64,000 bases of DNA from Tildeniella nuda ZEHNDER 1965/U140 (GTDB taxonomy: Bacteria; Cyanobacteriota; Cyanobacteriia; Leptolyngbyales; Leptolyngbyaceae): assembly GCA_019358895.1 (NCBI GenBank), contig JAHHIG010000006.1:248001-312000 (forward strand). Direction: 5' to 3'. Under the pieces are notes generated by a model. The model was given only the letters and a program-made list of their open reading frames with translations, was not told the origin of the DNA and searched no databases. Shown one piece after another: positions 1 through 64,000 of the stretch (positions are counted from its first letter, which is position 1; the number at the start of each line of letters is the position of its first letter). A program made the translations under genes and the position numbers.

Positions 1-1
1 T

Positions 2-1777
2 GATGCGACTGATAAAGCGCTACAACTGCTGTGGGAACTGTGCGCCTCAAGGGACACGATCGCCAATCAACCAAACGCCAATCAACCAAACGCCAATCAA
101 CCAAACGCCAAGGGCAATGAGAGGGCGGCACGATCGCTTGATTTAATCATTCTCAACCTGGATCTGGGTCAAGCGTCTAGTCAAGGGGTTGGGTTAGCGC
201 TCTGCCAGCAGTTAAGAACACAATTTCCCCAATTTCCCCTGCTGCTGTTGGGGTCTACGTTAGAATTAACGCGACTAGCAGCGGCGTTTCAGTTGGGTGC
301 AGGTGGCTACTGTCTAAAAGGAACGGGCGTGACGGAACTGGTGACGGCGATGCGCCAGGTTGCCTCTGGGCAGCCGTATTGGGCAGAAGGCATTCAGGCA
401 ATGAGTCAACTAACCCGACGATCGACTGCTGACGCTACCTCAGTGAGAATCTTGCCAAATGAAACAGTTTTGACACGATCCAACCAACGCTGGCTGACAT
501 GGCGACGGAAACTACGGCGGTCTGGAGTGGGGCAAATTGAGCAGGCGATCGCTGAATTAGAGATTGAACTGCAAGCCGATCGGTCAGTCCTCGATCGGTT
601 AATTTTGGCAGGACAACGCCGCGAACTCTATACAGCTCGTTGGCTGGTCAATCGCTTGCTACCCGCTTCAGATGTGCTAGAGCAAATTGAAACAAGACAG
701 ACACTGAATGTTGATCGTCAAGCAACGCCGTCGCTTGCGGCTGAAGCAGCTTCAGAGGCAACCTCAAACAAGAGTCCATCTGCGTTAACAGAGACGATCG
801 CGGACAGCATTCAATCGCCACAATCGGCGCTTTTTCAGATAACGTTCACTAAACTGCAAGGGAATCTGCAAAACCTCACCGCAACTGCACTCGAAATCGA
901 CATCTTAAAGGATGCAAAAAAGCGAGAACTGCTGCATATTGTGCTGCGAAACCTGCAAGACATTTTGGCTGCGTTGCGATCGCACCTGTTACCCGATCAG
1001 TTTGAAACGAAACGTAGCGCGATTTTACACGATCTATGGCAGGCAAGCGTCACAGATTTTTTTGGTAAATACTATACAGTGCAGGTTGATACGCAGCCGA
1101 TCGAGGTTGTCGCTGTTTTGCTGCAAGATGTAGCGATTGTCGAGGCAGAAATGCTTGCTAAAATTCCGTTGTTTCCAGAATTTTTGTCTCATTTGCTTTT
1201 TCAAACACCATTAACGATTGAAGAGGCTACCTATGCAGTTGGCACCGTGGAAGCTAGAACACGAATAGAATTGCTGCTACAAAATGTGATGATTCAGATA
1301 GCGAATGCAGTCATGCAGCCCCTACTCAATCGGTTTGGTAGCGTCACTGCTATCAAACAAACGTTTTACGATAAACGGTTGCTTTCCAACCGTGAAATTG
1401 AGCGTTTTCGCAACGATTTGTCCTGGAAATATCGCACTCAGCGCGTGTTTGCAGAACCCACCGCCATTTTTGAAAGCCACTATAGTTTGCTGACTCTCAC
1501 GGAAAATGGCATCAGCAAAACAACTATTTATGCGCCTCGCAACGATGAGCTAACTGAACTATCTGGGCTGCCGTTTCTGGTGACATTGATACTCGAAGCG
1601 CGCGATGCGATCGTCCCTCGTGTCCGCACCGCCGTTTCGTTCTTGGGCAGGGGCATTGTTTACGTGCTAACAGAAATCATTGGTCGCGGTATTGGTCTCA
1701 TTGGTCGCGGCGTTATCAAAGGGGTTGGCAATGCCTTACAGGATACGAAACCGAAGCGAAGCGAACGCTGGCGTTAG
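2..1777 (+). CDS. Receiver-like plus DUF3685 (Ycf55-type) protein, 5' partial
   Basis: The reading frame is open from the left edge of the window to a stop at 1777, so the start lies outside. A TTG at 248 is only an internal codon. The first ~110 visible residues look like a NarL-type receiver domain (LDLIILNLDLG, then GAGGYCLKG with the conserved Lys). The phosphoacceptor Asp position reads Asn (codon 155-157), so it is probably a pseudo-receiver. The remaining ~400 residues match the DUF3685/Ycf55 family of cyanobacteria and red-algal plastids, whose function is unknown. The C-terminus is Gly/Arg rich and hydrophobic (FLGRGIVYVLTEIIGRGIGLIGRG). The receiver half carries an in-frame 15-bp tandem repeat encoding NQPNA. 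Confidence 0.75.
   Translation, partial: DATDKALQLLWELCASRDTIANQPNANQPNANQPNAKGNERAARSLDLIILNLDLGQASSQGVGLALCQQLRTQFPQFPLLLLGSTLELTRLAAAFQLGAGGYCLKGTGVTELVTAMRQVASGQPYWAEGIQAMSQLTRRSTADATSVRILPNETVLTRSNQRWLTWRRKLRRSGVGQIEQAIAELEIELQADRSVLDRLILAGQRRELYTARWLVNRLLPASDVLEQIETRQTLNVDRQATPSLAAEAASEATSNKSPSALTETIADSIQSPQSALFQITFTKLQGNLQNLTATALEIDILKDAKKRELLHIVLRNLQDILAALRSHLLPDQFETKRSAILHDLWQASVTDFFGKYYTVQVDTQPIEVVAVLLQDVAIVEAEMLAKIPLFPEFLSHLLFQTPLTIEEATYAVGTVEARTRIELLLQNVMIQIANAVMQPLLNRFGSVTAIKQTFYDKRLLSNREIERFRNDLSWKYRTQRVFAEPTAIFESHYSLLTLTENGISKTTIYAPRNDELTELSGLPFLVTLILEARDAIVPRVRTAVSFLGRGIVYVLTEIIGRGIGLIGRGVIKGVGNALQDTKPKRSERWR
61..111 (+). repeat. 15-bp in-frame tandem repeat (NQPNA x3)
   Basis: The unit CGCCAATCAACCAAA occurs three times without a mismatch at 61-105, followed by a partial unit. 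It lies in the receiver-like part of the DUF3685 gene and adds an Asn/Pro-rich loop before the central beta-strand. Perfect identity suggests recent expansion. Confidence 0.9.
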
Positions 1778-1789
1778 TTGAGTACCCTA

Positions 1790-1962
1790 AGAGGACGTTT
1801 TAAAAGTCCAGATGCTTGTAGCTCTGGCGACTGAAGTCGCGGCTACACGCACAAAACCTGCCTACGCAGGTTCCAAAACCCTCGTGCTGAGGTAGTCCGC
1901 GCAGGCGGACTTTGTTGATGTAGTCGCGGTTTTAACCGCCAGACACTTTTCAAACAGCCTCT
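1790..1962. mobile_element. MITE-like element, family 1 copy 1
   Basis: Imperfect 18-bp terminal inverted repeats bound the element: AGAGGACGTTTTAAAAGT at 1790-1807 and, inverted, AGAGGCTGTTTGAAAAGT at 1945-1962 (15 of 18 match). Inside are four small hairpins in series at 1827-1840, 1855-1872, 1894-1911 and 1926-1939, and no ORF. A diverged relative lies at 29675-29899. The rest of the 1778-2200 gap (1963-2200) shows nothing I can name. Confidence 0.65.
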
Positions 1963-2200
1963 AAGAGGATAGTTTAAAGCTATGGCGCGGAAGGCTTGTG
2001 AAGCAATAGCAACAGAGCTTAAGTTAATCGCTCCAGTCAAGCAATCCACCTATCTGAGGGCAATGAGTAGTAGTCGATCACTTTAACTTGATACCGCTCA
2101 ACTTTATGAATGTCTAGCGTTTAGATTCACTTCTAGCAACGATCGAGTAGCTGACCGCTGACCGCTATCCCAAAGTAAGCAGCTATTGTCTAATCAACCC

Positions 2201-5200
2201 CTACTCTGCGCCTTCGATCGGTGCAAAACCCTGACGCTGGATGTTTTCGGTGACAACACGGGGTTCCAGAAATTGCAGCAGGTAATCGGGTCCGCCTGCT
2301 TTGGAGCCAACACCGGAGAGCTTAAAGCCACCAAAGGGTTGACGCGCCACGATCGCCCCCGTAATGCCCCGATTGATATATAAATTGCCCACTTCAAAAT
2401 CGCTACGTGCCTGCTCAATGTGTGACGGGGTGCGGGAGTAGAGTCCGCCAGTCAACGCGAATTGAGTACCGTTAGCAAGCTCTAGTGCCTCAGTAAAGGT
2501 TTTTGCCCGCATGACTGCCAGCACAGGACCAAAAATTTCTTCACGGGCGATCGTGGCGGTGGGTGGCACATCATGAAAGATCACGGGACCCACGAAGTAG
2601 CCGCCGCCCGGTGAAGGCATTTCTAAGGCGAGTTCACACTCCTGTCGTCCTTTTTCGATGTACTCCAGAATGCGATCGCGGGCAGCGGCATCAATGACGG
2701 GACCGACACGAGTGCTGGGGTGATCGGCGCGTCCCAGGTTGAGCGATCGGGTTGCTTCGACTAACCGCTGCAAGAACAGGTCGTAGATTGGCTCCAGCAC
2801 GATCGCCCGTGAACAGGCAGAACATTTCTGACCGCTGTAACCAAAGGCAGACTGCACTACACCCTGTACTGCCTGATCCAAGTCGGCGCTTTCATCCACG
2901 ATGATGGCGTTTTTGCCACCCATTTCTGCGACGACGCGCTTCAGATGCTTCTGTCCGGGTTGCAGGATTGCCGCATCGGCATAAATGCGACAGCCCACTT
3001 CCTGAGAACCTGTGAACGTAATCATATTGGTGTGTGGATGCTTAACCAGATGTGCTCCCACTGTGGAACCCTTACCGGGAACGTACTGGAACACGCCCTT
3101 CGGAATGCCCGCTTCAACCAAAATTTCGGTCAGCTTGGCGATGATTACGCTCGACGTTTCAGCAGGTTTCAGCAACACACAGTTACCCGCCACCAGTGCC
3201 GCAACCGTCATTCCGGTTGGGATCGCCAGCGGAAAGTTCCAGGGTGAAATGACGACGACAATGCCCAACGGTTGATAGTGGTAGCGATTGGTTTCACCCG
3301 GAAAATCGTAGGCAACACCTGCATCGAGCCGCTCCATTTCATCGGCATAGTAGCGGCAGAAATCGATCGCCTCTGACACTTCACCATTCGCCTCATTCAA
3401 CGGCTTGCCTGTCTCAAACACCATCCAGGCAGCGAGTTCATCACGGCGCTGCGTTATCAGGTCGGCAGCGGTATACAAAATGGCGGCTCGTTTCGTTGGG
3501 GGCGTACGCTTCCAATCCAGAAAGGCGGTTTTGGCAGACTCCATCGCACGATCGGCTTGCTCAACGCTAATCTGCCCAACCTGTCCCACCGTTTCGCTAA
3601 AGTTCGACGGGTTCAGCGAATTAATGTGTACCTCAGTCGCCACATACTCACCATCAATCAGCGGTTGATAGGTTTTGCCAAGCTGTTGCCGTACAGTTTC
3701 GATCGCTTCTAAGGCACGATCGCGCTGTTCAACATTGGCATAGTCAGAGTCCGGAGCATTTTGAAAGGGGTGTGGGGTGTGGGGTGTGGGGTGTGGAGTC
3801 GCTTGATTCTGTCTTCTGCCTTCTGCCTCCTGCCCTCTGCCTTCTCCCTCCTGACTCCCTGGAACTGCTAACAATTCTTCGATCGGTCGCTCTTCCAGAT
3901 TTTGGCGTAAAAACGAGCTATTAGCAGTATTCTCCAGCAGGCGACGAATGAGGTAAGACATACCCGGAATGAGTTCACCATAGGGACAGTAGACTCGCAC
4001 ACGGTAGCCTTTATCGACGATCGCTTTTGCCAGCTTATCCGCCATGCCATACAGCACCTGGAGTTCAAAGCGACGGGGCGGAATTTGGAGCGTTTCAGCG
4101 ATCGCGATCGCGTATGCCTGAGAGCGAACGTTGTGGCTACCGATCGCGCCGTAGAGATGCTCGTGGTTCTCTAGCAACAGGCGCGTCATCGTTTCAAAGT
4201 TCGCGTCAGTCGAAGCTTTATCGTTGAAAACAGGCTGCTGCCAATCTTTTTGCGCGGCTTTGATCGTTTCTTGATCCCAGTAGGCACCTTTCACTAGACG
4301 GGCGGTGAGAGGCGTACCGCGCTGTTTTGCCCAAGCGATCAATTCGGTCAAGTCGCGCTCGCTGTCGCGCAGATATGCCTGTAGCGTTACACCCACATCG
4401 GTACGGGTACGAAACTCGTCTTCTAGCAGCAGATCTTTCAAGATCGCCAGCGTTGAGTCTTTGTAGGTGTATTGCTCCATATCAAAGTGGACAGCCGCAC
4501 CAAGTTCTTTCGCCCGACGCAGCAGCAGTCGGATGGAGTGGCTGACTCGATCGCGACTGCCCTCAACGTCCAAGGGATCAAATTGAGAATAGAAGGCAGT
4601 GAGTTTGACAGAAACTTGCGCTTTGGACAATGCTTCACCGTCTGCCTGATCAATCTGTGGCACCTTTGACCAGTTTTTGGCAGCAGTGGTGAGTTGCGCC
4701 ATCAATTCCAGGTAGCGATCGAAATACGATTGCGCTTCAGCCTCGGTGATGACTGCTTCGCCCAACAGGTCAACGGTGAAGGTCATTTTGTCCTTGCGCA
4801 GACGCTCGATCGTCTTCAGCACTTGCTGAATGGTTTCACCTGCAATGTACTTATGTGCCAGCGTTTCAACAGCAGTAGAAATAGTCGTTGCCGCCAACTG
4901 TCCGGGTACAGAATCGGGGTTGGCGAAATTGAGCATTCCTTTCAAAGCACTGGGTAGCTCGACGGTCGCATCACCCAGATATTCCTGAAGATGACGGGCA
5001 ATTTCGGGTTTGCTGCGGAGTGAGGGCAGGCAGTCGATGAAGCGAAACAACTGCACCCGCAAGCCTGGATTGCCCATCGTCCAGGCAAGTAGCTTGTCAT
5101 CCCAGCGCATCTGGTCGCGCATTTGAGCAAAGAACGAGCGATTTTCGCGGGTAGCGCTGAGAAGCTGACGGGCGATCGCCTGAGTTTGGGCTTCGTAGAG

Positions 5201-5224
5201 ATTGGCAGACACTTGTGCGACCAC
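2201..5224 (-). CDS. putA: Bifunctional proline dehydrogenase / delta-1-pyrroline-5-carboxylate dehydrogenase
   Basis: Oxidises proline to pyrroline-5-carboxylate (FAD) and then to glutamate (NAD+). The proline dehydrogenase barrel spans roughly residues 130-440, with TFTVDLLGEA, RLVKGAYWD, and RRLLENTANSSFLR near its end. An aldehyde dehydrogenase domain at ~510-990 has PWNFPLAIP, FTGSQEVG, the EMGGKN glutamate and the catalytic cysteine in GQKCSAC. The length (1007 aa) is near that of cyanobacterial PutA proteins. The linker between the enzymes (~residues 463-500) is low-complexity, Glu/Gly/Arg/Gln then Thr-Pro-His, and is encoded by heptamer repeats normally seen between genes. It stands alone with no PutP transporter beside it. 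Confidence 0.93.
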   Translation of the reverse strand: MVAQVSANLYEAQTQAIARQLLSATRENRSFFAQMRDQMRWDDKLLAWTMGNPGLRVQLFRFIDCLPSLRSKPEIARHLQEYLGDATVELPSALKGMLNFANPDSVPGQLAATTISTAVETLAHKYIAGETIQQVLKTIERLRKDKMTFTVDLLGEAVITEAEAQSYFDRYLELMAQLTTAAKNWSKVPQIDQADGEALSKAQVSVKLTAFYSQFDPLDVEGSRDRVSHSIRLLLRRAKELGAAVHFDMEQYTYKDSTLAILKDLLLEDEFRTRTDVGVTLQAYLRDSERDLTELIAWAKQRGTPLTARLVKGAYWDQETIKAAQKDWQQPVFNDKASTDANFETMTRLLLENHEHLYGAIGSHNVRSQAYAIAIAETLQIPPRRFELQVLYGMADKLAKAIVDKGYRVRVYCPYGELIPGMSYLIRRLLENTANSSFLRQNLEERPIEELLAVPGSQEGEGRGQEAEGRRQNQATPHPTPHTPHPFQNAPDSDYANVEQRDRALEAIETVRQQLGKTYQPLIDGEYVATEVHINSLNPSNFSETVGQVGQISVEQADRAMESAKTAFLDWKRTPPTKRAAILYTAADLITQRRDELAAWMVFETGKPLNEANGEVSEAIDFCRYYADEMERLDAGVAYDFPGETNRYHYQPLGIVVVISPWNFPLAIPTGMTVAALVAGNCVLLKPAETSSVIIAKLTEILVEAGIPKGVFQYVPGKGSTVGAHLVKHPHTNMITFTGSQEVGCRIYADAAILQPGQKHLKRVVAEMGGKNAIIVDESADLDQAVQGVVQSAFGYSGQKCSACSRAIVLEPIYDLFLQRLVEATRSLNLGRADHPSTRVGPVIDAAARDRILEYIEKGRQECELALEMPSPGGGYFVGPVIFHDVPPTATIAREEIFGPVLAVMRAKTFTEALELANGTQFALTGGLYSRTPSHIEQARSDFEVGNLYINRGITGAIVARQPFGGFKLSGVGSKAGGPDYLLQFLEPRVVTENIQRQGFAPIEGAE
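3766..3855. repeat. Heptamer repeats inside putA linker
   Basis: About four GGGGTGT-type heptamers (3767-3795) are followed by a CTTCTGC/CCTCTGC array (3810-3851). Similar C/T-rich repeats occur between genes elsewhere in the window, as at 36878-36912 and 59758-59884. Here they are translated as a flexible linker between the two PutA enzyme domains, and the frame is kept. Confidence 0.85.
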
Positions 5225-5373
5225 AGCCGTTGGCTCCTAGTTAAATGCAGGCGATCGTTCCGTGCGACCGAATGCTGCAAACGGTCTAGCGGCGAGAGGA
5301 TTCAGCCTATAGAACTTGTCTATTCTAGCGTCGATCGCCCCTGCCCAAGCGGGATGGAGTCTGGATTGAACAC

Positions 5374-5490
5374 TTAGAGCTTGCTAAACAATAACTGCAC
5401 ACTTTTGGATCAGCGATCAGCGATCAGCTATCAGTTTTTCGCTGACGGCTAACAGCTACAGACCATGCTGTTAGTTCTGTACAACTCCTT
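5374..5490 (+). repeat. Dispersed GAGCTTGCTAAA element, copy 1
   Basis: The first of three copies of one element (others at 27932-28037 and 34641-34818). It opens TTAGAGCTTGCTAAA and contains CACTTTTGGATCAG, a variable CAGC/ATC heptamer core, then TTTCGCTGACGGCT and CTACAGACCATGCTGTTA. It closes with CTGTACAACTCCTTA. The ends form a short imperfect inverted repeat (TTAGAGCTTG against TAAGGAGTTG), as in non-autonomous mobile elements. It occupies most of the putA upstream gap. Confidence 0.7.
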
Positions 5491-5508
5491 ACTCACTGTT
5501 ACTAACTG

Positions 5509-8500
5509 TCACAACACCGTGAACAGCGCGTTAACGTGATGGGTCTGTAAAAATTGAGTGGCTTCTGTGGCTGGCAGTGGGCGGCTGAACAGGTAGCCCT
5601 GCATCTCCTCACAGTGACGCGATCGCAAGTAGTCCATCTGTACCTGTGTTTCAACGCCTTCAGCAACGACGTTCAGGTTGAGTCCGCGTCCCAGGGCAAT
5701 GACTGCGTTGACGATCGCAGCATCATGCGGGTCGATCGTCAATTCGCTGATGAACGATTGGTCAATCTTAATCGTGTTTAATGGAAAATGCTTTAGGTAG
5801 CCCAACGACGAGTAGCCCGTGCCAAAGTCATCCAGAGAAATATGGACACCCAGCGCCTGCAACTCTTTGAGCAGTGACGTGGTGGACAGCACATTTTGCA
5901 TTGCTACGGTTTCGGTAATCTCCAGCTCCAGGTAGTAAGGATCGAGTTGAGTTTCTGCCAGCAACTGGGCAACCGTTGTAACCAGACGAGACTGCTGAAA
6001 CTGCCGCGCTGAAAGGTTTACTCCAATCCGCAGTGGTGGTAATCCGGCATTCTGCCACGCTTTGTTTTGAGCACAGGCAGTGCGTAATACCCATTCGCCA
6101 ATGGACACAATCAGACCGTTTTCTTCTGCCAGAGGAATGAAGATAGACGGTGCGATCGCCCCCAGTATAGGGTGCTGCCAGCGGATCAGTGCCTCCATCG
6201 CCGTCACGCGCCCACTGTTAAGGTTAATCTGCGGCTGGTAGTACAGCACAAACTCATTGCGCTCCAGCGCCTGGTGCAGGCTACTCTCAAGCGCTAGCAA
6301 TGCCGATGCGTGTGAGTTGATAGCGGGGGTGTAAAGTTGATAACCGTTACGTCCTTCCTCTTTAACGCGGTACAGAGCCGCATCAGCATTTTTGAGCAAG
6401 GTCTGGGCATCGTCGCCATCGTGGGGATAAAGGGCAATGCCAATGCTGCTGCTGATATAGAGTTCGTGTGTTTCGAGATAGAAAGCGGGCTTTAGCGCTT
6501 CGCCAAGGCGTTGAGCCGCTTTAGCCGCATCTTCAGCATTGCTGATTTGAGGCAACAAGAGGGTAAATTCGTCTCCACCCCAACGGGCGATCGTGTCGCC
6601 TTCTCGCAGACACTCGGCTAAGCGTGTGGCAACGGCTTGCAGAAGTTGATCGCCGATCGCGTGCCCCAAGGTGTCGTTAATAGTTTTGAAGCGATCGAGA
6701 TCGAGAAACATCACAGCCAACATCGTTTCGTTGCGATGCGCGTTTGCCAGTGCCAGGGGTAGGCGATCGTTAAACAACATCCGATTGGGTAAGCCTGTCA
6801 ACAGGTCATGAAATGCCTGATAACGAATGGTGGCTTCTGCCTGCTGGCGTTTGAGCGCTCCGCCAACGCTGGCAGCCATCGCTACTAGAATGGACTCTTC
6901 ATTACCAGACCAGCGGCGTTGTGTTTTACAGTCATCGAAACCAATAAAGCCCCAAAACTGACTATCGACCAGAATCGGCACCAGCAGCACCGAAAGAATG
7001 TGATCGAGTTGCAGCGCCTGCTGTTTGGGTGCGTCAAAGTCATCCACGATCCCACCCACTGACTGCCCACTCGATAAGGCATCGTACCAGCCATCTAGCG
7101 CAGGCGTAGTATAGGGTTGGTTCTGCCAATACGGTTGCTGAAGGGTAGTTGAAATCGACTCGCGCACCCATTCGTAGCGGATGCTCGTAACACTCTCGCC
7201 TGTTTCGGGGTGAGGGTGGTTCTCGTAAATATAGACGCGATCGACTCCAGCAGCCTGTCCTAATGTTTCCAGAACTTTGGCGATCGCCGCTTCATAGTTA
7301 GTATCGGTCAACAAATAGGTCATAGCAGTGGCAACGCCTTGCAGCAGGTTATCGCGTTGCAGCAGCTCGGCTTCTGCCTGCTTGCGTGACGTGATATCTT
7401 CGACGGTGCCTTCATAACCCAATAAGCAGCCATGAGAATCACGCATGGCGCGGGCGTGTTCAGAAATCCAGATGATGCTTCCATCTTTGCGGTAGACTTG
7501 CGACTCAAAGTCTAAAACGGCATCCTGCGCCTGTAGCAGCCGACTGAACTCATCCCGTCGCTGCGGGTCAACGTAAAGCTGATGTCGAATATCGATCAGG
7601 CTGGTCGTTAATTCTTGCGGAGAGTCGTAGCCGTAGATCTTTGCCAGCATGGGGTTCGCGGTCAGGTAGCGACCGTCTGGCGTAGTTTGAAAAATGCCCT
7701 CAACGGCGTTTTCAAAAATACTGCGATATTTTTCCTCCGCTTGTTTGAGTGCGATCTCTGCCTGTTTGCGATCGGCTTCACTCCGCTTGCGATCGCTCAC
7801 ATCCCGACAAACGCAGAGCAAGCTGTCATCGTTTAACAGTGTAACTGAGACTTCTTCGGCAAAATTGCTGCCGTCACGCCGTTTGGCTATGACCTCTCCC
7901 TGCCAGCGTCCCTGCTGCTGCAAGGCTGGAAACACTTCACGCTCGTAACGCTGTGCTTCATCAGGAGCATAGAGGATGCGCCAGTTTTTGCCAGTTAAGG
8001 CAGCCTGGTCGTAGCCGAAGCACTGCGCGTGTGCCGGGTTCAGGTAGACAAATTCGCCGCTGGCGTTAATGACCGCAATGCCTTCGGTGCAAGCTTCGAT
8101 CGCGGCAAGCTGAAGGTGAATCACTTCTTCTGCCTGACGGCGATCGGTAATATCCTCAATGGTGCCCAGGACACCGATCACTGTACCGTCAGCATCGTGA
8201 ATCGGCAGGATGTTTGCTTGCGTCCAGTTTTGACCTTCCTTGGCGAGCGTATTTGCTTCAATGAGTCCCAGGAGTGGCTGCTCAGAGGCAATGACTTGAC
8301 GATCTTGCTGCTGAAAGTGTGCGGCGATGGGGCGCTTGTAGGGCAGTTCGTAGTCAGTTTTGCCCAGCACACTGGCAACCGTATCAAGCTTAAGATTCTG
8401 AGCAAACTGTTTGTTGCAGCCCAGATACACTGAGTTCGTGTCTTTCCAGAAGATGGCGAGGGGAAGGTTATCGAGCAACAGTCTCAGGAAGCCTTCTTTT

Positions 8501-9501
8501 TCGCGCAGAGACTTTTCGGCTTGCTTTAGTTCTGTAATGTCGGTAATAAAGCCTTCAATGCCAAGTACGGCACCGTTTGAGTCGTAGAGTCCATGTCCTT
8601 TCTCCCATAGCCATTTTTCCGGTCCGGCTTTGGTGTAGATACGGTACTCAACGACATACGGCTCTTGACGGGCGATCGCCTGCTCAATGCTGCTGAGAAG
8701 AGAGGGTAAATCGTCGGGATGGCAAATATCGTTGTAGGAACGCTGTCGTTGGCTGCCAGCAAGCTCTTCATTGCGATAGCCAGTGATAGCCAAACAGCCT
8801 TCGCTGAGGTAGAGCATGGTCCATTCTGGGTCGCTACCGCCCATGAACACAATCCCTGGTAGTGAGTTAATCAACCGACGTAGCCGCTGCTGGTTCTGCT
8901 CCACCGTTACTTCGGCTTGCTTATGCTGAATGACGGTGCCTAGCTGTGTCGACACATTGCAGACAATTTGTACGTACGCTTCATCTTCAAAACGTGGTGT
9001 TGCCAGGAAAAAGACAATCGTCGCCAGAACCTCACCCTTTGCCAAGATGGGCACTGCCAGCGCCGCTTTCAATTGAGCCGCTTGAGCAAGGCGTGCCCTT
9101 AAAAAATCGCGGTCAGACGATCGGCTAATATCAGGAATCCATTCTGGTTGTTTGGTGAGCCACACGCGTCCCGGCAACCCCTCACCGCAGGCAAACACTA
9201 CGTTTTCGCTGGCGGCTCTGAAGGCTTGCAGTTCATCTTTACTGTCATACCAGGCGCGACTGTATTCCAGCTGAGTCTTGGCAGTGTTGGGCACCCAGGC
9301 TTCAGCAAACACCCAGTTTAGGCTCTGGCAAACCTGCTGCAACGCCAAGCTTAACGCACGATCAAACGTTTGCGATCCCACGATCGCATCGGTAATCTCT
9401 TGCAAAAGGCACACTTCTGCTTGCGATCGCTCACATGCCGCTGCGCTTTGCTCTAAATCGGCGATGTTAAACGTAGTGCTACCTGGTTCAGTCTTTGACA
9501 T
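5509..9501 (-). CDS. Multi-sensor diguanylate cyclase/phosphodiesterase (GAF-PAS-GAF-GGDEF-EAL)
   Basis: A 1330-residue signalling protein for cyclic-di-GMP turnover. Approximate domain order: GAF (30-195), four PAS/PAC units (205-330, 337-455, 462-580, 590-715), GAF (730-890), GGDEF (895-1060) and EAL (1075-1325). The cyclase signature ARWGGDEF is intact and a product-inhibition RxxD (REGD) sits five residues before it. The phosphodiesterase half keeps MEALIRW, EITET and DDFGTGYSSL, so both activities look possible. There is no obvious transmembrane segment, so it is probably cytosolic. It stands alone, divergent from eno. The input ligands cannot be read from the sequence. Confidence 0.92.
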   Translation of the reverse strand: MSKTEPGSTTFNIADLEQSAAACERSQAEVCLLQEITDAIVGSQTFDRALSLALQQVCQSLNWVFAEAWVPNTAKTQLEYSRAWYDSKDELQAFRAASENVVFACGEGLPGRVWLTKQPEWIPDISRSSDRDFLRARLAQAAQLKAALAVPILAKGEVLATIVFFLATPRFEDEAYVQIVCNVSTQLGTVIQHKQAEVTVEQNQQRLRRLINSLPGIVFMGGSDPEWTMLYLSEGCLAITGYRNEELAGSQRQRSYNDICHPDDLPSLLSSIEQAIARQEPYVVEYRIYTKAGPEKWLWEKGHGLYDSNGAVLGIEGFITDITELKQAEKSLREKEGFLRLLLDNLPLAIFWKDTNSVYLGCNKQFAQNLKLDTVASVLGKTDYELPYKRPIAAHFQQQDRQVIASEQPLLGLIEANTLAKEGQNWTQANILPIHDADGTVIGVLGTIEDITDRRQAEEVIHLQLAAIEACTEGIAVINASGEFVYLNPAHAQCFGYDQAALTGKNWRILYAPDEAQRYEREVFPALQQQGRWQGEVIAKRRDGSNFAEEVSVTLLNDDSLLCVCRDVSDRKRSEADRKQAEIALKQAEEKYRSIFENAVEGIFQTTPDGRYLTANPMLAKIYGYDSPQELTTSLIDIRHQLYVDPQRRDEFSRLLQAQDAVLDFESQVYRKDGSIIWISEHARAMRDSHGCLLGYEGTVEDITSRKQAEAELLQRDNLLQGVATAMTYLLTDTNYEAAIAKVLETLGQAAGVDRVYIYENHPHPETGESVTSIRYEWVRESISTTLQQPYWQNQPYTTPALDGWYDALSSGQSVGGIVDDFDAPKQQALQLDHILSVLLVPILVDSQFWGFIGFDDCKTQRRWSGNEESILVAMAASVGGALKRQQAEATIRYQAFHDLLTGLPNRMLFNDRLPLALANAHRNETMLAVMFLDLDRFKTINDTLGHAIGDQLLQAVATRLAECLREGDTIARWGGDEFTLLLPQISNAEDAAKAAQRLGEALKPAFYLETHELYISSSIGIALYPHDGDDAQTLLKNADAALYRVKEEGRNGYQLYTPAINSHASALLALESSLHQALERNEFVLYYQPQINLNSGRVTAMEALIRWQHPILGAIAPSIFIPLAEENGLIVSIGEWVLRTACAQNKAWQNAGLPPLRIGVNLSARQFQQSRLVTTVAQLLAETQLDPYYLELEITETVAMQNVLSTTSLLKELQALGVHISLDDFGTGYSSLGYLKHFPLNTIKIDQSFISELTIDPHDAAIVNAVIALGRGLNLNVVAEGVETQVQMDYLRSRHCEEMQGYLFSRPLPATEATQFLQTHHVNALFTVL

Positions 9502-9591
9502 CAGCAGTGTAAAAGCTCGGCTTCAGCGATGGTACTGACTACAGCAGCATGAGCGGTAGACAAATGATGCACTACGTTAACCTGGCTATCA

Positions 9592-9605
9592 GTGATATAT
9601 ATCAC
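9592..9605. promoter_or_regulatory. Perfect palindrome GTGATATATATCAC, candidate operator
   Basis: A perfect 14-bp palindrome about 90 bp upstream of the start of the GGDEF/EAL gene and ~615 bp before eno. Its position fits a dimeric repressor or activator site. It does not match NtcA (GTAN8TAC), and I cannot assign a regulator. Confidence 0.35.
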
Positions 9606-9748
9606 CTTGCCTAGCGTGAATATACGGATCTAAGTTAACCAAACTCAATCTCAGCATGTCAGGTTCTTTGCTTGACTCAGCTAGAGCGAGGTGCCGCTTC
9701 AGCGATCGGACATACAGTTGGAAACAACGACTGACATAGCTGATTTAG

Positions 9749-11494
<1,746 letters not shown>

Positions 11495-11674
11495 AGTACG
11501 GTGTTTCGGATCGGTTGTCTTTGCAGAGACGTGAGGAAACTGCGGGAAAAACAAACGGCGTTGCTGAGTGCAAGGCAGTCAACTCAACATGCAAAACGTT
11601 TCTCCTTCACGGTACTTTTATGACACTGTTGAGTTGAGCAGGTTAGAATCCTGACGAAATCGATCGCAAAGCTC

Positions 11675-12580
11675 ATGAAATTTTTCTTCCGCACAGTCGC
11701 GGCTGTCAGCGTCGCCGTTTTGTTGAGCGGAAAGTCTTCTGCCTTATCAGCAGCGGCGTTTCGGTCACAAACGCATCTCGATCGTTTGCAAATGCAGACT
11801 GACGTATCGTTGTCTCAGCAGGTGATTTCAGTTTTACCTCAAGAGACTCGACGCATCAGTCAAGTGGACAGCAAACCTGATCTTTTGCTTCTATCTAAAG
11901 TCATCACAGGGTTTCTCAAGAGTGACGACTATCAAACGCAGTCCACGATGAATGTGAATGCCGTCATTGGTAATACAACCGTCACGTCCGATGCTCAAAT
12001 ACAGACAACCGCTCAATTTCCCAATAAATTTCGGACAGAGGTTTTATTCGCTAAACCAGGAACAAAGACGCAAATTAAAACGCTGATTGTTTCTGATGGC
12101 AAGCTGGTGTGGGTGTACCGCGCCGATTTAAAGCAGTATGCCATTTTCAATTATGAGAAATTTGACCAGTTAGAGGATAGCTACTGGATTGGTTTTGCCA
12201 CAACGATGTTTGCCCAAACGCCGCTAGAGGTAAAAACCGCCGTAGCGAAAGGTGCCTTGTCTGATACGAATCTATTGCAGGAAATTGGCTTAGCGCTGAG
12301 CGACTTAAAGGGAGGTACTCGCACCGTTGATAGCCAAACGTTCTACGCCTATGAATACAACGCCGCGAAACAAGGCTTTCTCATGAGTGCCTTTATAGAA
12401 CCTGATTCTGCTGTACTCAAGCAGTTGCGGATTGTTGGAAAGTATCTAGACTCCGATATTTCAATGGTCGAACGCATTCTGAGCCGCGTTGCGATCGCGC
12501 CTGTCAGCACTAACACATTTACCTTTACACCACCAAAGGGCACAAAGAAAGTAAAGGCTTTGGTGCTAGGACCGTTGTAG
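11675..12580 (+). CDS. Secreted LolA/DUF2092-like protein
   Basis: 301 residues with an N-terminal hydrophobic segment (FRTVAAVSVAVLLSG) that looks like a signal peptide, so export to the periplasm is likely. The mature part resembles outer-membrane lipoprotein carrier (LolA)-like and DUF2092 proteins: FPNKFRTEVLF, then LIVSDGKLVWVYRADLKQY, the 'substrate coats, show, then wear' beta-barrel pattern of that fold. It could bind lipids or lipoproteins, but that is inferred from fold resemblance only. It lies 180 bp after eno on the same strand and is followed by a heptamer repeat. Family assignment is moderate. Confidence 0.55.
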   Translation: MKFFFRTVAAVSVAVLLSGKSSALSAAAFRSQTHLDRLQMQTDVSLSQQVISVLPQETRRISQVDSKPDLLLLSKVITGFLKSDDYQTQSTMNVNAVIGNTTVTSDAQIQTTAQFPNKFRTEVLFAKPGTKTQIKTLIVSDGKLVWVYRADLKQYAIFNYEKFDQLEDSYWIGFATTMFAQTPLEVKTAVAKGALSDTNLLQEIGLALSDLKGGTRTVDSQTFYAYEYNAAKQGFLMSAFIEPDSAVLKQLRIVGKYLDSDISMVERILSRVAIAPVSTNTFTFTPPKGTKKVKALVLGPL

Positions 12581-12610
12581 AAAGAAGGCAGGAGGCAGAA
12601 AGCAGAAAAA

Positions 12611-12656
12611 GCTAATAGCTGATAGCTGATAGCTGATAGCTGATAGCTGACCGCTA
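12611..12656. repeat. AGCTGAT heptamer array
   Basis: Five to six AGCTGAT/AGCTGAC units fill the gap between two convergent genes and end at the stop codon of the S9 peptidase (12658). One of about seven arrays of this kind in the window. Confidence 0.85.
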
Positions 12657-12657
12657 T

Positions 12658-14580
12658 CTAAAGGTTGTCGATCGCGACAGGTTCCACATCATCCGCCATC
12701 GCAAACCCAAACACTCTGGAGTAAAAGTAGAATTCTCCATCCAATGTGCGTTTGATGTTTTCGGCTTTGCGAAAACCGTGCTGTTCGCCTGCAAAAAGCA
12801 CATAGGCAACGGGGAGCTTTTTGGCACGAAGGGCATTGACCATCATTTCTGCTTGATTGGGCGGCACAATTTTGTCTTCGTCGCCCTGAAAGAAAATGAC
12901 GGGACAGGCTAGGCGATCGGTCGCATAAATGGGCGATCGCTCTTGATACAGCGCTTCGGCTTCAGGATAAGGACCAATCAAACCGTCCAGATAACGGGAC
13001 TCAAATTTGTGGGTGTCTTGTGCCAGCGCTGCCAGATCGCTTACGCCGTAGAAACTTGCCCCTGCTTTGAAGACTTTGCGAAAGGTCAGCGCTGCCAGGG
13101 TTGTGTAGCCGCCTGCACTACCACCGTCGATGACAAGGCGATCGCCATCCACCGCCCCAGACTTTGCCAAATAACTGGCACCATTGGCGCAATCATCGAC
13201 ATCCACAATGCCCCACTGCCCTTTCAGGCGTTCACGGTAGGCGCGTCCGTAACCTGTACTACCGCCATAGTTAACATCTAAAACGGCAAAGCCACGACTC
13301 GTCCAGTACTGAATTTTGAGGTTGAAAACGGTTGAAGTCGAGCCAGTCGGACCACCATGACTTTTGACTAACAGGGGCGGGCGTTCATTACTTGAAGCGG
13401 CGTAGTCTTGATTTTTAGGTGGATAGAAAAAGCCATACGCCGTCAAGCCGTTTTCAGTTGGGAAGGCGATCGACTGTGGCACCGACAGATAGCCAGGATC
13501 GATCGTCAACGTGCTGGAGCGTTGCAAGACCTCAAGCGTCTGCGTTGTCAGGTCTAGCTGCACGATTGCCCCTGGTTCTGTTGCCGAACCTGCATTAAAC
13601 AACACGCGTTCGGGTGCAACGTGAATGCCGCCAATTTCGGTATAGGGCGTTTCGATTAACTCCAGTTGCTTGGTTTGCGTATCGAGACGGGCGAGGTAAG
13701 AAAGCCCTTCTTTGCTGTAAGTGCAAATCAGATGCTGCGCCGATTCAAACCCATAGTTTGAAATGCCAAAGACCCAATGCGGCGAGCCAAATTCGGCTGC
13801 CATCGGGCAAAGCGGCTCAATGTCTCCTTGCCAGCGGTAAAGATTCCACCAGCCAGAGCGATCGCTCACAAAGTACAGCACCCCATCCGGCGACCACTGC
13901 GGTTCCAATACCGACTCGTTAATGCCGCCTGCAATCTTCTGTGGTGCTTCTAGCACATTAGCTGCGACCGTTGCGATCCATAGCTCGGTGCCATCCCACG
14001 GCATATTCGGATGATTCCAGCTTAGCCACGCCAGTTGGGAACCGTCTGGACTGAGGCGCGGTGACGAGTAGAAGTCACTGCCAGAAACGAGTACTTGCTG
14101 TTCAGTGCTGCCATCAAGACTGATGCTAGCGATCGTATTCACCGCTTCGCCATCGCCACTATGGTCTTCCCGCACGCAGATTAACCGCTGCCGTTGTACG
14201 TCAACCACACCGTCGGCGTAGCGCAAAGCGGCTTCGGGTGTAATTGCCACTGGCTCTGCATCAGCATCCTGGCGATAGAGCCGTTGATCTGCAAAATGAG
14301 AAAAGTAGACAGTGCCTTGATGCACCAGGTAAGAGCCACCACCGTACTCATGCACCCGCGTCCTGACGTTGAACGGTTTGGGCGTGATGTCTGTCATTTT
14401 GCCATCAGGAGTTCGACGTACAAGCACATTACGACCCGCTTCGGTTGGGCGCAGTTCAGTCCAGTACACAGACTCGCCATCCAGCCGAACGCCACCCAGC
14501 CCGATCGTGCCAGCCACAATCAAATCAGAAGAGATGGGAGATTTCCAGGAGCCGTAAGATGCAGTGAGAGATTCAACCAT
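12658..14580 (-). CDS. S9 family prolyl oligopeptidase-like peptidase
   Basis: 640 residues: an N-terminal beta-propeller (repeated WSPDG/LSPDG-type blades, residues ~50-370) and a C-terminal alpha/beta hydrolase. The nucleophile is in [12 protein letters not shown] (GxSxGG). The acid is probably in GDEDKIVPP and the His is in GEQHGFRK. This is the dipeptidyl/acylaminoacyl-peptidase branch of S9, which cleaves short peptides or N-blocked residues. There is no signal peptide, so it is probably cytosolic. The substrate is unknown. Convergent with the LolA-like gene across a repeat array. Confidence 0.9.
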
Positions 14581-14607
14581 GAGTTTGGAGTAATTTTGAG
14601 TTAGTTT

Positions 14608-14743
14608 AGCTTTCAGTTATCAGCTTTCAGCCATCAGCTTTCAGCTTTCAGCCATCAGCTTTCAGCCATCAGCTTTCAGCCATCAGCTTTCAGCCATCAG
14701 CTTTCAGCCATCAGCTCTCAGCCATCAGCTTTCAGCCATCAGC
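14608..14743. repeat. 14-bp VNTR AGCTTTCAGCCATC
   Basis: Roughly nine near-identical units of AGCTTTCAGCCATC (itself two related heptamers) fill the gap between the S9 peptidase and the N-formylglutamate amidohydrolase-like gene. The array runs about 12 bp into the latter and provides its stop codon. Confidence 0.9.
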
Positions 14744-15526
14744 CTTGCTTTTTGTAAGATCATGAACAATGGCACTAAAAATGTCATCGATCGCCTGCTT
14801 TGCAACATGAAACTCAGGCACGTTCCACGATGGCGGCGTTGCTTTCTCTAGCTCAGCAGCGTTGAGATACACATGATAACGAACTTCAATCTGAAGCGCT
14901 TCAACACCTGGCATCTGACCATAGTGACCCGTAATGTAGCCACCATTAAAAACTTTGTTTCTCACAACTTGATAATTTTTGCGGCGGAACTGGGTTTCTA
15001 CAGAGGCAATTAAGCGTTCCGAGCATGTTTTACCGTTGCGATCGCCCAAACAAACCGCTTCAGTAATGGGACCAAAAAAGCTGTGTAAATCCAAAAGATA
15101 CACCTTACCGAAAACAGCAACCTGTTTTTTGAGAAGTTCGGTTAGCTTTTGATGATAGGGAACGTAGAAGTTTTCAACGCGTTCTTGTAACTGTTCTAAG
15201 CTTGGAGCCGTTGCGTAAATCGGTTTTCCAAAGGCAGTTTGTGCTGGTATGACCGATGCCCAAAAACTACCAAAAATGGGTTCTTGTAATTGCCGATTAA
15301 GGTCAACAACATAGCGACTGTGGGTTGCCTGCAATACTGTAATGCCCAAGGCAGGCAGCGATCGATATAGTTGATCAAGATGCCAATCGGTGTTAGGTAA
15401 TGATTCCAATTGCGCGGGTAGAAACTGTGCCGCGATCGCATCAGGAACCAACAGACCGCTATGGGGAAGATTGGCGACGATCGGCACTGTCTGCCCTTGC
15501 GGTGTATGCAAAAGAAATGGTTCCAT
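14732..15526 (-). CDS. N-formylglutamate amidohydrolase family protein
   Basis: 264 residues of the FGase/HutG-like family (Pfam PF05013 by resemblance), zinc-dependent hydrolases that split N-formylglutamate or related N-acyl amino acids. Visible features are PIVANLPHSGLLVP (metal His), VVDLNRQ, LLDLHSFFG and GGYITGHYG. No histidine-degradation genes are nearby, so the natural substrate is uncertain. The stop codon falls inside the 14-bp tandem array, so the last residues (…KADG) depend on the repeat. Upstream is a 366-bp gap before the PTS remnants. Confidence 0.8.
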   Translation of the reverse strand: MEPFLLHTPQGQTVPIVANLPHSGLLVPDAIAAQFLPAQLESLPNTDWHLDQLYRSLPALGITVLQATHSRYVVDLNRQLQEPIFGSFWASVIPAQTAFGKPIYATAPSLEQLQERVENFYVPYHQKLTELLKKQVAVFGKVYLLDLHSFFGPITEAVCLGDRNGKTCSERLIASVETQFRRKNYQVVRNKVFNGGYITGHYGQMPGVEALQIEVRYHVYLNAAELEKATPPSWNVPEFHVAKQAIDDIFSAIVHDLTKSKADG

Positions 15527-15892
15527 CGGTTACGCAATCTACTCTAATGTCTAGCGTAACGCACTCGCTTCTCCATGTTCATCACTGAGCATTGGTGAGC
15601 TATTCTACGATCGTGGTTGCTTTTTGTTTGCGAAAAACAGCCGTTTTCTTTAAGAAATTTAACTGCCCTGGCTCAGTTTGAAGGGCAGATTTAAACAACT
15701 TCAGCGCCGTTAAGCGAACGGTTAGTTTACGCTTTAAATGATAACGGACTGAGTGCGTTATTGATGGGCAGCGATTGTGGGAGCGATCGCAGACCACAAC
15801 TTTAGGTGTAATTTTGTAGTATTTGCATTTCGGCGATCAATCTGATTGGTGCAGCCTTCTTTAAATAGCCATTATAAACGGTCGATAACATC
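15527..15892. other. Intergenic, one hairpin, no gene recognised
   Basis: Divergent promoter region between the amidohydrolase and the PTS remnant. A 7-bp inverted repeat, CTGCCCT 15663-15669 with AGGGCAG 15682-15688, could be a weak terminator or operator. A 65-residue minus-strand ORF here is basic and unlike a protein; I do not call it. Confidence 0.5.
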
Positions 15893-16624
15893 ATGCATAC
15901 TGCTATAGCCTCTGCTCTGACCCAAACAAGCGTTTGCTTACTGGCACCGCTGTCCGGCTATCTCCTTGCGATCGATCGCGTCCCTGATCCTGTATTTGCC
16001 CAAAAAATAGTAGGCGATGGCATTGCCATTGACCCCACCAGTCAAAGCCTTCAGGCACCGTGCGATGGAGAAATCATTCAGCTCCATCCCTCGCACCATG
16101 CGGTCTCAATAAGAACCGCCGAAGGCTTAGAAATTCTCATGCACATTGGGCTGGATACGGTTGAGTTGCGGGGCAACGGATTCACACCGCAGGTCAAAGT
16201 GGGCGATCGGGTAAAAGCGGGTGATGTGCTGATTGATTTTGATGCCGATTACATTGCGCTGCACGCGAAAAGTTTGCTGACGGAAATTGTGATTACGAAT
16301 GTCGATCGCGTTGGCAGCCTGTCTTGCCGCTCTGGGTCAGTCGCTGTGGGAAAAGATACAGTCTTGGAAGTCACCCTCGCTGAAGGGGTGGACGCTGCGG
16401 TCGCAACCCCAGTCGGTGAGCAAGTGACATCAGAGCCGATCGTCATCCCCAACCCAGTGGGACTGCACGCTCGACCCGCTGCCGTTTTAGCGAATCTTGC
16501 CAAAAACTATCAAGCCAAGATTCAATTGCATCGCGGCAAGGACAGTGCTAATGTCCGCAGCGTGATTGCGCTCATGAGTCTGCAAGTAGGACACGACAAG
16601 ACAGTGACGCTAACCGCGAGCTGA
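15893..16624 (+). CDS. PTS EIIA(Glc-type)-HPr fragment of a broken multiphosphoryl transfer protein
   Basis: Residues ~15-155 form a glucose-type EIIA domain with the phosphorylated His in EILMHIGLDTV and its partner in HHAVSI. Residues ~165-243 form HPr with the active His in NPVGLHARPAAV. In intact homologues of the NagF type, HPr leads into enzyme I in one chain. Here the frame breaks in the HPr C-terminus: TAS is followed by TGA at 16622, and the expected ADANAAV-type sequence resumes in another frame. This looks like loss of five bases between two GAGC copies. The truncated product may be made but has no intact enzyme I partner here. Confidence 0.85.
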   Translation: MHTAIASALTQTSVCLLAPLSGYLLAIDRVPDPVFAQKIVGDGIAIDPTSQSLQAPCDGEIIQLHPSHHAVSIRTAEGLEILMHIGLDTVELRGNGFTPQVKVGDRVKAGDVLIDFDADYIALHAKSLLTEIVITNVDRVGSLSCRSGSVAVGKDTVLEVTLAEGVDAAVATPVGEQVTSEPIVIPNPVGLHARPAAVLANLAKNYQAKIQLHRGKDSANVRSVIALMSLQVGHDKTVTLTAS

Positions 16625-17654
16625 TGCCAACGCTGCCGTTTTAGCGTTGACGGACGCGATCGTCGGTGGCTTAGGAGAGGATGTCTCGGTTCCCGCTGCC
16701 GTATCTGAGAAGCGGGAGCAATCGCAGCAACGTCTGCCGCCACCTCCTCGCTCTACCGACGCGAACCTACTGTTGGGTGTTTCGGCTTCTCCCGGTCTCG
16801 CTGTTGGTCAAACCTATCGCGTGCGCGAACAGGCGTTGGAGCTTGTGGAAACGGCTCAGAATCCGGCTGAGGAGAAACAGCAGCTTGATGGCGCGATCGC
16901 CCAGGCATCGCTAGAGATAGACGCAGTACGAGCCAAAGTCGAACGTCAGGGCAAGCCAGACAAAGCCGCTATCTTTGCGGCTCACCGTGAACTATTGGCA
17001 GCTCCAGAATGACTGGATGTCGCACACAGCAACATTGATCAGGGTAAGAGCGCAGCCTACGCCTGGAAGCAAGCGTTTACTTTGCAAGCAGAACAGCTTG
17101 CCCAGTTGCCAAATGAACTGTTTGCCCAGCGTGCCAATGACCTGCGTGATGTCGGACAGCGCGTGCTGCGTCTGCTTATAGGAGCCAGCACCGTTACAGC
17201 AACCTATCCACCCAATACGATTCTGCTGGCGGAGGACTTTATGCCCTCGGATATGACAACCCTCGATCGAGAGACTGTTAAAGGCTTCTGTACACTGGCA
17301 GGCGGCGCGACTTCTCATGTGGCGATTCTGGCGCGATCGATGGGCATACCCGCGATCGTTGGCGCAGAAGCCCACCTTTTAGACTTGCCAGACGGAACAG
17401 CGGTCATCCTCGACGGCAGCAAGGGCACCTTACGCCTCAATGCCTCACCTAACGAACTGGCACAGGTACAGCAACGCATCACACGACAACAGACAAAGCA
17501 AACGACTGATCGCCAGTGGGCAACGCTACCTTCCGTGACGATCGATGGCTACCGGATTGAAGTCGTCGCTAATATTGGCAGCCTTCACGATGCCAAAGAG
17601 TCTGTCGAACTCGGTGGCGAAGGGGTAGGACTGCTACGCACCGAAGTGATATGA
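16625..17654 (+). pseudogene. PTS enzyme I remnant, nonsense mutation and 3' truncation
   Basis: Continues the EIIA-HPr chain in a shifted frame. HPr tail residues TDAIVGGLGEDV lead into enzyme I (GVSASPGLAVGQTYRV). An in-frame TGA at 17010-17012 sits where homologues have Leu (…PE-stop-LDVAHSN). The same frame then resumes, including the phospho-His motif GGATSHVAILARSMGIPA and ending at GLLRTE, the region of the substrate-binding Arg. It then joins abruptly to EIIB sequence. The PEP-binding half of enzyme I (~280 residues) is missing, so this cannot be a working phosphotransferase. Confidence 0.88.
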
Positions 17655-18148
17655 CGAAGGTAAACAAAGCAAAACTCAAAGCTCTCGGCGCTTCGGGCGT
17701 GCTGGAAATTGGTGACAGCGCTCAGGCGATTTTTGGGACGCGATCGGAAAACCTGAAAACTGACATGATTGAATATCTCAAGACCGCTGGGGCAGACGCT
17801 GATCCAGTGGATGATCTGCCTGATGAACCAGTAGTGACCGAGATGAAACCGTTAGAAGAGCAGCCTGCAATGATTCCACCCGATCCAAATGCTGCCAATA
17901 AAGCTCAAGCCATTGTGAACGGTCTGGGTGGTCAAACCAACATTCGACAGGTTGAGTCAGTTGCACTCACACGGCTCTGCGTTGAGGTGATCGATCGTGC
18001 AGCCGTAAACGAACAAGCGCTGCAAGCCGCTGGCGTAGAGGGCATTTTGAGCTTGCCGGAGGGCAAGATGCATCTACTCGTCGGGTTAAATGCCGCCCAG
18101 TATGCCGCCGCAATGGATAGTGTCCAGGATCTAACGATAGGGACGTAG
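17642..18148 (+). pseudogene. PTS EIIB-EIIB' remnant (end of a NagE/PtsG-like permease)
   Basis: An ATG at 17651 opens a 165-codon frame, but the match to EIIB begins slightly upstream (…SDMTKVNKAKLKALGASG). That is past the point where the phosphorylated Cys should be, so the first EIIB domain has lost its active site along with the entire EIIC membrane domain. A linker rich in Pro, Glu and Asp follows. A second EIIB-like domain then reads VALTRLCVEV where an active one reads xCxTRLRxxV, so its Cys is Ala. The order fits a NagF-NagE-type gene pair fused by a ~2-kb deletion (inferred). Confidence 0.8.
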
Positions 18149-18193
18149 AGTTTCTGTTGGTCTAGATCGATTGGTCTATGAAAGTCGGGATGC

Positions 18194-18700
18194 TTATCCT
18201 GGTATGAATGTCATTGCCACACCGTTCATGCAATAGCGTTTGCCAGTCGGCTTCGGACCATCATCAAACACATGCCCTAGATGCCCACCACAGCGATGGC
18301 AGTGCACTTCCACACGAGTCATAAAGAGTGACGTGTCGGTTGTGGTATCTACAGCCCCTTCAATAGGAGCGTAAAAGCTGGGCCAGCCCGTACCGCTATC
18401 AAACTTAGTCGCTGATGTGAACAGCGGCAGAGCACAGGCAGCGCAGGCAAACGTACCCTCACCATGCTGCTGGTTGAGCGCACTGGTGCCAGGGAGTTCT
18501 GTTCCCTCTTGACGCAACACCTTAAATTGCTCTGGTGTCAGGATTTTGCGCCACTCTTGTTCCGTCTTCGTAATCTCAAAGCTGCTTGTCTTTTGCGAGT
18601 TTGTGGTTGCCATTTCTGCTCGTGTCCCAGGAACATGGCGTGATAACCAGGCTGTGCCAAGCATAGCTGTGCCAGCCCATAAAAAATAGCGCTTCTTCAT
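18194..18700 (-). CDS. msrB: Peptide-methionine (R)-S-oxide reductase
   Basis: Repairs R-methionine sulfoxide in oxidised proteins using thioredoxin-like reductants. 168 residues, with FACAACALPLF and VEVHCHRCGGHLGHVF supplying the two zinc CxxC pairs, GTGWPSFYAPI, and the catalytic Cys in KRYCMNGVAMTF. An N-terminal stretch (MKKRYFLWAGTAMLGTAWLS) resembles a signal peptide or membrane anchor, which suggests a periplasmic or membrane-attached form. Convergent with the PTS remnant and divergent from the cupin gene. Confidence 0.93.
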   Translation of the reverse strand: MKKRYFLWAGTAMLGTAWLSRHVPGTRAEMATTNSQKTSSFEITKTEQEWRKILTPEQFKVLRQEGTELPGTSALNQQHGEGTFACAACALPLFTSATKFDSGTGWPSFYAPIEGAVDTTTDTSLFMTRVEVHCHRCGGHLGHVFDDGPKPTGKRYCMNGVAMTFIPG

Positions 18701-18893
18701 GTTTCAGTTTCGTTGCTACGTTGCTCGTTAATCCGACCTGTAAATCATTGCTAAGGCTAGACCACTATCATGCACAACGCATCTGAATTAAGCATGAAGA
18801 ATACCTTAGAAAGCGCTAAGCAACCTCTAAGGTCAAGACCATTTTGCTGGTGTAAGCTACTCTTGGTAGATGGAACAGCAGTAGAGAACAAAG

Positions 18894-19274
18894 ATGGGCA
18901 CGGTCAGGGTCTTTAAGAGCGCTCAATTTTTGCAGCCGACGGATGAGGAGCCGATACGATCGGTCGTCACAGAATCTAAAGCTGCCGTTGTAGTTGCCTG
19001 GTATGTCAAACCAGGTCAGACAATTCCTGCACACTGTCATCCTAACGGACAGGACACCTGGACTATTTTAGCTGGGAGCGGAGACTATTACCTGGATCAA
19101 GCGGGTATAACCACGCCGATCGCAGCCGGAGATATTGTCATTGCACCGATCGGCTCTGTACATGGGGTTGTCAATCCTGGTGATGAACCACTGATTTTCA
19201 TCTCTGTGGTAACGCCAGCCGATGCAGGGTATCAACTGGTGGCGTTAGACGAGTCGTTGATCCTCCCTTCCTAA
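18894..19274 (+). CDS. Cupin-domain protein
   Basis: 126-residue single-domain beta-barrel. Cupin motif 1 is PAHCHPNGQDTWTILAGSG (two metal-type His) and motif 2 is near AGDIVIAPIGSVHGVVN (third His). Such proteins bind a metal and small ligands or act as simple enzymes or storage proteins; nothing here identifies the ligand. Monocistronic, 80 bp before sepF. Confidence 0.85.
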   Translation: MGTVRVFKSAQFLQPTDEEPIRSVVTESKAAVVVAWYVKPGQTIPAHCHPNGQDTWTILAGSGDYYLDQAGITTPIAAGDIVIAPIGSVHGVVNPGDEPLIFISVVTPADAGYQLVALDESLILPS

Positions 19275-19354
19275 TCGCAACCAAATGTTACCGCTGGTGA
19301 AGATGGCGATCGTCAGCTAAGATGGAACGCATGAACTAATCTGAAGTGGTCGTC

Positions 19355-19876
19355 ATGAATATCTTTCGGCGCGTATGGGACTCATTTGGGTTTGAGGATC
19401 GCTACGACGAGAACGAGTATGACTATGAGTACGAGGAAGAAGACGGCTCTGCCTATTATGCCTCTGACACGATCGACCCCGCGCAACAGCAACTGACTCC
19501 GCCCAGTAATGTCGTAGGGATGCCAAACCGTAAAATGGCGCATACAGAAATGTACCTGATGGAGCCGCGCTCATTTGAGGAAATGCCCCAGGCGGTAACG
19601 GCATTACGCGAACGGCGATCGATCATCCTGAACCTGAGCTTAATGGATGCCGATGCCGCACAGCGCTGCGTCGATTTTGTTGCGGGTGCAGCGTTCGCCA
19701 TTGATGGACACCAAGAGCGCATCGGTGAGCATATTTTCCTGTTCACGCCGAGCTTTGTGCAAATCAGCAGCTATCCGACCGGAATGCAGCCAGCACCACA
19801 GCGGATACCAATGCCACCAACTCAGATCACTCCGCCTGCTCCTGCCTGGGGCAATACAACCCAGATGAGCCATTAG
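19355..19876 (+). CDS. sepF: Cell division protein SepF
   Basis: SepF polymerises and tethers FtsZ to the membrane; in cyanobacteria it is the YlmF/Cdv2-type division protein. 173 residues: an N-terminal amphipathic start ([15 protein letters not shown]), a very acidic Tyr/Glu/Asp linker, the conserved core [15 protein letters not shown] then [25 protein letters not shown], and a Pro/Gln/Thr-rich tail. I start at the ATG at 19355 because it matches the family N-terminus; a GTG nine bases upstream is the alternative. Confidence 0.93.
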
Positions 19877-20070
19877 AATCCGTTTAGCATCACGCAAAGC
19901 CAAAGCCAGCGTGTAAGACAGCAGCGTATTCAAATGCTCTCACATAGCCACCTAACTCTCGTAATCTACCATTGGTAGGCATGTACTGAAGAGGTTGCGA
20001 TCGCCACTGTACTGAGGTTTTTTGTACTCAATGCTGAAGACTGCATTCCAATAACGCTGTTTTCGTTTGT
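19877..20070. other. Spacer between sepF and the integron attC
   Basis: No gene. It includes AGCCACCTAACT at 19947-19958, a 12-mer identical to the core-flanking sequence at the attI side (21254-21265), and an odd palindrome CTACCATTGGTAG. Confidence 0.5.
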
Positions 20071-20156
20071 ACCTAACGTCTAAGCTAACCGGACAACGGT
20101 AACTTCTGCAAATTCAACAATTTGCGGCTAGGTCCGGTTCAGCGCAGTTGTTAGGT
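20071..20156 (-). other. attC recombination site (86 bp)
   Basis: In cassette orientation the site opens with the R'' core ACCTAAC (complement of 20150-20156) and ends with the R' core GTTAGGT (complement of 20071-20077). Inner arms AACCGGAC and GTCCGGTT pair. The longer arms pair with a single unpaired G in the L'' arm (GCTGAACC against GGTTAGC), as expected for the extrahelical base that sets strand choice. A 7-bp stem GCAAATT/AATTTGC forms the variable tip. The cassette stop codon TAA lies inside R'', as is common in cassettes. Confidence 0.92.
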
Positions 20157-21173
20157 GACTGGCAGTAATGGGACTTTTTCAAGTAGACTCTCTGGAACAC
20201 TGTATGTACTTTCCAAAAGGAATGGGTCATGCGAAAATAATTCTGCCCAGTCTAAAATCAACTCAGGCGTTATTAAGCGATTTACCTCTTCTCGCAACGC
20301 CACAGTCTTCTCTTGAGGAAGGAAATATATATTGTCGTTGTGCTCTTCCATTGGCGGGTATTTTGCATCTACCGAACCAGCGATAGAACCAAGCATTCTT
20401 GAGCCTTGCCAAATAACTTGAGGAATGGCTCTATCCACATCAGAAGGAACAATTATAGATTTGCATAATAAATCGCTAGCGCCCAATAACCAAACTGACA
20501 GTGCACCTCTCCAATATGGATCATAAATTGAAATACAAGAATGTATCCATGTATAAATTTCTTTTGGCTCCAGATATTTTAAGCAGAAGAACATCATGGA
20601 TGAGAGGTTGCAATTTGCTTTTCTTGCATTCCAATCCATTCGTAAAGTGTCATTTTTGTTTCTCCAGATTTGAAAGTTAAATTTGGGGTATGAACTTTTC
20701 GTAAGTTCATCTTGATAATCAATCCATAAATCAGAAACCATAAGACTGACAGATAACGAGCAAATAACATCCTCCCGAAACTCAGGATATTCTTCTGGAA
20801 TTCCTTTCCAATAAATACACATAAACGCTGCTGCAATATCTTGAATCAGCAGCGTTTCGTCATAACTTACCAACTCATGGCAGCGAGCAATTGAATACGG
20901 CAGCAGATACTTAAACCATTGATCCCACTCATCTCTATGACCAAAACAACAAGTTCCAGAAGATATTTCAGTCAGTGCTTTCGACAAAATCTTGACTGGG
21001 ACTTGTTCAATAGGTTGCTCCATCAGCTCATGGAACATACGTCTTTTTTCGCTCATAAACCATGCTTCACCCATTGGTTCCAAAGGTTTGTGGAAATGCG
21101 CTTGCATTCTGCCAAGGGAATCTAACGCAATCTCTTGCTTCGGTATCCATCGGTATTCAGGTTTACTAGCCAT
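20151..21173 (-). CDS. Integron cassette gene, unknown function
   Basis: 340-residue protein I do not recognise. It is rich in aromatics (WIPKQEIAL, WDQWFKYLLPYSIARCHE, YWKGIPEEYPEF, DPYWRGALSVWLLGASDLL), with no signal peptide, no clear membrane span and no catalytic motif I can name. The C-terminal part is helical in character (EEVNRLITPELILDWAELF). The gene is clearly more AT-rich than its neighbours and lacks GCGATCGC sites, consistent with transfer. Its TAA stop is inside attC R''. As the only gene of the cassette it would be read from an attI-side promoter or its own. Confidence 0.8.
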   Translation of the reverse strand: MASKPEYRWIPKQEIALDSLGRMQAHFHKPLEPMGEAWFMSEKRRMFHELMEQPIEQVPVKILSKALTEISSGTCCFGHRDEWDQWFKYLLPYSIARCHELVSYDETLLIQDIAAAFMCIYWKGIPEEYPEFREDVICSLSVSLMVSDLWIDYQDELTKSSYPKFNFQIWRNKNDTLRMDWNARKANCNLSSMMFFCLKYLEPKEIYTWIHSCISIYDPYWRGALSVWLLGASDLLCKSIIVPSDVDRAIPQVIWQGSRMLGSIAGSVDAKYPPMEEHNDNIYFLPQEKTVALREEVNRLITPELILDWAELFSHDPFLLESTYSVPESLLEKVPLLPVT

Positions 21174-21256
21174 GTCTGGTAGTTATTTCAAAGCAATTAC
21201 CTTACAAAACTCTAACGAAAAACTCTTACGCATTGCTCAACTCAGTAGATGAAGCC

Positions 21257-21348
21257 ACCTAACTACTGATTATACGGAAAGTTTCCGTATATCTCCCTGA
21301 TTTGGGCGGATACCCTGAAACTTTCCGTGTATTTTCCCTCACTTTCCA
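21257..21348 (-). other. attI-like region with direct and inverted repeats
   Basis: ACCTAAC at 21257-21263 (GTTAGGT in cassette orientation) is the expected attI crossover core. On the integrase side lie a palindrome ATACGGAAAGTTTCCGTAT (21272-21290) and an imperfect direct repeat: GTTTCCGTATATCTCCCT at 21281-21298 resembles CTTTCCGTGTATTTTCCCT at 21321-21339. Characterised attI sites carry integrase-binding direct repeats beside the core, so a binding role is inferred. Confidence 0.6.
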
Positions 21349-21408
21349 TTAGATATTTTGATTACATAAGATTAGAACCATTATTTTGCTGAAGAATCAT
21401 AAAATTCT

Positions 21409-21614
21409 ATGGATGAGCGTCCCAAAATACTATTGGAGGTTGTGCGGGACACAATTCGGCCCAAACATTACTCGTGTCAAATTGAAAAAGTTATGTTCAG
21501 TGGATTAAGCGATACGTTGCTTTTCATCACAAGCGGCAGCCACGGAAAATGGGGCTACCAGAAATCGAAGCATTCTTGACGCGTTAGATGAATACGCAGG
21601 ATCGGGCAGTGCAT
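21409..21614 (+). pseudogene. intI: Integron integrase (intI) N-terminal remnant
   Basis: An ATG at 21409 starts MDERPKILLEVVRDTIRPKHYS, which matches the start of IntI core-binding domains (…LLDQVRDxIRxKHYSxRTE…). Near 21490 one base is missing (GAAAAAGTTATG where GAA AAA GCT TAT is expected). After that shift the next frame reads YVQWIKRYVAFHHKRQ and MGLPEIEAFLTR, both strongly IntI-like. A TAG at 21585-21587 follows and the match then fades. The catalytic tyrosine-recombinase domain (~200 residues) is gone, cut off before the 3' end of gcvP. The enzyme is certainly inactive. Confidence 0.87.
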
Positions 21615-21655
21615 GATGGCGCACTAGCTCAGACTGCTTGCTTTTCAACGGCGAC

Positions 21656-24619
21656 TTAGCTTTCGTAAGCAGTCATGGGTGGGCAGGTGCAGACAAGGTT
21701 GCGATCGCCATACGCCTGATCAATCCGTCCCACAGCCGCCCAGAACTTGTTGTTGCGTGTCCATGCGGTTGGATAGGCAGCTTGCTGACGCGAGTAAGGA
21801 TGATCCCAATGGTCGGACATCAGTGCCGCAGCAGTGTGAGGGGCGTGCTTGAGAAGATTGTTTTGGCGATCGACTGTACCATCCTCAATTGCCTGAATTT
21901 CAGCGCGAATCGCAATCATGGCATCACAGAAGCGATCGAGTTCCTGCTTCGACTCACTCTCTGTGGGTTCTACCATGATGGTACCTGCAACGGGCCACGA
22001 CACCGTAGGCGGATGGAAGCCATAGTCGATGAGCCGCTTGGCGATGTCATCCACTTCAATCTCAGCGGTTTTTTTGAACTGACGTAAGTCCAAAATGCAC
22101 TCATGAGCGACCAAGCCATGCTTGCCCTTGTAAAGTACTGGATAATGACCTTCCAGCCGTTTGGCAATGTAGTTTGCGCTGAGAATTGCCACCTGCGTCG
22201 CTTTAGTCAGCCCGTCTACACCCATCAGCGCAATGTAAACCCAGGAAATTGGTAGAATGCTGGGGCTACCCCATGGCGCGGCTGAGACGGCACCAATACC
22301 CTGTTTGCCACCGACGGGCACGATCGGGTGTTGAGGCAAAAAGGGGACAAGATGCGCTGCTACGCCGATCGGACCCATACCCGGACCGCCGCCGCCATGT
22401 GGAATACAGAAAGTCTTGTGCAGATTCAAGTGGCAGACATCCGCACCAAAGTCACCGGGGCGGCACAAGCCTACTTGCGCGTTTAAGTTAGCACCGTCCA
22501 TGTAAACCTGTCCACCGTGAGCATGAATCGTCTCGCAAATGTCTTGAATCGCCTCTTCAAAGACACCGTGCGTGGAGGGGTATGTCACCATCAGCGCGGC
22601 TAGATGCTCTCGATGCTGCTCTGCTTTTGCTTTGAGATCAGCAACATCAATATTCCCGTCGCGATCGCAGGCAATGGGCACTACGTTCATCCCTGCCATG
22701 ACCGCGCTGGCAGGATTGGTGCCATGAGCCGATTGAGGAATCAGGCACAGATTGCGGTGCCCTTCGCCACGCTGCTCGTGATACTGATGAATGACCAATA
22801 GTCCGGTATATTCACCTTGTGAGCCTGCATTTGGTTGGAGCGATACGCCAGCGAACCCCGTAATTTCTGCCAACCAGTGCTCTAGCTGCCGAAAGAGCGT
22901 CTGGTAACCGTGTGTCTGGTCAAGTGGTGCGAAGGGATGAATCTGCCCGAACTCTGCCCAGGTAACGGGTAGCATTTCGGCAGTCGCGTTGAGCTTCATC
23001 GTGCAAGAGCCAAGGGGAATCATCGCCGTTGTGAGCGATAGATCTTTGGACTCCAGACGATGCAGGTAGCGCAGTAGCTCTGTTTCTGAGTGGTAGACAT
23101 TGAAGACGGGATGCGTCAGGTAAGGCGTAGAGCGGAGCAACGATGACGGGATGAGGTGAGGCGGCGCGGCGGTGAGCAAATCTTCGGGGGTGAAGTGAGT
23201 AATTTCTGCACCCGCAAAGACCTGGAAGAGAGCAAGCAGGTCATCTGAAGAAACGGTTTCGTCTAGAGCGATCGTGAACGTCTGGGCATTGAGCTGCCGC
23301 AGATTAATTTGGTGGGAATGTGCCCGCCGAGTGATTTCGGCTACTTTATCGTCAGGGACGGTAACGCGCAAGGTATCAAAGAACGGCTCTGCACTGGGGG
23401 CATACCCTAGCCGTCGCAAGCCTTCTGCCAGGATGACTGTGAGACGATGGACACGATCGCCAATCTGCCTTAATCCAACGGGACCGTGGTATACCGCATA
23501 CATACCAGCCACGATCGCCAGCAGCACCTGTGCCGTACAAATATTGCTGGTCGCTTTGTCTCGCCGAATATGCTGTTCGCGGGTTTGCAGGGCAAGGCGC
23601 AAGGCAGGCGCTCCATGCACATCTTTGGACACCCCTACCAGGCGACCCGGCAGTTGTCGCTTGAAGGCATCCTTGGTGGCAAAGTAAGCGGCATGGGGTC
23701 CGCCATAGCCCAGCGGCACACCAAACCGTTGGGTATTACCGATCGCAATGTCTGCTCCAAATTCGCCCGGTGGCACTAGCAGCGTCAGGCTCAACAAATC
23801 GGCGGCAACAGTAACTAAGGCTCCAGCAGCATGAGCGCGATCGCAGAAATCCCGATAGTCATAAATCGCCCCATCGGTGGCTGGGTATTGCAGCAGCACG
23901 CCAAAGACAGGTTGATCAAACTGGAAGGTGTGGTGATCGCCCACAATTACTTCAATGCCCAAAGGTTTAGCGCGAGTTTGCACTACCGCGATCGTCTGCG
24001 GATGGCACGCTTCAGACACCCAAAACGCGGTTGCTTTCGTCTTGCTCACGCCATAGCTCATCGTCATGGCTTCTGCCGCTGCCGTTGCTTCATCCAGCAG
24101 AGACGCATTTGCAATTTCCAGCCCCGTCAGATCTGTCACCATTGTCTGAAAGTTGAGCAGCGCTTCCAATCGTCCCTGCGCGATTTCGGGCTGATAGGGT
24201 GTGTACTGCGTATACCAACCGGGATTCTCTAGAACGTTGCGCTGGATCACAGGTGGCGTAATGCAGTTGGCGTAACCCATGCCAATGAAAGAGCGAAACA
24301 CGTGGTTTTCTTGCGCAATTTCTCTCAGCTCTGCCAGCAGCTCATACTCTGCTTTGCCCGATTCGAGCCGCAGTGGTTTTCGTAGTCGAATGGCGCGCGG
24401 AATGGTTGCGTCAATCAAGGCTTCCAGGCTGTCGAACCCGATCGCCGCCAGCATTTGGTCAATGTCAGGCTCACGTGGACCAATGTGGCGATCGACAAAA
24501 ACATCGGTGTACTCTAGCGGGTTAGAGGTTGAGACGCTGGGCGGAGAAACGGTAGCCCCGTTCACCTTCGGCTCGGTTCTCTTGGTCTCACTGAAGCTGG
24601 ATTGAGAAGGCTCTAGCAT
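21656..24619 (-). CDS. gcvP: Glycine dehydrogenase (decarboxylating), P protein
   Basis: PLP-dependent P protein of the glycine cleavage system. It decarboxylates glycine and passes the aminomethyl group to lipoyl-GcvH, which is central to photorespiratory glycine use. 987 residues with the duplicated P-protein fold: N-terminal half [29 protein letters not shown]-terminal half with GSCTMKLNA and the PLP-Lys motif [18 protein letters not shown]. Length is normal. Last gene of gcvT-gcvH-gcvP, 320 bp after gcvH, so it may have its own promoter. Its 3' end borders the integron relic. Confidence 0.97.
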
Positions 24620-24939
24620 GGACGGCTCTGCGGTAGGGCGTTAGTGAAAACAGTAGCAGCCCGATCGCGTTGTAGATTAAGACACACTACACGCATTTAC
24701 GACAGGCTGTCTTCATATTCTGCAACATTTGGGCAGAAAGCGTGGTGTAGGCGATCGCTGGCATCGTGATCGATCGCACAGTGCGGATTACCATGAACCT
24801 AGAAGATTTCTGACAAAGAAACTACCCGCTGGCTTCGACTTCGCTCAACCAGTTTGCACTCTGAGCGGAGTCAAAGGGTAGAATCTTTTCTGAAAATCGC
24901 CCTAGCTTTCCCGATGCGCCTGTGTACCCGGCAGTTAGC
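24620..24939. other. gcvH-gcvP spacer with a palindromic repeat
   Basis: Contains CTACCC at 24822 and GGGTAG ending at 24881, bracketing CTTCGACTTCGCTCAACC and GAGCGGAGTCAAAG, an imperfect inverted element of a kind often dispersed in cyanobacteria. There is no ORF. It could act as an attenuator or carry a promoter for gcvP. Confidence 0.55.
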
Positions 24940-25329
24940 TTACTCACCTTCGACTTGCTGGCGATACTCATCTGCCGAGAGCGCGTCATCTAAGTCGTTA
25001 TGATTGTTGACTCTGACCTTCAGCAGCCAACCTTCGCCATAGGGGTCTTCCGCAAGCTGCTCTGGTGTCTCAATGAGCGGAGCGTTGACTTCAATGATCG
25101 TGCCTGTAACGGGAGCGTTGAGGTCTTCAACCGCTTTAACCGATTCTACAGTGCCAAACTTTTCACCTTTTGCGATCGCATCGCCCATCTCTGGCAGTTC
25201 CAGAAAAACAATATCGCCCAGTTGATCGACCGCAAACGCACTGATGCCGATCGTTGCAATTTCGCCTTCCAGTCGGGCGTATTCATGCGAGTCCAGGTAC
25301 TTTAGATCATCAGGATAGTCAAATGTCAT
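24940..25329 (-). CDS. gcvH: Glycine cleavage system H protein
   Basis: Small lipoylated shuttle that carries the aminomethyl group between GcvP, GcvT and the L protein. 129 residues; the lipoyl Lys is in [15 protein letters not shown] (~residue 65), with [20 protein letters not shown] before it and [16 protein letters not shown] sequence ([12 protein letters not shown]) after. Standard length. Between gcvT and gcvP on the same strand, separated from gcvT by a heptamer array. Confidence 0.97.
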
Positions 25330-25358
25330 GTGGGTTCCTCAGAGCAATTTGGAATACA

Positions 25359-25473
25359 AGCTATCAGCGGTTAGCGGTCAGCGGTCAGCTATCAGCGGTC
25401 AGCTATCAGCGGTCAGCTATCAGCGGTTAGCGGTCAGCGGTTGGCGGTCAGCGGTCAGCTATCAGCGGTCAGC
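25359..25473. repeat. Heptamer array in gcvT-gcvH gap
   Basis: Sixteen or so CAGCGGT/TAGCGGT/CAGCTAT heptamers in tandem. Shorter related units reappear at 25537-25560 at the 3' end of gcvT. The array separates two genes that would otherwise form a tight operon. Confidence 0.9.
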
Positions 25474-25556
25474 CATAGTGATCCTACTTGAATTGTGTCG
25501 ATCGTTTGGTTTAGACAACAGCCCGTTACACAAAGCTGACGGCTGACCGCTGACCG

Positions 25557-26732
25557 CTACTTTGCACGACGGTAAAAGGGCTTTTTAACGACCAGAGCCG
25601 GGTAAAGTTTACCTCGAATGTCTATGTGTAGCGTCTGATTGAGTTTAGCAAGCGGTGTGGGCACATAGGCGAGGGCGATCGCCTGCTCTACCGTGGGACT
25701 TTGGGTACCGCTAGTCACTTCACCGACAGGCTGCCCCTCATAGAACACCCGGTAGCCGTGACGGGCAATATTGCGCCCTTGCATTTGTAGCCCAACAAGC
25801 CGCCGCTTCACACCCGCTTGCTTTTGCTGCTCTAGCACCGATCGTCCGCTAAAGTCGCCTTTACTCTCCAGATGTACCAGCCAACCCAAGCCCGCTTCTA
25901 AAGGTGTGGTCGTGTCGTCAATATCCTGTCCATAGAGCGCCATGGCGGCTTCTAACCGGAGTGTATCGCGCGCACCGAGTCCGCAGGGGATAACGCCTGC
26001 ATTGAGGAGCGATCGCCACAGCTCCACACCCATCGCTGGATCAACCATCACTTCAAAGCCATCTTCACCCGTGTAGCCTGTGCGCGCTAAGAAGCCTGGT
26101 TGCCCTAGAATGGTGCCCTCAAAATGACCAAAGGCTGGCACTGTTGACAGATCTTCCAGGACAAGCGGTTGCAACTGCTTCACCGCATCAGGTCCTTGAA
26201 CCGCCAGCAGTACTTTGGTCGTTGAGTCATCCTGAAACGTGACCCGGCTGCGATCGAGATGCTCTAACAGCCAGGTCTTGTCTTTAAGCGTTGTCGAAGC
26301 ATTGACGATCGCATACCAGCGCTCTTGACCCGTTTGGTTCAACCCCTGGTAGTAAAAAATCAGGTCATCCACAATGCCTGCCTGGTCATTCAGCAGCACG
26401 GTGTATTGTGCTTGACCGGGCTGTAACCGTCTCAGGTCAGAGGGTACTAGCCGTTGCAATTGCTCCACCAGTCGATCGCCTGTGAGCCGAAATTTGCCCA
26501 TGTGCGAAATATCAAACATGCCAGCCGCCGATCGCACTGCCTGGTGCTCACGTGTAATGCCGCTGTACTGGATGGGCATCTCCCAACCAGAAAACCCAGT
26601 CATCCGCGCTTTCAGGTTAAGCCCCAACTCAAACAGAGGCGTTCGCGCTAATGGAAGCGGTAGGTCTGATGGTGGCGCTGCCTTCGTGTCGTCTGGTATC
26701 ACAAGTTCTGCTTCCGTGTCGCTAACATTCAT
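25557..26732 (-). CDS. gcvT: Glycine cleavage system aminomethyltransferase (T protein)
   Basis: Transfers the methylene group from aminomethyl-lipoyl-GcvH to tetrahydrofolate, releasing ammonia. 391 residues from the chosen start: [71 protein letters not shown] start at the ATG at 26732; the frame remains open to an ATG at 26825, but that codon lies in a GGGGATGAGGG palindromic repeat and the added residues are not GcvT-like. First gene of gcvT-gcvH-gcvP. No glycine riboswitch was seen upstream. Confidence 0.95.
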
Positions 26733-26820
26733 CCTAAAGGAAACCTGGTCGCTGTGATTGTAGCGACGCGCGATCGCCTGTGAAGATGGACGATCGCTGC
26801 TGCTTGCATGGGTGATTTCC

Positions 26821-26905
26821 CTCATCCCCAGCCCTTCTCCTCAAGGAGAACGGAGAAGGAATCCAGTTCCCTCGCCTTTTGGGAGAGGGCTAGGGTGAGG
26901 GCGGA
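26821..26905. repeat. CCCTCA…GGGTGAGGG REP-like element
   Basis: Imperfect palindromic block beginning CCCTCATCCCCAGCCCTTC and ending AGGGCTAGGGTGAGGG. Related sequence occurs inside the elements at 32297-32440 and 43421-43514. It creates a false upstream ATG for gcvT. Confidence 0.75.
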
Positions 26906-26983
26906 TTTTGCGTTTCGTCCCTTGATTCAAAAATGCCAAGATGACCATCGCTACCGAACCCTTTGACTCGATCGCAGTAGCAG

Positions 26984-27673
26984 TCATTGAGAGCGTCTAC
27001 TGGGCGGACTGAAGGAATCTGGCGCTCTCTTGCCTGTTTCGTCAAAGGGCGGCAGCAGCAGGCTTCTCAGTACCCCTTCAATGCGATCGCGCTTATCTTG
27101 CTCAGCATTTCTAGCCTGCCCAAGAGCGGTATTAATTTGACCAAAGATGGAATTGAGCAAATCAGGAACGCCGATCGGGTTAATGGGCACCGAAAAGTAA
27201 AACGGTTGTGCCTGTGACGAACTGCCATCGGCTCCAGGACGCTCTCTGCGGACTGTTTCGGCATACTCTCGAAACGCCGCAGCCTGATTGATGGCAGTTG
27301 CCAAGCGCTGCTTAAAGTCAACCTCAGAGAGTTCGGTGCGAGTCTGGTTTGCCAGCATAACTTGCACAATGACAGCGTTGATTGCAGACGCTGCCTGATT
27401 GTAAAGCTGCCGTCCCCTTCTGTATTTGTTCCAGTCGGTTTCACTTAGACTGTCGCTCGTACCAGTCGGTTGAAATTCTTGCTTAAAGGTGGCTATGGCA
27501 CCTTCGACGCTGTAGCGTGCCTGCACAAACGGTGCCAGTGGATCAGGGTTAAGTAGGGGATCAGACCGACCGCAACTCGCCACTAACACCGCACAGGCTA
27601 AACCCATTAAGTTGACCTTGATGATCGACGCAACCCGTCTTTTCCAGTCATCATTCGCAATGCGATCGCTCAT
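26984..27673 (-). CDS. Predicted lipoprotein, unknown function
   Basis: 229 residues with a short N-region, a hydrophobic stretch (LMGLACAVLVASC) and a lipobox whose Cys would be lipidated, so probably membrane-anchored on the periplasmic side. The mature part is helical: YSVEGAIATFKQEF, NKYRRGRQLYNQAASAINAVI, LATAINQAAAFREYAETVR, and a disordered Pro/Ser/Arg tail. I recognise no family. Upstream of gcvT on the same strand but 250 bp away. Confidence 0.7.
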   Translation of the reverse strand: MSDRIANDDWKRRVASIIKVNLMGLACAVLVASCGRSDPLLNPDPLAPFVQARYSVEGAIATFKQEFQPTGTSDSLSETDWNKYRRGRQLYNQAASAINAVIVQVMLANQTRTELSEVDFKQRLATAINQAAAFREYAETVRRERPGADGSSSQAQPFYFSVPINPIGVPDLLNSIFGQINTALGQARNAEQDKRDRIEGVLRSLLLPPFDETGKRAPDSFSPPSRRSQ

Positions 27674-27931
27674 TCCTCTTCCCTGGCAAACTCTGACCCG
27701 AAAATTTTGGCAGCCAATGCAGAACGTCAGGGTATTACCAACTCCAGCTATCCTACGCTGACATAATACTGTTCACGAAGCATTTCAGACCAACGCATTG
27801 TCAAGAGTAAGCATATTGTCAAGAGTAAGCATGAAGATGATGCAGCGTACGATCGTGTTGCGAACGACCATCCGTTGTACCGATCGCTCTCAACAAATGA
27901 GCCTCGGCGATCGGTCAATTGTCGCCGCCTA
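27674..27931. other. Spacer with an 18-bp direct repeat
   Basis: Upstream region of the lipoprotein gene. ATTGTCAAGAGTAAGCAT occurs twice in tandem around 27797-27833. No gene seen. The rest of the gap up to 28033 is the dispersed element of the next entry. Confidence 0.5.
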
Positions 27932-28037
27932 CTTAGGAGTTGTACAGAACTAACAGCATGGTCTGTCGCTGTCAGCCGTCAGCGAAAAGCTGATCGCTGA
28001 TCCAAACGTGTGCAGTTGTTTTTTAGCAAGCTCTTAA
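27932..28037 (-). repeat. Dispersed GAGCTTGCTAAA element, copy 2
   Basis: Reverse-oriented copy of the elements at 5374-5490 and 34641-34818: TTAGGAGTTGTACAGAAC, AGCATGGTCTGT, CAGCGAAAAGCTGATCG, then TTTTTAGCAAGCTCTTAA. The inner tandem part is short here. The terminal TTAA supplies the TAA stop of the DUF1361 gene. Confidence 0.75.
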
Positions 28038-28678
28038 TCAAATTTAATCAGTCTGTTGCGGCGTATCTGACGGAAGCGCAATACTAGACCAAGCGTAATC
28101 TGCTTCATGATCCAATACAGAATAGTGAGACCGATAAAGGTAATGAAAATCACCAGCAGAGGCAGCTTTGCGGTTAAGTCATCCATTGTTGCTATCAGTA
28201 CATTGCCAGGGTCAGTCACGAGATCCCAACTGTTGTAGCGGCGGAATCTGCCCAAAAAGATGCCGATCGCGCACAGTCCATGCATTGCCAGCTCAGACCA
28301 TAGAACCAGATGCCGTTGCCCTTGCTGCTTTAAGTAATGTCCTTGATTAATGAGGGCAACCACATACGCCTCAAAGCCGCTCGTAATTGCTGCAATGTGT
28401 AGCGGAATGAAAACCAGCGCAATAATCCAGGTCGCATACCCAGCCCGGGTGCCACGAATCAAATGAATAATATCGGTCAACAAATACGGCGCATTGGGCA
28501 GAAAGGCGATAAACACAATCCACCCCAGCCACCACAACGCTGAGCGATCGATCGTTCGCCGCCGAAAGAGCCAGAAGCTCAAGACCAAAGGAATAAATGC
28601 TAAAAAGAGATTCCAGAGAATCCAACCGCTGTAAACACCAGAGAAGGCTCCGATCGCCTCCAAAAATCTTGATTGCAT
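28034..28678 (-). CDS. DUF1361 family membrane protein
   Basis: 214 residues, mostly hydrophobic, with about six transmembrane helices (LWNLFLAFIPLVLSFWLF, LGWIVFIAFLPNAPYLLTD, WIIALVFIPLHIAAIT, LLVIFITFIGLTILYWI). The DUF1361 hallmark FLPNAPYLLTDIIHL and FLGRFRRYNSWD are present. The family is integral to the inner membrane and its function is unknown. The stop codon lies within the terminal repeat of a dispersed element, so the natural C-terminus may have been altered by insertion. Confidence 0.85.
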   Translation of the reverse strand: MQSRFLEAIGAFSGVYSGWILWNLFLAFIPLVLSFWLFRRRTIDRSALWWLGWIVFIAFLPNAPYLLTDIIHLIRGTRAGYATWIIALVFIPLHIAAITSGFEAYVVALINQGHYLKQQGQRHLVLWSELAMHGLCAIGIFLGRFRRYNSWDLVTDPGNVLIATMDDLTAKLPLLVIFITFIGLTILYWIMKQITLGLVLRFRQIRRNRLIKFD

Positions 28679-28801
28679 TTCGATCGCTCGATTTCGATAG
28701 ACTTACCTTGCCACAGGTTAACCTCAAGTTAAAGTAACTTCCAACTCACTCTGAAGGCATCAAGGGCTACAGCTTTCAGTTCAGAAACCTGTAAAAGATG
28801 A

Positions 28802-28857
28802 AGAAATCGGGTTGTCACGGGGCGATCGCAAGAACGCTTTAGAACAACCCGGTTTCT
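28802..28857. repeat. AGAAATCGGGTT inverted repeat
   Basis: Arms AGAAATCGGGTTGT (28802-28815) and ACAACCCGGTTTCT (28844-28857) pair at 13 of 14 positions around a HIP1-containing loop. Related to 48354-48419. It sits just downstream of the SH3 gene stop and could act as a terminator. Confidence 0.7.
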
Positions 28858-28866
28858 CCTGAAGCT

Positions 28867-29451
28867 CTAAGGGCAAACACCCAGATTGCTGCTGCCACCT
28901 GGGAAGCCATTTGACACCCATCCAGCCGCTGGTTTGGCAATCTGTATCCAATTACGACCATCAGGTCCACGCTTCGACGTAGCAGGTGTTGTGGTCAGAT
29001 CAAGGCGCTCCAGATACGCTACACCGCTGATGTAAACCGAATCGGGTGAGGCTTCTCTGCGGATGGCTAAACCCAGAGGTTGAATGACACGGCGGCACGT
29101 GTTGCCTACAGGCGGAGTGCCACTGCACAGTTTCAAGTTAGCAACCTGTACGTAACCACTGACTGGGCTACTGATGCCGATAAAGCCACCACTGCCGTTG
29201 TCAGCCAGCGTGACTTTCGTCTCAGCATTGAGGGTGCTCACCACTGCGCCCGTAGTCGATGCCTGCTTGTAGACCGAAACCCTTTTGTTAACAGCGCGAC
29301 ACTGACCAATCAGTGCTTGAGCTAGATTGGTAGGCTCACTCAGTACAGATCCAGCAAGGACAGGTGCACTCAGCCCTGTAGTGGCGATCGCTATGGCTAC
29401 AGCGCCAACAGACAGTTGGAAACATCTGGCTTTGTTCGTTGCTTCTTTCAT
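28867..29451 (-). CDS. Secreted SH3-like domain protein
   Basis: 194 residues with a signal peptide (LSVGAVAIAIATTGLSAPVLA). The mature protein has two bacterial SH3-type repeats: RVSVYKQASTTGAVVSTLNAETKVTL…GYVQVANLKLC and LAIRREASPDSVYISGVAYLERLDL…GWVSNGF, with four Cys that may form disulfides. Such domains bind peptidoglycan or peptides outside the membrane; the partner is unknown. I use the ATG at 29451 because AGAGGA is correctly spaced before it; a GTG nine bases upstream is the alternative. Confidence 0.8.
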   Translation of the reverse strand: MKEATNKARCFQLSVGAVAIAIATTGLSAPVLAGSVLSEPTNLAQALIGQCRAVNKRVSVYKQASTTGAVVSTLNAETKVTLADNGSGGFIGISSPVSGYVQVANLKLCSGTPPVGNTCRRVIQPLGLAIRREASPDSVYISGVAYLERLDLTTTPATSKRGPDGRNWIQIAKPAAGWVSNGFPGGSSNLGVCP

Positions 29452-29578
29452 CGAAAACACTCCTCTTCAAATTCAAGTTATTTGTTTAAACGTTCGCGGC
29501 AAAATTCCTGCACTGCATCTTACACGCAAAGGCTAGATTCAAAACTAAAAAGCATGAGAGTGTAACGATTGAAGTAGA

Positions 29579-29665
29579 AGCGGTCAGGGGTCAGCGGTCA
29601 GGGGTCAGCGGTCAGCGGTCAGCAGTCAGCGGTCAGCCGTCAGCCGTCAGCGGTCAGCGGTCAGC
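29579..29665. repeat. CGGTCAG heptamer array
   Basis: Around twelve CGGTCAG/GGGTCAG/CCGTCAG heptamers in tandem, the same class as the arrays near 25.4, 45.7 and 50.5 kb. Confidence 0.9.
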
Positions 29666-29674
29666 ATAGAAGTT

Positions 29675-29899
29675 AGAGGATGCTTAAGAAGTACTGGGCG
29701 AATCGCATTCGTTACTACAAAGGTGAAGTCCGCCTACGTGGACTCACGCAAAAGCAAGGTTTTGAGCCTCTGCGTTGCTAAAGCTAGTCCTTTAGACTCA
29801 AGCAGCTTATAGCCCTCTGGGCATGGCTGCGCTAGTGTCTTTGTAGCCGCAACATCCAGCCGCCAGGACAAAGGAAACCATGCTTTTAAGACAGCCTCT
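29675..29899. mobile_element. MITE-like element, family 1 copy 2
   Basis: 225 bp with ends AGAGGATGCTTAAGAAG and, inverted, AGAGGCTGTCTTAAAAG, close to the ends of the element at 1790-1962. Inside are GAAGTCCGCCTACGTGGACT and TTTGTAGCCGCAACATCCAG, echoes of the hairpin units of copy 1. No coding capacity. Confidence 0.6.
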
Positions 29900-29974
29900 T
29901 AAAGCTGACGGCTGAAAGCTAAAACGGGGTAGTGTTCGCAAACCAAATAAGGTTATTCAATCTCGCTTTCAGCC

Positions 29975-30856
29975 ATGTTCAAGATTCGCTTTTTCCGCTT
30001 CTTTCGATATCTCACGCTGGCAACGCTACGCAACATTTTCGAGCAGACGGGGCGGCAGCGCTTGCCTGGTCTTGCTTCGGAGATGGCATATAACGGAATG
30101 CTGGCGTTGTTTCCCGGCATTTTGGCATTGCTAACCGCGATCGGGCTGTTTGGCGTTTCTCAAAAGACGTTTCGAGACCTTGCCAGTCAGGTGAGCCAGG
30201 TGGCACCTCAAGAGGCGCTGACGTTGATTCAAAATTTTGTGGGTGAAATTGGCGCTCAACCGAATCGAGGGCTTTTTTCCGTTAGCTTCATTGTGTCGCT
30301 GTGGGCAGCGTCTGGCGTTCTCAGTGCAGCGATGATTGCACTGGATCAGATTCATCAAGTGCCACAGAAACAACTGCGACCCTTTTGGAAGGCAAAACTG
30401 GTCTCGTTGGCGCTGACGATCGGCACGATTCAACTGGTGATTTTCGCTTCAGTGCTGGTTTTTATCAGCGATTTTATTGTACGCGTGTTAGCCTATCGCA
30501 GTGGCGCTTTGCAACCAGGAGTCATCGCTCTCTGGCATTGGTTTACGTGGCCCGTTGCTTTGAGCATCATTGCCGTTGCCTGTGCCTTCATCTATCGCTA
30601 TGGTCCAAGTCGCTGGACGGCTGGAACGCCCATTCTTCCTGGTGCGATCGTCGCAGCGGTTTTTTGGGCAGTGCTTTCAGGTCTGTTTCGCTTCTACGTC
30701 TCCCAATTTGGTAACTACAACCGGGCGTATGGTGCGATCGGGGCAGTCATCGTGCTATTGCTGTGGCTCTATCTCAGTTCGCTGATGATGCTCATCGGTG
30801 CCCAGCTAAACGTCACGATCGGAGAGGCAATGCGACGGCAGAGGCGAAAAAAGTAA
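29975..30856 (+). CDS. YihY/BrkB family inner-membrane protein
   Basis: 293 residues with about six transmembrane helices. Family marks: RLPGLASEMAYNGMLALFPGILALLTAIGLF near the N-terminus, LWAASGVLSAAMIALDQIHQV, RYGPSRWTAGTPILPGAIVAAVFW, and FGNYNRAYGAIGAVIVLLLWLYLSSLMMLIGAQLN near the end, each given here only as a landmark. The family (once called ribonuclease BN in error) has no settled function; transport has been proposed. Single gene before a sugar-binding protein gene. Confidence 0.9.
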   Translation: MFKIRFFRFFRYLTLATLRNIFEQTGRQRLPGLASEMAYNGMLALFPGILALLTAIGLFGVSQKTFRDLASQVSQVAPQEALTLIQNFVGEIGAQPNRGLFSVSFIVSLWAASGVLSAAMIALDQIHQVPQKQLRPFWKAKLVSLALTIGTIQLVIFASVLVFISDFIVRVLAYRSGALQPGVIALWHWFTWPVALSIIAVACAFIYRYGPSRWTAGTPILPGAIVAAVFWAVLSGLFRFYVSQFGNYNRAYGAIGAVIVLLLWLYLSSLMMLIGAQLNVTIGEAMRRQRRKK

Positions 30857-30949
30857 GTTTCTTCTAAAGTCGAACTGTTATCTGTCGTTATCTGTGATCG
30901 TTCAACTCAAGGCAATGCATTAACGGGCACAGGAGATGGCAAGCCAATC

Positions 30950-32293
30950 ATGCTGAAGTTTCGTCATTACCTGACAGGCTGTTTGCTCTGCTTTTGTCTG
31001 CTTATTTTGTTGGATTTTCAAGTGGCAGCCGCAGCCCCGAATGTCACGCGGTTAACGCTCTGGCAAGGGGTCAATCCGCCCCCCAATCGCGCGGTTCTGG
31101 AACGCCTGGTTGACCAGTTTAACCGTGAGCATCCTGCCATTCAGGTCGAGTCGCTCTATGTAGGACAGAGCGACCAGCAGTTGCCCAAAATTCTAGCGGC
31201 GATCGTTGGCAATGCGGCTCCCGACCTGCTGTGGTACTCTCCCTTACTGACAGGGCAACTGGTCGAACTGGATGCGCTCCGTCCGCTGGATGATTGGCTC
31301 AACAACTCACCCTTGCGGCAGCAGCTTGATCCAGCGCTCTTTGAGAGCATGACGTTAGAAAACCATCTCTGGTCGATTCCCTTTGGTACGAACAACGTTG
31401 GTATTTTTTACCGTCCGAGTTTATTTCGGGCGGCAGGCATCACCCAATTACCGCAAACCTGGACAGAATTTCGCCAGGTTGCCCAAAGGCTGACTCGTGA
31501 TACTAACGGCGATGGACGCATTGACCAGCACGGTCTGTTGCTGCCCTTGGGCAAAGGGGAGTGGACGGTGTTTATGTGGTTACCTTTTTTGTGGAGTGGA
31601 GGCGGTGACTTGGAGCGTGGGGGGTGGGGAGTGGGGAGTGGGGAGTGGGGGAAAGAGACACTGCGATCGCGCGTAGGGGAACCAAAAACGAACGTTCAAT
31701 TGGTGAGTTCTGGCGCGATCGCTGCCCTACAATTTTGGCGTGATTTGATTGAGGACGGTTCTGCGGTGTTGTCAGCACCAGAGCGAGGCTACGAGTTGGA
31801 CAGCTTTTTGGCGGGTAAAGTGGCGATGCAGCTATCGGGTCCGTGGACGCTGGGACAACTTGAGGCAACGGGTGTGGAGTTTGGCGTGCTGCCGATTCCG
31901 CGGCAGGTCATTCAGGCAACGGCGATCGGGGGCGAAAATCTGTTTCTGCTCAAAACCACACCCGCACGAGAACGGGCAGCGCAGGTCTTTGCAGAATATG
32001 TGTTGAGTGAAGGGTTTCAAACGCAATGGGCGATCGACACGGGCTACCTCCCCACTAACCTGCGATCGCGCCAGAGTGAGGCGTACCAAGCTTACAAGGC
32101 AAAGCGACCTGCCGTAGAGGTCTTTCTGTCGCAGGCAGCGTCTGGACGATCGCGCCCCATTTTTCCTGGCTACAATCGGCTTTCTGAGCAGTTGGGACGC
32201 GCGATCGAAGCCACACTTTTAGGTCGTGGTACGCCTCTGGAAGCACTAACTACGGCACAAAAACGCCTTGACTCAATGTTCAGCCAGTCATAA
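30950..32293 (+). CDS. ABC sugar-binding protein (extracellular solute-binding family 1)
   Basis: 447 residues: a signal peptide (YLTGCLLCFCLLILLDFQVAAA), then a maltose-binding-protein-like fold (LTLWQGVNPPPNRAVLERLV, FGTNNVGIFYRPSLFRAAGI, GKVAMQLSGPWTLGQLE, GGENLFLLK). Captures a sugar or oligosaccharide in the periplasm. No permease or ATPase genes are adjacent; glucokinase follows 430 bp downstream on the same strand, hinting at sugar use. Residues ~220-236 (LERGGWGVGSGEWGKE) are encoded by a GGGGAGT heptamer array inside the gene. The stop codon lies in the target duplication of a MITE. Confidence 0.85.
   Translation: MLKFRHYLTGCLLCFCLLILLDFQVAAAAPNVTRLTLWQGVNPPPNRAVLERLVDQFNREHPAIQVESLYVGQSDQQLPKILAAIVGNAAPDLLWYSPLLTGQLVELDALRPLDDWLNNSPLRQQLDPALFESMTLENHLWSIPFGTNNVGIFYRPSLFRAAGITQLPQTWTEFRQVAQRLTRDTNGDGRIDQHGLLLPLGKGEWTVFMWLPFLWSGGGDLERGGWGVGSGEWGKETLRSRVGEPKTNVQLVSSGAIAALQFWRDLIEDGSAVLSAPERGYELDSFLAGKVAMQLSGPWTLGQLEATGVEFGVLPIPRQVIQATAIGGENLFLLKTTPARERAAQVFAEYVLSEGFQTQWAIDTGYLPTNLRSRQSEAYQAYKAKRPAVEVFLSQAASGRSRPIFPGYNRLSEQLGRAIEATLLGRGTPLEALTTAQKRLDSMFSQS
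31611..31655. repeat. GGGGAGT heptamers inside the sugar-binding protein gene
   Basis: Four to five tandem GGGGAGT/GGGGTGG heptamers, translated as Gly/Trp/Ser/Glu-rich sequence between the two lobes. The frame is kept. Confidence 0.85.
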
Positions 32294-32724
32294 GAGGGCG
32301 TTGCTGAATCGAGGTATGAACCGCGAAAGTCGCCCTCACCCTCTACCTTTGGGAGAGGGGACAGGACTTCTACCTCCCTTCTCCCTGGGGAGAAGGGCTG
32401 GGGATGAGGGCAAATCATACTTGCATTCAGCAATGCCCCAGTCATGAGAGTAGAGGTCGAATAACACTGCTTTTGTCGGTCAGGTGTTGGCTGGCTAACA
32501 CTTCATCGTCTTCACTAGGGCTGACATAGAAACCAGGTTTCTTCATAATGAAGATGCCGTTTCAGCCTTCAGGTGGGTTTCAGAAGCCAATCTCTTTTGT
32601 AAGTTCTGAAGCGGGGTTTATCGTATATCCCTACAGTAGTGGAAGACTGGATTGCCTTCGCCTTCATGGAATTTGGCAAAGATAAACGGGAAGAGGCTAG
32701 TTCAGAACAGGGAGTAAGCAACGC
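32294..32724. other. Gap before glk, MITE plus leader
   Basis: Besides the MITE at 32297-32440, the gap has an imperfect palindrome AGAAACCAGGTTTCTTCAT near 32530 and a long leader to glk. No other gene is visible. Confidence 0.55.
32297..32440. mobile_element. MITE-like element, family 2, with target duplication
   Basis: Begins GGCGTTGCTGAAT…GTATGA and ends with the inverse TCATAC…ATTCAGCAATGCC, so terminal inverted repeats of ~22 bp. An 11-bp direct repeat flanks it: AGTCATAAGAG at 32286-32296 and AGTCATGAGAG at 32441-32451 (10 of 11). The duplication includes the TAA stop of the sugar-binding protein gene. A CCCTCACC…GATGAGGG block fills the centre. An 11-bp duplication would suit mobilisation by an IS4-type transposase (inference). 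Confidence 0.75.
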
Positions 32725-33771
32725 ATGACAGTATTACTGGCTGGCGACATTGGCGGCACAAAGACGATTCTGCGATTGGTTGAGGCAAAGCCATCCAAAA
32801 TTGGAATAACGCTCAAGCCGCTGTACGAGAACCGCTATCGTAGTGCCAGCTTCCCCGATCTGGTGCCGATGGTGCGACAGTTTTTAGCAGAGGCAGAGCA
32901 AGCGTCAGGTACATCCGTCGTTGTGGCGAAGGCGTGCTTTGCGATCGCGGGTCCGGTTGTGGATGATACGTCTAAGCTCACGAACCTCTGCTGGTCTCTG
33001 GCTGCGCCGCGCCTGAGCCAAGAGTTAGCCATCGATCGCGTTTCGCTGATTAATGATTTTGCCGCTGTTGGCTACGGCGTACTGGGACTAGAAGACTCCG
33101 ATTTGCTGACCTTGCAGGCTGGCAAGCGCAATCTCCATGCTCCGGTCGGTGTCATTGGTGCGGGCACTGGCTTAGGGCAGGGCTTTTTGATCTACCAGGA
33201 AGGCGATTACCGCATCTATGGGTCTGAGGGTGGGCATTCTGATTTTGCGCCTCGATCGGAAATTGAGTTTCAGCTTTCGCGCTATCTGCTCGAAAAGCAC
33301 AATATTCAGCGGATCTCGGTCGAGCGCGTGGTTTCTGGACAAGGCATTGTCGCCATTTATCAGTTTCTACGCGATCGGCAATTTGCTGAAGAATCGCCTG
33401 ATGTCGGCACGATTGTGCAAACTTGGGAGCGCGAAATTGGGCGTGAAAAAAGCGTAGACCCAGCCGCCGCGATCGCCCAAGCTGCCTTAGCAAAGAGCGA
33501 TCGGCTCTCAGAACAGACGATGCATATGTTCGTTGATGCCTACGGTGCCGAAGCAGGCAATCTGGCGCTCAAGCTGCTGCCTTATGGTGGGTTATACATC
33601 GCTGGCGGCATTGCCCCAAAGATCCTACCGCTCATTCAAGGCAGTAGTTTTCTTAGCTCCCTTATCGACAAAGGACGGATGTTGCCATTGCTAGAGATGG
33701 TGCCCGTCCATATTGTGCTTAATCCCCATGTTGGGCTAATTGGGGCGGCTCTCTATGCCTCAAAGCTGTAA
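32725..33771 (+). CDS. glk: Glucokinase
   Basis: Phosphorylates glucose to glucose-6-phosphate with ATP, the entry step for external or glycogen-derived glucose. 348 residues of the bacterial Glk (ROK-unrelated) family: the ATP phosphate loop LLAGDIGGTKTILRLVE, LINDFAAVGYG (catalytic Asp), GVIGAGTGLGQGFL, YGSEGGHSDFAPRSEIE and LYIAGGIAPKIL. Length fits cyanobacterial Glk. With the neighbouring PTS destroyed, this is the visible glucose-phosphorylating route in the window. Confidence 0.96.
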   Translation: MTVLLAGDIGGTKTILRLVEAKPSKIGITLKPLYENRYRSASFPDLVPMVRQFLAEAEQASGTSVVVAKACFAIAGPVVDDTSKLTNLCWSLAAPRLSQELAIDRVSLINDFAAVGYGVLGLEDSDLLTLQAGKRNLHAPVGVIGAGTGLGQGFLIYQEGDYRIYGSEGGHSDFAPRSEIEFQLSRYLLEKHNIQRISVERVVSGQGIVAIYQFLRDRQFAEESPDVGTIVQTWEREIGREKSVDPAAAIAQAALAKSDRLSEQTMHMFVDAYGAEAGNLALKLLPYGGLYIAGGIAPKILPLIQGSSFLSSLIDKGRMLPLLEMVPVHIVLNPHVGLIGAALYASKL

Positions 33772-33925
33772 GCGCCTCAAAGCTGTAAGCTACCGCTCCG
33801 ATCGTGCCTGCAAGTAGCGTTTTACATGAACAGAGCTGCGACTAATTTACCCCAGTATCTTTTCTGTAGCTTGCTTCCTCTAGCCCCTAAAGCCTGTTTT
33901 GCGAACCATACCCTTCTCACTCATA

Positions 33926-33947
33926 CCCTTCTCACTAAAGAGAAGGG
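33926..33947. terminator. Bidirectional hairpin between glk and the carotenoid protein
   Basis: CCCTTCTC (33926-33933) pairs with GAGAAGGG (33940-33947) around ACTAAA, between two convergent genes. There is no strong T-run, so terminator function is moderate. Confidence 0.5.
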
Positions 33948-33972
33948 CTTGCCGACGCTTCCATTAGTCACT

Positions 33973-34509
33973 TTAAAGACTGGCAGTTTTACCTGTCTCT
34001 GCCTGCGTTGGAGCTGGCTTGACGTCGCTGTAGCCCATGCCGCTGACAATTTCGCGCAGTAAGGACATTTGCTCCTCAAACTCCAATCCTTCAATATGTC
34101 CGAGTGCGTCTGTTACAGCCTGCGTTGCCTGATAACCTGCTGGTAAACCAACGACCGTCTGACCCATTGCTTGCGCCCAGGCAAACCAGACCATCAACTG
34201 GTTGTTTTCTTTCAACGCCCCATAAGCATGAGAGTATTCGGTATTTGCACAATTCACGATAGCTCGCATGACATCAAGCTGCTTTTCGTGAGACAGGCTG
34301 TAAAAATCATCCATCAGAAGAGGTGCCAGCTCAGGGTTAGCGGCGGTAGGAGCAGCAGGAGTAATCGAGCTTCCCATTTTTTGATACACCAGGTAGAGCA
34401 ATGCCAGTTTAGCGTCGGCATCCAGTTTGCTAAACCCATCAAGTACTGTTTGGGTCTTCCCAGGTAAATACTCAGTCGATGACACATTTTGACTAGCAGA
34501 TTGAGACAT
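33973..34509 (-). CDS. Helical carotenoid protein (OCP N-terminal domain homologue)
   Basis: 178 residues equal to the all-helical N-terminal domain of the orange carotenoid protein, without the C-terminal NTF2-like light-sensing domain. Such helical carotenoid proteins bind a ketocarotenoid and quench singlet oxygen or phycobilisome excitation, depending on type. Carotenoid-contact positions are largely kept: the Tyr of LVYQKMGSSITPAAP and the Trp of LMVWFAWAQAMG; the OCP Trp41 position reads Tyr. Start at the ATG at 34509, where GGAG is well spaced; an upstream codon would add six residues. No CTD homologue or FRP gene is next to it. Confidence 0.9.
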   Translation of the reverse strand: MSQSASQNVSSTEYLPGKTQTVLDGFSKLDADAKLALLYLVYQKMGSSITPAAPTAANPELAPLLMDDFYSLSHEKQLDVMRAIVNCANTEYSHAYGALKENNQLMVWFAWAQAMGQTVVGLPAGYQATQAVTDALGHIEGLEFEEQMSLLREIVSGMGYSDVKPAPTQAETGKTASL

Positions 34510-34640
34510 AGCGCTACTCCGATACAAAACGATAAGACCATTTAAGGTGTATCGAAGTTTACAGTCTGCATCACCTTTCCCAGGGTGGAGATGTTTTGTT
34601 TGCCCAGAGTTTTTTGCTGATATCTCTTGTGAGAGCGAAG

Positions 34641-34818
34641 TTAAGAGCTTGCTAAAAAATAACTGTACACTTTTGGATCAGCTATCGGCTATTAGCTATC
34701 AGCTATCAGCTATCAGCTTTTCGCTGACGGCTCACTTTTGGATCAGCTATCAGCTTTTCGCGACGGCTGACGGCTGACGGCTACAGACCATGCTGTTATT
34801 TCTGTACAACTTCTAAGG
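34641..34818 (+). repeat. Dispersed GAGCTTGCTAAA element, copy 3
   Basis: Longest copy: TTAAGAGCTTGCTAAA, ACTGTACACTTTTGGATCAG, CTATCAG heptamers, TTTTCGCTGACGGCT. CACTTTTGGATCAGC…TTTTCGCGACGGCT then repeats once more (internal duplication), before CTACAGACCATGCTGTTA and CTGTACAACTTCTAA. Lies between the carotenoid protein and the next gene. Confidence 0.75.
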
Positions 34819-34901
34819 ATCTATCCAAAGAGGTTCAGTTGAACGGGGATCGCTTTGGTAAGGTAGCGGCATTAGTTGCATAGTTCTAACAAGGAGTCTT
34901 T

Positions 34902-35276
34902 ATGTCTGGAGTTAATAACAATGTCGATACATCTGAAAGCTACGATGCTCAGCAAGCGGTAGAAGATATAGCTGGGGGCGATCGCAAAGCACCAGATGCA
35001 AATGTAGAAGCAGATTATGAAGCATCCAAACAGTTTAGTGTTAGCGACATCGACCGTACCAGCGAAGGTGCAACTGCGGCAGAAGCTGTAACGTCACCAC
35101 AGCTTGAGGTTTCTGAGCTTGAACCCTCAACGTTGACAGAAGACAGTACAGGCAACCCCAACGATTACAAAAAAATGGCAAGTGATGCAAGCTCTAGTAC
35201 GCCAAACGTGGGGAACGTGAGCGACGACCTTGTACAAAAAGCCTTAGAGAAGGGCAGCACTGGAGAGCAAGGCTAA
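34902..35276 (+). CDS. Small acidic disordered protein, unknown function
   Basis: 124 residues, strongly acidic and rich in Ser, Ala, Asp, Glu and Thr, with no predicted core: SESYDAQQAVEDIAGG, ASKQFSVSDIDRTSEG, DLVQKALEKGSTGEQG. It begins at an ATG with a good AAGGAG (34891-34896) six bases before, and is followed by a perfect hairpin, so I believe it is expressed. I recognise no family. Some stress-related cyanobacterial proteins look like this, but that is not evidence of function. Confidence 0.65.
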   Translation: MSGVNNNVDTSESYDAQQAVEDIAGGDRKAPDANVEADYEASKQFSVSDIDRTSEGATAAEAVTSPQLEVSELEPSTLTEDSTGNPNDYKKMASDASSSTPNVGNVSDDLVQKALEKGSTGEQG

Positions 35277-35303
35277 GGACTCAGTACAACTTGAGGTGAG
35301 CTG

Positions 35304-35329
35304 AAGGGGTCGGCGATCGCCGACCCCTT
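35304..35329 (+). terminator. Perfect 26-bp palindromic terminator
   Basis: AAGGGGTCGGCG continues into its exact complement (13 bp per arm) through a HIP1 core GGCGATCGCC, 27 bp after the stop of the acidic protein gene. Followed by CGCTGTTT, so a weak U-tract. Confidence 0.7.
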
Positions 35330-35601
35330 CGCTGTTTGATGCTGTATGGGTGTAACGCAGTCGTCTTGCAACCCTTACTGACCACTTTGAAAAACGCTTC
35401 CTACGGTTTAGGCAACTAAAATGTGCGTAGAGATACAGTTTGCTGATACAGAAGCCGTTTAATGACTGCTTAGAGGCGATCGCGCGCAAAGTGGACTGCA
35501 AGCATCCGACCTGAGGCTATTGATGGCTTGAAACGCTCTGCTTTAGTCCCTCCAACGTCCCCAGCCCAACGCCTGTTTTATCAAAAGGAATTCTAGAGAG
35601 C
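35330..35601. other. Leader region of the BMP-family gene
   Basis: No ORF or repeat recognised. It ends with AAAGGAATTCTAGAGAGC just before the ATG at 35602. Confidence 0.45.
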
Positions 35602-36678
35602 ATGACTGGAAAGTACGATCGTCGTCAGTTTCTTGTGTATGGTTCAGCAGCACTCGGCAGTAGCCTATTGTTCAATGCCTGTGCCAGCAGTCCTACTACC
35701 AGCAATAGCCCTGCACCGTCCGCCGCCTCGCCATCAGCATCGCCCAGTGCCTCTGGCTTCAAAGCAGCTATGGTGCTACCCGGCATTATCACCGACAAAG
35801 CCTGGAACCAGGCGGGCTATACAGGGTTAGAAGAAATCAAGTCTAAGCTAGGAGCCGAAACTGCCTACGTTGAGAAAGTGGGGCAGGCAGACCAGGCAGA
35901 AGCGCTGTCTGATTTTGCTCGCCGTGGTTTCAACCTGGTCTATGCTCACGGTGGACAGTTTGATGCGGCTGCGAAGCAAGTTGCCGCCCAGTTCCCCAAA
36001 ACCTTTTTTGTTGTCGTCAACGGAGCCGCAACGGGAGCCAATGTCGCCTCGCTCCGACTGGATAACCTGCAAGTCAGCTATCTCTGCGGCATTTTGGCTG
36101 CGTCAGTGAGTAAGACGGGCAAGCTTGCCTACATTGCTGGACAAGAGTTTTTGGCAACGCAGGAAGAATTGCGCGGCTTTACGCTGGGTGCAAAGTCCAT
36201 TAAGCCTACCATTCAGGTTAAATCTACCTTTACAGGCGATTGGAATGATGCTGCGAAGGCGAAGGAAGCCGTCGATGCGCTGGTATCTGCGGGCGCTGAT
36301 GTGGTCTATCCCTGGCTGGACAATGCTGCGCCTACTGCATTGAAAACGGCAGAAGAAAAAGGTGCCTATACGATCGGCAATACCGTTGACCAGTTCGACA
36401 TCACGCCCAAATCCATTTTAACTAGTGCGGTGAAACGAATCGATTTGGCGATCGGCAAACTCGCCGATCTCTCCTCCAAAAACGAACTCAAAGGTCAACT
36501 TTACTCCCTCGGTCTCGAAGAACCAGACATTCTTTATCTTGGTAAATACGGCACTGCTGTCCCTAAGGCACTACAAGATAAAGTGAAAACAACCGAAGAC
36601 GCAATTCTCGCCAAAAAGATCACCTTTGAAAGCTGCTCGGAAGGCGGGAAGGAAACCCGCTGTGTGAAAGGAGCTTAG
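35602..36678 (+). CDS. BMP-family ABC substrate-binding lipoprotein (nucleoside-type) 1
   Basis: 358 residues of the BMP/PnrA-Med family, which binds purine nucleosides in characterised members. The N-terminus has a twin-arginine-like DRRQFLVYG and a lipobox LLFNAC, then a Ser/Pro/Ala linker. The core shows AMVLPGIITDKAWNQAGYTGLEEIK, FNLVYAHGGQFDAAAKQVA, YLCGILAASVSKTGKLAYIAGQ and ADVVYPWLDNAAPTALKTAEE landmarks. It precedes a double-ATPase ABC gene on the same strand, its probable partner. A second BMP protein lies at 51.4-52.7 kb. No permease genes are present. Confidence 0.9.
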   Translation: MTGKYDRRQFLVYGSAALGSSLLFNACASSPTTSNSPAPSAASPSASPSASGFKAAMVLPGIITDKAWNQAGYTGLEEIKSKLGAETAYVEKVGQADQAEALSDFARRGFNLVYAHGGQFDAAAKQVAAQFPKTFFVVVNGAATGANVASLRLDNLQVSYLCGILAASVSKTGKLAYIAGQEFLATQEELRGFTLGAKSIKPTIQVKSTFTGDWNDAAKAKEAVDALVSAGADVVYPWLDNAAPTALKTAEEKGAYTIGNTVDQFDITPKSILTSAVKRIDLAIGKLADLSSKNELKGQLYSLGLEEPDILYLGKYGTAVPKALQDKVKTTEDAILAKKITFESCSEGGKETRCVKGA

Positions 36679-36874
36679 AGAGGGGTTAGGGAGATGAGGG
36701 GATGAGGAAGACGAGGGGCAAGGGAAGCAAAGGAAGCAGGGGAGCGGAGAAAGTTTTGAGTTTTGAGTTAATTTAGCTTTTAGCTTTTAGCCTACTGCTT
36801 TGCAGAAGCAAGCTACATCCTTTAGCTTTCTAACAACTAACAGCCAATAACCCCTTCCACCGTCCGACTACTCC
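36679..36874. repeat. Low-complexity spacer with short tandem repeats
   Basis: A/G-rich tract then TTTTAGC repeats (36775-36800), leading into ACACCCC heptamers at 36878-36912 that overlap the start of the next gene. Confidence 0.6.
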
Positions 36875-38443
36875 ATGCACCCCACACCCCACACCCCACA
36901 CCCTACACCCCCTTATCTCCGTCTCGATCGCATCACCAAACGCTTTGGCACCTTTACCGCCAATGACAGCATTAATTTAGAGATTCCAACGGGTGGCATC
37001 CATGCCTTGCTGGGCGAAAACGGTGCAGGCAAGACAACTCTGATGAATATTCTGAGCGGACTGTACCGTCCTGATGCAGGGCAGATTTACCTTAAGGGAA
37101 AGCCTGTCGAAATCACATCGCCCAATGTGGCAATCCAGCAGGGGATTGGCATGATCCATCAGCACTTTATGCTGGTGCCGCAGTTAACCGTCGCTGAAAA
37201 CATTATTTTGGGTACGGGAGCGTCTTTACGGCTTAATCTGCGGCAGAAAGCGCAAGCCATTGCAGCAATGTCAGAGGCATACGGTCTTGCGGTTGACCCC
37301 TTTGCGGTAGTGGGTGATTTGCCCGTAGGCGCACAGCAGCGCGTAGAGATTCTGAAAGCGCTGTACCGTCAGGCGAAATTGCTGATTCTGGATGAGCCAA
37401 CGGCAGTGCTAACGCCACCAGAAATCAAAACGTTTTTTGATGTGTTGCGTCAGTTAGCGGCAACAGACCATACGATTATTTTCATTAGTCACAAGCTGGA
37501 GGAAGTGCTGAGTCTCTGTGATGCTGTGACGGTTTTGCGGCGGGGACAGGTGGTTGCAACCACTACAACCAACGGTGCGACTCGCCAGGATCTGGCAAAG
37601 CTGATGGTCGGGCGAGACGTGCTGTTTCAGTTGGATAAAACTAGTGGCACTCATGCTGAGAGTGCGGTCGATCGCACCGTTCTAGCGATCCATAACCTCC
37701 ATGTCAGTGACGATCGCGCTCTGGCAGCCTTGAAGGGCGTTTCGTTCCAGCTACAGGCAGGCGAAATTCTGGGCGTAGCTGGAGTGGATGGCAACGGTCA
37801 GCGAGAACTGGCAGACGCGATCGCCGGGTTGCGCCCTGCCACTCAAGGCACGATCGCGCTAAACGGCACCGATATTACCCATTGGACAGCCCAACAGCGA
37901 GTCAAACAGCTTAAGTTCGGCTATATTCCCGAAGACCGCCAGAAAATGGGGCTGGTGATGCGCTTTAGCATTGCCCGCAATCTCATCCTCAAAGCCTTCC
38001 AGCGCTTACCCTTTTGTCGTCACTGGCTGCTCCAGCGATCGGCGATCGACGCTCACGCCAACCACGCCATTCAGACCTTTGACATTCGAGCAACCAGCGG
38101 CAAACTACAGCTCAATCAACTGTCGGGCGGCAATCAGCAAAAGGTCGTGTTGGCACGTGAACTTTCAGGCGAACCCGCGTTGATTATCGCCATGCAGCCC
38201 ACACGCGGCTTAGATGTGGGCGCAACCGAGTACGTGCAAAAGGCATTACTAGCCGAACGATCGCGCGGAGCCGCTATTCTCTACATCTCTACAGAACTAG
38301 AAGAAGTCATGGCAATGAGCGATCGCATTGCGGTGCTTTACGAAGGTCAGTTTCTCGCCGTGCTGGATGCTCAAACAGCGACTTCTGCAACCATTGGGTT
38401 ATTGATGGCGGGTGATCGATCGTTACTCAATTCGCTGAACTAG
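36875..38443 (+). CDS. ABC transporter double ATP-binding protein (nucleoside/sugar type)
   Basis: 522 residues with two fused ATPase domains as in RbsA/NupO-like proteins. Domain 1 has Walker A GENGAGKTTLMN, LPVGAQQRVEILKAL and LLILDEPTAVLTPPE. Domain 2 has GVDGNGQRELADAI, signature LSGGNQQKVVLARELS, and the degenerate Walker B IIAMQPTRGLDVGA typical of the family. Energises uptake for a BMP-type binding protein such as the one upstream. The first ~12 residues (MHPTPHTPHPTPP) come from ACACCCC repeats and no ribosome site is visible, so the start is uncertain. Permeases are not adjacent. Confidence 0.9.
   Translation: MHPTPHTPHPTPPYLRLDRITKRFGTFTANDSINLEIPTGGIHALLGENGAGKTTLMNILSGLYRPDAGQIYLKGKPVEITSPNVAIQQGIGMIHQHFMLVPQLTVAENIILGTGASLRLNLRQKAQAIAAMSEAYGLAVDPFAVVGDLPVGAQQRVEILKALYRQAKLLILDEPTAVLTPPEIKTFFDVLRQLAATDHTIIFISHKLEEVLSLCDAVTVLRRGQVVATTTTNGATRQDLAKLMVGRDVLFQLDKTSGTHAESAVDRTVLAIHNLHVSDDRALAALKGVSFQLQAGEILGVAGVDGNGQRELADAIAGLRPATQGTIALNGTDITHWTAQQRVKQLKFGYIPEDRQKMGLVMRFSIARNLILKAFQRLPFCRHWLLQRSAIDAHANHAIQTFDIRATSGKLQLNQLSGGNQQKVVLARELSGEPALIIAMQPTRGLDVGATEYVQKALLAERSRGAAILYISTELEEVMAMSDRIAVLYEGQFLAVLDAQTATSATIGLLMAGDRSLLNSLN
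36878..36912. repeat. ACACCCC heptamers at an ATPase gene start
   Basis: Four to five ACACCCC/ACACCCT units encode the His/Pro/Thr N-terminus of the ABC ATPase as annotated. Confidence 0.8.
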
Positions 38444-38474
38444 ATCCCCGACTTCTTCAAGAAGTCGGGGATCT
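38442..38474. terminator. GATCCCCGACTTCTT palindrome between convergent genes
   Basis: AGATCCCCGACTTCTT (38442-38457) is followed one base later by its exact complement AAGAAGTCGGGGATCT (38459-38474). It overlaps the TAG stop of the ABC ATPase and lies just after glnQ, so it could end transcription from both sides. The same arms recur at 40346-40411. Confidence 0.75.
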
Positions 38475-38497
38475 GAAGTAGTTGATCACTCCAACCG

Positions 38498-39232
38498 CTA
38501 AAGCATCTTTTCGAGGAACTGCTTGGCACGATCGCACTGTGGGTTGGTGAAAAACGTATCGGGGTCTGCGTCTTCGGCTAAGCAACCCTCGTTGAGAAAC
38601 CAGATGCGATCGGCGACTTCACGCGCAAAGCCCATTTCGTGGGTCACGATCGCCATCGTCATCCCCGTTTTTGCCAGCCCTTTCATCACTTCCAGCACTT
38701 CTTGCACCATTTCGGGGTCAAGCGCAGAGGTGGGTTCATCAAACAAAATCACGTCGGGTTGCATTGCCAGGGCACGGGCGATCGCCACGCGTTGCTTTTG
38801 TCCACCCGAAAGCCTGGAGGGATAGACATCTGCTTTCTCTTCCAGCCCCACTTTTTCCAACAGATCCATACCCAGCGTTCTCGCTTCGTCAGAGGAAACC
38901 TTGGATATTTTGGTCGGGGCATAGGTGACATTCTTCAGCACCGTCATGTGTGGAAACAGATGGAAGTGCTGAAACACCATCCCTAAGCTTTGACGCACTT
39001 TAGAGATATTGGTTTTGGGTGCTGTAATCTCTTCGCCCTTAAAGAAAATCTGCCCTTGTGTCGGCGTTTCTAACAGATTCATGCAGCGCAGTAAAGTCGA
39101 TTTGCCGCAGCCCGAAGGACCAATCACCGCCACTACTTCACCTTTACGAATTTCAGTAGAAATGCCTTTTAGCACGTCCAGCTTGCCAAAGGATTTATGC
39201 AATCCCTCAGTTTTAATAATGGTTTCGCTCAT
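38498..39232 (-). CDS. glnQ: Polar amino acid ABC transporter ATP-binding protein
   Basis: 244-residue ATPase of the GlnQ/HisP group with Walker [15 protein letters not shown]-loop [16 protein letters not shown], signature [15 protein letters not shown], Walker [15 protein letters not shown] and switch His in [11 protein letters not shown]. Powers uptake of polar amino acids such as glutamine or glutamate. Last gene of a binding protein-permease-ATPase set read on the minus strand. The substrate cannot be fixed from the sequence. Confidence 0.93.
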
Positions 39233-39311
39233 GGTTTTTAAACTCCTGATCTAAATGGTCTAAGCGTAAATCTGCTACTAGCATGTCGCAACCGCCATTG
39301 GGATTACTGCG

Positions 39312-40214
39312 TCATTCGCTACGCCTTAAGCGCCGTTCGAGCGCACTGGCAGCATAGGTCAGCCCCATGACGAGAATGTAGTAAATGAGTCCAGCAAACA
39401 GCAGCGGCTCAAAGTAGATGTACTTGTTGGCACCCACAATTTGCGCAGCGCGGAGAATTTCTACCACGCCGATCGTGGAAACCAGTGAAGAATCTTTCAG
39501 CAAACTAATGGTTTCGTTGACCAGCGCAGGCAGAATGTTTTTCAACGCTTGCGGCATAATCACATCCCACATCATCAGCCAGTAAGGGATGCCCAGTGAA
39601 AGTGAGGCTTCTGCCTGACCTTTATCCACTGCCTGAATACCTGCTCGAATGGTTTCAGACATATACGCCCCAGAGTTAAGCGTGAAGGTGAGCACACCTG
39701 CCTGATACGGCGTAATGTTATAGCCCGTTAACTGCGGTGTAGCGAAGTAGACCAGCGACAACTGCAACAGCAACGGTGTGCCCCGAAAAATGGTGGTGTA
39801 GAGAAAGGAAAACCATTGCAGCGGCTTCACACCCGAAATTTTGCAGAGGGAGAGCGCCGATCCCCACACTAACCCCAACAACACAGACGAAATGGTGAAA
39901 ATCAGAGTAACGGGGATGCCTGCCAGAATGAAGGGAATATCTGGCGCGATGCGTCCGAAGTCAAGATCCAAGCCGCCTTTACTGGCGGGGGCTTCGGCAG
40001 GTGGGGGAGCGGGTACTTGAGCCACGATCGCCCCCTGATGAGCCTCACCAGTGCGTTCGATCGCAGTGGTAGGGCTTTGCGCGATCGATGGTAGCGGTTG
40101 TGCCACCAGGTAACCCGCAAAGACAATCACCAGAAACGCTTGGAGGGCAACGATCGCCCAGCGCGATCGGGTCAACACAGGAATCACAGCACGTTTGTTG
40201 AAGCGTAGAAACAT
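39312..40214 (-). CDS. glnP: Polar amino acid ABC transporter permease
   Basis: 300 residues. An N-terminal membrane anchor and a Pro/Ala-rich loop (residues ~50-95, PAPPPAEAPASKGG) precede the HisM-type permease domain with five helices. The EAA loop reads ASLSLGIPYWLMMWDVIMPQALKNILPALVNE across its length, here given in outline as EASLSLGIPY…MPQALKNILPAL. Forms the channel with itself or a second permease; only one permease gene is present, so a homodimer is likely. Middle gene of the H-P-Q set, 80 bp before glnQ. Confidence 0.9.
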   Translation of the reverse strand: MFLRFNKRAVIPVLTRSRWAIVALQAFLVIVFAGYLVAQPLPSIAQSPTTAIERTGEAHQGAIVAQVPAPPPAEAPASKGGLDLDFGRIAPDIPFILAGIPVTLIFTISSVLLGLVWGSALSLCKISGVKPLQWFSFLYTTIFRGTPLLLQLSLVYFATPQLTGYNITPYQAGVLTFTLNSGAYMSETIRAGIQAVDKGQAEASLSLGIPYWLMMWDVIMPQALKNILPALVNETISLLKDSSLVSTIGVVEILRAAQIVGANKYIYFEPLLFAGLIYYILVMGLTYAASALERRLRRSE

Positions 40215-40345
40215 AAAGCGCCTTCTAATGCAGCGGGCAACAGGGTAGGGACATTACCTGTAACGTCCCTACTACGGAAGAAACGAAGAGATTTGAACCA
40301 ATCGCTCAAAAATGCTTGTCAGACTACTAGGTAGGACTCACGCAA

Positions 40346-40411
40346 AGATCCCCGACTTCTATAGAAAGGTGATGCAGAGAGCGCCAGACTCCTGCCAGAA
40401 GTCGGGGATCT
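40346..40411. repeat. GATCCCCGACTTCT inverted repeat between glnH and glnP
   Basis: Arms AGATCCCCGACTTCT (40346-40360) and AGAAGTCGGGGATCT (40397-40411), 15 bp perfect, around a 36-base loop. Same family as 38442-38474. In the mRNA it would fold between the binding-protein and permease genes and could lower downstream expression or protect the glnH message (inference). Confidence 0.75.
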
Positions 40412-40430
40412 AAACCTTGTGTAAGTGCCG

Positions 40431-41306
40431 TTAGGGTGACTTACTGGGTGATGGTGACATTGCCCCAGAAGGCGATGGTGAGCCAGAGGGCGAGGCAGCA
40501 GGGGATGGGGGCGCACTGGTCGCAAACCACTTTGCCGCGAGGGTTTTGATTTCGCCGCTTGCCTTCATTTTTTCTAGTGCCTTGTTGAAATCGGCGACCA
40601 GTGGTGACCCTTTAGGAAAGGCGATCGCAGAGCCAGACGGACCTTCAGGCGGGATGACGTTGAAAACCAGATCGGTGCTGGAATCGGTAAAACCTTTGGC
40701 AACGGTATCTTCCACGATCGCGGCATCAATGCGGCTGGATTTAATTTCCTGGATGATATCTGGCACTTTGTTGAGCTGCTTGACCTTCATCCCCGGCACT
40801 TTTGCAGCAATTTTCTTCGCATCGCCTTCTTGAATCGAGCCTAGCTGTACGCCCACCGTTTTGCCTGCCAGATCTTTCGTCGTTTTCAAATTGCTTGCCT
40901 TGGGCGCGATGATCGTGTTCTTGGCATCGTAGTAGATGGTCGAGAAGTCAACGTTCTTCTGACGTTCGGGCGTGGGGGTCATCCCTGCCATTACAAAGTC
41001 AGCCCGCTTTGCCTGAAGTGCAGGCACCAAACCGTTAAAGTCCGATTCGTTAATTTTGAGTTCGTAGCCCAATTCACTGGCAATTTTGTTAGCAATATCC
41101 ACGTCGAAACCCACAATCTTACGTTCACCACCGCCAGTGTCGTAGTACTCGTAAGGTGGATAGTCGGGCGATGTCACCATTGTCAGCACTTTTTTGCCGC
41201 TGCTTGAGGTGGTGTTTTGCCCCGGCTGGGGTGGTTCGCAGCTTGCCAGCGCACTGACAGCCACGATCGTAGTCAAGGACAATGTTAAAAGCGATCGACG
41301 TTTCAT
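40431..41306 (-). CDS. glnH: Polar amino acid ABC substrate-binding lipoprotein
   Basis: 291 residues: signal peptide and lipobox (TIVAVSALASC), then a bacterial SBP family 3 domain: MVTSPDYPPYEYYD, IVGFDVDIANKIASELG, FNGLVPALQAKRADFVMAGMT and VQLGSIQEGDAKKIA as landmarks. It ends with a Ser/Pro/Ala-rich tail (SPSGSPSPSGAMSPSPSK) unusual for the family. First gene of the H-P-Q set. The ATG at 41306 is preferred over a TTG one codon earlier. Confidence 0.92.
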   Translation of the reverse strand: MKRRSLLTLSLTTIVAVSALASCEPPQPGQNTTSSSGKKVLTMVTSPDYPPYEYYDTGGGERKIVGFDVDIANKIASELGYELKINESDFNGLVPALQAKRADFVMAGMTPTPERQKNVDFSTIYYDAKNTIIAPKASNLKTTKDLAGKTVGVQLGSIQEGDAKKIAAKVPGMKVKQLNKVPDIIQEIKSSRIDAAIVEDTVAKGFTDSSTDLVFNVIPPEGPSGSAIAFPKGSPLVADFNKALEKMKASGEIKTLAAKWFATSAPPSPAASPSGSPSPSGAMSPSPSKSP

Positions 41307-41466
41307 CAAACTTAGTTCCTTGTCAATGGGGCGTTGAGGTTAACGGTCTGTAATCAGGCAAATTTCACACGATCGGTACACGTTGCAAAGCCCCTGGCAC
41401 AATTCTTAGCGTCACAAATTGCCTCAGCCAAGCTTTCGACCTGGAGCGATCGCGTTACAAGCAACG

Positions 41467-43215
41467 TTAGAACACAAAGGTGGTACGAATCACGCCCACC
41501 ACAGCATCAGGATTGCGATCGTCGTGGTTAGGAGCCGTAAGCCAGATGACACCGGGCGTAATCGAGATGTTGTCTGTCAACTGGTAGCGATAGAACACTT
41601 CGATGTGGTAGCCCGTATCTCGATCGTCGCGTTGCCCCGCTGGCAGCCCGATCGCGCTGGCAACCGCTGCATTGCTGGTGCCTGTCAGCTTTGGCTGCAT
41701 CCCAAACACAATGCCGCCCAGATTGCCTTTTTTACCCAAATCGGGGAAGGCTAAATTGACGGCAAAGTTCCAGATATCAGCATCGCCTCTGCTGCCCGCG
41801 CCTAATGTTCGCGCCTGTGTAAGACCGACCCAGCCGCCCAGTTCAAACCAACTGGTAATGCGGTAATCCAGCTCAATGCTGTAGCCATTGCCCACCACGG
41901 GACCCGCGCCCAGTATCTTTGCCGCATTACTGCCAGCGAGCGTATCGACCCCAAACTGTGGCGAGTAAGAGTTGATGTAGAAAAAGCCCAGCTTGAAGGT
42001 GCCGGAGTAAACAATGAGATGGGCAAAGGCGCTGTACCCGCTGTTAAACACGCCAAGCTGAGGATTATTGGGACTGTCGCCCTCGCCCTGGTAGCCAAAA
42101 TCTAGTTGAAAATTGGGGCTGATCGCGTAGTTAACGGCAACGCCTGCCTGGTTGCCGATCGGAAACCAGACAGGGTTAATCTGCGCGAAGTTAGACGGCG
42201 AACCCGTTGCCTGATCGTTAAACGGCGTGATGGGATCAGTGACGATCGACGGGTCGATCGTGTTGGCATCTAAAAAGACCGTTAACTTATCGCCGATGGG
42301 AAACCGATACTGGAGTCGGTTCAGCGTCACATTGCTATTGGAACCAGTGCTAGTAGCCAGAAAGCGCGTTTCATCTGACAAATCGCTGGTGGCTCGACCC
42401 ACAGGCGACACACCAAAGTCACTACCAATGTCAAACTTCCGTAGATTGGTCGCTTGCAAACGCGTACGCAGGCGATCTTTACCTGTAAAACTGGTGTCGA
42501 AATCAAGGCGCAAACGGAACCCAATGTCGGTATTGTTACGTGCGCTCGTCCGCTCACCAAAGGCATTTGCAAGATACGTAATCAGCTCTGTACCGAGCTT
42601 AGTGGTGGTTGAAAACTGCTGCTTTTCCAGCGTGGCGGCACGTGCTTCTAACGCACCAACGCGACCGCGCAGAGTGGCAAGCTCAGCGGCGAACTCTTCC
42701 TGTAGTTTTTGCAGCGCCAGCAGGTCTTCTTTTTTGACTAGATCGGCAGTGCCAGCGGCAATCAGTTCATTAATGCGATCCATACAGGCGTTCAAACCCG
42801 CTGCAAACTCATAGCGCGTTAGGGCACGGTTGCCGCGATAGGTTTTGTCGGGATAGCCCACAATGCAGCCGTAGCGCTCAACCAGCGATTGCAATGCTTG
42901 AAATGCCCAGTCGGTAGGCTTTACATCTGTGAGCTGAGAAACAGACGTGACTTGATCTACCTCGGCGATCGCTTCATCTGCCTCTGACAGCGCTGTCACT
43001 TGCTCCAGCGATCGCGCCTGACTTGACGGCTTCGCAACTTCACCCACCAGCACTGACGACTGCAAATCCAGTTTTGCTGTATTTTGAGTAGCTGCATTAG
43101 AACCGATCGTACCCTCTGGCGGTTTAACATCAGCTAATGCCGCTTGCTCAAGCAGCAAGCCACCACCCGCAAGCGCGATCGTTGCGCTCAGGGCACTCCC
43201 AAAAAGCTTCTTCAT
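41467..43215 (-). CDS. SLH-OprB type porin (iron-uptake porin family) 1
   Basis: 582 residues: signal peptide, a single SLH domain (VTSVSQLTDVKPTDWAFQA … RALTRYEFAAGLNACMD), a coiled coil (EEFAAELATLRGRVGALEAR) and a C-terminal OprB-like beta-barrel ending in F. Such proteins are the main outer-membrane porins of cyanobacteria; the SLH domain grips peptidoglycan-linked polysaccharide and some members are linked to iron uptake. The SLH/coiled-coil part is almost identical in protein to the porin at 54.2-56.2 kb. The ATG at 43215 is chosen over a GTG 12 bases upstream. Confidence 0.92.
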   Translation of the reverse strand: MKKLFGSALSATIALAGGGLLLEQAALADVKPPEGTIGSNAATQNTAKLDLQSSVLVGEVAKPSSQARSLEQVTALSEADEAIAEVDQVTSVSQLTDVKPTDWAFQALQSLVERYGCIVGYPDKTYRGNRALTRYEFAAGLNACMDRINELIAAGTADLVKKEDLLALQKLQEEFAAELATLRGRVGALEARAATLEKQQFSTTTKLGTELITYLANAFGERTSARNNTDIGFRLRLDFDTSFTGKDRLRTRLQATNLRKFDIGSDFGVSPVGRATSDLSDETRFLATSTGSNSNVTLNRLQYRFPIGDKLTVFLDANTIDPSIVTDPITPFNDQATGSPSNFAQINPVWFPIGNQAGVAVNYAISPNFQLDFGYQGEGDSPNNPQLGVFNSGYSAFAHLIVYSGTFKLGFFYINSYSPQFGVDTLAGSNAAKILGAGPVVGNGYSIELDYRITSWFELGGWVGLTQARTLGAGSRGDADIWNFAVNLAFPDLGKKGNLGGIVFGMQPKLTGTSNAAVASAIGLPAGQRDDRDTGYHIEVFYRYQLTDNISITPGVIWLTAPNHDDRNPDAVVGVIRTTFVF

Positions 43216-43262
43216 ATTTTGTCTCACTCACACCACGAAAATAGTTGGCAAACACCACTGAC

Positions 43263-43316
43263 CTTGAGCTTGCTGATGACCTTAAGCTTGCTGATGACTG
43301 TAAGCTGGCTGATAAT
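43263..43316. repeat. 18-bp tandem repeat upstream of porin 1
   Basis: Three units of roughly CTTAAGCTTGCTGATGAC, the last diverged. Located ~50-100 bp upstream of the porin start, in promoter or leader space. Confidence 0.75.
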
Positions 43317-43420
43317 GAGCAGGAAAGCAATCGACAATGTGGCTCAATCGTGCTCCGAGAGGCTTTGTCACATTGCGCTGGCTCTTGATTAAACACATAG
43401 ATTCGATCGCTGGACATCCT

Positions 43421-43514
43421 GCGATGTGCGACTTTCCTAAAACCCCGAAAAGTCCGAAAGCCCTTTTCCCCAGGGAGAAGGGTGGGGATGAGGGCAAATT
43501 TAGTTGCACATCGC
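43421..43514. mobile_element. MITE-like element with GCGATGTGC ends
   Basis: Starts GCGATGTGCGACT and ends with AGTTGCACATCGC, 12 of 13 matching as inverted ends. The centre holds CCCTTTTCCCC…GGGGATGAGGGC related to the block in 32297-32440. Confidence 0.55.
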
Positions 43515-43673
43515 GTTAGTTTCTGCGATCGATGACCATTTAAAGTGGCGCGACTTGCCGAAGGAACCAAGCCTAAGCAAATTTGACACCAGAACCGAGA
43601 ACCCTATGATTAAAAAGCTTGCACCCCAAGAGATTCTGTTAGATTTGATCACTTTTCAGCGAAATCACGACTC

Positions 43674-45218
43674 ATGACTGATGCTTTTCTTCCTGCTCTC
43701 ATTCAGCAGATGCTAGAACCAACGTTCTATCCTCATCCTGTCAATGAGCCGATTCAGTGCATTCAAACTCATATTTCTTATGTTCTCTTAACAGGCGACT
43801 ATGCCTACAAAGTGAAGAAGCCGATGAACTTTGGGTTTCTTGATTTCTCAACGCTAGAAAAACGACACCATTTCTGTGATGAAGAACTGCGATTGAATCA
43901 GCGCGGTGCCGCAGAACTGTATTTGTCAGTTCTCCCCATCATCCAGACCGGAGAGCGCTTTCAGCTAGATGGCACAGGCGATGCGATCGAGTACACCGTC
44001 AAGATGCAGCAGTTTCCCCAATCGAGTTTGTTTACAGAACTGTTCGATCGGGGCGAGCTAACTGCGTCGCTACTGGAGCAGTTGGCACAGGTGCTGGCAG
44101 ACTTTCATGCCCGTGGCGCAACCAGTGACTACATTCGCAGTTTTGGTACAGTCGAAAACATTCGAGCCGCGATCGACGAAAACTACGAGCAAACCATTCA
44201 ATACGTCGGTGGACCGCAAACCCAACAGCAGTTTGACGAAACGCGCCAATACACCGATCGCCTCTTTACCGAGCAACAGGCACTCTTTGACAGCCGCGTG
44301 AAGCACAACTGGATTCGTGAATGCCACGGCGACGTGCACCTGCGAAATATTGCCTTCTGGCACGACAAGATCTTGCTGTTTGACTGCATCGAGTTCAACG
44401 AGCCGTTTCGATTTGTGGATGTCATGTTCGACATCGCTTACATCATCATGGATCTGGATGCGCGCGATCGGCGTGACCTCAGCAACCTGTTCCTCAATGC
44501 GTATCTTGAACAAACCGGAGACTGGGAAGGCTTACAGGTATTGCCGCTCTACCTCAGCCGTCAGTCCTATGTGCGGGCAAAAGTCACCTCCTTTTTGTTA
44601 AGCGATCCATCCGTTCCTGAAGCCACCAAGCAAGAGGCATCTGCCACTGCTGCCCGCTATTACCGTCTGGCGTGGGAGTATACCCAACCGCAGCAGGGAC
44701 GCTTAATTTTGATGGCAGGCTTATCTGGCTCTGGTAAAAGCACCGTTGCCCGCCAACTTGCCCAACAATTGGGAGGTATCCAACTCCGATCGGACGCTGT
44801 ACGCAAGCATTTAGCAGGCATTCCTTTAGATTCGCACGGGAATAATGACCTCTACACGCCTGAGATGACTCAGAAAACCTACGATCGCCTCCTGCATCTC
44901 GGCATCACCTTAGCAACGCAAGGCTACACCGTCATTTTGGATGCCAAGTACGATCGTCAAGCACTCAGGGAGGCGGCGATCGCGCAAGCACAAGCGCATC
45001 ACCTACCCCTGCAAATTCTCCACTGCATGGCACCCTTACCTGTTCTACAAGAACGCCTGCATCAACGCCGTGACGATATTTCTGATGCTACGGCTGACCT
45101 GCTTTCACAACAGCACATGGATGCTTTTGGGGAAGCTGAGCAAGCGTATGTTACCGCGTTAGACACAACACAAGACTTGGCAGCACAATTAGAGAAGGTA
45201 ACGGCTAAAAGGGAGTGA
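43674..45218 (+). CDS. Bifunctional APH-like kinase / P-loop ATPase (COG2187-COG0645 type)
   Basis: 514 residues. The N-terminal ~340 residues resemble aminoglycoside phosphotransferase-like kinases, with the catalytic loop ECHGDVHLRNI and LLFDCIEFNEPFRFVDVMFD-type metal region. The C-terminal ~170 residues form a small P-loop kinase: LMAGLSGSGKSTVARQLA, with DAKYDRQALREAA and HQRRDDISDA downstream. The family is common in bacteria and its substrate is unknown; real antibiotic resistance is not implied. Divergent from porin 1. Confidence 0.85.
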   Translation: MTDAFLPALIQQMLEPTFYPHPVNEPIQCIQTHISYVLLTGDYAYKVKKPMNFGFLDFSTLEKRHHFCDEELRLNQRGAAELYLSVLPIIQTGERFQLDGTGDAIEYTVKMQQFPQSSLFTELFDRGELTASLLEQLAQVLADFHARGATSDYIRSFGTVENIRAAIDENYEQTIQYVGGPQTQQQFDETRQYTDRLFTEQQALFDSRVKHNWIRECHGDVHLRNIAFWHDKILLFDCIEFNEPFRFVDVMFDIAYIIMDLDARDRRDLSNLFLNAYLEQTGDWEGLQVLPLYLSRQSYVRAKVTSFLLSDPSVPEATKQEASATAARYYRLAWEYTQPQQGRLILMAGLSGSGKSTVARQLAQQLGGIQLRSDAVRKHLAGIPLDSHGNNDLYTPEMTQKTYDRLLHLGITLATQGYTVILDAKYDRQALREAAIAQAQAHHLPLQILHCMAPLPVLQERLHQRRDDISDATADLLSQQHMDAFGEAEQAYVTALDTTQDLAAQLEKVTAKRE

Positions 45219-45310
45219 AAAGGCTGAGGAAACTGGGAAGGTAAGGAGCCAGCATTAACTCAACCCTCTCACTCCTCACTCCTCACTCCTTACCTCTCAG
45301 CCCCTACGCA

Positions 45311-45667
45311 ATGTCCAAAAAGCCAGATGTCAACGTCGGTTTAGCTACGGGTGTGAAGTACTGGCTAGTCTTCATGCTTGGTTTCGCTGTGCTGGGTTAT
45401 GGTCCCCTGCTGAGTATTTCTTTTGGGGCGATCGGTGGCATTGCCAGCGGGACGATTGCAGCATGGCTCAAGCCCAAAGATGAATATGAGCCAACGAAGG
45501 CAGAGCAGCAGGCAAAAGAGGAAGCAGAAGAAGGAAAAGAGGAGCCATCAGTCACCGAACCAACACGACGAGCTAGATTTCGTAAGCACGGTACTCCAGC
45601 TACACGCCGACAGCATCAATCACGCGGTCGCAAGCACTTTGGCTGGTTGTTTCGCAGAAAAATTTAG
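45311..45667 (+). CDS. Small membrane protein with basic tail, unknown function
   Basis: 118 residues: two close hydrophobic helices (YWLVFMLGFAVLGYGPLL, IGGIASGTIAAWL), then a charged Lys/Glu-rich segment (EYEPTKAEQQAKEEAEEGKEE) and a basic Arg/His tail. Probably an inner-membrane protein with a cytosolic tail. No family recognised. Follows the kinase-like gene after a CACTCCT repeat. Confidence 0.6.
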   Translation: MSKKPDVNVGLATGVKYWLVFMLGFAVLGYGPLLSISFGAIGGIASGTIAAWLKPKDEYEPTKAEQQAKEEAEEGKEEPSVTEPTRRARFRKHGTPATRRQHQSRGRKHFGWLFRRKI

Positions 45668-45698
45668 TGCCTGTAAAGAAATAAGGGCAAGCTCTTGA

Positions 45699-45786
<88 letters not shown>

Positions 45787-45840
45787 GCAAAAGTGCGCGG
45801 CTATTTGAAATAAGCTTTTGATCCTGGAACGCAAAACATT

Positions 45841-46509
45841 TTAGGGCTTTTGAGGCTGCGACTGCTTCAACGTTTGAGTTGGCGACGGCTGGGCAACGGG
45901 TTCTTTTACCTTCCAGTCAGCTAACGGACGGTTCACAGCATTCTCAAAGTCGGTAGAAACTAACGCCACAGCTAAATCAGCCTTTGCCTGAGCAGGCGGA
46001 TCAACCTGAGCATACAAGGCGCTACGATCGAAGTTTGGCTTACCTAGCACCAGGCGATGGGTTTGCTGGTTGGCAAGTTTTACGTCAGCGATCGCGATCG
46101 GCTTGTCTAGCCCAAACTCCGCTTGCTTGTTAGCAGGTACGGTGAGCGTTTGCTGACGCTTTCCTGTTGTTAGCAAATTGAGCAAATAAGCAACAGAGGC
46201 ATCATTCGCCGCTGTTTTGTCGGGTGCCGTCATCGCCCAGACCAGCGCATCAGCAGGCGTTTGCGCCGTTGCCTGATCCGTTTTTGACGCAGTCACTCGC
46301 GCTGCCGGAGTTTTCGCAAAGGCTAATGTTTGCGTTGGCGTTGTTAGGGTTAGCGATCGTACCTCATCCTCTTTGAACGCGAAAAGCTTTTCGGTTTGTG
46401 CTTTTGCGTCTTCTCGCTGAGGCTTTCCCTGCACTTCATACAGGTAGACAAAGGCACCGAGTAAAAGGGCGATCGCCAACAAAATTAAAGGCGTTTTTTG
46501 AAATTTCAT
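45841..46509 (-). CDS. DUF4340 domain protein
   Basis: 222 residues with one N-terminal membrane helix (TPLILLAIALLLGAFVYLYEV). The exposed part matches DUF4340 (EVRSLTLTTPTQTLAF, FGLDKPIAIADVKL, HRLVLGKPNFDRSALYAQV). These proteins typically accompany Gld-type ABC transporters, as here: last of four genes (ATPase, permease, GldG-like, DUF4340) on the minus strand. Role unknown. Confidence 0.88.
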   Translation of the reverse strand: MKFQKTPLILLAIALLLGAFVYLYEVQGKPQREDAKAQTEKLFAFKEDEVRSLTLTTPTQTLAFAKTPAARVTASKTDQATAQTPADALVWAMTAPDKTAANDASVAYLLNLLTTGKRQQTLTVPANKQAEFGLDKPIAIADVKLANQQTHRLVLGKPNFDRSALYAQVDPPAQAKADLAVALVSTDFENAVNRPLADWKVKEPVAQPSPTQTLKQSQPQKP

Positions 46510-46545
46510 AGTGCTAAAAAAAGAAAAAGATAAAGCATGAATGCT

Positions 46546-46594
46546 AAAGGCTAAAAGCTGACCATTGAGCCTTTAGCCTTTAGCCTTTAGCCTT
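46546..46594. repeat. GCTAAAG/GCCTTTA heptamers
   Basis: A few GCTAAAG units and an inverted AGCCTTT series between the DUF4340 and GldG-like genes, able to pair into a hairpin. Confidence 0.7.
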
Positions 46595-46598
46595 TCCA

Positions 46599-48329
46599 CT
46601 ACCGTCTCCGCCACCAAACCCCAAACGCAGCGCCAAAGCCGAGTAAGGGAAGAATGACGATCGCTGTCCAGATTGCCAGATTAGACTGCTGACCCGACAG
46701 TCCTAACCGACGATTTTTGGCTTCTTTGGGACGAATGGAAAGAGATTGGTCATCGGCGCGACTAAGCCAGCGCACTGAGTTGATGAAGACATCGCCGTTG
46801 ATGCCCTGATTCACGCCACCATCTTCGGCAAAGCGGGAATTGCCGATGACGACCAAACGCGATTCTTTTGGTTTTGGGTCAGTTGCAGCGGTTGCTGGTG
46901 AAGGACTGGGGGATGAACTCGCAGAAGCAGATGGAGAGGGGCTGGCTGAAGGACTGGGTGATGGTCTTACTGGGCTGGCTGACGCGGAGGGTGAAGGACT
47001 GGGCGATGGACTGGGTGTAGATGAGGTGGCAGTGCGAGTGAGGGCAAAGCCGATGACTAACGGTCCTGGTCGATCGCTCCCTTGATCAAACTTCAGCGGT
47101 TGCGCTTTGACGTTGCTTTCTGCCCAGCTTCGTTCACTGGTAAACAGCAATGGCGTGGATTTCACGTCTGTCTGGGGCTTTACATCGATCGGCTGCGCCA
47201 GCGGATAGATCGAAAGCGCACTGCCAAAATCCTTGGTAATCGGATGGTTGCCGTACTGACTGACGGACGAAAACGCGGGACCAAGCTGAGCCAGCCTGCC
47301 AGAGACATCAATCACGACTCGCTTGTCCACAGTCACGCCCCAGCTAGTGAGCAGACTATCCAGACCCGGAGTGGTGTTGGGGTCAAGCATGAGGAACAGA
47401 TTGCCACCGCTTTTGAGGTAAGTATCCAGGGCGCTGACTTCTGGTGCTAACAGCGCTTTCTGCGGTCCCGCCAGCACCAAAACATTGGCATCGGTAGGAA
47501 TCGTCGCTGTTTCCAACAAGTTGAGCGGTTTGACGGTGAAATTTTTCTCTTGCAGCCCTTTTACGGCTTGCGAAATTGCGCCCTGAGACTGGTCGATCGG
47601 GTGTTCACCATGCCCCTGAATCACATAGGCAAACGACTGACGATTGCTAATCAGTTGCTCCAACGCACTGGTGAGCTTGACTTCCGATAGGTATCCCCCA
47701 TCGCCGACCAGACTATCTCCCGTCGTTGGCGCGATCGTCTGCACATACTGCTTGCGACCTTCGGGCTGAAGTTCGGCAATGACATCGCCATTACTCTTGA
47801 CCTCTAGCCGTTGCACAACCGATGGCTGCGTGTTGGGATCAACAAATTCATAGCTCAGTCGATCGCTCTGACGGTGATAGCTTTCTAGCAACTCACGATC
47901 GCGCGCACTGGGCTGTGGCACAAACACCCACACTTTCACAGGCTGTTTCAGATTCTTCACCAACTGCTGCGTTTCGGGTGCCAGCGAGAACAACTGATTC
48001 TCCGTCAGATCCAGCCGTCCTACATGATTGGCTGCTAGAAAGTTGATCAAGCCCAAAATCGCCACTACCGATAGGGTGGTGATCAGCGCATTGGCACCGA
48101 CCTGCGTCGATCGCTGGCTCCAGAACCCTGGCTGCGTCGAGTGGTCAGCATACGTCGATTGAAATACCAGCCACAGACCAACGACAACCACGCCTGCAAT
48201 AACGAGTCCCAATGGGATGGGGCTAAAGGAACCGGAGACAATACCCGCGATCGCGCCTGCAATCACCAGCATCGGTCCCAGCCAGAAGAGGTATTTGAGG
48301 TATTTCAGATTGGGAGAAAGCGTTTTCAT
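46599..48329 (-). CDS. GldG-like ABC transporter accessory membrane protein
   Basis: 576 residues. Several N-terminal helices (FWLGPMLVIAGAIAGIVSG, LGLVIAGVVVVGLWLVF, ALITTLSVVAILGLINFLA) precede a large exposed GldG/ABC-transport auxiliary domain (LDLTENQLFSLAPETQQLVKNL, YVIQGHGEHPI, LFLMLDPNTTPGLDSLL, FAEDGGVNQGINGDVF). One helix lies at the C-terminus. A long Ser/Pro/Ala tract (~residues 440-490) is encoded by imperfect repeats. The ATG at 48329 is used; the frame extends to a GTG at 48389, but that part is inside a palindromic repeat. Confidence 0.87.
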   Translation of the reverse strand: MKTLSPNLKYLKYLFWLGPMLVIAGAIAGIVSGSFSPIPLGLVIAGVVVVGLWLVFQSTYADHSTQPGFWSQRSTQVGANALITTLSVVAILGLINFLAANHVGRLDLTENQLFSLAPETQQLVKNLKQPVKVWVFVPQPSARDRELLESYHRQSDRLSYEFVDPNTQPSVVQRLEVKSNGDVIAELQPEGRKQYVQTIAPTTGDSLVGDGGYLSEVKLTSALEQLISNRQSFAYVIQGHGEHPIDQSQGAISQAVKGLQEKNFTVKPLNLLETATIPTDANVLVLAGPQKALLAPEVSALDTYLKSGGNLFLMLDPNTTPGLDSLLTSWGVTVDKRVVIDVSGRLAQLGPAFSSVSQYGNHPITKDFGSALSIYPLAQPIDVKPQTDVKSTPLLFTSERSWAESNVKAQPLKFDQGSDRPGPLVIGFALTRTATSSTPSPSPSPSPSASASPVRPSPSPSASPSPSASASSSPSPSPATAATDPKPKESRLVVIGNSRFAEDGGVNQGINGDVFINSVRWLSRADDQSLSIRPKEAKNRRLGLSGQQSNLAIWTAIVILPLLGFGAAFGVWWRRR

Positions 48330-48353
48330 ATAACAAGAAAAATGGGAATGAAG

Positions 48354-48419
48354 AGAAATCGGGTTTCTGGGCGTAGCTTTGATATTCACAGCCTATGCCT
48401 ACAAAGAAACCCGATTTCT
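48354..48419. repeat. AGAAATCGGGTTTCT inverted repeat
   Basis: Perfect 15-bp arms AGAAATCGGGTTTCT (48354-48368) and AGAAACCCGATTTCT (48405-48419) between the permease and GldG-like genes. Related copy at 28802-28857. Confidence 0.8.
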
Positions 48420-48424
48420 GCGGT

Positions 48425-49213
48425 TTACGATCGCTGAAACCTAAACGCATCGATCGACTGCGCGGTCAAAAATAGCCCCAACACAATGTAGCTGGCAAAC
48501 AAAACCAGGCTACTGCTGTCCAGAATGCCCTGGGTCAAATTGTTGTAGTGCTTCAGCAGAGACAGGTGACTCAACGCTGCGCCAGCAGGTCCACCGAGCT
48601 TTTGACCAAGGATTTCGACGACCCAGAGAAAGAGGACTAAGCCAAAGGTGCCGATCGCAGCCAGAATCGTACTATCGGTCAGCGAGGAGACGAACATTCC
48701 CAGCGAAAGAATCGCCGCTGCCAGCAGAATCAAGCCTAGATGCGCCACCAACACAATGGTAAAGCTGAAAGGCGGCGTGGTGGTACTGAAAACGATCGCC
48801 TCATAGATCAGCAGCGGCAGCACCATCGTCGCAAAAAAGGTCAGCACGCCTAACAGCTTACCGAGCGCCACCGCCCAATTGGTAATCGGTGACGTTGCTA
48901 AGAGTTCCAATGTGCCACGCTTGCGTTCTTCGGCATATAAGCCCATCGACAAAATCGGCAGGATAAAGAGAGCAATGGAACCCAGGGTACTCAAGAAGAA
49001 CTGCAAGAACTGATAGGGCACATCGATCGGCGACTGATAACCAGCACTATCCGCGTAAGCAACCTGCTGCGTAATGCCGCCCAAAATAGAAATAAAGAAA
49101 AAGCCTGCCAGCAGCCAGAACACACCCGCGATCGCATAGGCAAGCGGCGACGCAAAGTAGCTCTGTAGCTCGCGGCGGTAAATTGCCAGAATGTTGCTCA
49201 TAATCACACGCAT
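48425..49213 (-). CDS. GldF-like ABC-2 permease
   Basis: 262 residues with six helices (ASPLAYAIAGVFWLLAGFFF, SIALFILPILSMGLYAEERK, LLGVLTFFATMVLPLLIYE, LGLILLAAAILSLGMFVSSL, AIGTFGLVLFLWVVEILG, and a last one near the end). LYAEERKRGTLELLATSPI is typical of ABC-2/GldF permeases. Its ATG overlaps the TAA stop of the ATPase (TAATG), indicating translational coupling. The system resembles transporters first named for gliding in Bacteroidetes; the substrate in cyanobacteria is unknown. Confidence 0.9.
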   Translation of the reverse strand: MRVIMSNILAIYRRELQSYFASPLAYAIAGVFWLLAGFFFISILGGITQQVAYADSAGYQSPIDVPYQFLQFFLSTLGSIALFILPILSMGLYAEERKRGTLELLATSPITNWAVALGKLLGVLTFFATMVLPLLIYEAIVFSTTTPPFSFTIVLVAHLGLILLAAAILSLGMFVSSLTDSTILAAIGTFGLVLFLWVVEILGQKLGGPAGAALSHLSLLKHYNNLTQGILDSSSLVLFASYIVLGLFLTAQSIDAFRFQRS

Positions 49214-50247
49214 TAAGCTGCTTCTCCCGCTGATGGTTCAGCCTCTTCGCCCTCAGATTCGCTCTCAGACTCCAAATCGGTGGTGGTATCCAGAGGCTTT
49301 TCCTCGGTCGTCAGTTCCAAAAAGACATCTTCGAGTGTGGCTTGCGATCGCCGCATTTCGTACAGCCCCACACCCGCACCAACGACAGTCTTGGCAATAT
49401 CTCGACCGACCAGTTCTGTCCCTGGTTCAGCAATCACCCGCAGCTTGTGGTGCTCCGGCAAGTCGGTAGACACTCGCTCGACCAGCTTGACGTTCGGCAA
49501 ACCCTGGAGAAAAACCATCAAACGGGAGTGAATGTCTGCTGCCTCGCCATCGACTTCTAGCTCATAACCAGAGCCGCCTGTAAGCTGTGCCATCAGGTTT
49601 TCGGGTGTATTGGTCGCCACGACACGACCTTTGTTGATGATGGCAATGCGATCGCACGTCATGCTCACTTCCGGCAAAATGTGCGTCGAAAGAATCACCG
49701 TATGATCGCCTGCCAGATTCTTGATCAGACTGCGAACTTCGGCAATTTGACGCGGATCTAACCCGACGGTTGGTTCGTCCAGAATGATGGCTGGCGGATC
49801 GTGGACGATCGCCTGTGCGATACCCACTCGCTGCCGATAGCCTTTGGATAGCTTGCGAATGAGCGTATGGCTCTTTTCGGTCAGGTTGCAGCGCTTGATG
49901 GCGGTTTGGACGCGATTCGGGCGATCGCCCGCACTCACACCTTTAATCCGTGCCACGAAATGCAAAAAGCCTTCGACTGTCATATCTGGATACAGCGGTG
50001 GCGTTTCGGGCAAGTAGCCAATATGCTTCCGCACTGCCATCGAATTGTCGTGGACTTCAAACCCTGCCACCTTTGCCGTTCCCGCTGAGGCAGGCAGATA
50101 GCCCGACAAAATCCGCATCGTCGTGGTCTTTCCGGCTCCGTTGGGTCCCAAGAACCCCAAAATCTCCCCTGGTTCCACCGCGAACGTGACATCCTCAATG
50201 GCAGGGGTTGAGCCGTAAACTTTGCTTAAGTGCTCAACTTCAATCAT
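49213..50247 (-). CDS. GldA-like ABC transporter ATP-binding protein
   Basis: 344 residues from the chosen ATG at 50247 (MIEVEHLSKVYG), preceded by GAGG; the open frame continues 28 codons further without ABC-like sequence. Walker A LGPNGAGKTTTMR, signature LSKGYRQRVGIAQAI, Walker B AIILDEPTVGLDPRQ and switch His ILSTHILPEVS. A C-terminal ~100-residue accessory region has an acidic tail. First gene of the ATPase-permease-GldG-DUF4340 operon. Confidence 0.92.
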   Translation of the reverse strand: MIEVEHLSKVYGSTPAIEDVTFAVEPGEILGFLGPNGAGKTTTMRILSGYLPASAGTAKVAGFEVHDNSMAVRKHIGYLPETPPLYPDMTVEGFLHFVARIKGVSAGDRPNRVQTAIKRCNLTEKSHTLIRKLSKGYRQRVGIAQAIVHDPPAIILDEPTVGLDPRQIAEVRSLIKNLAGDHTVILSTHILPEVSMTCDRIAIINKGRVVATNTPENLMAQLTGGSGYELEVDGEAADIHSRLMVFLQGLPNVKLVERVSTDLPEHHKLRVIAEPGTELVGRDIAKTVVGAGVGLYEMRRSQATLEDVFLELTTEEKPLDTTTDLESESESEGEEAEPSAGEAA

Positions 50248-50387
50248 GTGAACCTCACGAATCAGGGCAGCTTGATAATACCCATCTCTACCCCAGGTTA
50301 TATCAATTGAGACGGTACAGCGACAAGCCAAGTTTCAGTGAAGTTACTGAGCGTCATTTTGAAAGGCGATCGCTAAAGGGTTGTAAA

Positions 50388-50560
<173 letters not shown>

Positions 50561-50572
50561 ACCAACCACGCG

Positions 50573-51076
50573 CTAAGGATATTCCACCAAAGTCGGTTCT
50601 TCTGGGATAAACCGAGGCTGCAAATTGGTTTTCTTATTTTTTCCGCGCAACGAACCGATCGGCATTGGCGTTTTGAGCAACTCTAGCTCTTGCACTTCCC
50701 AGAAGACTGCCCAACTGGGGCGATCGGCAGCCGTCGATTTGGGGCGAAAAATCGCTTTGTCGGGATAGCGCCCACGACGAGACCCAACATAGCCGACGTA
50801 AAGCCCGCGCCAAGTAGCCTCTGGGTTTAAAGGTTGCTCTCCCTTGGCGTTAGAGGCATAGATGAAAACCTCGATCGCCTTGCCACTACGCAGTTTCTCG
50901 ACTTCCGCAAACACTTCAAACGCCATACTGCCAAAGGCAACTTTGGGTAGATGGTCAGGCGGCAAATCATCCGCATCAAGCTGAGCGGCGATGGCTTCTA
51001 GCCCAGAGATTAAGTCGGTTTCTGGCACCGAAGCCAGGAGAGCGAAGGCACGAGTCTTTTGCATAAGGTCACGCAT
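50573..51076 (-). CDS. Conserved-looking protein of unknown function
   Basis: 167 residues from the ATG at 51076; the frame is open to a TTG at 51139 and another ATG exists at 51064. Mixed alpha/beta sequence with no motif I can name: MAFEVFAEVEKLRSGKAIEV, ATWRGLYVGYVGSRRGRYP, PSWAVFWEVQELELL. The repeated aromatic strand pattern suggests a compact beta-rich domain. No signal peptide. Confidence 0.65.
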   Translation of the reverse strand: MRDLMQKTRAFALLASVPETDLISGLEAIAAQLDADDLPPDHLPKVAFGSMAFEVFAEVEKLRSGKAIEVFIYASNAKGEQPLNPEATWRGLYVGYVGSRRGRYPDKAIFRPKSTAADRPSWAVFWEVQELELLKTPMPIGSLRGKNKKTNLQPRFIPEEPTLVEYP

Positions 51077-51283
51077 ACAGCCAATCAGTCTCTCCAACCT
51101 ACTGGAAACTGGCAATGTCGTCCAATACTCAACGCTCAAGCGAGATGAGTGGAGTATGGGGAGCGATCGTGCCCTTACACAGTTATTGACTCCGCTCTAA
51201 CACAGCGCTTGCCCAACACAATCGATTCTAGCAGCCAGTGCTAGAATCCTTACATTTCCTTACTGCTTGTACGTACTAATCGG

Positions 51284-51420
51284 ATGGAAGTTGCCCGTTG
51301 TTCCAGTGAAAGGCAGTGATCATTCCGAGAGCTTTACGGGCTGCTCATTAGTGGGAGGCAGGTCAAGAACTGATTGCTATTGATGTCGGCGATGGCATTC
51401 TTCTCAATGACCCTGCCCAC
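51284..51420 (+). pseudogene. AbrB/VapB-type antitoxin remnant
   Basis: From the ATG at 51284 the frame reads MEVARCSS. After a one-base shift near 51308 the next frame reads KAVIIPRALRAAH, a TAG (51349-51351), then WEAGQELIAIDVGDGILL. Together this follows the AbrB/SpoVT-fold antitoxin pattern (…SSKGQVxIPxxLRxxxxWxxGQELxxxxxxxGxLL). Two disabling changes in under 140 bp. No VapC/PIN toxin gene is next to it. The surrounding 51140-51444 gap holds nothing else. Confidence 0.72.
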
Positions 51421-51444
51421 TCCTTACTCCCCACTTTGTATTTA

Positions 51445-52650
51445 CTAACTTGTCGTCGTTCCAAGCACGCCTTCTACTAACCAATCCATCTTTTCTAGCT
51501 CAGTGTCTTTCTGCTTAAACTCCTTTCCAGCAGGGATCACAACCTTGCCTTTGTTATCTTTAAGTGGACCCTTATAGATGATGAGTGTTTCTGACTCCAG
51601 CTTTGACTTGGCGGCATCCGCGTCTTTCTTCGCTGCCTCTGTAACAGCAGGACCGTAAGCTGAAACTTTGACGAAACCTTCTTTATAGCCACCGCGCACG
51701 AGATGGGAAATGCCACCATCCGTCGCCAACTTACCTTCCTGGATGAGCTTGGCATATTCGCCGTAAATCTTTGACCAGTCCCACTCTGCTCCAGTCAAAT
51801 AGCCCTTGGGAGCAAGCTTCGATTGATTGGTGTGGTAGCCCGTGCAGTAGATGCCTCGCTTCTCAGCGGTTTCCATAATGACTTTGGGGCTGTCTACGTG
51901 GCAGGTGATAACTTCGATCCCCTGATCTGCCATGCTGTTCGCGGCTTCTGCTTCCTTTACAGGTAGTGACCAGTCGCCTGTAAACACTACCTGCGTGGTC
52001 GCTTTAGGGTTAACGCTGCGTGCACCCAGTGTGTAGCTGTTGATATTGCGAACTACTTGAGGAATGGGTTTGGCAGCAATGAACCCCAGTTTGCCATTCT
52101 TTGCCATGTGCGCGGCGACGATGCCTGCAACGTATTGTGCTTCGTCGATATACGCAAAATAGCTGCCAACATTCTTGGGATGCTTGCCGTCTACATAAAG
52201 ACCGCCCGCATGGAAAAACTGCACGTCTGGATTGCTGGGTGCCACTTTAAGGATGTGCGGATCGAAGTAACCAAAGGACGTGGGAAAGATAACGCTGGCT
52301 TTGTCCTGGTTAATCATATTGAGCATGACTTCCTGGACTTCGTTGGTTTCTGGGACGCTTGCCTGCTCAACCGCTTTGACTCCAGGGAGTTTAGCCACGC
52401 CTTCTTTGCCTTCAAAATGCGCCTGGTTCCAGCCATAGTCATCTTTAGGTCCGACGTAAATAAAGCCCATGATTACTTCTTTGCTGGGACTGGCTGCACC
52501 ACTGGCGGCAGGGCTACCAGAACTGGATTCGGGTGTGGGTGTCGGGCTACAACCAACCCAGAGACGGGAGGTAGCACCGAAGGCACCAGCCGCGAGAAGC
52601 CCTCGAATAATTTGGCGACGGGGGATAGATAATGGACGCTTTGTGGTCAC
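51445..52650 (-). CDS. BMP-family ABC substrate-binding lipoprotein 2
   Basis: 401 residues of the BMP family. The N-terminus carries a Tat-like PRRQIIRGLLAAGAFG and a lipobox LWVGC, then a Ser/Pro/Ala linker. The core has IMGFIYVGPKDDYGWNQAHFEG, VIFPTSFGYFDPHI, FFHAGGLYVDG and AHMAKNGKLGFIAAKPIPQVV. Only weakly similar to the BMP protein at 35.6-36.7 kb, so it probably binds another ligand (purine, nucleoside or related). No transporter subunits are beside it; it could share the double ATPase at 36.9 kb with permeases elsewhere. Confidence 0.9.
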   Translation of the reverse strand: MTTKRPLSIPRRQIIRGLLAAGAFGATSRLWVGCSPTPTPESSSGSPAASGAASPSKEVIMGFIYVGPKDDYGWNQAHFEGKEGVAKLPGVKAVEQASVPETNEVQEVMLNMINQDKASVIFPTSFGYFDPHILKVAPSNPDVQFFHAGGLYVDGKHPKNVGSYFAYIDEAQYVAGIVAAHMAKNGKLGFIAAKPIPQVVRNINSYTLGARSVNPKATTQVVFTGDWSLPVKEAEAANSMADQGIEVITCHVDSPKVIMETAEKRGIYCTGYHTNQSKLAPKGYLTGAEWDWSKIYGEYAKLIQEGKLATDGGISHLVRGGYKEGFVKVSAYGPAVTEAAKKDADAAKSKLESETLIIYKGPLKDNKGKVVIPAGKEFKQKDTELEKMDWLVEGVLGTTTS

Positions 52651-52928
52651 GGTTAACTCCTCAAAAGGTTTGCGAAAGATAAGAAAAGGTTGGCTTGCGA
52701 TCGCTGTCCTTCAAGCGATCGTCTGAACAATTATCTTTTAACAGAATCTAATTGTCCTGCATTCTAATTGTCCTGCATACAGTTGCTCAGCCTGCTGATT
52801 AAAAATACGCGATCAGGCGCAATGTGGCGTGCCGTTTACGCACGATCGCACAATACAGCACTGAAAAGCCTGTAACCATACAATGAAATGGCGAAGTAAG
52901 CGATCGAATTACGTTGAGCATTTGGGCT

Positions 52929-54104
52929 ATGCGAACCTATGACTGGATTGTGGTTGGTGCGGGGATTACGGGAGCAGCTCTCGCGTATGAGCTGGTTAAA
53001 CAGGGATTTTCTGTGTTGCTACTGGAGCGGCATGACACGCTGCAAGGCGCAACCCGCTTTGGTTATGGAGGTATTGCATACTGGTCTGGAACGAGTGGCT
53101 TGACACGCCAACTGTGCGCTGAAGGTATCGTACTGCATCACACCTTGTCTGAAGAATTGGGCGCTGATACAGAGTTTCGTGAACTCGACTTAGTGTTGAC
53201 GATCGCCGCTGACGAAGATCCCAAGGCGATCGCTCGCTCCTATGCTCACTTCGCCATACCGCCAAAACTGGTGAGCGTCGCTGAAGCTTGCGAACTAGAG
53301 CCGTTGCTTAACCCAAACGCGATCGCTGGCGCAATGACGGTAAAACATGGTCACATTTCGACGACTGCAACCGCTACTGCCTACACACAGGCATTCACGA
53401 GGTTAGGTGGCATTCTCCAAATCGATGAGGTAAAAGCACTGCTAAGGGGTGAAGCGTTACACGTTACGGGCGTTGTCGGCGTACAGGACACCTACCACAG
53501 CGCCAACGTTGCTGTTTGTGCTGGGGCTTTGAGCCGATCGCTGTTAAAAGCAGCAGGCATTCCTGTTCGGCTTTACTTCACCCATGCAGAGTTGATTGAA
53601 ACGCCGCCTGCTGAGCTGCAACTGCGATCGCTCGTCATGCCAGCTAATACAAAGCGCTTTCAGTTAGAAGCAGAAGCCAGCACCGTTGCACTGGACAACC
53701 TGTGGGATCAGCCTGGAAATGAACCGATGCCACCGATCCTCGACGCTGGAGCGATCCAACTCTTGGATGGCAGTCTACGAATTGGACAAATGAGCCGAGT
53801 GCTGACCGATCCCAACGCGCCCATTGATGCAGTTGCTAGTGAAACAGTCATGCGGACAAACGTTGGAGCCGTCTTACCCGCTTTAGTCGATCTGCCCGGT
53901 AGATGGCACCATTGCCTGATTGCCTTCAGCCACGATCGTTTACCGCTTGTTGGCGCGATCCCTAATCTAGAAGGCATTCACCTGTTTTCAGGCTTCAGCA
54001 ATCCCTTAGCGATCGTGCCAACCCTGGCAAGACGCTTTGCTAGCAAGGCGACCGGACAAAATGATGAGCTGATTGATCAACTTTCGCCCGATCGCTTCAA
54101 GTAG
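52929..54104 (+). CDS. FAD-dependent oxidoreductase (DadA/glycine oxidase family)
   Basis: 391 residues from the ATG at 52929 (a TTG five codons earlier is possible). N-terminal dinucleotide fold WIVVGAGITGAALAYELVKQG ending in LLLERHD, substrate-domain sequence YGGIAYWSGTSGLTRQLC, and a C-terminal FAD contact HDRLPLVGAIPNLEGIHLFSGFS. The family oxidises amines or amino acids (glycine, sarcosine, D-amino acids); the substrate here is not known. Divergent from BMP protein 2. Confidence 0.88.
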   Translation: MRTYDWIVVGAGITGAALAYELVKQGFSVLLLERHDTLQGATRFGYGGIAYWSGTSGLTRQLCAEGIVLHHTLSEELGADTEFRELDLVLTIAADEDPKAIARSYAHFAIPPKLVSVAEACELEPLLNPNAIAGAMTVKHGHISTTATATAYTQAFTRLGGILQIDEVKALLRGEALHVTGVVGVQDTYHSANVAVCAGALSRSLLKAAGIPVRLYFTHAELIETPPAELQLRSLVMPANTKRFQLEAEASTVALDNLWDQPGNEPMPPILDAGAIQLLDGSLRIGQMSRVLTDPNAPIDAVASETVMRTNVGAVLPALVDLPGRWHHCLIAFSHDRLPLVGAIPNLEGIHLFSGFSNPLAIVPTLARRFASKATGQNDELIDQLSPDRFK

Positions 54105-54185
54105 TTTTTAGCTATTCGCTGTTAGTTGTTAGCCAATCAAACTAACAACTTTTCTTGTATGCCCAACGGGCTTTACAACCAACCA

Positions 54186-56165
54186 CTAAAAACTAAACTG
54201 TGCCCGTAAGTTGCCGACAAAAACCGTCGGGTTGCTGTCAAAGTTGTTGGCATTAAAGATGGCATAGAACGCAGGCACCAGTGCCAGGTTGTCGTTCAGC
54301 GGATAAAAGTAGGATGCCTCTAGCGCGTACATCGTCCCACCATCACCCGCACCAGCAGCAAAGTAGCGCTCTCCTCGAATGATGTCCATTGGCATCATGA
54401 AAGTAACCACTCCCAAACCACCTTTTTTGAGCAAATCGGGGAAGCCAACGCCAACCTGGAACGATTGCACATCGACTGCTTTATCGATCGGCTTCAGGTT
54501 TGTGTTGCCAAAGCTATAGCGTCCAAAGACACCAAAGCCAGGTGTAATCAGCCAGTCAAAGTTAAAAGCAAGCGTGTTAGCAAAGGCGTATTTCAAACCG
54601 CCTCCAACGCCTCCTTCTGAGAACCCCGGACCAGCATCGACATAACCGTAAGGAATCGGTTCACCAATGGCACCACCGACCTGCCCCCCATACGCCTGAA
54701 TGCGGCTGTAGTTGTACGTGAAGCGGAAGTTGAGGGACTGACTGGGTGAAAAGGTCAACTCAGCAGTCGCTGTATTGGTGCCACCGAATAGACCGAAATT
54801 TGGATTACTGGACGTGTTGAAGCCAAATTGACTGGGCAGAAACTCTGTATTCTCACCCAGGTACGCTGCTGCAAAGCGGAACTGCTTATTGATGTTCCAC
54901 TCAACCACTAAGCCCGATCCACGATCGATCGCGTTGGTCTGGGTGCTGCCGATCGAGTCAAAACTGCTTGCCCCCGTCAGGAAGAAGGTAAAGCGGTTGA
55001 AGTCAAAATGGCGATACCAGTTCACGCGAGGACCAACAGTTACCTTGATCGCCTCACTCAGCGGGAAACTGTAGAACAGATCGTGAATCACGACATCACT
55101 GCGACCATTCAGCGTTCCCGCAGTCTGATCCGTAAACGGAGAGCCATAGGCGTTGAAGAACCCTGCCGAAGCATACTGGTTGACGGGTGAAATGCCGTTA
55201 CCAGCCGTGAGTTGGGTGACAAGGCTATCCTTACCCGAAAACGACGTGTTAAAGGTGAGCCAGGTCAAAAAGCTAAACGTTGGCTCTGGTGCCCCTGTTA
55301 CTTGTCTGGTTGGCTGACCACCCGTACGAGTGGCAAAAAACCGCCCGTTGGCAGCGTCGTTACGACCACTGTCAGGACCTTCATAGGTGACATCTCTAGT
55401 CGCATTGGCAGTAGAAAGGTTAAACCAAACCAAGCCATTCAGCTTTGTGGTGGTCGAGAACTGCTGCTTTTCTAGAGTGGCAGTTCTTGCCTCTAGTGCG
55501 CCAACGCGTCCACGTAGGGTTGCCAGTTCTGCCGCAAACTCTTCTTGCAGCTTCTGTACTGCTAGCAAGTCTTCTTTTTTAACGAGGTCAGCGGTGCCTG
55601 CCGCAATCAGTTCGTTAATCCGATCCATGCAGGCGTTTAGACCAGCAGCAAACTCATAGCGAGTGAGCGCACGGTTGCCCCGATAGGTTTTGTCAGGGTA
55701 GCCCACAATACAACCATACCGCTCTACCAACGATTGCAATGCCTGGAATGCCCAATCGGTCGGCTTAACGTCGGTCAACTGAGAAACAGATGTCACCTGA
55801 TCCAGCTCGTTAGGCTCGGCTGGTTGAGCGTCGGGTGGATACATCGGCTGCACGTCAGACCCTTGAACCAAGGGATCACTTGCCTCAACGGGCTTGGCTG
55901 CACTTGCCACTAAGTGCGGGTTCACTTCCTGCCGATTCGTGACAACTGACGAAGCCGCCGCTTGAGCGCTTACTAAGGGCAGAGACTCTTGAAGAGTCAC
56001 CGCACTTTCACTATCAGCCGCATGTTGTGACGATTTGAGCAAATTCTGTGAAGCGCTAGCACCGGGTGCTAATACCCCTGCCGCCGTGCCTGCAATGCAC
56101 AACGCTGCCCACAGGCTAGTGGGTGAAAGCAGCAAAGAGTTCCATCGATTATTAAGACTAGACAT
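54186..56165 (-). CDS. SLH-OprB type porin (iron-uptake porin family) 2
   Basis: 659 residues: a long N-terminal signal/anchor part, a Pro/Ala/Val-rich stretch, one SLH domain, a coiled coil and an OprB-like barrel ending NLRAQFSF. From DQVTSVSQLTD to STTTKL, more than 100 residues match porin 1 with only about two differences, while the DNA differs at many third positions. The barrels share little obvious sequence. The start at the ATG 56165 has GAGG just upstream; a codon 33 bases earlier is less likely. Confidence 0.92.
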   Translation of the reverse strand: MSSLNNRWNSLLLSPTSLWAALCIAGTAAGVLAPGASASQNLLKSSQHAADSESAVTLQESLPLVSAQAAASSVVTNRQEVNPHLVASAAKPVEASDPLVQGSDVQPMYPPDAQPAEPNELDQVTSVSQLTDVKPTDWAFQALQSLVERYGCIVGYPDKTYRGNRALTRYEFAAGLNACMDRINELIAAGTADLVKKEDLLAVQKLQEEFAAELATLRGRVGALEARTATLEKQQFSTTTKLNGLVWFNLSTANATRDVTYEGPDSGRNDAANGRFFATRTGGQPTRQVTGAPEPTFSFLTWLTFNTSFSGKDSLVTQLTAGNGISPVNQYASAGFFNAYGSPFTDQTAGTLNGRSDVVIHDLFYSFPLSEAIKVTVGPRVNWYRHFDFNRFTFFLTGASSFDSIGSTQTNAIDRGSGLVVEWNINKQFRFAAAYLGENTEFLPSQFGFNTSSNPNFGLFGGTNTATAELTFSPSQSLNFRFTYNYSRIQAYGGQVGGAIGEPIPYGYVDAGPGFSEGGVGGGLKYAFANTLAFNFDWLITPGFGVFGRYSFGNTNLKPIDKAVDVQSFQVGVGFPDLLKKGGLGVVTFMMPMDIIRGERYFAAGAGDGGTMYALEASYFYPLNDNLALVPAFYAIFNANNFDSNPTVFVGNLRAQFSF

Positions 56166-56443
56166 CGTATCCTCACACCACGTAATTACACAAACCAAGA
56201 CGTAAGTATATTAAAGCTAAAGAGGGAGATATGTAATTTTGGACACAATAAACCATGCCAAAGATAGATGGCAGGTGTGAGAAAAGTTCTGCTATTGGTT
56301 ACTCAATGTAAGCTCTAAGTGTGACTGCTGACAGAGGCATCAAGCCTTATATGCCAGAGTTGATGACCACTACCCTAGAGAAGCGGAGTAAGCGATCTCC
56401 ATGCCAAAGTGGAAAGTTGTGTATAGGGCACCACGATCGCAGA

Positions 56444-57043
56444 TTACCGCTCAACAACCTTTTCGCGATCGCGCCATTTCCAGATCGTACTAGAAATTAA
56501 ATTGGTAGTGACGTGTGCCACGATCGGCACCAGGAGGTTGTTCGTTAGTAGGGCGCTGTAGCCTAGCAAGACACCGATCGTTGCAGCCCAGACGACATAA
56601 GACCATTGCCGTGGGCTACTCAAGTGCAGTACACCAAAGCAAAGGCTGGAAATGATCACACCTTCAAACGTCAAACCAAAAGCAGGCAGCATGACCCCGC
56701 GAAACAGCAGCTCTTCACTTAATCCTGGCAAAAGCCCCAACCAGATGAGATCAGGCAACACGAGTGGTTTAAGTACCAGCGCCAGGTAGTAGTCTGCACT
56801 TTGCCGATATGCTGCCCAAACGCGATACACCACAGCGCTTGCAAGGGTAATGACAACCCCTAACCCCAGCCCTTGTAGCACTGCGATCGGAGAGCCTTTC
56901 AGCGGTAGTAGAATGACAGTGCCAAACTGAAGCCATAGCCTAGCAACCAGCAGCAGCACAACGGCTGTAACCCCCATCGCAATGAGCACTTGAGTGCGAC
57001 TAAGGGACTCGATTTCTGGTTGGTCGGGACGTTGTTCTGCCAC
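56444..57043 (-). CDS. CPBP family intramembrane glutamic protease
   Basis: 199 residues with about six helices and the three family motifs: EExxxR in LSEELLFRGVML, FxxxH in CFGVLHLSS and HxxxN in IVAHVTTNLIS. Related to CAAX-processing enzymes; bacterial members cleave small membrane substrates or act in immunity and secretion. No partner is evident. Located 30 bp after DUF3326 on the same strand. Confidence 0.92.
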   Translation of the reverse strand: MAEQRPDQPEIESLSRTQVLIAMGVTAVVLLLVARLWLQFGTVILLPLKGSPIAVLQGLGLGVVITLASAVVYRVWAAYRQSADYYLALVLKPLVLPDLIWLGLLPGLSEELLFRGVMLPAFGLTFEGVIISSLCFGVLHLSSPRQWSYVVWAATIGVLLGYSALLTNNLLVPIVAHVTTNLISSTIWKWRDREKVVER

Positions 57044-57073
57044 AGGAAAAAGGCTGCTGGTCGATGATCCTAA

Positions 57074-58207
57074 TCAGTCTAGCGCCTTGTGCTCAAACTG
57101 CACCGTCCCTTTTGTTGAGGCTGATTGCTGCAAACAGGTCAGCGATCGCATGGATGGCTTCAGAGCGGCGGCACTAATCCCCACGCGCTGAGCAACCAGC
57201 ACACCCAAAGCTTCTAGATAAGACTCAACTTGTGTCGCTGCAATACCCAAGGCATCTGGAGACACTTGCATCGTGGTTTGATTGTCTCGTACAGCAATAA
57301 TGCGGGTCGATGACCGTTCAGCAGTAGATGACTGGCTCAAACTCATGACAGCGCTACCACCACACGCGGTTGCGGGCACGACAACCGCATCCACTTGATT
57401 TGCCCACAGATCTCCCTGCTGAGGCGTAAATGCAGGGTGCGATCGTGTCACAAATTGCGGCGCACGGCTTAAGCCTACTAACACGCAAGGCAAAAAGGTG
57501 TAGCCTAATTCTTCAGCCGCCGATCGGGGCGCGACATGAGGATCTAACGGTAGCGGCAAAAGAGCAGGCGCATGGGCACAGGGGATCTGAAATGTCCGTA
57601 CGACAAGATGGCTAATGACCGCTTCTGCCCCAGCGATCGGGTCTACGCCCTGACCGTGACGATAGTTCTGAAGTGCTGCGCTGTCAACATCATCGGGGAA
57701 GCGGGCAACCACTGCGATCGCCGTTGCGCCCGCTTTTTGGATCAACGCTTCAGCCGATCGCAGCAAACTATCGGGGTTCTGAATCGTGCCCCAGGTTGCA
57801 CCCGATGCTGCCGTTTGCAGGCTTACGTTCAAAGGAGCATCAGTGACCACATACTCGGTTAGATCCAGTCCCAGTGTGGCTCTTGTAGCATCGGCTGCTT
57901 GAATGTGTCGCAATCGTAGCTCTGGCTCAATGCCACGATCGAGCACCAAGCCCACACGATTTTGATGGACTGGACGCAAGCCCCAATGCCCTGCTGCGAA
58001 CTGATCTAGCCCATAGCCCTCGACATACAGCGCATTCGGGAGGTTCCAGTAAAGCTGCGCGCCATTAAGGACATTCGGATGGGTGATCAAACAGTCGGCA
58101 ACTTGCGCGATCGCCCGTGCGACTGGCAACGCATCACCTGCGTAGCCACCGATCGTCGCCCCAATGCCCGTTGGCACAATCAAGACAACAGTAAAAGGGC
58201 GTTTCAT
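57074..58207 (-). CDS. DUF3326 protein
   Basis: 377 residues matching the cyanobacterial/plant DUF3326 family of unknown function: VVLIVPTGIGATIGGYAGDALP at the N-terminus, THPNVLNGAQLYWNLPNALYVEGYGLDQF and VVVPATACGGSAVMSLSQ in the body, each given only as a landmark. Probably soluble. In one direction with a 61-residue protein, ferredoxin and atpG. Confidence 0.85.
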   Translation of the reverse strand: MKRPFTVVLIVPTGIGATIGGYAGDALPVARAIAQVADCLITHPNVLNGAQLYWNLPNALYVEGYGLDQFAAGHWGLRPVHQNRVGLVLDRGIEPELRLRHIQAADATRATLGLDLTEYVVTDAPLNVSLQTAASGATWGTIQNPDSLLRSAEALIQKAGATAIAVVARFPDDVDSAALQNYRHGQGVDPIAGAEAVISHLVVRTFQIPCAHAPALLPLPLDPHVAPRSAAEELGYTFLPCVLVGLSRAPQFVTRSHPAFTPQQGDLWANQVDAVVVPATACGGSAVMSLSQSSTAERSSTRIIAVRDNQTTMQVSPDALGIAATQVESYLEALGVLVAQRVGISAAALKPSMRSLTCLQQSASTKGTVQFEHKALD

Positions 58208-58252
58208 GGAAAGGCTAAAGGATTAAGTATTAAGGCTAAATAGAAAACTTTT

Positions 58253-58438
58253 TTATCCTTTAGCCTTTTTTGTGACAATCGCTTCGACGATCGCTTTCTG
58301 CTGGGTTACGTCAACGTCAGTAACTGCCCAACGCAAGGGTTCGCCGTGCTTTTGCAGTTCGGCTTCGATCACCTGGTGCATGGCAGCAGGCGATGTACAA
58401 AGTGCAATTTCTGCCATGATGAAATGCGTTGTCATCAT
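58253..58438 (-). CDS. Small protein next to ferredoxin, unknown function
   Basis: 61 residues (MMTTHFIMAEIALCTSPAAM…). Sequence has a compact alpha/beta look (VIEAELQKHGEPLRWAVTDVDV), with one Cys. It starts six bases after the ferredoxin stop, so it is probably co-translated. A second start at MAEIAL is possible. No family recognised, but the tight spacing and codon use support a real gene. Confidence 0.65.
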   Translation of the reverse strand: MMTTHFIMAEIALCTSPAAMHQVIEAELQKHGEPLRWAVTDVDVTQQKAIVEAIVTKKAKG

Positions 58439-58444
58439 TAGCCC

Positions 58445-58774
58445 TTACTTCTTTTGCTGAAATTGCCCGAACTGAAGGTGATACACCGTATCTTCTTTGT
58501 CGGCTTCAATCTTTAAATCAGAGCGCGGATAAGCGACGCAGAGCAACGTATAGCCTTGCGCTCTCAGTTCTGGACTGACACCCATTGCATCCGATTGCTC
58601 TACTGTGCCTTCCGTCACCTGAGCGGCACAGGTAGTACAGATGCCTGCGTTGCAAGAATTGGGCAAGTCCAAACCTGATGCCTGGGCAACTGCCAGAATC
58701 GTCTGATCGTCAGGCACCTGAAGTGTATGAGTGCTACCTTGACGCTGAATTTCAACCGTGTAGGTTTGAGGCAT
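58445..58774 (-). CDS. 2Fe-2S ferredoxin (plant-type)
   Basis: 109 residues. The cluster ligands are in SCNAGICTTCA (C-x4-C-x2-C) and LLCVAYP. This is a plant-type beta-grasp ferredoxin with an extended C-terminus (LQFGQFQQKK), not the ~97-residue PetF1. It transfers electrons to an unknown partner; PetF duties are likely carried out by another gene. Thirty bases after atpG on the same strand. Confidence 0.92.
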   Translation of the reverse strand: MPQTYTVEIQRQGSTHTLQVPDDQTILAVAQASGLDLPNSCNAGICTTCAAQVTEGTVEQSDAMGVSPELRAQGYTLLCVAYPRSDLKIEADKEDTVYHLQFGQFQQKK

Positions 58775-58804
58775 AAGCGATCGACCAAGAGTTAAACAGC
58801 AAGA

Positions 58805-59755
58805 CTAGCGCTGCGCTTCAGCACCACCCACCACTTCCAGAATTTCTTGAGTAATGGCAGCTTGACGGGCTTTGTTATAACCCCGCGTCAGCGTACTGAT
58901 CAAATCCTTGGCGTTGTCGCTGGCGTTGCTCATCGCCGTCATCCGGGCAGCGAGTTCGCTGGCAGCAGATTCTTGCAGTGCGCGCAGCAGTTGATTGTTC
59001 AAATACAGCGGCAGCAACGCATCCAGAATTTGCACCGGATCTTGCTCAAAAATCATGTCCTGGGGAAAGGTTCTGGATGCAGCCGCCGTTGCTTTCTCCC
59101 GCTCGACCTGAAACTGTCCACCACGAGAGGTGAGCCGGAAGATTTCGTCATCCGGCACTTCTAACCCCTGAGGATCAAGCGGTAAAAGAGTTTGAATAAC
59201 GGGTCGAGAGCTAATTAACGACACGAAGCGCGTGTAGACCAACTCAACCTTGTCAACGGTTTCAGATAAAAAGAGTGCCAGCAGTGTATCAGCGATTTGC
59301 GAGGCTTCTGACGCGGTAGGAATTTGCTCTAAGTTGACGAAGGTTTCAGCGATCGGCTGCTCACGTCGTTGAAAGTACTGCGTTGCCTTGCGACCCACCA
59401 GCACATAGCGATAGTTGATCCCTTCAGCCTGTAGCTCTTTCGCACGGATCTCTGCCCGTCGAATGACGTTGGAGTTGTAGGCACCGCACAGACCACGATC
59501 GCCCGTCACGACCAGGATGCCCACCGTTTTGACCGTACGGCGGCTTAACAAGGGTAGATTGGCTTCGTCAAACCGCAGGCGAGTTTGCAGTCCGAAGAGC
59601 ACCTGCGCCAACCGATCGGCGAACGGGCGAGTTGCAATCACCTGTTCTTGAGCACGACGCACTTTTGCAGCGGCAACGAGGCGCATCGCCTCAGTGATTT
59701 TCTTGGTGTTTTTGACCGACTTAATGCGATCGCGAATGCTTTTAAGATTTGCCAT
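58805..59755 (-). CDS. atpG: ATP synthase F1 gamma subunit
   Basis: 316 residues from [20 protein letters not shown], the conserved start; the frame runs 25 codons further into a heptamer-rich spacer (…[12 protein letters not shown]) that I exclude. The central shaft of F1 links catalysis to c-ring rotation. Cyanobacterial type with the ~35-residue regulatory insertion around residues 195-240 ([14 protein letters not shown] … [10 protein letters not shown]). Last ATP synthase gene of this operon; beta and epsilon are expected elsewhere. Confidence 0.97.
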
Positions 59756-59757
59756 TT

Positions 59758-59884
59758 TTGGGTGAGGGGTGAGGAGTAAGGGGTGAGGAGTACCCAACCG
59801 ATTGCATGAGGTCAAAAAGTCCAAGTCCAAGATGAAGAAACAGAGTGAGAAGCTACACCTCTCTCCTCACCCCTCTCTCCTCAC
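59758..59884. repeat. GGTGAGG-type heptamers between atpA and atpG
   Basis: GGGTGAGGGGTGAGGAGT-like units at 59758-59798 and an inverted CTCTCCTCACC series at 59858-59884, so the arms could pair as a hairpin between atpA and atpG. It makes a false in-frame N-terminal extension for atpG. Confidence 0.8.
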
Positions 59885-61414
<1,530 letters not shown>

Positions 61415-61480
61415 TTAAGGATGAGAGGAGATTCAGTTTTTAGTTGTTAATCGTTAGCGCATAGACCAACAACCAACAGC

Positions 61481-62038
61481 TTAAGTAGTGCTGCCGAGTC
61501 GTAGCGAAATGCGTCGGAGCTGTGCCCGGAGGCTGGCATCAATAATTTGGGAGCCAACTTTAATAATGACACCGCCGATCAAATCAGGGTCAATGGTGGT
61601 TTCTAGCTCAACGTTTCGTGCGCCTGTGAGCGCAATCACTCGATCGCGCACGGTTTGCTGCTGCGCTTCATTCAGTGGCACGGTGGAAATAACTTCTGCC
61701 AGTGCGGTCTGGTTCAGCTCTCGCAATAGTGCCTGATACTGCTTCAGAATGCCGCTCAAAAAGGCGATGCGGCGATGATCCACAATCAGTAGTAAAAAGT
61801 TGCGAACGTGGGGATGCACCTGATCGCCCAAAACCTGCTGCAAGACCGCTTTCTTTGCGTCCAGGCTCATAACGGGGCTAGTCAAGAACTGATCGAGATC
61901 AGGCGATTCTTTGAGAAGATTCAAAATGCTGCTGGCATCCTCGCCGAAACGATCGCTCACGTTCTCAGACTTCGCTAAGGACATCAACGCCTGGGCATAG
62001 GGGGCAGAAATTTCACTGGTAATGGTGCTGTCGCTCAC
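61481..62038 (-). CDS. atpH: ATP synthase F1 delta subunit
   Basis: 185 residues, helical N-terminal domain (APYAQALMSLAKSENV, LLKESPDLDQFLTSPVM) and C-terminal IIKVGSQIIDASLRAQL. Joins the peripheral b/b' stalk to alpha3beta3. Its ATG overlaps the atpF stop by ATGA, indicating coupling. Confidence 0.97.
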   Translation of the reverse strand: MSDSTITSEISAPYAQALMSLAKSENVSDRFGEDASSILNLLKESPDLDQFLTSPVMSLDAKKAVLQQVLGDQVHPHVRNFLLLIVDHRRIAFLSGILKQYQALLRELNQTALAEVISTVPLNEAQQQTVRDRVIALTGARNVELETTIDPDLIGGVIIKVGSQIIDASLRAQLRRISLRLGSTT

Positions 62039-62601
62039 TGGTCGCCTCCTACTAGCATGGCAATACTGCGATCGATGAGCTGTTGCTGCACCGAGTCATT
62101 CAGTCGTGATGGCAACTCTGATTCAACGCGCTGAATTGCCAGTGCTGCCACTCGTTGACGCAGTTCGTTAATCACTCGCGCCTGGTCAGCGTTGAGATCC
62201 TGGTTCGCCGCTTCCCGCATCCGCTGGATGTCTTGCTCGGCTTTTGCAGCAATCTCAGCTTTAGCGGCGGCAGCAGCTTCTTGCCCAGAGGCGCGAATTT
62301 TGTCCGCTTCTCCCTGAGCCTGTGCTAACTTTTGCTGTTGTTCAGCTAAAGCGCTGACCGCCTTCTTCTTACGATCTTCAGCGTCTTTGAGCGCTGTTTC
62401 GATCGCGGCACGGCGATCAACCAGCGTTTTACCCAAAAAACCACGCCCGAAGTAGATCAGAACTCCAGCAACGATCGCCAGGTTGACCAGATTTGCCTCG
62501 AAGATGTTGAAGTTAAGACCAAAACTACCGACTTCGGCTGACTCTACCGCTTCAGCGCCCAAGACGTTAGCACCGATCGCCAACTTTAAGAAAATTTCCA
62601 T
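62035..62601 (-). CDS. atpF: ATP synthase F0 b subunit
   Basis: 188 residues: a membrane helix (NLVNLAIVAGVLIYFGRGFLG) and a long charged coiled coil (AEQQQKLAQAQGEADKIRAS), the peripheral stalk. Starts at an ATG encoding MEIFLKLAIGANVLGAEA. Overlaps atpH by four bases. Confidence 0.96.
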   Translation of the reverse strand: MEIFLKLAIGANVLGAEAVESAEVGSFGLNFNIFEANLVNLAIVAGVLIYFGRGFLGKTLVDRRAAIETALKDAEDRKKKAVSALAEQQQKLAQAQGEADKIRASGQEAAAAAKAEIAAKAEQDIQRMREAANQDLNADQARVINELRQRVAALAIQRVESELPSRLNDSVQQQLIDRSIAMLVGGDQ

Positions 62602-62677
62602 ATCGCTACATCCAAAACGGCTGAAGTTACTAGCGTTTAGCTGTCAGGCTTCAACCCAAAAACTAACGACCAACAAC

Positions 62678-63100
62678 TTAAAAACTAACCAAAAGCTTGT
62701 CTAAAATCTGGCGGCTTAAGGACTCAACCTGCTGCTCTAGCGAGTGCATTGCCTCTTGCTTTTGCTGATCAAGCTCACGCTGCACCTGTTCGCGCTGCAC
62801 CTGCGCTTCCTTTTGAGCAGCCGCAATTTGCTGATCGGCAAGCGCCTGAGCCTCTGCCTGCGCGGTTGCGATCGTCTGCTGATATTGCTTACGAGTCGCT
62901 GCCAGTTCCTGCTCGTACTGCGCTGCTAAATGTTCAGCTTTCGCCAGCCGCTCACGCGCTTCGGTTTCATTGGTGCGAATGTAGTCGCTACGGTCTTCTA
63001 TCGCCTTAGTCAATGGCTTATAAAAAACCACATTGAGCAAAGCAACCAGAACTAAAAACTGAACCGCCATCAGTGGCAGAGTGGCATCAAAATCAAACAT
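62678..63100 (-). CDS. atpF': ATP synthase F0 b' subunit
   Basis: 140 residues: one N-terminal helix ([20 protein letters not shown]), then a coiled coil rich in Gln/Glu/Ala. Photosynthetic organisms use a b/b' heterodimer as stator; this is the second stalk partner, directly before atpF. Normal length. Confidence 0.96.
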
Positions 63101-63245
63101 TGCCTTGAGCCTGAAATTTGGATGAAGATTTTTCTGTTACTGCTGCTGAGTGATTAGTAATTGATAACGGAATGCAAATGATTCGTGCGCTACCAATTAC
63201 CCATCACTCATCCGCCTCAAACCGTTCGCATTGCCCAAAGAATGC

Positions 63246-63599
<354 letters not shown>

Positions 63600-63613
63600 T
63601 CAAGAAGCCGAGG

Positions 63614-64000
63614 CTACGCATGTTCCTCGTGCTCGTCTCCATGACCTTCAAGCGCCTCATGAATGTAGGCACCTGCCAGTGTCGCAAACACCAGCGCCTG
63701 AATCGCGCTTGTAAACAGACCCAATAGCATTACGGGCAACGGTACGAATAATGGCACCAGAAGCACCAACACTGCCACCACTAGCTCATCCGCAAGAATG
63801 TTGCCAAACAAACGGAAACTGAGTGAGAGTGGCTTAGTGAAGTCCTCCAAAATCGCAATGGGCAGCAAGATTGGCGTGGGCTGAATGTACTTTGCAAAGT
63901 ATCCCAAGCCCTTGCGGCTAAAGCCAGCGTAGAAATACGCCAAAGAAACCAGCAGTGCCAACGCCACCGTTGTATTGATGTCATTTGTAGGAGCCGCCAA
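63614..64000 (-). CDS. atpB: ATP synthase F0 a subunit, 5' end outside window
   Basis: 128 C-terminal residues of an approximately 250-residue protein; the frame is open at the right edge. The essential Arg is in [17 protein letters not shown], followed by helices [20 protein letters not shown] and [16 protein letters not shown] and a His/Glu-rich tail. First visible gene of the operon a-c-b'-b-delta-alpha-gamma. Confidence 0.95.

Follow-up and report, generated by a model that had tools for sequence, protein, structure and literature searches.

Integrons are already known from Cyanobacteria, as are pseudogenes of their integrases (PMC2426708, PMC8352920, PMC8618304). In the passages of this literature on which we draw, intI pseudogenes make up about one third of intI genes (PMC2426708), a cyanobacterial attC model stands among those for 11 taxa (PMC8352920), and lists of phyla are given (PMC8618304, PMC9668308). 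Further passages concern cassettes that stand apart from an integrase. The term SALIN has been used for a single attC site lacking an integrase (PMC12690207), calls of single sites can be true, as in a single-attC CALIN (PMC9024848), attG insertion has been set against CALIN places that are conserved in Xanthomonas (PMC12444791), and cassette insertion of the attG type is also cited in PMC12901181. Our search of the open-licence literature brought up no report of single attC sites scattered over cyanobacterial genomes, and no claim to a first report is made here.

Here we describe a locus of Tildeniella nuda ZEHNDER 1965/U140, contained in a stretch of 64,000 nucleotides (the window, meaning the whole stretch that was analysed). 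We conclude, with a probability of roughly 0.85, that this locus is the remnant of a chromosomal integron, comprising the broken start of intI, a likely attI, one cassette and a predicted attC (Table 1), and that its attC is one of many predicted sites scattered over the genome.

Results

The window locus

Table 1. Features of the integron remnant and its flanks, in window coordinates.
Feature	Position	Strand	Remarks
sepF	19346-19876	+	host gene, one flank; SepF 91% to Stenomitos frigidus
gcvP 3'-terminal fragment, diverged	19952-20077	-	about 40 codons to the stop; starts at attC R'
attC, predicted	20071-20156	-	R''=ACCTAAC, R'=GTTAGGT, one extra G in L''; model R1
gene cassette	20077-21262	-	1186 bp, bounded by TT of the 5' core and G of R'; cores match
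cassette gene	20151-21173	-	340 codons, open frame; TAA stop inside R''
5' core GTTAGGT	21257-21263	-	attI x attC junction; exact copy of the R'' complement
attI-like segment	21264-21408	-	between intI remnant and cassette; homology to G190
intI remnant	21409-21635	+	first ~70 codons, with frameshift and stops; rest missing
gcvP, complete	21656-24619	-	host gene, other flank

The attC site was scored with R1, a covariance model whose 21 training sites were candidates from a box-rule scan of integron arrays in other members of the family and the class; the window site and all sites of this genome were left out. In the R1 alignment of these 21 sites, 12 of 19 pairs were changed on both sides, and 90% of cells were paired as compared to 22-39% when the partners were slid. 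An earlier note, made from the sequence alone, had reported an attC with matching R and L boxes and had set a call by a covariance model as its test. Indeed, R1 scores this site at 55.1 bits (E 3e-10, R1 E-values being rough) and gives no other match at E≤1 anywhere in the 64 kb, and the DNA fold of the site was better than those of 200/200 shuffles on each strand (z -4.5 and -4.0). By way of control, 294,840 bases from 50 gcvP loci gave two R1 matches at E≤1, the best at 25.6 bits, and 309,350 bases surrounding cassette-gene homologues gave five, confined to 2 of 47 loci. The site combines paired R and L boxes with a conserved fold, as is looked for in a remnant. Its L'' box reads GCT[G]AACCGGAC and its L' box GTCCGGTTAGC; the one extra G in L'' is the usual attC asymmetry. 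Searches of the window with Rfam 15 and for tRNA genes returned no match.

The cassette itself has the expected anatomy, with G/TTRRRY cores bounding a single gene at both ends and the stop of that gene, a TAA inside ACCTAAC, falling within R''. Both the cassette-type gene ending in R'' and the far GTTAGGT core, as claimed in the earlier note, are thereby confirmed. The encoded protein has matches to 69 proteins at E≤0.001, itself included, the nearest being 87% identical, and finds no family at E≤1 in Pfam, NCBIfam or PADLOC. Distant homologues were also seen near attC sites in Proteobacteria, namely in Luteimonas aquatica (L131) and Ramlibacter pallidus (L129). Separately, we observed that the 11-mer GTTAGGTGGCT has exactly two copies in the window (-), one at 19946-19956, where the gcvP fragment has its stop, and one at 21253-21263, where the cassette starts.

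On the other side of the cassette, and on the opposite strand, lies sequence derived from intI, so that integrase and cassette are divergent, as in an integron remnant. Positions 21477-21635 (+) match TIGR02249 from position 17 to 69 of 315 (32.8 bits, E 1.4e-7) across one TGA and one TAG, the start from 21409 is in a different frame, and the match ends near codon 70, beside gcvP. Thus, the frameshift, stops and truncation that had been proposed are all present, and the catalytic half, where the additional domain specific to IntI is sited, is missing. The window locus accordingly lacks the intact intI adjoining attI that marks a complete integron. However, the TIGR02249 score alone is not specific, because this model weakly matches any tyrosine recombinase, including those of 14/14 control genomes and others of this genome at 31-32 bits; we therefore compared the proteins directly. 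Against 30 IntI proteins of related genomes the remnant gave a best E of 1.8e-15, with 72% identity over 32 residues to the IntI of G190 and G373, whereas three other recombinases of the same genome gave a best E of 0.23. The earlier identification of an integrase N-terminal part running the other way is upheld by these values, although the remnant ends at about 21635 and not at 21590. Between it and the cassette, the putative attI is recognised by homology alone, being 85.5% identical over 69 bp to a segment of the G190 integron, the match stopping at the first-cassette core there.

These results bear on the alternative that no integron was ever present and that a chance inverted repeat lies beside a decayed recombinase of the XerC/D or phage type. 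Such a reading would account for the shortness of the remnant, for a TIGR02249 score no better than that of the genome's other recombinases and shared by every control, and for the failure of Pfam and NCBIfam to find anything in the two remnant pieces. It does not account for the wide gap between the IntI and non-IntI comparisons, for an attC of this score standing alone in 64 kb, for the presence of all parts in integron order and polarity, or for attI homology that stops at the core. We regard it as hardly credible, and as refuted by the combination of IntI match, attC model, order of parts and attI homology.

Both flanks are host genes, and by its SepF (91% to Stenomitos frigidus) the organism is close to Stenomitos. 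In G304, a member of the same genus, sepF and gcvP converge across a gap of about 0.7 kb that has no match to IntI or attC, consistent with the claim that an integron with one cassette was acquired between these two genes. It should be noted that sepF adjoins gcvP in only 1 of 20 stretches examined, that of G304, several of the stretches being short. While gcvP had been correctly named as a flank, the earlier note missed the diverged 3'-terminal gcvP fragment at the attC, between it and sepF, which is recognisable by tblastn (46% over 39 residues, E 4.5e-5). This fragment is nearer to some other gcvP ends (81.5% over 54 bp in G288) than to the gcvP of its own genome (75% over 60 bp). Since a complete gcvP and a diverged end of the gene flank the remnant, one could suppose that the integron came in a genomic island at the gcvP 3' end, carrying a replacement gcvP end, and that the fragment is the displaced old end. 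The greater similarity to the G288 end would agree with this, but the matches concerned are short, the fragment begins at R' of the attC, which is not predicted for an island end, and no island integrase or other island gene is seen in the 1.8 kb. An island origin is thus unlikely in our judgement. Beyond the locus, a run of short repeats visible in translations at about 25254-25546 of the window (…AVSGQLSAVSYQRSAISG…) is an intergenic repeat array.

An intact integron integrase and scattered predicted attC sites in the same genome

The analysis does not support a reading of this locus as the integron of the genome or as an oddity for the phylum. The earlier note had proposed a search for further attC sites or an intact intI, and that search found both. 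Contig C36 encodes an intact IntI (462.7 bits with TIGR02249) followed by attI, a first cassette with a 350-codon gene, an attC at 66.5 bits (R1) and then the contig end, and at least 33 predicted attC sites lie on 18 contigs. Moreover, a survey of 388 genomes of the class gave an IntI match at E≤1e-60 in 130 and a score above the curated cut-off in 122, and cyanobacterial integrons have already been published.

Given the C36 integron, of the same genome and with the same type of attC, the window locus might be a copy of it or a piece moved from it. Copies of attI do exist in this genome: at C36:38090 (L158), a copy of the C36 attI is found at 77% over 177 bp without IntI. By eye, C38:11640 and C35:55573 are also attI-like, and with 30 IntI proteins no intI remnant was found beside any of these three places. 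Yet the window remnant is only 62.5% identical over 32 residues to the C36 IntI, its DNA has no blastn match to the C36 intI-attI region, unlike the G190 intI-attI region, which does match, and the attI segments of the window and C36 differ. Descent from the C36 integron is therefore very improbable.

With R1, at least 39 matches at E≤1 were obtained in the genome, of which at least 33 had E≤0.003; of the 2323 candidates from a first look, 150 were scored, and the count may be a lower bound. Scores of 44 bits or more were reached by 27 of the 33 sites, whereas the 3/33 under about 40 bits are less sure, because two matches at 25-26 bits turned up in the 295 kb of gcvP loci. Small arrays are present on C31 and C38. 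On their contigs, 24 of the 33 sites are alone to a distance of 20 kb. When only lone sites with enough contig on both sides are counted, 20 remain for a distance of 4 kb, 18 for 10 kb and 16 for 20 kb.

Sites were also counted in other genomes. In G190, which is one single contig, there are 34 predicted attC sites; for 21 of these the next one lies over 10 kb away, and the sites are spread like a uniform distribution (KS p 0.48). The six other genomes of the genus carry 21-47 sites each. G142 and G224, with 47 sites each, are the two of seven genomes of the genus that gave no IntI match at E≤1e-60, suggesting that cassettes may outlive their integrase. Counts in seven more genomes, taken from the family and the class, run from 2 to 92, and arrays are clearly present in G135 (87 sites) and G149 (92 sites).

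The scattered sites show cassette anatomy in 30 own sites with flanks, of which the 27 with an R'' ending in AAC were used for a test of the core. A gene end (of a frame of at least 50 codons) lies within -60 to +12 of R'' in 22 of 30, as compared to 18% of random places and 5/30 on the opposite strand. The site's own 7-base core recurs upstream in 15/27 (mean 2.7 and maximum 7 in 200 swapped-core controls), and with extended pairing in 7, against 0.33 in that control; a few of the upstream cores lie inside a gene and are due to chance. R' is the complement of R'' in only 3/30. For 30 sites of five other genomes, a gene end was present at 20 and the own core at 8/28 (control 1.6, maximum 6). 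When ten of the genes carried by these cassettes were scanned, they included BrnT with BrnA, a ParE-like protein, DUF5615, two GNAT acetyltransferases, a SpoU methylase, a short-chain dehydrogenase, OsmC and a protein of beta-lactamase fold. Such cargo is usual for cassettes.

Comparison with relatives: probable insertion and array decay

Twelve sites or pairs were compared within the genus by way of their flanks, and for 2/12 the cassette was absent from the same intergenic place in relatives. The BrnT/BrnA cassette at C32:162614 lies in a space of about 946 bp that separates an aminotransferase gene from its neighbour in this genome, whereas the same flanks are 107 bp apart in G224 and 271 bp in G304. 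Similarly, the space holding the cassette after a recJ-like gene at C28:154150 measures about 1000 bp versus 82 in G304, and 962 versus 49 in G084. The other 10/12 gave no empty site, a flank being missing in the relatives, the flanks lying on different contigs, or paralogues blurring the picture.

Some of these sites point to array decay instead. At C11:673278, the right neighbour is the small gene that borders the last attC of the intact integron of G270 (L249, G270:C6), which speaks for decay of an array here; at the matching place, G224 (L251, G224:C82) has a bare CCGTTAGC. At C11:490054 (L157), five relatives contain both flanks but always on separate contigs, these genomes being drafts. 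The flanks are split there as if the attC site were a rearrangement breakpoint.

One may thus ask whether all scattered single attC sites are only leftovers of old arrays broken by deletion and rearrangement, with no separate insertions. The C11:673278 and C11:490054 patterns and the existence of small arrays speak for this, as do R' halves that are often core-like (TTRRRY), which would be expected of array remnants too, although R1 itself favours such sites. Against it, for each of two single cassettes the matching intergenic space is short and without a cassette in two relatives, and the G190 sites are evenly spread over a single contig. We consider it possible that array decay explains every site, but lean against it. 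The empty places in relatives together with the C11:673278 and C11:490054 patterns suggest that both insertion and array decay left lone sites. Because an intact integrase is encoded elsewhere and about 30 more predicted attC sites are present, more than half of them alone, cassettes were likely inserted all over the chromosome and not in one array only. The overall pattern fits a natural scattering of single cassettes, mixed with decayed arrays.

Discussion

Taking the window locus as an integron remnant, its history and present state can be sketched as follows. When whole, its IntI would have joined the folded single-stranded attC of the cassette to attI, which would leave G/TT junctions such as stand at either end of the cassette. 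Thereafter, the reading frame of intI would have been broken and its 3' part removed at the point at which the remnant now meets gcvP; we infer that one cassette was kept and that the integrase was then lost. With frame and 3' part gone, the locus presumably no longer acts by itself. The intact IntI encoded elsewhere is nevertheless predicted to be able to excise the window cassette in trans, because the boxes of the attC are intact and its extrahelical G is retained. Elsewhere in the genome, this integrase likely put single cassettes into ordinary intergenic places by attG-type insertion, and other single attC sites are likely leftovers of arrays.

A wider proposal can be offered tentatively, at somewhat less than even odds: that the integron is in these cyanobacteria a chromosome-wide system, in which single cassettes, some with toxin-antitoxin and enzyme genes, are placed genome-wide by the integrase, cassettes and attC sites outlive it, and attC sites serve as rearrangement breakpoints, the window locus with gcvP on both sides being one such junction.

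Cassette insertion outside integrons is known from the laboratory, and Loot et al. are said to have demonstrated insertion of the attG type experimentally in E. coli in 2024. Its natural extent is the question that genomes such as this one could address. With an intact integrase, dozens of lone attC sites and relatives that lack the single cassettes at the same place, natural insertion would become directly measurable. Furthermore, array-based counts overlook most of the cassettes that such genomes contain, and a cassette that appears to be a relic may still move, given an integrase elsewhere in the genome.

The closest described systems each share part of this arrangement, as far as the passages cited describe them. 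With sedentary chromosomal integrons, including those of Cyanobacteria, the window locus shares the order and polarity of intI, attI, cassette and attC, the attC structure and the stop in R'' (PMC2426708, PMC8352920, PMC8618304); it differs in its broken and truncated intI and its single cassette, and the other attC sites of the genome lie mostly outside arrays. In pseudo-integrons, intI is likewise inactivated by frameshift and stop, and a second, intact integrase per genome is also a recorded pattern (PMC2426708), whereas the window locus is without most of intI and has gcvP sequence on both sides. The SALIN, a lone attC with one cassette (PMC12690207, PMC9024848), resembles many sites of this genome, but the window site retains attI and the start of intI, and lone sites are numerous in each genome. 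Finally, attG-type insertion likewise puts single cassettes at ordinary sites of the chromosome, where the attC is followed by non-self sequence (PMC12444791, PMC12901181); while that process is experimental and from E. coli, its counterpart here is suggested by the sequences of natural cyanobacterial genomes.
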